This document shows, piece by piece, positions 1-20,990 of a stretch of 20,990 bases of DNA; the first letter of the stretch is position 1, and every line of letters starts with the position of its first letter. Source of the DNA: a virus. The notes below the pieces were generated by a model. The model was given only the letters and a program-made list of their open reading frames with translations. It did not search any database and was not told the DNA's origin. A program made the translations under genes and the position numbers. The stretch lies in the IMG/VR virus record IMGVR_UViG_3300032006_000114, positions 1 through 20,990 of that record. One strand, given 5' to 3'.

Positions 1-1
1 T

Positions 2-583
2 TGGTGGGTTTGGGATGAAGGTTTTGCAGATGATGGTACAACTACTTACGGTAACGCAGGAGGTGCCTTTACGGCATTAAGAGCTTCAGGCGGACCTGAT
101 AACAAAGTTGTTACACCAACATCAACAGAAACAAACCTAGTTGATATAAGATGTAACGTAGTACACGCAACATCAACATCGGCCCTTTACGCTGACTTAG
201 GAGAAAGATTCGAAGCGGATCAACCTATGGGCGAAGGTGCAGTAGTTGAGTTAGGTGGTGATGCAGAAATCACAGAAGTTACCTCAGAACTATCACAACA
301 AGTATTTGGTGTTATTTCTAAACAACCAGCATATGCCATGAACGCAGGTGCAGGTAATGGAGATTCACATCCATTTGTTGCTATGACAGGAAGAACTCCA
401 GTGAGAGTTTCTGGACAAGTAGCAAAAGGTCAAAGACTAGTTTCAAGTTCAATTAAAGGAACTGCAAGAGCAGTTGCTAGTAATGAAACAATTAACCCAT
501 TCCATGTAATTGGTAGAGCCTTAGAGGCAAAAACTGATGACGGAATTGACTTGGTAAATTGTGTAGTAAGAACAAACAACTAA
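2..583 (+). CDS. C-terminal part of a fibre-like virion structural protein (5' end cut off)
   Basis: The frame is open from the first bases of the window to a TAA at 581-583, so only the last 193 residues of a longer protein are seen; an internal ATG at 227 is not the start. The segment runs from a Gly/Thr-rich stretch through ADLGERFEADQP to a compact beta-rich domain with GRTPVRVSGQVAKGQRLVSS and a GRALEAK turn near the end. This pattern matches the conserved C-terminal domain found on many marine myophage fibre and structural proteins, in which a YADLAERYE-like motif leads into a small beta domain; some relatives are linked to self-cleaving fibre chaperones. That family link is from memory. 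It is followed by a strong terminator, which fits the end of a late operon. Which fibre or baseplate protein it belongs to cannot be told from this fragment. Confidence 0.72.
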   Translation, partial: WWVWDEGFADDGTTTYGNAGGAFTALRASGGPDNKVVTPTSTETNLVDIRCNVVHATSTSALYADLGERFEADQPMGEGAVVELGGDAEITEVTSELSQQVFGVISKQPAYAMNAGAGNGDSHPFVAMTGRTPVRVSGQVAKGQRLVSSSIKGTARAVASNETINPFHVIGRALEAKTDDGIDLVNCVVRTNN

Positions 584-610
584 TAAATATTAATACTTTT
601 TAGTATATAA

Positions 611-634
611 GGGCGGACTTAGGTTCGCCCTTTT
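611..634 (+). terminator. Rho-independent terminator
   Basis: A 7-bp stem (GGGCGGA at 611-617 pairing with TTCGCCC at 624-630, including one G-T pair) encloses a 6-base loop and is followed by TTTT and an AT-rich run. It sits 27 bases after the stop of the structural gene. Read from the other strand it also follows the Nudix gene and is preceded by As, so it may end transcription from both sides. Confidence 0.85.
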
Positions 635-637
635 CAT

Positions 638-1066
638 TTATACAATTAAATCTAAAATGGTTTGGAGTTTACCTTTAATTGCTTTATTGTTTAAAGTGTT
701 TTTTAATCCACCATGCAAATTTTTTGGCCAACACTCAAACGCAGTCCAACAATATCCAGAATGTTCCGCATTTAACTTAGGAATAAATTCATTTTCAACT
801 GCAATAAGATACGTATGAAAGTAAAACTTTTGATCATTTGAAGTAAACAATTCTAAAGGAATTACTTTTTTAAAAGTTGGTGTGTTACCAATTTCTTCTT
901 CAATTTCCCTTTTTAAACTTTCAAATGCCGACTCTGAACTTAATGCTTGTCCTCCGGTTAACCCCCATGTACCTCGTGTTTTTGCATCAGTTCTTTGCAA
1001 AAATAAGAAACGTTTAGTAGATGTGCAATAGAATAGAGCACCTGAACAGATTATATTTTCTTTCAT
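638..1066 (-). CDS. Nudix hydrolase
   Basis: Nudix enzymes split nucleoside diphosphates linked to another group, such as damaged dNTPs, ADP-ribose or RNA caps, using a divalent metal. The 142-residue product has an intact Nudix box at residues 39-61: G39, five residues, E45, seven residues, then REIEEEIG (53-60). The length is normal for a single-domain enzyme. T4 has a Nudix protein (NudE), but I cannot say that this is its orthologue, and the substrate is unknown. The gene lies downstream of gp14-gp15 on the same strand, with 30 bases between. A near-consensus sigma-70 promoter ends 5 bases before ATG, so the gene can be expressed alone and without a leader. No Shine-Dalgarno site is visible. 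It ends just before the shared terminator. Confidence 0.9.
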   Translation of the reverse strand: MKENIICSGALFYCTSTKRFLFLQRTDAKTRGTWGLTGGQALSSESAFESLKREIEEEIGNTPTFKKVIPLELFTSNDQKFYFHTYLIAVENEFIPKLNAEHSGYCWTAFECWPKNLHGGLKNTLNNKAIKGKLQTILDLIV

Positions 1067-1071
1067 AGTTT

Positions 1072-1100
1072 ATTATAACAATTTATAGAAATTTTATCAA
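1072..1100 (-). promoter_or_regulatory. Sigma-70-like promoter for the Nudix gene
   Basis: On the minus strand TTGATA (1100-1095), a 17-base spacer and TATAAT (1077-1072) make an almost perfect vegetative promoter. The -10 box ends 5 bases before the ATG at 1066, so the predicted transcript starts at or next to the start codon. The -35 box overlaps the last codons of gp15. The spacer also contains CTATAAATT, close to the T4 late box. Confidence 0.65.
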
Positions 1101-2563
1101 GGAGTAGTTGCGTCTTGGCCAGAAGCATCATCATTTGCAACAAAACCACCATCTAATACTATACTCCAATTACCAGCAGTATAAACACCTTCATACGATT
1201 TTACCCATTCTGTACCATTAAATCTATATTGTATTCCAGTATGAGAATTGGTAACATAATGTTGTGTTGAATCTGGATGTGATGCATCAAATACTTTTAT
1301 CCATTTAGTATTTGCTAAATCATATTCAATAATATCGCCTACAGATGCAACTAATGTCCCCCACGTAGAACTTTGTACTGTTGCAGTTGAATCACCAAGT
1401 TGATCAATAATTAAATATCTGTCACCATCTCCAGGTGAGCCTGGTGCAAATGTTAATGGATTTATAATTTTTTTAACCGCTGTTAATGTATTTGCAGGAA
1501 TAGTATCCTGGTCAATATTGAATAATAAAATTGTATCATCTAATGTGCTAGTTGCAATAGTTCCTACTATTTCGTTTCCTGTTGCTTGTTTTAATCTTAT
1601 TTGTGAAGTACCGTTTGTAACTTTACCGTACTGATTTAAAAGTAATTTCCAATTTACAGGTGGCCCATAAGCCTCAAATGGATCAGCAAGACCAGGATCT
1701 CTAGCACCTGTGTAAAATCCAGAACCTCCAGTTCCAATTCCAGGATCCGTACTTGACGTTGTTGTACCAGTACTTCCTAATAGTCTTAATTGGTTTGCTG
1801 TAACTAATAATCCATAATTGTTAGGAGTAACATAACTTCTTGTTAACATTGTACCATCTATTAAACCTTTTACAATACCACCATCGTCGTCATATACACT
1901 CATTATAATTTTTTGTACAACACCTAACTTTTTAACTTTTACTGGTGGTGATAACCATATTGGCATAGAGAAATTTAACGATGCAACATCAATTTCTGTA
2001 TCAGCACCTACCGGTATTGTTCTAGAACTAAAACTAACACTAGTTAATTCAACATAACTTAAACTAGTCCAGTCAATATAGTTGTCTGACTTTTGTATTT
2101 CAAAGTCTGGATTGAATAGATATAAGATTTGTTCCAATATTTGTAATTTTTGATCAGTATTTGTAGTCCAAATATCAGCTGAAACTTCCAATCTAAAAGG
2201 TGATGGCATAACTTTTTCAACAGTATATCCAGCACCTAATTCATTAGTATAATTTCCGTCGCTATCAACATCTCTTTCTTTTAAATGTTGCTTCTCAATA
2301 TGATAAGGGTTTTGCATTCTTTCTCTATCATAGTTTAATTCTCTAATATAAGCGGCAATTCTTGGTGCATATTGTAATGCGTTTTCACTATTATTTCTAA
2401 TAATGTTTGCTACTTGTCTAGTTGGATCTCCATACACTACCGGAACTGCTCTTAAAGTTACAGTATCATCTTTACCTTTTCCTGTTTCTACAGAAAAGTT
2501 ACTCAAAATTCTAATAAATTGAGTTAAAAACTTTCTAACCTGTCCTTCATAAAAGTGTAACAT
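1097..2563 (-). CDS. 15: gp15-like tail sheath stabiliser / tail completion protein with long C-terminal extension
   Basis: T4 gp15 caps the tube and sheath at the head-proximal end and forms the joint to the neck. Residues 1-235 resemble gp15: an N-terminal HFYEGQVRKFLTQFIRILSN (T4 begins with a similar FYNSSFRRYATLMGDLFSN), then RAVPVVYG, the MPSPFRLEVSADIWT segment, the EQILYLFNPDFEI block and a closing SMPIWLSPPVK. The protein has 488 residues against 272 in T4. The surplus is a C-terminal extension with a Gly/Thr/Ser linker (about 255-280) and two Trp-ending repeats of the kind also seen in gp14 and gp18 here. The start ATG overlaps the gp14 stop in TAATG, so the two are translated as a coupled pair. 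The assignment comes from recalled sequence resemblance and from pairing with gp14. Confidence 0.85.
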   Translation of the reverse strand: MLHFYEGQVRKFLTQFIRILSNFSVETGKGKDDTVTLRAVPVVYGDPTRQVANIIRNNSENALQYAPRIAAYIRELNYDRERMQNPYHIEKQHLKERDVDSDGNYTNELGAGYTVEKVMPSPFRLEVSADIWTTNTDQKLQILEQILYLFNPDFEIQKSDNYIDWTSLSYVELTSVSFSSRTIPVGADTEIDVASLNFSMPIWLSPPVKVKKLGVVQKIIMSVYDDDGGIVKGLIDGTMLTRSYVTPNNYGLLVTANQLRLLGSTGTTTSSTDPGIGTGGSGFYTGARDPGLADPFEAYGPPVNWKLLLNQYGKVTNGTSQIRLKQATGNEIVGTIATSTLDDTILLFNIDQDTIPANTLTAVKKIINPLTFAPGSPGDGDRYLIIDQLGDSTATVQSSTWGTLVASVGDIIEYDLANTKWIKVFDASHPDSTQHYVTNSHTGIQYRFNGTEWVKSYEGVYTAGNWSIVLDGGFVANDDASGQDATTP

Positions 2564-3729
2564 TAATTGTCAGCCTTTGGTTTTAATGCATCAGTAAGTG
2601 CTTGTCTTTGCGTCACAGTTAAACCATTAATAGTATCTGTTGTTGTATTATTAACAAATCCTGTTTTATAATTTACTTTTGAATCTGTATTACTCATAGT
2701 TATTCTAACTGAATCTTCAATTTTAATCCATCTGAGTCCGTCATAACGGAATAATCTGTTTGGTAAGTAATCTGTTCTTAAAAAGTAATCACCTTTATCA
2801 ACGTTTGCAGTTGGAAATGAAATACCAAATCCTGCAGGATGACCATTTGGTGCAACCCCGTCACCATTTATATAGAAACCATAATGTGATGCCGCAGGTG
2901 TATCTATTGTTGCGTTAATTGGTTTATCTGAACTTATTCTATCTGTTGTGTTAACATTATCAGTTCTAATATTACCTCTTTCGTCAATAGGTGCAACATA
3001 GTATTGCTTGTAATTAAATCCTGATTTAGGTGCATCTTCTTCTGCTTGTTTAACTATTTGATCGTTAATATCTTTTTCTCTATTATAAGTTGACATATAA
3101 TTTGCTACAGAACCGGCCGTAGTAGCGTCACCTATAACATCTCTAAATTCTTGTGCGTCAACTAGTGTTTTTAATTTTAATCTTAATAAATGTGGCCACC
3201 ATGTTTGACTAAATCCTTCTGCCGCTCTGTTTACATCTTCTATAACATAATATCTTTTAAGTGCAATTGGTATACTTTCATCTAAAGAATAGTCTTCTTT
3301 CATGTGTGGGAATTCTATAACATCACCCGACATAGGCTTTCTACCCAACCTTTCAACTGAATCGTTTAAATGTACAGTTAAAAATATTGTATCATTTTGT
3401 AAAAACATACCAAATTGTGACAAATTAAAATCTATATCTTGAACATTGTATATTCCACGTATTGTATAGATATCTTGTGCGTATTTTCTATCTCTATTTT
3501 CTAAGAATAGTAAATCTTGTATAGTTCTTTCGTTAAGACTATCCCCTGAATATTGCGGTTGCGAAGGAGAAGCCGCACCATCTTTGTTTGTATCTCCTTG
3601 ATCATAAGGACCTAAATATTTGTGGAAGTGTAAATCAGTTCCACCTACAGTAAACATCTCTTTGATGTTGCGATCAAAGAACTTGTAATCATTGCCTTTT
3701 TCTGGCTTAAAAATGGATAATCTTGGCAT
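2563..3729 (-). CDS. 14: gp14-like neck protein with C-terminal extension
   Basis: T4 gp14 joins gp13 in the neck complex that closes filled heads and receives the tail. Residues up to about 200 fit gp14: an early YDQ region, IQDLLFLENRDRKYAQDIY, then FNLSQFGMFLQNDTIFLTVH and a GDVIEFPHM segment before YYVIEDVNRAAEGF. At about 388 residues it is longer than T4 gp14 (256). The added C-terminus includes GDYFLRTDYLPNRLFRYDG, a repeat typical of marine phage structural proteins. I start at ATG 3729 (MPRLSIF). An ATG at 3738 is also in frame, adding three residues, but its A is the last base of a late-promoter-like ATAAATA, so a transcript made there would not contain it. The gene diverges from gp13 across a gap of only about 40 bases. 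Confidence 0.84.
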   Translation of the reverse strand: MPRLSIFKPEKGNDYKFFDRNIKEMFTVGGTDLHFHKYLGPYDQGDTNKDGAASPSQPQYSGDSLNERTIQDLLFLENRDRKYAQDIYTIRGIYNVQDIDFNLSQFGMFLQNDTIFLTVHLNDSVERLGRKPMSGDVIEFPHMKEDYSLDESIPIALKRYYVIEDVNRAAEGFSQTWWPHLLRLKLKTLVDAQEFRDVIGDATTAGSVANYMSTYNREKDINDQIVKQAEEDAPKSGFNYKQYYVAPIDERGNIRTDNVNTTDRISSDKPINATIDTPAASHYGFYINGDGVAPNGHPAGFGISFPTANVDKGDYFLRTDYLPNRLFRYDGLRWIKIEDSVRITMSNTDSKVNYKTGFVNNTTTDTINGLTVTQRQALTDALKPKADN

Positions 3730-3737
3730 ATCATACA

Positions 3738-3744
3738 TATTTAT
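3738..3744 (-). promoter_or_regulatory. T4-late-like promoter box for gp14-gp15
   Basis: ATAAATA read on the minus strand ends 8 bases before the preferred gp14 start (3729). By T4 late-promoter spacing, transcription would begin near 3732, leaving a leader of about three bases and excluding the ATG at 3738. It faces away from the box for gp13. Confidence 0.55.
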
Positions 3745-3760
3745 TGTATAGGCAAAGGCA

Positions 3761-3767
3761 ATAAATA
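3761..3767 (+). promoter_or_regulatory. T4-late-like promoter box for gp13
   Basis: ATAAATA ends 5 bases before the gp13 ATG at 3773. With T4 late spacing the first transcribed base would be the A of the start codon. No Shine-Dalgarno site is present between box and ATG. It forms a back-to-back pair with the gp14 box. Confidence 0.6.
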
Positions 3768-3772
3768 TCAGT

Positions 3773-4534
3773 ATGTCAGAACTTCAAACAGGTCAACAAG
3801 AAATATTTGATTACGTAAAAAACAATCTAGGCGAGGGTATGATAGATGTGGAATTAGACCCAAAACACTATCAAACGGCACTAGAAAGAGCAATTAACAG
3901 GTATAGACAACGTAGTTCAAATGCAGTAGAGGAATCGTATGCTTTTCTTGAACTAAAAGAAAATCAAAATACGTATATCCTACCTGATGAAATTATAAAT
4001 GTAAGAAAATTATTCAGAAGAACAGTAGGTTCCAGAACTGAAGGTGGCGAAGGTGGTACATTATTTGAACCATTCAATTTAGCATACACTAACACATACT
4101 TGTTAAGAGCAGGTGCAACTGGCGGACTTGCCACTTATTTTGCTTTTGCAAGTTATCAAGAACTTGTTGGTAAGTTGTTTGGTTCATTTATTCAATTTCA
4201 TTTTGACGTTGCAACAAAAAAATTAACAATTACACAAAGACCGAGAGCAGACAACGAAACTGTGCTAATGCACACTGACAATTTTAGACCTGATATAACA
4301 TTATTCAAAGACATCTATGCAAAACCGTGGATTAGAGATTATGCACTTGCAGTATCAAAAACTATGCTAGGAGAAGCAAGAGGCAAATTTAATACTATTG
4401 CTGGTCCACAAGGAGGCACAACTCTAAACGGTGCTGAACTTAAACAGCAAGGACTTGCTGAAATGGAAAGATTAGATAACGAAATTGGCAACTTTGCAGA
4501 AGGTGGTACACCACACAGTTTTGTAATTGGATAG
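3773..4534 (+). CDS. 13: gp13-like neck protein
   Basis: T4 gp13 is the head-proximal neck protein that, with gp14, completes the DNA-filled head. The 253-residue product has the layout I know from marine T4-like phages: an N-terminal helical segment with DPKHYQTALERAINRYRQRS, a beta section with ENQNTYILPDEIINVRKLFR, then KPWIRDYALAVSKTMLGEAR followed by GKFNTIAGPQGG and a Glu-rich helix. T4 gp13 is somewhat longer (309). It begins the plus-strand operon; gp14 and gp15, which usually follow gp13 on the same strand, are here on the opposite strand directly upstream. Its TAG stop overlaps the GTG start of the next gene (TAGTG). Confidence 0.87.
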   Translation: MSELQTGQQEIFDYVKNNLGEGMIDVELDPKHYQTALERAINRYRQRSSNAVEESYAFLELKENQNTYILPDEIINVRKLFRRTVGSRTEGGEGGTLFEPFNLAYTNTYLLRAGATGGLATYFAFASYQELVGKLFGSFIQFHFDVATKKLTITQRPRADNETVLMHTDNFRPDITLFKDIYAKPWIRDYALAVSKTMLGEARGKFNTIAGPQGGTTLNGAELKQQGLAEMERLDNEIGNFAEGGTPHSFVIG

Positions 4535-5079
4535 TGATTGAACAAATAAACAATTTTGTTTCACAACAAACATTAGATAAAATATGGAATGCTTTTGATA
4601 GCAATCCTGTTTGGGTTTGGCGAACTTATAATGCAGATCAAAAACCTTTTTGGATTTACGATATATTTCATAAACTAGATTTTGTAGATAACAAGTTTAT
4701 TTGTAAATGGAAGAATAATCCAGATCCTGTTTTTTTAGAAATACTAGAAAAAATTAAACAACAAGCAGGTGAAAACTTTGTACCGTGGCGTTTTATTATT
4801 AACAAACAAACACATGGATTAGACAGCGGAATTCACTCTGATTTTCCAAAGGAAAAACAACAATCTAAAACTTTTATTTTATATGTAAACAAAAGTTGGG
4901 AAAAAGAATGGGGTGGTGAAACAGTATTTTACAATGATAATAAAGAGGAAATTGAAAGATGTATTCCGGAAGCAGGAAAATTAATATCATATAATTCACA
5001 AATGTTTCATCAAGGTTTAGCACCCTTAAATAATGCTACAAGAATAACTTTGGCCGTTCACGGCAAATATAATTCATAA
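4534..5079 (+). CDS. 2-oxoglutarate/Fe(II)-dependent oxygenase (prolyl-hydroxylase-like)
   Basis: The 181-residue product has the metal triad and 2-oxoglutarate anchor of the 2OG-Fe(II) oxygenase superfamily: H101 and D103 in IHSDF, H159 in QMFHQG, and R170 eleven residues later in TRITLAVHG, with a WGGETVFY strand (126-133) between. Such enzymes hydroxylate proteins, nucleotides or small molecules; the substrate here is unknown. These genes are frequent in marine T4-like phages, often next to structural genes. The start is GTG, overlapping the gp13 stop (TAGTG), so translation is probably coupled to gp13; no separate promoter is seen. A role in modifying a virion protein is possible from position alone, but that is inference. 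Confidence 0.85.
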   Translation: MIEQINNFVSQQTLDKIWNAFDSNPVWVWRTYNADQKPFWIYDIFHKLDFVDNKFICKWKNNPDPVFLEILEKIKQQAGENFVPWRFIINKQTHGLDSGIHSDFPKEKQQSKTFILYVNKSWEKEWGGETVFYNDNKEEIERCIPEAGKLISYNSQMFHQGLAPLNNATRITLAVHGKYNS

Positions 5080-5089
5080 TAAAAACACT

Positions 5090-5096
5090 TTAAATA
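5090..5096 (+). promoter_or_regulatory. Late-like promoter box for the 60-residue gene
   Basis: TTAAATA ends 7 bases before ATG 5104, a spacing close to that of several other genes here. It is a weaker match than ATAAATA. Confidence 0.35.
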
Positions 5097-5103
5097 CAAA
5101 CAT

Positions 5104-5286
5104 ATGGAAGAGTCAAGATATAAAAAATACGAAGATTGTAATCTAGATGAGTTAGAACAAATAGTTACCGACTTGGAAAATATGTCTATTAATGCATTAA
5201 AAAACAAAAAATTAGACATACGAAAAAAGATCCTAGGTGCGGTAAAAGAAGCCAAATTAGTGATTGAAAAACGTCTTAAAAAATAG
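5104..5286 (+). CDS. Small charged helical protein, unknown function
   Basis: The 60-residue product is rich in Lys, Glu and Asp and almost free of Pro and Gly, with a heptad-like spacing of Leu, Ile and Val in LDELEQIVTDLEN and in the second half, so it is probably an alpha-helical hairpin or short coiled coil. I do not recognise it. It lies 24 bases after the oxygenase and 12 bases before the dNMP kinase on the same strand. The promoter of the kinase lies inside its last codons. There is no signal peptide, membrane segment or Cys pair. Its codon use matches its neighbours, which supports a real gene. Confidence 0.65.
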   Translation: MEESRYKKYEDCNLDELEQIVTDLENMSINALKNKKLDIRKKILGAVKEAKLVIEKRLKK

Positions 5287-5292
5287 TATAAT
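5264..5292 (+). promoter_or_regulatory. Sigma-70-like promoter giving a leaderless dNMP kinase mRNA
   Basis: TTGAAA (5264-5269), a 17-base spacer and an exact TATAAT (5287-5292) are followed by 6 bases and then ATG at 5299. The expected first transcribed base, seven bases after the end of the -10 box, is exactly the A of the start codon. No Shine-Dalgarno sequence lies upstream of the ATG. Confidence 0.65.
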
Positions 5293-5298
5293 CAATAA

Positions 5299-5904
5299 AT
5301 GCTTATAGGAATAGTAGGACTAATAGGTTCTGGAAAAGATACAGTTGCAGAAAGACTAGTTGAAAAACACGGTTTTATAAAAGATTCGTTTGCTAAAAGT
5401 TTAAAAGATGCTGTAAGCTCTATGTTTAATTGGGACAGAAAAATGCTTGAAGGTAATACTAAAGAAAGCAGAGAGTGGCGAGAAAAACCAGATGCATTTT
5501 GGAGCAAACAAATGGGTAAAGAAGTAACTCCACGTTGGGTATTACAATATTTTGGTACTGAAGTTATGCGTCAAAATATGTATGATGCAATATGGGTTGA
5601 CTCTGTTATTAATAGATATAAAGGTGAACCAACTGTAATATCAGATACTAGATTTCAAAACGAAATTAAAACAATAAAAGCACATGGTGGAAAAATTATA
5701 TGTGTTAATAAAGGCCATTTACCTACAAGAGATTGGATGTGGGCACACAATTTTCATAAATCTGAATGGGATTGGATAGGCACTGATTACGATTTTGTTA
5801 TTGAAAATACAGGTACTTTAGAAGAATTATATGAAAAAGTAGACGACTTAATTATCAGCAATAAGATCACCAACACGCCAACCAAGTCTACGCACACTGC
5901 TTAA
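5299..5904 (+). CDS. 1: Deoxynucleoside monophosphate kinase (T4 gp1-like)
   Basis: T4 gp1 phosphorylates dNMPs to dNDPs to feed phage DNA synthesis. The 201-residue product starts with a beta strand and the P-loop GLIGSGKDT (7-15), followed by the KDSFAKSLKDAVSSMFNWDR block and the KESREWREKPDAFW region that I associate with marine-phage dNMP kinases. VISDTRFQNEIKTIKAHG in the second half fits the Walker-B and lid area of this P-loop kinase family. The length is near that of T4 gp1 (about 240). ATG 5299 is set by the promoter geometry, which predicts transcription from the start codon itself. Its last 19 codons, including the stop, overlap the minus-strand zinc-ribbon gene. Confidence 0.87.
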   Translation: MLIGIVGLIGSGKDTVAERLVEKHGFIKDSFAKSLKDAVSSMFNWDRKMLEGNTKESREWREKPDAFWSKQMGKEVTPRWVLQYFGTEVMRQNMYDAIWVDSVINRYKGEPTVISDTRFQNEIKTIKAHGGKIICVNKGHLPTRDWMWAHNFHKSEWDWIGTDYDFVIENTGTLEELYEKVDDLIISNKITNTPTKSTHTA

Positions 5905-6207
5905 TCGTTGACAATTAGCACACACAGTTTTTAAATTAGAGTCTTTTACATTACGTAAATTGCCATCAACAAATAGTACATCTAATTGAATAGTATTTTG
6001 TGCTTTAAATCCACATAGTTCACATTTATGTTTTTTCTTATATCCAGAACGTTGTAAAGGTGTAACTCCACCTATTTTTAGTTTATGCTTTTTACGATTA
6101 CACGTATCACACAACCTACGCCAATATATCTTACTACCTTTACGATATGCGTATGCTCGTGGTTTAGCCTTACAGCTCGTACACAACGGTCTAGTGTTTA
6201 TATTCAT
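5848..6207 (-). CDS. Double zinc-ribbon, HNH-like protein lacking the catalytic histidines
   Basis: The 119-residue basic protein has two four-Cys metal sites: C9/C12 with C33/C36, and C62/C65 with C96/C99. The second encloses an HNH-type beta-beta-alpha core: LDVLFVDGNLRNVKDSNLKT matches the usual pattern in which HH precedes I-D-G-N and an Asn (here N91) follows. The positions of the paired His are L78-F79, and the His after the final Cys is Q100, so the nuclease centre looks absent while the zinc scaffold is kept. Similar proteins are common in marine T4-like phages and are often labelled HNH endonucleases. It may bind nucleic acid without cutting. It is transcribed against its neighbours and overlaps the dNMP kinase 3' end by 57 bases. 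Confidence 0.75.
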   Translation of the reverse strand: MNINTRPLCTSCKAKPRAYAYRKGSKIYWRRLCDTCNRKKHKLKIGGVTPLQRSGYKKKHKCELCGFKAQNTIQLDVLFVDGNLRNVKDSNLKTVCANCQRLSSVRRLGWRVGDLIADN

Positions 6208-6213
6208 ATATCG

Positions 6214-6220
6214 TATTTAC
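6214..6220 (-). promoter_or_regulatory. Late-like promoter box for the zinc-ribbon gene
   Basis: Read on the minus strand, GTAAATA ends 6 bases before the ATG at 6207, again placing the predicted transcript start next to the start codon. Confidence 0.45.
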
Positions 6221-6222
6221 GT

Positions 6223-6236
6223 TACCTATATAGGTA
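6223..6236. repeat. 14-bp perfect palindrome between divergent genes
   Basis: TACCTATATAGGTA is a perfect inverted repeat without a spacer. It lies in the 115-base gap between the minus-strand zinc-ribbon gene and the plus-strand sheath gene, just upstream of the box for the former. It has the shape of an operator for a dimeric protein, but no regulator is known and an AT-rich genome yields some palindromes by chance. Confidence 0.4.
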
Positions 6237-6277
6237 CCAAAATATGGTAAATTATGTCGTAAATTTATAAAGAAGCC

Positions 6278-6284
6278 ATAAATA
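6278..6284 (+). promoter_or_regulatory. T4-late-like promoter for the sheath gene
   Basis: ATAAATA followed by CTTCAG fits the T4 late consensus (TATAAATA). Transcription is predicted to start near 6290, giving a leader of about 33 bases that contains AAGGAG at 6308-6313, nine bases before the ATG. This is one of the few genes in the window with a normal leader, fitting a very highly made protein. Confidence 0.7.
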
Positions 6285-6322
6285 CTTCAGTATACGTACA
6301 AACTTGCAAGGAGAACACGTAA

Positions 6323-9300
6323 ATGGCTTTAACATCACCAGGAGTAGAGGTAAGCGTAATAAATGAATCGTTTTATGTACCATCAGATGCGGGTACAACA
6401 CCTCTTTTCATAGTAGCATCAGGACAAGACAAATTACCCGGATCAGGTAGCGGAACAGCATCAGGAACAACAACTGCAAATGCTGATACTGTTTACTTGC
6501 TATCCTCACAAAGAGAATTAACAGAGACTTTTGGAGATCCAAAATTCTACACAGACGCTTCAGGAAATTCATTACATGGATATGAATTAAATGAATGGGG
6601 TTTACAAGCGGCTTACTCATTTTTAGGTATTGCCAACAGAGCATACGTTTTAAGAGTAAACTGTAACACTAGCGATTTAATTGGTAGTGCAACACCTCCA
6701 ACTGCGGCACCAGAAGATGGAACATATTGGTTTGACCTTGCATCATCTAAATATGGAATCTTTGAATGGTCACAAACAGATCAAAAATTTACAGAAAAAA
6801 CACCAACGTTGATTACATCAGTTACTAACCTGGTAGGTAACAGTTCAACAGGTGCTCCTAAACAATCAATAGGATCACAAGGTGATTATGCAATTAACAC
6901 AACACACGTAAGCAACAAGATTTACAAAAAATCTTCAGGAAATACTTGGGTACATTTAGGTTCAAGTGCATGGCATTTAACTTTACCAGTAGTATCAGTT
7001 GCTTCAGGTACAACAGTAACAAACTCTGCAACTATGCAGATAAACGGTTACCAAGTTCAAACAGGTGGTACTGCATTATCAAATGTTAACACAGCAATTA
7101 ATAATGCTAATATTCCTGGCGTTACTTCAAGTATAAACTCAACAACAAGTAACTTAGAAATATTCCATAACGGTTTAGGTTTTGGTGATAGTTCAGCTGG
7201 ATACGGTACAATTAGATTTGAAGAAGGTTCAGGTTTAATGGGTGAATTAGGAATTACAGCATCAACTAAAAAAGGTGTTAAATTCTTACAAGCGGCACAC
7301 ACTTCAAGACCAACTTGGAAAACTGCAGATGAAGATAGACCTAACGGTTCAGTTTGGTTTAAAACAACTTCAGCAAACAGTGGAGCAAATATAGTTGCTA
7401 AACTATACAGCTCTTCTAGTGCATCTTTCTCAAGTGTAGCGGCACCGTTATATGCAACGAATCATTCAGCAATATATAAACTAGATCCAGCAAACGGTGG
7501 AACAGGTATTGATGCTGGAACATTATACACACAATACAATATAACAGAACAAGGTGTAGATGGACAATGGGACACTACAACTAACGTTGGAGATGTACAA
7601 TTATTTAGATATGAGGGCGGAACAACAATTATCTCATCTAAAACTACTTCTCCAAGTTTTACAGCAAATGAATCATTTACAGTTAGAGAATCATTAAAGA
7701 ACCAAGAAGCATTAGATACTGCTAAAACAGTTACTATGATATCTGGTGATGGTTCAACTTTAGGTGATGCTGACGACTTTGTTACTGCATTTACAACAGC
7801 AGGATTTACAAACTTAACAGCAGAAGTTATTAGTTCAGGTGAATACAAAGGTGCAATTAAAATTACACACAAATTAGGTGGTGAATTTAGAATGAACAAC
7901 ACTAGCGGAACACCACTTGATGATGCAGGATTTGGTACAAGTGTAGCACATACATACGGTGGATTCACAGCAAATTCAACTACATTAATTGACAACTTAT
8001 ATGTTACTCCAACAGGTGATTCAGAAGACTCAACTGTAGGTAACGAAGTAATGGCAAGTAACTGGAAAAGATTAAGTTACACAGCTAGTACAAGTTCACC
8101 AACTAGTGAACCAACAGCTGGTACATTATGGTATGATACTTCAATTGATGAAGCAGACATTTTATCACACAATGGAACTACTTGGGTAGGTTATAAAACA
8201 GCATACTCAAATTCAGATCCAAATGGTCCACAATTTTCTGCAACAGCACCAACTACGCAATCAGATGGTACTCCACTTGTTAACAATGACTTATGGATTG
8301 ATACAAGTGATTTAGAAAATTATCCAAAACTTTACAAGTATAATACATCAGCAACATTAAGTTCTACTAATACAGCAAACCAAGTAGCAGTTACAACAAC
8401 TGGTGCGGCTTGGGTATTAGTTGATAAAGCAGATCAAACAACAGAAGATGGTGTTGTATTTGCAGATGCTAGATGGAATACTTCAACAGAGAAATCAGCT
8501 GACGGTAGCACACAGGCTGGCGACGCAAGTTCAATTAAAGACTTGTTATCAGATGGTTTCTTAGATCCAGATGCTCCAGATCCAGCAAATTACCCACAAG
8601 GTATTATGTTATGGAACACTAGACGTTCTGGATACAATGTTAAAGAGTACAAAAACAGTTATATTACAACAACAAAATATCCTGGTTCAGGATCAAGCGG
8701 ATTAGGTAACATTAGATACAGCAACGAAACAGTTGGTGGTTACTATCCAGATAGATGGGTAACTAAATCATCTAATAAAACTGATGGTTCTGGATGTTTT
8801 GGAAGAAAAGCACAAAGACAAGTTGTTATACAGCAATTAAAATCTGAAATAGATACTAACCAAGCAATAAGAGAAGATCAAAGAGGATTTAACGTAATTG
8901 CTTGTCCAGGTTATCCAGAAGCTATTGCTAACATGATTAACTTAAACACAGACAAAAACAACACAGCATTTGTTGTTGGTGACACTCCACTTAGATTAGC
9001 GGGTACATCAACTGCAATTCAAAATTGGGCAAATAACTCAAATGCGGCTACTGATAACGGTGAAGACGGATTAGTAAGTGCAAGTGATTACTTGGGTGTG
9101 TTTTATCCTTCAGGATTAACAACTGACAACAGCGGAAAATCAATTGTTGTTCCACCAAGTCATATGATGATGAGGACATTGGCAAACAACGATAACGTTG
9201 CTTTCCCTTGGTTTGCACCAGCAGGTACAAGACGAGGTGTAGTTGATAACGCAACTTCAGTTGGATACATTGATTCTGCAACAGGAGAATTCCAAACAAT

Positions 9301-9748
9301 ATCTGTAACGGAGTCAGTGAGAGATTCAATGCATGAAGTAAAAGTTAATCCAATAACTTTCTTCTCAGGAGCAGGAATTGTTAACTTTGGTAACTTAACT
9401 AAAACATCAGCAAGTTCGGCTTTAGACAGAATAAACGTTTCAAGATTAGCAGTATATCTAAGATCACAATTAGATGCTATTGCTAAACCGTTTATTTTTG
9501 AACCAAATGATGAATTAACTAGAAACGAAATCAAAGGAGCAATTGAATCGTTCTTGTTAGAATTAGTTGGACAAAGAGCATTGTACGACTTCTTAGTAGT
9601 TTGTGACGATACAAACAACACACCTACTAGAATAGACAGAAACGAATTGTATGTAGATATAGCAATTGAACCAGTTAAATCGGTTGAATTCATTTACATA
9701 CCTTTAAGAATTAAAAACACAGGAGAAATTGCAAAATTAGGGAACTAA
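6323..9748 (+). CDS. 18: Contractile tail sheath protein (gp18-like), greatly enlarged
   Basis: gp18 polymerises around the tail tube and contracts to drive DNA delivery. The N-terminus (MALTSPGVEVSVINES, then ELTETFGDP and NEWGLQAAYSFLGIANRAYVLRV to about residue 110) and the last 320 residues (from FGRKAQRQVVIQQL near 825 to the end, with KPFIFEPNDELTRNEIKGAI and a final YIPLRI strand) are typical sheath core. At 1141 residues it is far longer than T4 gp18 (659). The insertion of about 700 residues contains at least four Gly/Asp-Trp repeats (near 129-152, 339-365, 591-625, 643-700) and two related modules (about 235-325 and 470-540) resembling small beta domains with an AINNANIPGVT motif. 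These would face outward from the sheath. AAGGAG lies nine bases before ATG. Confidence 0.95.
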   Translation: MALTSPGVEVSVINESFYVPSDAGTTPLFIVASGQDKLPGSGSGTASGTTTANADTVYLLSSQRELTETFGDPKFYTDASGNSLHGYELNEWGLQAAYSFLGIANRAYVLRVNCNTSDLIGSATPPTAAPEDGTYWFDLASSKYGIFEWSQTDQKFTEKTPTLITSVTNLVGNSSTGAPKQSIGSQGDYAINTTHVSNKIYKKSSGNTWVHLGSSAWHLTLPVVSVASGTTVTNSATMQINGYQVQTGGTALSNVNTAINNANIPGVTSSINSTTSNLEIFHNGLGFGDSSAGYGTIRFEEGSGLMGELGITASTKKGVKFLQAAHTSRPTWKTADEDRPNGSVWFKTTSANSGANIVAKLYSSSSASFSSVAAPLYATNHSAIYKLDPANGGTGIDAGTLYTQYNITEQGVDGQWDTTTNVGDVQLFRYEGGTTIISSKTTSPSFTANESFTVRESLKNQEALDTAKTVTMISGDGSTLGDADDFVTAFTTAGFTNLTAEVISSGEYKGAIKITHKLGGEFRMNNTSGTPLDDAGFGTSVAHTYGGFTANSTTLIDNLYVTPTGDSEDSTVGNEVMASNWKRLSYTASTSSPTSEPTAGTLWYDTSIDEADILSHNGTTWVGYKTAYSNSDPNGPQFSATAPTTQSDGTPLVNNDLWIDTSDLENYPKLYKYNTSATLSSTNTANQVAVTTTGAAWVLVDKADQTTEDGVVFADARWNTSTEKSADGSTQAGDASSIKDLLSDGFLDPDAPDPANYPQGIMLWNTRRSGYNVKEYKNSYITTTKYPGSGSSGLGNIRYSNETVGGYYPDRWVTKSSNKTDGSGCFGRKAQRQVVIQQLKSEIDTNQAIREDQRGFNVIACPGYPEAIANMINLNTDKNNTAFVVGDTPLRLAGTSTAIQNWANNSNAATDNGEDGLVSASDYLGVFYPSGLTTDNSGKSIVVPPSHMMMRTLANNDNVAFPWFAPAGTRRGVVDNATSVGYIDSATGEFQTISVTESVRDSMHEVKVNPITFFSGAGIVNFGNLTKTSASSALDRINVSRLAVYLRSQLDAIAKPFIFEPNDELTRNEIKGAIESFLLELVGQRALYDFLVVCDDTNNTPTRIDRNELYVDIAIEPVKSVEFIYIPLRIKNTGEIAKLGN

Positions 9749-9754
9749 TTTTCG

Positions 9755-9761
9755 ATAAATA
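9755..9761 (+). promoter_or_regulatory. Late-like promoter box overlapping the gp19 ribosome-binding site
   Basis: ATAAATA runs directly into AGGAG (9761-9765), six bases before the gp19 ATG. If the box is used, transcription would start after the Shine-Dalgarno site, so the site serves only read-through mRNA from gp18. The two may thus give two differently translated gp19 messages. Confidence 0.4.
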
Positions 9762-9771
9762 GGAGAAACAC

Positions 9772-10398
9772 ATGGCAATATCAACATTATCAAAATTTAC
9801 AGTACCTTTAGCAAACGATCAAAGTAGTGCATCACAAGGCTTGTTAATGCCTAAACTACAATATCGTTTTAGAGCAATTCTAGAAAATTTTGGAGTATCA
9901 ACACCAAGATCTGAATTAACAAAACAGATCATGGAAGTAGCAAGACCAAATTTATCTTTTGATCAAGTAACATTAGATGTTTACAACTCAAGAGTATATG
10001 TTGCTGGTAAACACACTTGGGAACCAATTACGATTACATTAAGAGATGACGTAAACAACTCTGTAACTAAACTAGTTGGTGAACAAATTCAGAAACAATT
10101 TGATTTCTTTGAACAAGCATCAGCGGCATCAGGTATTGATTACAAATTTACAGCAAGAATTGAAATGCTTGACGGTGGTAACGGTCAATCTGCACCAAAT
10201 ACATTAGAAACATTTGAACTATATGGTGCATATATTGAAAACGTAAACTACAATACGTTAGCATACAACACTTCAGAACCAGCTACAATCACAATGTCGA
10301 TAAGATACGACAACGCAATCCAAACACCGCAAGGTACAGGAATTGGAACAGCAGTGGCTAGAACTATTGGTACATTAAGTACTGGTGGTGGTCAATAA
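9772..10398 (+). CDS. 19: Tail tube protein (gp19-like)
   Basis: gp19 hexamers stack to form the inner tube through which DNA passes. The 208-residue product follows the sheath gene by 23 bases, the usual T4 order. Its tube-fold signatures include LQYRFRAILENFG near residue 29, MEVARPNLSFDQVTLDVYNS, the VAGKHTWEPITITLRDD strand pair, and ETFELYGAYIENVNYNTL followed by PATITMSIRYDNA. It is longer than T4 gp19 (163), mostly by a C-terminal Gly/Thr tail. AGGAG six bases upstream of ATG supports the start. The gene ends at a strong terminator, closing the gp18-gp19 unit. Confidence 0.93.
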   Translation: MAISTLSKFTVPLANDQSSASQGLLMPKLQYRFRAILENFGVSTPRSELTKQIMEVARPNLSFDQVTLDVYNSRVYVAGKHTWEPITITLRDDVNNSVTKLVGEQIQKQFDFFEQASAASGIDYKFTARIEMLDGGNGQSAPNTLETFELYGAYIENVNYNTLAYNTSEPATITMSIRYDNAIQTPQGTGIGTAVARTIGTLSTGGGQ

Positions 10399-10423
10399 TA
10401 TTAAGTTGCATTTATAATACAGG

Positions 10424-10450
10424 AAAAGCGTCTTTATAGGCGCTTTTTTT
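10424..10450 (+). terminator. Rho-independent terminator after gp19
   Basis: AAAAGCGTC (10424-10432) pairs with GGCGCTTTT (10439-10447), with one G-T pair and a six-base loop, and the T-run continues to 10450. It contains the only GCGC in the window that I can find. It separates the sheath/tube unit from the next operon. Confidence 0.88.
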
Positions 10451-10455
10451 GTGGC

Positions 10456-10463
10456 TATAAATA
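10456..10463 (+). promoter_or_regulatory. T4 late promoter, exact TATAAATA
   Basis: TATAAATA, the exact T4 late consensus, lies just after the gp19 terminator and 10 bases before ATG 10474. Predicted transcription start is near 10469, giving a leader of about five bases with no room for a Shine-Dalgarno site. It probably drives the downstream packaging operon. Confidence 0.7.
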
Positions 10464-10473
10464 ACTGTAAGTT

Positions 10474-11859
10474 ATGGTTAAAATAAACAATTGGTTACAA
10501 GGATTTCAAAATAACCTTCCAGGCATGAAGGATTTCCGTCATGCGTCAAGACTATACATAGACGACAACTACAAATTAGTACCAAAACAGAAGTTTATGT
10601 TTCATGTTTATTTTGAGACTGATCAAACTGTTTCTGGTTTACCTTTATCACAAGAGGAACAATACCAACTTAATATGTTAGTTAAGTCATGCGAAATGCC
10701 AAGATTTGGTATGAACTTAGAAGAAAAAATTCAATACAATAAAAAAATGTATACAGCAACTCGTATACAATATGAACCAGTAAACATAACTTTCCACGAC
10801 GACCATGCTGATACTGTAACTGCTTTTTGGCAAAAATATTATCAATATATGATAGCTGATTCAGTTTCAATGAGTTCTAATTATATTATTAATCAAACTA
10901 AAGATACCCAATATAATTCTAAAAATTTTTTTACAAACAAGTTTGGATTAGACACACCGGCACAAAGACAAAAACCATACTTAAAAAGAATTACAATTTT
11001 TTTATTACATAAACAAAGATTTACATCAATGACTTTAATAAATCCAATTATTGGATCATTTGCACATGATACTTTAGACAATGCAGACGGTACTGGAGTA
11101 CTTGCAAACACTATGCAAGTTTATTATGAAACAGTATTATATGATTCAGGTACAGTAAACATTGGTAATATTCCTGGATTTGCAACAATAAATTATGACA
11201 AAGAACCGTCTCCTTTAACAGTATTTGGAAGAGGTTCACAAAGTATTTTTGGCCCTGGTGGAGTAGTTGATGGTGTAGGTTCTGTTATTAAAAACGTATC
11301 AGAAGGAAACTGGTTAGGTGCAATATTGGGTGCATCAAACACTTATAACAATGCAAAAAAAATTAAAAAATCTGCGGCTAAAGAAGAATTAAAAGGATTA
11401 GCAAAAAAAGGAATACAGGAAATTGGCAAACAAGCAGGATCTATTACAAATCCTGTTGGAAACTTTGCCGTTGGTGCAGGAGCAGTAGCGGCTTTGGCTT
11501 TAGCAACTCCACGTGGCTTATCTGATAATAAATCAAAAACAAATGTGGCACAAATAACAACTCCTAAAATAGATACAAAAAACTTTTTAACAGCAGACGA
11601 AGGATATAAATTAGTAACCTCAGATGCATCTGTTAAAGATGAAATTGCGGCTGGATTATATTACAAAGATATTGGTTCAAGAAAAAATTTAACAGTTTCT
11701 CAATCTGATGTTGAATTTAGTGGTTCATCTGATTCTATTAAAAACGTTTATAGAAGTAAATCAATTACAGATGTTAGAAAATTAATAACTGACGGATATA
11801 TAAGAATTAATAGAACTACGCAAGACGTAAGTATAGTAACAGAGAAGGCGGCATTATAA
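10474..11859 (+). CDS. Tail-tube-fold structural protein (gp54/gp19-related candidate)
   Basis: The 461-residue product begins with GMKDFRHASRLYIDDNYKLV and KFMFHVYFETD, followed by LVKSCEMPRFGMNLEEKIQY, a YEPVNITFHDDHADTVTAFW block and YETVLYDSGTVN near residue 220. This is the strand order of tail-tube-fold proteins and recalls marine myophage structural proteins and the T4 tube initiator gp54, which also ends in an Ala/Gly-rich helical tail. Residues 265-360 here are Gly/Ala rich with a hydrophobic VGAGAVAALALA stretch. It is not a portal protein: it is too short and has none of the gp20 motifs I know. Whether it is gp54, gp48 or a marine-specific tube paralogue is open. Its stop overlaps the next start (TAATG). 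Confidence 0.62.
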   Translation: MVKINNWLQGFQNNLPGMKDFRHASRLYIDDNYKLVPKQKFMFHVYFETDQTVSGLPLSQEEQYQLNMLVKSCEMPRFGMNLEEKIQYNKKMYTATRIQYEPVNITFHDDHADTVTAFWQKYYQYMIADSVSMSSNYIINQTKDTQYNSKNFFTNKFGLDTPAQRQKPYLKRITIFLLHKQRFTSMTLINPIIGSFAHDTLDNADGTGVLANTMQVYYETVLYDSGTVNIGNIPGFATINYDKEPSPLTVFGRGSQSIFGPGGVVDGVGSVIKNVSEGNWLGAILGASNTYNNAKKIKKSAAKEELKGLAKKGIQEIGKQAGSITNPVGNFAVGAGAVAALALATPRGLSDNKSKTNVAQITTPKIDTKNFLTADEGYKLVTSDASVKDEIAAGLYYKDIGSRKNLTVSQSDVEFSGSSDSIKNVYRSKSITDVRKLITDGYIRINRTTQDVSIVTEKAAL

Positions 11860-12236
11860 TGGCAGATTTTTATACAAACTTACCACCAAAAACAAAAGAC
11901 AATTTACAAAAATCAATTGATAAAGTAACTACAGAAAATTATCAAGAAGAACATCAATTCAACGTTGGAGAATATGATGCGACTGTGGCATTTTTTGTTA
12001 AAAGAGGATTTAAAAGAGAATCGGCTGAATCAACTGCTTATGTTCTTTTATCACAAGCTAAAGTTGATAACGTTTCTCCACAAGCAGTTATTGACAAATT
12101 AACCTATGCCTCTCCGGCCCAACTATCTGAATTAATAACAATAATTTTAAATGCAAATAGATATAAGTCCAGTAGACTAGGTGTACGACAAAATCTCACT
12201 ACTAAGGAAACTGTGTCTAGAAATATCATAGACTAA
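11859..12236 (+). CDS. Small structural candidate, unknown function
   Basis: The 125-residue product is helical and mildly basic at the end. It has a YDATVAFFVKRGFKRESAES helix pair and a C-terminal NANRYKSSRLGVRQNLTT segment; an RYKSS-LG motif of this kind recurs in marine T4-like phage structural proteins as I recall, but I cannot attach a T4 name. It is locked into the operon by TAATG overlaps at both ends, with the tube-fold gene before and gp4 after, so it is translated with virion assembly genes. No signal peptide, membrane segment or Cys is present. A role in tail or head completion is an inference from position. Confidence 0.65.
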   Translation: MADFYTNLPPKTKDNLQKSIDKVTTENYQEEHQFNVGEYDATVAFFVKRGFKRESAESTAYVLLSQAKVDNVSPQAVIDKLTYASPAQLSELITIILNANRYKSSRLGVRQNLTTKETVSRNIID

Positions 12237-12676
12237 TGTTACCTAGATTCGCTAAAGGAAAATACGCTTTAAAAAACCAAGAAAAATATATTGGTTTAAA
12301 AACTCCAACATACAGATCAAGTTGGGAACACGCATTTATGAGATTGTGTGATGAACATCCTAACGTGGCAAAATGGGCAAGTGAAAGTATAAAAATTCCT
12401 TACAGACATCCTTTTACAGGAAAATATACAGTATACGTTCCAGATTTTTTTGTTGTTTATATTGATAAAAATGGCGGAAAACACGCAGAACTAATCGAAG
12501 TAAAACCTAAATCTCAAACTAATATTTTTGATGCTGGGAAAAGTCAAGGCAAGAAAAAACAAGCAGTAATTAATATGGCAAAGTGGGAGGCCGCTAATGC
12601 ATATGCTAAACAAAACAGAATTAGATTTAGAGTATTATCAGAAGAACAATTATTTCACAACGGTGGACGTAAATAA
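12236..12676 (+). CDS. 4: Head completion protein gp4 (PD-(D/E)XK nuclease-like)
   Basis: T4 gp4 is needed to finish the DNA-filled head and has a TnsA-like nuclease fold. The 146-residue product is near the T4 length (about 150) and shows the fold residues: E31 in SSWEHAFMRLCDEHP, PD at 69-70 in YVPDFFV, and E88-V-K90 in LIEVKPKSQT, followed by the basic KSQGKKKQ loop and AKWEAANAYAKQNRIRFRVL. All the expected catalytic residues are present, so cutting activity is plausible. The start overlaps the preceding stop in TAATG. In T4 gene 4 lies near 53 and 5; here it sits directly upstream of the terminase small subunit. Confidence 0.85.
   Translation: MLPRFAKGKYALKNQEKYIGLKTPTYRSSWEHAFMRLCDEHPNVAKWASESIKIPYRHPFTGKYTVYVPDFFVVYIDKNGGKHAELIEVKPKSQTNIFDAGKSQGKKKQAVINMAKWEAANAYAKQNRIRFRVLSEEQLFHNGGRK
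12669..12675 (+). promoter_or_regulatory. Late-like promoter box for gp16
   Basis: GTAAATA overlaps the gp4 stop codon and ends 6 bases before ATG 12682. No Shine-Dalgarno site is present between them. Confidence 0.4.
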
Positions 12677-12681
12677 AAACA

Positions 12682-13227
12682 ATGACTAAGAAATTAGAAG
12701 ACATTTTAAATTTACCAAATGTTAAAGAAGCATTTAAACAAGTTGATGCTAAAGAAAAAAACAAAGAAAGTAAAAATACTAATGGTGTTTCGAGCAAAAA
12801 TTTAGATCCAATTACAGCAAAAAACTTAGAAAAAACTTATGCTGAATTTGATAAAATTGCGGCCGCTTTACCACAAGTAAAAGGACTAGGAGAATTATCA
12901 GATTTAGAGCTAGATAAGTTAGCTGTAGAAGCCGAAGATTCTTATAAAAATTTAATGGACTTAGGAATGAACGTAGATTCACGTTATTCAGGACGTATAT
13001 TTGAAGTTGCAAGTACTATGTTACGTAATGCCATAGATGCTAAAGGTTCTAAAATAGACAAAAAATTAAAAATGGTAGAGTTACAACTTAAGAAACTAAA
13101 CATAGATAAAAAAGGCGGTAATGACGTAGATCCTGTAGAAGCAGACGGGCATATTATTGCTGATCGTAACGAATTAATGAAAAAACTGCTTAAAACAAAT
13201 GACGCTAAAGCAGAAGATAATGACTAA
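12682..13227 (+). CDS. 16: Terminase small subunit (gp16-like)
   Basis: gp16 recognises DNA and stimulates the gp17 motor during head filling. The 181-residue product is close in size to T4 gp16 (164) and shares its plan: an N-terminal LEDILNLPNV helix, a charged linker, a central pair of long helices (about 45-150, with RYSGRIFEVASTMLRNAIDA and a Lys-rich KIDKKLKMVELQLKK) and a C-terminal acidic tail that includes a NELMKKLLK helix. No close motif proves the call; it rests on this plan, on resemblance to marine-phage gp16 and on location upstream of gp17. Two other genes separate it from gp17, unlike in T4 where 16 and 17 adjoin. Confidence 0.72.
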   Translation: MTKKLEDILNLPNVKEAFKQVDAKEKNKESKNTNGVSSKNLDPITAKNLEKTYAEFDKIAAALPQVKGLGELSDLELDKLAVEAEDSYKNLMDLGMNVDSRYSGRIFEVASTMLRNAIDAKGSKIDKKLKMVELQLKKLNIDKKGGNDVDPVEADGHIIADRNELMKKLLKTNDAKAEDND

Positions 13228-13230
13228 ATA
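13224..13230 (+). promoter_or_regulatory. Late-like promoter box for the 205-residue gene
   Basis: CTAAATA includes the gp16 stop codon and ends 8 bases before ATG 13239. It is a weak match that could be partly due to the TAA stop. Confidence 0.35.
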
Positions 13231-13238
13231 GTACTAAT

Positions 13239-13856
13239 ATGAGCACGTTTAAAGAATATCTAATAGAATCAGCTAAATCATACGATTATAAAATTAAAAT
13301 AGCGGGTGATATTGATAAAGATTTTGCAACAAAAATGGAAACTGCATTAGGTAAGTTTGAAGTTGCTAAAATGTCAGCAGGAAAGAAAACGCCAATACAA
13401 AGTTTACCTTTAGATTTTCCACAATTAAAAAACGAATCTGTAACTATCTTTGACGTAACAACAAATTATCCAGCATCAGTTAGAGTAATGAAAGAATATA
13501 TTGCTGATTACATGAATATTTCTCCGGCTTGTGTTGTTGTAAGACTACCGGGTGAACCAACAGAAGAATATCAAGAAACAATAGCAAACGCAGGCAAATC
13601 AGAATACAAAAACAAACTACAAGATATTGAAATGTCAGATGCACCTAAAGTAAATGCAGAAGATTTTCATTCTACAAAAGCTAATATGAGTTTGTTAAAA
13701 GAATTATTAAAAAATCGAAAAGCAGAGCCACATAAAATAGACGGTGGCAAAGCGGCTGACGACATTAAAGGTATAACAACTAAAGAAGACGAAAAAGCAG
13801 ATTCGCCTTTAACAAAATCAACTAATCCACATCCAGACCCAAAAAGGAAAAAGTAA
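13239..13856 (+). CDS. Conserved marine-phage protein, unknown function
   Basis: The 205-residue product has an N-terminal domain (1-105) that alternates strands and helices: MSTFKEYLIESAKSYDYKIK, KDFATKMETALGKFEV, a TPIQSLPLDFPQL turn and SVTIFDVTTNYPASVRVMKE. This looks like a small alpha/beta sandwich of the ferredoxin type, and I recall similar proteins beside the terminase genes of marine T4-like phages. The second half is low-complexity, Lys/Asp/Glu rich and ends PHPDPKRKK, so it is probably disordered. The gene sits between gp16 and the acidic 398-residue gene, with only two bases to the latter. A role in packaging or the head is suggested only by position. Confidence 0.68.
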   Translation: MSTFKEYLIESAKSYDYKIKIAGDIDKDFATKMETALGKFEVAKMSAGKKTPIQSLPLDFPQLKNESVTIFDVTTNYPASVRVMKEYIADYMNISPACVVVRLPGEPTEEYQETIANAGKSEYKNKLQDIEMSDAPKVNAEDFHSTKANMSLLKELLKNRKAEPHKIDGGKAADDIKGITTKEDEKADSPLTKSTNPHPDPKRKK

Positions 13857-13858
13857 TC

Positions 13859-15055
13859 ATGGATATGATTGACGTTATAAAAAGAGCAAAATTAGTAGCT
13901 GAAGGTGGTATGTCAGATATACATATTGGTGCACAAGAATTTGTTGGCAACTATGTAGACGATGATGGAAATTTAAAAGCACCAAAAGATCAAGTTTTAA
14001 AAGCAATGAATATAGAAATGGCAAAAGCACCTTTCCCACAATCATATGAAATTGAAACAGCAATAAAAATGGTTGCTGATAAATTTGACGACAACGGTCA
14101 ATCAGTAGATGAACCAGATGAAATGTCGGCAGGCAGTGAATTACCTGCTAGACCTGAAGCAGAAGAACCTGAAGTAACAGAAGAACCAGCAAAAGAAGAT
14201 ATGTGGGGCAATACAGGAACTAAAGCATTTTTTAATATGGGTAGCAAATTAGATATTGAATTTAGTATGGAACAAAAAGGCATGATGGCTGGTGTTTTAA
14301 ATAGATTAGACCAAGATGTTTTATCAAAAGCAGTAGACGAATATAAATCACAAGAATTAGACCCAGATCAAGCAGAAGATGATGGCGGTAGAGCTCAAAA
14401 CGCATACAAATTAGCAAGAGACCAAGGCGAGGTGGAAAGTAAAGAACTAAATACAGAAGCAATGAAAAAAGAAGACAAAAAACCAGTAAACGAAGCAATA
14501 CAAATATCAACTGATTCTCCAGAAGAAGCAGGTATGATGATGCAAATTTTAAAATTAGCCGGTGTACAACAAGTAGATCAAGACATGATTAGTCAGGGCG
14601 AGCCAGAAGCGGAAGAAAATCCAGAACACGGTGAACCAGGTCATGTATGTGGTGCAGAAGATGACGCTGTTGGATCAAACGATATGGCTAAAATGAGAGA
14701 CATGATTACTGCTCCAGATGAAGAAAAAGCAGAAGAAAATTTTGCAAATTCTGAAAAAGAAGCAGAAAGAGATTTACCAAAAACAATGGATACAGACACT
14801 TTAGTAAATGTTCATTCAGGTGGTTTAAACAAACAAAAACAACAAGTAAGAAAAGAATATCCAGGAGATAATCCACTTGCAGTAAAAGAAGATACAATTA
14901 CTGAAGAAGAATTAGCAAATAGTTTTAGAACACAATACGAAGACTTTAAAAAATCATATCAAGAAGCGGCGAAGCCAGACTTTTTAGATATGGACAAAGA
15001 CGGCAATAAAAAAGAGCCGATGAAAAAAGCCGCTAAAGACAAAGAAGCAAAATAA
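13859..15055 (+). CDS. Acidic modular protein, possible internal head or assembly protein
   Basis: The 398-residue product is strongly acidic and largely low-complexity, with Glu/Pro-rich linkers (about 80-120, 240-265). Identifiable pieces are an N-terminal MDMIDVIKRAKLVAEG helix, QILKLAGV at 229-236, a Cys/His-containing HVCGAEDD segment and a C-terminal DMDKDGNKKEPMKKAAKD, which has a calcium-loop-like D-x-D-x-D-G pattern. Such KPDFLDMDKDG tails are familiar from marine myophage proteins. The KLAGV motif recurs in the 684-residue protein downstream. I do not know the function; an internal head, scaffold-like or packaging role is inferred from composition and position between gp16 and gp17. 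The start is supported by AAGGAAA upstream. Confidence 0.68.
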   Translation: MDMIDVIKRAKLVAEGGMSDIHIGAQEFVGNYVDDDGNLKAPKDQVLKAMNIEMAKAPFPQSYEIETAIKMVADKFDDNGQSVDEPDEMSAGSELPARPEAEEPEVTEEPAKEDMWGNTGTKAFFNMGSKLDIEFSMEQKGMMAGVLNRLDQDVLSKAVDEYKSQELDPDQAEDDGGRAQNAYKLARDQGEVESKELNTEAMKKEDKKPVNEAIQISTDSPEEAGMMMQILKLAGVQQVDQDMISQGEPEAEENPEHGEPGHVCGAEDDAVGSNDMAKMRDMITAPDEEKAEENFANSEKEAERDLPKTMDTDTLVNVHSGGLNKQKQQVRKEYPGDNPLAVKEDTITEEELANSFRTQYEDFKKSYQEAAKPDFLDMDKDGNKKEPMKKAAKDKEAK

Positions 15056-15082
15056 GTTAGTTTTCCTACTATACTTTTTACA

Positions 15083-15089
15083 TTAAATA
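15083..15089 (+). promoter_or_regulatory. Late-like promoter box for terminase large subunit
   Basis: TTAAATA followed by CTACACT ends 7 bases before ATG 15097. It lies in a 41-base gap that has no Shine-Dalgarno site near the ATG. Confidence 0.45.
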
Positions 15090-15096
15090 CTACACT

Positions 15097-16692
15097 ATGG
15101 CGTATGTATCATTAGACAGCGAACAAGTTAAACGTGCTAATAAAAAGCACAAATATTCTAAAGAACAAGTTTTACAACTTGAAAAATGTATGGATCCTAA
15201 AACTGGACCGTTGTTTTTTATGGAATCGTTTATGAAAATACAACATCCAACTAAAGGTGAAATGCCTTTTCATCCTTTTTCATACCAAAAAAGATTAATT
15301 GAAGCATACAATAATCATAGATTTAGTATATCAATGTTACCTAGACAAACAGGTAAAACAACCTGTGCATCAGGATACCTAATATGGTATGCTATGTTTC
15401 ATCCAGATTCATCAATACTAATTGCGGCACACAAATACGCAGGTGCATCAGACATTATGTCAAGGGTGCGTTATGCTTATGAAATGTTACCTAGTTGGAT
15501 TAAAGCAGGTGTAACACAATATAATAGAAACTCAATAGAATTTGACAACGGTTCCAAAATAATGGCAACTACAACAACTGAAAATACTGGACGGGGTATG
15601 TCCTTAACAATGATATATTGTGATGAGTTCGCGTTCGTTCAACCACCAGATAAAGCAAAAGAGTTTTGGACATCACTATCTCCTACTTTATCAACTGGAG
15701 GTAAATGTTTAATTACGTCCACTCCAAACAGTGACGAAGACCAATTTGCGTTAATTTGGAAAGAAGCTAATAAAAGATTTGATGAATATGGCAATGACAA
15801 AATTGTAGGTACAAATGGCTTTTATGCCATGAAAGCTCACTGGAGCGAACACCCAGATAGAAACGAAGAATGGGCAGAAACTGAAAGAGCAAGAATTGGC
15901 GAAGAAAGATTTAGACGAGAACACGAATGTGAATTCTTAATTTTTGACGAAACATTAATATCAAGTTTAACACTAGCAGATATGGAAGGTGTTGCACCTG
16001 TAGAAAATACTGGACAAGTACGTTGGTTTAAACGTCCAACTCCAGGAAATACATATATGGTTTCTTTAGATCCAAGCATGGGTACAGGAGGAGACTTTGC
16101 GGCTATACAAGTTTTTGAACTACCAACTTTTGAACAAATAGGTGAATGGCAACACAATATGACTCCAATGAATCAACAAGTTAAAATATTACAAGGAATC
16201 AACAAACATATTCACGACACAATTATAGAAAGAGATCCACAGGCAACTCCTCAAATATTTTATTCTATGGAAAATAATACAATTGGTGAAGCGGCATTAA
16301 TGAGAGTTATGGACATTGGTGAAGAAAATATTATGGGTATGTTTTTATCAGAACCAATAAGAAAAGGACACAGACGTAAATTTAGAAGAGGATTTAATAC
16401 TACTGCTAAATTTAAAATTGACGCTTGTACTAAATTTAAAGAATTAGTTGAAAGCGGAAAAATGAAAATAAATTCTAAACTTTTAATAAGTGAATTAAAA
16501 GATTTTGTTGCAACTGGTTTAAGTTATAAAGCAAAACCAGGACAGCACGATGACCTTGTTATGTCTTGTTTGTTAATGACACGTATGATGAAAGTTTTAG
16601 CGGATTTTGATCCTAAAATATTTGAAAGATGGACAGATAGAAGCTCAGAGTTAACGACTCCTATGCCTATATTTGGATCCTTTTACGGATAA
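15097..16692 (+). CDS. 17: Terminase large subunit (gp17-like packaging ATPase/nuclease)
   Basis: gp17 is the DNA-packaging motor: it cuts concatemers and pumps DNA into proheads. The 531-residue product contains both domains. In the ATPase, Walker A is PRQTGKTT (82-89), Walker B is IYCDE (173-177, with the catalytic E177) and the coupling motif is STPNS. In the nuclease, the RNase-H-like acidic residues are D325 in SLDPSMG, E392 in SMENN and D485-D486 in HDDLVMS. It is shorter than T4 gp17 (610), mostly at the ends. Its stop overlaps the next start (TAATG). All motifs are intact, so it should be active. Confidence 0.97.
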   Translation: MAYVSLDSEQVKRANKKHKYSKEQVLQLEKCMDPKTGPLFFMESFMKIQHPTKGEMPFHPFSYQKRLIEAYNNHRFSISMLPRQTGKTTCASGYLIWYAMFHPDSSILIAAHKYAGASDIMSRVRYAYEMLPSWIKAGVTQYNRNSIEFDNGSKIMATTTTENTGRGMSLTMIYCDEFAFVQPPDKAKEFWTSLSPTLSTGGKCLITSTPNSDEDQFALIWKEANKRFDEYGNDKIVGTNGFYAMKAHWSEHPDRNEEWAETERARIGEERFRREHECEFLIFDETLISSLTLADMEGVAPVENTGQVRWFKRPTPGNTYMVSLDPSMGTGGDFAAIQVFELPTFEQIGEWQHNMTPMNQQVKILQGINKHIHDTIIERDPQATPQIFYSMENNTIGEAALMRVMDIGEENIMGMFLSEPIRKGHRRKFRRGFNTTAKFKIDACTKFKELVESGKMKINSKLLISELKDFVATGLSYKAKPGQHDDLVMSCLLMTRMMKVLADFDPKIFERWTDRSSELTTPMPIFGSFYG

Positions 16693-16853
16693 TGGCTTGC
16701 GGTTGTGGAAGATCACCAACAGGAGTATGTATTGGTTGGCATAGGTTAACCGAAGAGCAATACTTAGAAAATAAGAAAAAGTATGAAGAACTCACTGAAG
16801 AAGAAAAGAAAACTGTATTTCATGCCAGAGCAGTGGACGGTATAGGAGAATAA
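16692..16853 (+). CDS. 53-residue Cys-rich protein, putative small metal-binding protein
   Basis: An ATG in the TAATG overlap with the gp17 stop opens a 53-residue frame ending at TAA 16851-16853. The N-terminus MACGCGRSPTGVCIGWH places C3, C5, C13 and H17 as a possible metal site, followed by an acidic and basic helix with EEQYLENKKKYEELTEEEK. I recall similar CGCGRSPTG-CIGWH mini-proteins in marine T4-like phages, which supports a real gene, but the function is unknown. The overlap suggests translational coupling to gp17. The late-like box of the next gene overlaps its stop codon. Confidence 0.72.
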   Translation: MACGCGRSPTGVCIGWHRLTEEQYLENKKKYEELTEEEKKTVFHARAVDGIGE

Positions 16854-16856
16854 ATA
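16850..16856 (+). promoter_or_regulatory. T4-late-like promoter box for the 684-residue gene
   Basis: ATAAATA followed by CACTAT ends 6 bases before ATG 16863; predicted transcription start is one base before the ATG. It includes the stop codon of the 53-residue gene. Confidence 0.5.
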
Positions 16857-16862
16857 CACTAT

Positions 16863-18917
16863 ATGAACCCAAAAACGTCTACAGACTTGTTTAATAAGAT
16901 AAGATCGCAATTTAGCAATATACGAATAGGTGACGAAAACGGAGCCGCAACTGCTGACCCGGGTATGGCTACATTTTTTGAATTTGAATTTAAAGAGGAT
17001 TCTGATACATTTGGATCAGTTAGTATATCAATTGCGGAAGACGGAATTATGAAGGTATTTTACAACCGTAATTTAGTAGATAAAATAGACGAAGATAGCA
17101 AGGACGAATGGTATGCATTTTTAAAAGAATTAAAAGACTTTGCAATAGAGCATCAATTAAGGTTTGATGTACGTGATATTACTAAAACGGCTCTATCGAA
17201 GCAGGACTATCAAAATCTTGCAGATACGAACAAAACGGTAAATACTGATGAGATGTCAGAAGAACTAAACAGAATTACAAAATTAGCAGGTGTTGAAGTT
17301 AAAGAAGGACTTACAGGCACAGCAAGAAGATCATACGAAAACTTAGAAAAGACAAGATTAATAGTTAGACACACAGGCAAGGTTGATGAAGAAGTACCTG
17401 GTTCAAGATCTAGAAGAATAGAATCATTATACATTGAAAATGAAGATGGCGAAAGATTTAAGTATCCATTAACACACCTAGCAGGTGCAAGAGCAATGAT
17501 GAGACACGTTGCTAACGGTGGTAGACCACATGATGAATTTGGACAACATATTGTTTCTACTTCAGAAGATATTGCAAAATTAAATTCATTTTCTAGATAT
17601 GTTTCACACAAAGATCAATTAAATGATACTGCTGGTGATATTATTGAAAAAACAAAATTAAAATTAGAAAATTTACGAGAATATGTAAAAAATTTAGCAA
17701 AGCAATCTCATTATGAAGCGGCATCAAAAGATTTTAAAACAGGTGATGATATTGTTGTTGATGACGAAACAATTAATGCACTAAAAGATAAATTTACATT
17801 AAGAAATTTAGACAACAGAGTTGAAGATGCATTACCACTTATACATAAAGTAATGCAAGAAATTGAAGCATCTAAAGAAAAAGAAGAACAAGTTAACGAA
17901 TTAGATCCAGGTGAAGAACCAATTGACACACCAATTGAGCCACCAGTAGATCACGGTGCAATCGTAACATCATTTTTAACAGATCCAGAAAGCAAATTAG
18001 TATTAAGAAAAGATGACACAGCAGATAAAATGTTATCAGTAACTAAATTTAAAGATAAAAATACTATGTTAGGTTCAATACTTTCAGATATAGCATCAAG
18101 AATGCTTACAAAAACAGGTGAGGAAGACAGAGTGGCAAACTTTGCTTCTAGAATAGCAGATAATTTAGAACAAGAAGGAACTACTATGTTTAAACCTGAT
18201 GAGGATTATGCCAAAAATAAAAAAATTGCAATACAATTAGCAAGAAGATATATTGACGATTACAAAAAAATTAAAAATGATCCTGAATACGCAAAAGAAG
18301 TTAGAATGGATCCAGAAGAATATAATCCTAAAAAACATCCTAAATTAGATAAAAGAGCTAGAGGTGAAGCGGCTGAATTTGTGGAATGGGCAGACGAAGT
18401 TACAAACGAATATGCTAAAGATGACTATCAATCATGGTTAGCAAAAAGAGGAGTTGATGTTAACAATCTTTCTGCAGATGAACATTATAAATTATCTCAA
18501 CAATTTAAAATGGATCGAAAAAAACAAATTGCTGACTTACACGCAAAAAAGAAACCAGGTGAACCAATAAAGTATACACCGTCTACTGCTACTGAGCCTG
18601 CTAGATTTGAAGATTTAACATTTGAAGATATTAAGCCTTATGTTTCAATGTACAAAGGCGATGACGGAAAAACAGTTTATGATGTTTTAGATAAAAATAG
18701 CCAATCAGCATTTAAAACTGATAATGCAAAAGCGGCAATGGAATATTTAAAACAAAATTTTAACATATTATCAAAAGAAATTACTAAAGAATCTTTAAAC
18801 GAAGAAAGATCAAAAATAGTAGCGGCTATCAAAGCCAAAGCAGACAACGATAATGCACAAAATATTGCAGGCGTTGAAGAAGAAATATCTAGAATAACTC
18901 AATTAGCAACTTACTAA
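16863..18917 (+). CDS. Large conserved marine-phage protein, possible internal virion protein
   Basis: The 684-residue product begins NPKTSTDLFNKIRSQFSNIR and keeps a block FDVRDITKTALSKQDYQNLA near 100-120, then ERFKYPLTHLAGARAMMRHV around 200, all features I remember from large hypothetical proteins of marine T4-like phages. The rest is helical and strongly charged, without membrane segments. RITKLAGV at 137-144 and the very C-terminal RITQLATY (677-684) are two copies of one short motif, which also resembles QILKLAGV in the acidic protein upstream of gp17. No enzyme motif is evident. It follows gp17 and the Cys-rich gene under its own late-like box. An internal head or virion role is inference. 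Confidence 0.75.
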   Translation: MNPKTSTDLFNKIRSQFSNIRIGDENGAATADPGMATFFEFEFKEDSDTFGSVSISIAEDGIMKVFYNRNLVDKIDEDSKDEWYAFLKELKDFAIEHQLRFDVRDITKTALSKQDYQNLADTNKTVNTDEMSEELNRITKLAGVEVKEGLTGTARRSYENLEKTRLIVRHTGKVDEEVPGSRSRRIESLYIENEDGERFKYPLTHLAGARAMMRHVANGGRPHDEFGQHIVSTSEDIAKLNSFSRYVSHKDQLNDTAGDIIEKTKLKLENLREYVKNLAKQSHYEAASKDFKTGDDIVVDDETINALKDKFTLRNLDNRVEDALPLIHKVMQEIEASKEKEEQVNELDPGEEPIDTPIEPPVDHGAIVTSFLTDPESKLVLRKDDTADKMLSVTKFKDKNTMLGSILSDIASRMLTKTGEEDRVANFASRIADNLEQEGTTMFKPDEDYAKNKKIAIQLARRYIDDYKKIKNDPEYAKEVRMDPEEYNPKKHPKLDKRARGEAAEFVEWADEVTNEYAKDDYQSWLAKRGVDVNNLSADEHYKLSQQFKMDRKKQIADLHAKKKPGEPIKYTPSTATEPARFEDLTFEDIKPYVSMYKGDDGKTVYDVLDKNSQSAFKTDNAKAAMEYLKQNFNILSKEITKESLNEERSKIVAAIKAKADNDNAQNIAGVEEEISRITQLATY

Positions 18918-18938
18918 TCTTAATATTAGCATATTTTG

Positions 18939-18945
18939 GTAAATA
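18939..18945 (+). promoter_or_regulatory. Late-like promoter box for the 31-residue membrane protein
   Basis: GTAAATA ends 5 bases before ATG 18951, so T4 late spacing puts transcription start exactly on the A of the start codon. Confidence 0.4.
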
Positions 18946-18950
18946 GGTAC

Positions 18951-19046
18951 ATGAACGTACTTTTTGACAAAAAAATATTTCCAATGGTGTGTTTTGTAGT
19001 GTTTTTAATCTTTATAGGCACCATGATGAACCTTTGGTGGTTCTAA
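18951..19046 (+). CDS. 31-residue single-helix membrane protein
   Basis: An ATG at 18951 opens a 31-residue frame ending at TAA 19044-19046. The peptide has a short polar start with D6, K7 and K8, then an almost unbroken hydrophobic run (residues 9-31) containing FPMVCFVVFLIFIGTMM and ending NLWWF. This is a plausible one-pass inner-membrane peptide, N-terminus inside. A late-like box sits at the usual leaderless spacing. I know no family. It is one of two tiny membrane peptides that flank gp32, the other being at 20183. Small size makes chance possible, but position, composition and promoter argue for a gene. Confidence 0.5.
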   Translation: MNVLFDKKIFPMVCFVVFLIFIGTMMNLWWF

Positions 19047-19062
19047 AAACCAAAAATAATAG

Positions 19063-19091
19063 TAGACTTTTAATAAATATAGTAGTATATT
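19063..19091 (+). promoter_or_regulatory. Possible sigma-70 promoter for gp32
   Basis: TAGACT (19063-19068), 17 bases and TATATT (19086-19091) match four and five of six consensus positions. Transcription would start near 19098, giving a leader of about 53 bases. It overlaps the late-like ATAAATA at 19073-19079, so gp32 may be driven both early and late. Confidence 0.4.
19073..19079 (+). promoter_or_regulatory. T4-late-like promoter box for gp32
   Basis: ATAAATA lies 71 bases before the gp32 ATG; a start near 19085 gives a leader of about 66 bases. The leader ends in TAAGGAGG (19135-19142), the strongest Shine-Dalgarno site in the window, eight bases before ATG. T4 gp32 mRNA is controlled by gp32 binding to its leader; a real leader here leaves room for such control. 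Confidence 0.5.
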
Positions 19092-19150
19092 ATACGTAAT
19101 GTTTAATATACATTTAGGCAGAAACATAGGCAAATAAGGAGGCTTACATT

Positions 19151-20116
19151 ATGGCTACATTGGCTGAAATAAGGGCGAAACTAAAATCTCAAGAAGTGAA
19201 TCGCTCCACTTCATCAACAGGCGGAGACAACGCCATATATCCACACTGGAATATATCAGAAGGCTCAGAAGCAGTATTAAGATTTTTACCTGATAAAGAT
19301 ACTAATAATACATTTTTCTGGACTGAAAGAAACATGATCAAATTACCTTTCGCAGGTGTTAAAGGTCAAACTGATTCTAGACCAGTAACTGTACAAGTAC
19401 CTTGTATGGAGATGTATGGAAAGACTTGTCCGGTCTTAACTGAGGTAAGACCTTGGTTTAAAGACAAATCAATGGAGGATATGGGTAGAAAATATTGGAA
19501 AAAGAAAAGTTATATTTTCCAAGGTTTTGTAGTTCAAAATCCATTAAACGAAGACACAACACCAGAAAATCCAATTAGAAGATTTATAATTGGACCACAA
19601 ATTTTTAATATTATTAGATCTGCGTTGCTTGATCCAGAAATGGAAGAGTTACCAACTGATTTTGTTAGGGGTGTTGACTTTAGAATAACAAAAACCACTA
19701 AAGGTGGCTATGCTGATTATTCAACATCAAAATGGTCAAGAAGAGAACGTGCTTTAGACGAAGCGGAAAGATCCGCAATGGAAAAACACGGTTTACATAA
19801 CTTAGGTGACTATAGACCAAAAGAACCATCAGAAGCAGAAGTAAAAATAATTAAAGAATTATTTGAAAAATCTGTTGATGGTGAAGCATATGATCTTGAA
19901 AAATATGGGCAATACTTTAGACCTGCAGGCTTAGGTGCTCAGGTATCTATACCAAAAGCAAGTAGACCTGCTCCAGTGGAAAAAACTGCGAATCCGGTAA
20001 ATGCTGAAGTAAAAGAGGCCGCTCCAGCACCACAACCAACAGCACAACCAAGCGGTGAGAGTGCTAAAAGAGCAGAAGATATTTTAAAGTTAATTAGATC
20101 AAGACAACAAAAATAG
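19151..20116 (+). CDS. 32: Single-stranded DNA-binding protein (gp32-like)
   Basis: gp32 coats single-stranded DNA in replication, recombination and repair and works with UvsX. The 321-residue product (T4 301) has an N-terminal self-association arm (1-25), the core with GSEAVLRFLPDKD and KKKSYIFQGFVVQNPL followed by NPIRRFIIGPQIFNII, and a Pro/Ala-rich linker before the end. The zinc site is incomplete relative to T4 (H64, C77, C87, C90): C85 and C93 are present, but the last position reads CPVL instead of CPVC, a change I also know from cyanophage gp32. The C-terminus ends RAEDILKLIRSRQQK, basic instead of the acidic T4 tail that binds partner proteins. Strong TAAGGAGG supports the start. 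Confidence 0.94.
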   Translation: MATLAEIRAKLKSQEVNRSTSSTGGDNAIYPHWNISEGSEAVLRFLPDKDTNNTFFWTERNMIKLPFAGVKGQTDSRPVTVQVPCMEMYGKTCPVLTEVRPWFKDKSMEDMGRKYWKKKSYIFQGFVVQNPLNEDTTPENPIRRFIIGPQIFNIIRSALLDPEMEELPTDFVRGVDFRITKTTKGGYADYSTSKWSRRERALDEAERSAMEKHGLHNLGDYRPKEPSEAEVKIIKELFEKSVDGEAYDLEKYGQYFRPAGLGAQVSIPKASRPAPVEKTANPVNAEVKEAAPAPQPTAQPSGESAKRAEDILKLIRSRQQK

Positions 20117-20130
20117 TTCTGACATTTTAC

Positions 20131-20162
20131 CAAGGCCTTAATTGTTGACAGTTGAGGCCTTG
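20131..20162 (+). terminator. Hairpin after gp32, overlapping the next promoter
   Basis: CAAGGCCTTAA (20131-20141) pairs with TTGAGGCCTTG (20152-20162) over 11 bp with one T-G pair and a 10-base loop. It starts 14 bases after the gp32 stop. No T-run follows, so it is a weak intrinsic terminator and may instead protect the gp32 mRNA 3' end. The -35 box of the following promoter is in its loop. Confidence 0.5.
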
Positions 20163-20173
20163 TGTATTATAAT
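20145..20173 (+). promoter_or_regulatory. Exact consensus sigma-70 promoter upstream of uvsX
   Basis: TTGACA (20145-20150), exactly 17 bases, then TATAAT (20168-20173): both boxes and the spacing are the full consensus. Transcription should start near 20180, three bases before the ATG of the small gene at 20183. Its AAGGAG (20174-20179) lies between the -10 box and the start site and so would be mostly absent from this message. Confidence 0.85.
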
Positions 20174-20182
20174 AAGGAGAAT

Positions 20183-20281
20183 ATGAAAAACGAAATAAAA
20201 AAAATAATTGATTGGATATTATATAAGCAAATACCTGCTTGGGTATTAATTGCTGTAATAATCCTTTGGATTTTAATATAA
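20183..20281 (+). CDS. 32-residue single-helix membrane protein
   Basis: ATG 20183 opens a 32-residue frame ending at TAA 20279-20281. The first part is basic and amphipathic (KNEIKKIIDWILYKQ), followed by IPAWVLIAVIILWILI, a clear membrane segment running to the C-terminus. It sits directly behind the exact sigma-70 promoter, with AAGGAG four bases... to the ATG (20174-20179), and seven bases before uvsX, so it is probably expressed early with uvsX. I do not recognise a family. It is not similar in sequence to the 31-residue peptide on the other side of gp32, but has the same size and one-helix form. Confidence 0.6.
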   Translation: MKNEIKKIIDWILYKQIPAWVLIAVIILWILI

Positions 20282-20288
20282 AAAAATT

Positions 20289-20990
20289 ATGACAAAACCA
20301 TTTGATGTAACGAAATTTCGTAAGAGTATTACGAAGTCAATTTCGGGATTAGGTATTGGGTTTAACGATCCTACCGACTGGATAAGCACAGGAAACTATG
20401 CTTTAAATTATTTAATAAGTGGAGACTTTAATAGAGGTATTCCGTTAGGCAAGGTTACAGTACTTGCAGGAGAGTCTGGTTCGGGTAAAAGTTTTATAGC
20501 ATCGGGTAACATTGTTAAAGAAGCACAAAAACAAGGTATCTATGTAATATTAATTGATACTGAAAATGCATTAGATCAATCATGGCTAGAAGCACTTGGC
20601 GTAGATACTGACGAAAAGAAACTATTAAGATTAAGTCTATCAATGGTAGATGATGTAGCAAAAACAGTTTCAGATTTTATGAAAGGTTACAAAGACGAAC
20701 ACGCAGACGATAAAGAAAACGCACCTAAAGTACTAATTGTAATTGATAGTTTAGGTATGTTACTAACACCAACTGATGTTAAACAATTTGAAGACGGCGA
20801 AATGAAGGGTGACTTAGGTAGAAAACCTAAAGCCTTAACAGCACTGGTTAGAAACTGTGTTAATATGTTTGGTAGTTGGAATGTAGGACTTATAGCAACC
20901 AATCACACATACGCATCACAAGATATGTTTGATCCCGATGATAAAATATCGGGTGGTCAAGGTTTCATTTATGCAAGTTCAATTGTAATT
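20289..20990 (+). CDS. uvsX: UvsX RecA-like recombinase (3' end cut off)
   Basis: UvsX forms filaments on single-stranded DNA coated by gp32 and drives strand exchange and recombination-dependent replication. The 234 residues seen (T4 total about 390) contain Walker A GESGSGKS (61-68), the strand VILIDTENALD (86-96) with the catalytic Glu region, Walker B LIVID (149-153) followed by SLGML, and the NHTYASQDMFDP and KISGGQG segments that correspond to the DNA-binding loop area. The frame runs to the window edge without a stop. The ATG lies seven bases after the tiny membrane gene, and both are under the consensus promoter. The AT-rich gap lacks a clear Shine-Dalgarno site. Confidence 0.96.
   Translation, partial: MTKPFDVTKFRKSITKSISGLGIGFNDPTDWISTGNYALNYLISGDFNRGIPLGKVTVLAGESGSGKSFIASGNIVKEAQKQGIYVILIDTENALDQSWLEALGVDTDEKKLLRLSLSMVDDVAKTVSDFMKGYKDEHADDKENAPKVLIVIDSLGMLLTPTDVKQFEDGEMKGDLGRKPKALTALVRNCVNMFGSWNVGLIATNHTYASQDMFDPDDKISGGQGFIYASSIVI

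Follow-up and report, generated by a model that had tools for sequence, protein, structure and literature searches.

The deoxynucleoside monophosphate kinase (dNMP kinase) gene of this virus starts six bases past what looks like a complete sigma-70 promoter, which raises the question whether its mRNA begins on the start codon itself, and whether such leaderless messages are a wider property of the phage lineage. The window, i.e. the whole stretch of DNA analysed, is a 20,990-base IMG/VR virus record that carries genes of T4-superfamily type, including those for a terminase (PF03237, 2.8e-20), a gp32-like protein and a UvsX/RecA-like protein. Judged by the terminase, the window is closest, among named phages, to Pseudomonas phage PA5oct and its kin (53% identity). 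For comparison we used G001, a close relative on a 196,581-base contig whose dNMP kinase is 94% identical to that of the window, and the remoter long relatives G002 (138,715 bases) and G003 (121,819 bases). A search of bacterial genomes for a close relative, as a clue to the host, returned a single match, a 27%-identical protein in an unrelated bin.

On the plus strand, positions 5264-5301 read TTGAAA-AACGTCTTAAAAAATAG-TATAAT-CAATAA-ATG, exactly as given in the preliminary description. The -35 box TTGAAA (5264-5269) lies within the last codons of a 60-residue gene (5104-5286, plus strand). A spacer of 17 nt leads to the -10 box TATAAT (5287-5292), which abuts the TAG stop codon of that gene, and the gap CAATAA (5293-5298), lacking a Shine-Dalgarno motif, separates the box from the dNMP kinase gene (5299-5904; Pfam DNMK, 2.4e-15). 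Judged by hexamers at 16-18-nt spacing, this is a sigma-70-type promoter matching 11 of the 12 consensus positions. Sigma-70 polymerase starts about 7 nt past the -10 box, and the A of the ATG is thus the predicted +1; this placement is a prediction from the average distance between -10 box and RNA start, with which a 1-nt leader would be equally compatible. The start codon itself is certain on sequence grounds, since an in-frame TAA stands directly in front of it and the P-loop (GLIGSGKDT) follows from about residue 7 on; any other start codon for the dNMP kinase is ruled out by the same two features. The 60-residue gene is conserved in relatives and found no match in a Pfam search. It is preceded by a T4-late-type TAAATA (5091-5096, plus strand) located 7 nt before its ATG at 5104, a layout that is identical in G001, G002 and G003. 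Between 5284 and 5299 its stop codon and the dNMP kinase ATG share one frame, with only the -10 box and the six-base gap between them; this common frame is lost in five relatives with a 7-nt gap.

A scan of IMG/VR for the dNMP kinase yielded 53 loci, 51 of which combined a close-relative start with an available upstream region and were used; they represent 19 distinct promoters. The preliminary description had proposed comparing the spacing in related phages, and a gap of 6 nt (46/51) or 7 nt (5/51) was indeed kept in every case, placing the first T of the -10 box 12 or 13 nt before the ATG throughout. The -10 box is TATAAT in 43 and TATACT in 8 of the 51 relatives, and the -35 box is TTGAAA in 32, TTGCAA in 17 and TAGAAA in 2. 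Conservation of the -35 box is partly protein-driven, because the box overlaps the conserved last codons (IEKRLKK) of the upstream gene. No Shine-Dalgarno motif precedes the ATG in any of the 51 relatives. The gap itself occurs in 12 sequence versions, and in an alignment of 13 representatives it was the least conserved segment (mean column homozygosity 0.57, versus 0.62 for the upstream coding sequence and 0.83 for the -10 box, the latter value being depressed by one of the 13 rows that a 7-nt gap shifts by one base). That the length of the gap is nearly fixed though its sequence varies points to a constraint on the distance between promoter and start codon.

The Nudix hydrolase gene (638-1066, minus strand; Pfam NUDIX, 5.4e-12), likewise predicted to be leaderless, bears out what had been described for it, namely the same design with five bases between -10 box and the ATG at 1066. 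Its promoter (1072-1100, minus strand) consists of TTGATA (1100-1095), a 17-nt spacer, TATAAT (1077-1072) and AAACT, and includes a TGn extended -10 element. Among 54 distinct upstream regions of Nudix relatives, 45 show a gap of exactly 5 nt between -10 box and ATG, and 44 of these 45 carry a TTG (TTGATA-like) at 17 nt and 44 a TGn before the -10 box. L200 has identical geometry in largely different sequence. The remaining nine regions lack this sigma-70-type promoter, and seven of these (L173, L181, L203, L208, L213, L214 and L220) carry TAAATTATAGTA-ATG or TAAATTACTATA-ATG, possibly a late-type box at equal distance, in which case the promoter class would have been switched with the leaderless geometry kept. 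In the window, a strong hairpin resembling an intrinsic terminator (AAGGGCGGACTTAGGTTCGCCCTT, then TT) occupies 609-632, between a gene ending at 583 and the convergent Nudix gene.

Promoter-like matches as such are at chance level in the AT-rich window (87 found, 83.9 expected). Only three sites match the sigma-70 consensus in at least 11 of 12 positions, and all three have an ATG 4-9 nt past the -10 box; in 300 dinucleotide shuffles such ATG-proximal sites averaged 0.13, with a maximum of 2. We then counted boxes before the genes of G001-G003 and of five named phages (T4, Syn9, CBB, PA5oct and HTVC008M), with genes called by a simple script as the first ATG of coding-like open frames. TATAAT was found 5-8 nt before ATG 11 times in G001 (1.07 expected; p = 2e-8), 6 times in G002 (0.34 expected; p = 1.6e-6) and 7 times in G003 (0.79 expected; p = 1.9e-5), a 9- to 18-fold enrichment. 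These three genomes are related and the counts therefore not fully independent, but each is significant alone. At the same distance TAAATA precedes 28 of 215, 18 of 140 and 15 of 121 genes in G001, G002 and G003, with about 1 expected in each (17- to 21-fold), which supports the premise that late promoters in this lineage have a leaderless layout. In the window TAAATA stands at 5-8 nt in 7 of 20 called genes, for example at 3762-3767 (plus strand), 5 nt before the ATG at 3773. Shine-Dalgarno motifs in G001-G003 were detected before none of 24 TATAAT-led genes and 4 of 61 TAAATA-led genes, versus 177 of 391 other genes (45%).

A peak was also seen independently of gene calls: counted over any ATG, it lay clearly at 6 nt in G001 and G002 and more broadly at 7-8 nt in G003. 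When strong promoters were considered (TTG plus two of ACA, exact TATAAT), those nearest to the next start lay 5-8 nt away in G001 and G002; in Syn9 the distance was 22-26 nt, in CBB mostly 26-32 nt. This strict criterion gave no promoter near a start in G003. Each of the three long relatives encodes a gp55-like late sigma factor (E about 5e-7, 36% identity), which fits the existence of two promoter classes. In T4, the late promoters read by gp55 have an 8-bp TATA box whose distance from the start site is about one turn of the helix (PMC2988020), so that TAAATA at 5-8 nt likewise implies an RNA start at the ATG. Ten TAAATA-led genes were tested, and every one that could be placed in a named family is structural (terminase, tail tube, baseplate and virion proteins). 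TATAAT-led genes include those for a DNA helicase, an SbcC-like nuclease subunit, a phosphoribosyl transferase, dNMP kinase and Nudix hydrolase; they also include portal and head-closure protein genes, and hence not every TATAAT at this position need be an early promoter.

Taking together the anatomy of the promoter, its near-fixed spacing and conservation, the absence of a Shine-Dalgarno motif, the genome-wide enrichment and the gp55-like protein, all of which are properties of the sequences themselves, we read the site before 5299 as an early promoter of host sigma-70 type placed among late genes, at which RNA would start on, or within 1-2 bases of, the A of the AUG and be translated without a leader (probability about 80%). 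The dNMP kinase mRNA would then be virtually devoid of a 5' leader and lack a Shine-Dalgarno motif, and therefore the leaderless route, in which a 70S ribosome binds the 5'-terminal AUG, would apply. Leaderless mRNAs are for the most part bound by 70S ribosomes in this direct way (PMC9031893). The exact 5' end, use of the host polymerase, early timing and leaderless translation are thus predictions of this reading. Given that the 60-residue gene is TAAATA-led, and given the functions of the TATAAT- and TAAATA-led genes, the 5299 promoter most likely serves to provide an enzyme of early DNA synthesis with its own early transcript inside a late cluster. The nucleotide-metabolism enzyme would be expressed early and independently of its 60-residue neighbour, for which the T4-late-type promoter would make a leaderless message of its own. 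The suggestion that the leaderless layout extends to host-polymerase promoters is supported by the 51 dNMP kinase regions, by 45 of the 54 Nudix regions and by the TATAAT enrichment, and for the lineage as a whole leaderless transcription is strongly indicated.

The alternative that survives best, though we consider it rather unlikely, is that the RNA start is displaced by a few bases from the predicted +1, leaving a leader of 1-3 nt and making these messages near- rather than strictly leaderless. The distance from -10 box to start is variable in bacteria, the start lying 8-14 nt from the second base of the box (PMC3160421), and the gaps vary here as well, with 7 nt in the five dNMP kinase relatives and 5 nt at the Nudix gene. 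The widest gap, 9 nt, is found at the third site that had been assigned the same design, and there only part of the claim stands. TTGACA (20145-20150), a 17-nt spacer, TATAAT (20168-20173) and AAGGAGAAT precede the ATG at 20183 of a gene for a 32-residue membrane-like peptide (20183-20281, plus strand) located 5' of the uvsX-like gene, in agreement with the nine bases described, but with a start 7 nt past the -10 box the leader would be about 3 nt long rather than absent. This leader would not include the Shine-Dalgarno-like AAGGAG contained in AAGGAGAAT. In relatives the promoter at this site is conserved and the next gene varies, being a small peptide gene or uvsX itself; the gap is 5 or 6 nt in L225, L231, L232, L234, L237, L243 and L252. 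At the dNMP kinase gene, short leaders are opposed by the modal gap of 6 nt, with which the usual distance makes the A the +1, and by the loss of the AUG that a start at its second or third base would entail.

Considerably less probable is that recognition of the -10-like box takes more than the host sigma-70 holoenzyme, namely a polymerase modified or activated by the phage, as at middle promoters, or a gp55-type sigma factor on a variant late box. T4 has activator-dependent middle promoters, which combine a sigma-70 -10 box with a MotA box (TGCTT) near -30, and both the imperfect -35 boxes of some dNMP kinase relatives (TTGCAA in 17/51, TAGAAA in 2/51) and the structural genes among those led by TATAAT could be accommodated in this way. 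However, the -35/-10 spacing of 17 nt is specifically enriched: among 28 TATAAT-led genes with a gap of 4-9 nt, the window included, TTG stands at a 17-nt spacer in 13, and no other spacer length between 10 and 24 nt has it more than twice. Moreover, no MotA-like TGCTT is present upstream of 5287, in TTGAAAAACGTCTTAAAAAATAG 5' of the -10 box, and the box TATAATCA is without the TAAATA core of the late motif (TATAAATA), nor does TAAATA stand 5-8 nt before 5299. With these boxes missing, a T4 late or MotA-type middle promoter was ruled out at this position; an activator unrelated to MotA may act on it.

Similarly improbable is that the dNMP kinase is made mainly by read-through from the 60-residue gene, with termination and reinitiation over the 12-nt intergenic gap, the promoter being weak or secondary. 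The TAG stop codon just 12 nt before the ATG and, in the window, in frame with it would suit such coupling, as would the presence of TAG before the -10 box in 51/51 relatives and the late-type promoter that the 60-residue gene has of its own. But coupling needs no TATAAT, no gap of near-fixed length and variable sequence and no -35 box at 17 nt. In addition, one locus (L029) has another gene upstream and yet retains TTGAAA-17-TATACT-6-ATG, and the architecture recurs elsewhere, at the Nudix gene. Promoter-driven and read-through expression of the dNMP kinase can coexist at different times. A chance match in AT-rich sequence, for which the overall chance-level number of promoter-like matches might speak, is practically out of the question and was rejected on the grounds of dNMP kinase and Nudix conservation, the shuffles and the genome-wide enrichment.

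If RNA starts at the start codon in both classes, this marine lineage would use one architecture beside sigma-70 promoters and beside gp55-type late promoters, with about 45% of the other genes carrying Shine-Dalgarno motifs. We tentatively extend this to a whole marine T4-superfamily lineage in which leaderless mRNAs arise from both promoter classes. Genes next to a promoter would then begin with a 5'-AUG whatever their temporal class, and distal genes would use Shine-Dalgarno motifs, a generalization to which we give somewhat less than even odds. If true, leaderless initiation would be a phage-wide strategy, e.g. for viral translation to continue during a shortage of initiation factors or 30S subunits. 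T4-type phages are not usually pictured as employing leaderless initiation, and a gene finder that relies on Shine-Dalgarno motifs can put such starts in the wrong place; in uncultured ocean viruses, a rule of TATAAT or TAAATA at 5-8 nt would serve to assign both temporal class and start codons. The two promoter types at a common 5-8-nt distance make leaderless translation in lytic phages testable.

The layout resembles several known systems without coinciding with any of them. The leaderless mRNA of phage lambda is the cI transcript from PRM, and as predicted here it is a phage transcript that begins at the start codon behind a host sigma-70 promoter; in lambda this concerns one gene of a temperate phage, whereas here the layout is used across a genome. 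Leaderless initiation was first found in lambda (PMC3160421), and because leaderless genes, including that one, have long been known, the layout is not new in kind. Bacterial TA-led genes share with it the absence of a Shine-Dalgarno motif and a -10-like TANNNT about 10-12 bp before the start codon, the signal described for leaderless genes (Zheng et al. 2011, PMC3160421), and the first T of TATAAT 12 nt before 5299 falls in this range. They belong, however, to cellular genomes and make up more than 20% of genes in Actinobacteria and Deinococcus-Thermus, while the present cases are from T4-superfamily phages and have a clear -35 box and a parallel late class. Phage transcripts have been remarked in passing to be "often leaderless" (PMC5312081). 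In the literature on leaderless transcription in T4-type, SAR11 and myovirus phages that was covered, to the exclusion of most subscription journals, a dual-class layout was not found described.

Among the named phages, T4 has the gp55-read late box that the lineage shares, but TAAATA stands 5-8 nt before ATG in none of its 248 called genes, as compared with 12-13% in the lineage. Neither TATAAT nor TAAATA is enriched at this distance in the script-called genes of T4, Syn9, CBB or PA5oct, indicating that the layout is a property of certain lineages. In PA5oct the dNMP kinase gene adjoins the tail sheath gene, as it does here, but its upstream region lacks the promoter found here. The Pelagibacter phage HTVC008M (NC_020484) has TAAATA at 5-8 nt in 16 of 188 genes (1.46 expected), whereas TATAAT is not enriched there (1 versus 0.56 expected). 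Being in culture and showing the late half of the layout, this phage lends itself to testing. A G follows TAAATA in 13 of its 16 cases (TAAATAG); in the lineage it is mostly C or T.

A further feature was observed in the intergenic region between the gp32-like and uvsX-like genes. In the window an inverted repeat, CAAGGCCT-N16-AGGCCTTG (20131-20162, plus strand), holds the -35 box of the 20183 promoter in its loop and extends into the spacer. A classical terminator was not adopted as an explanation, since the stem is not followed by a U-run, which makes a plain terminator unlikely. An alignment of the hairpin is out of register between families and did not serve for pair counts. In the window (20131-20173) and in ten relatives (L225, L227, L229, L231, L232, L234, L238, L242, L245 and L252) the repeat is perfect over 7-11 bp, with TTGAC in the loop and the right arm in the spacer. 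Both arms vary in concert between relatives, and TTGAC and the 17-nt spacing stay constant, which suggests a selected hairpin fused with the promoter.
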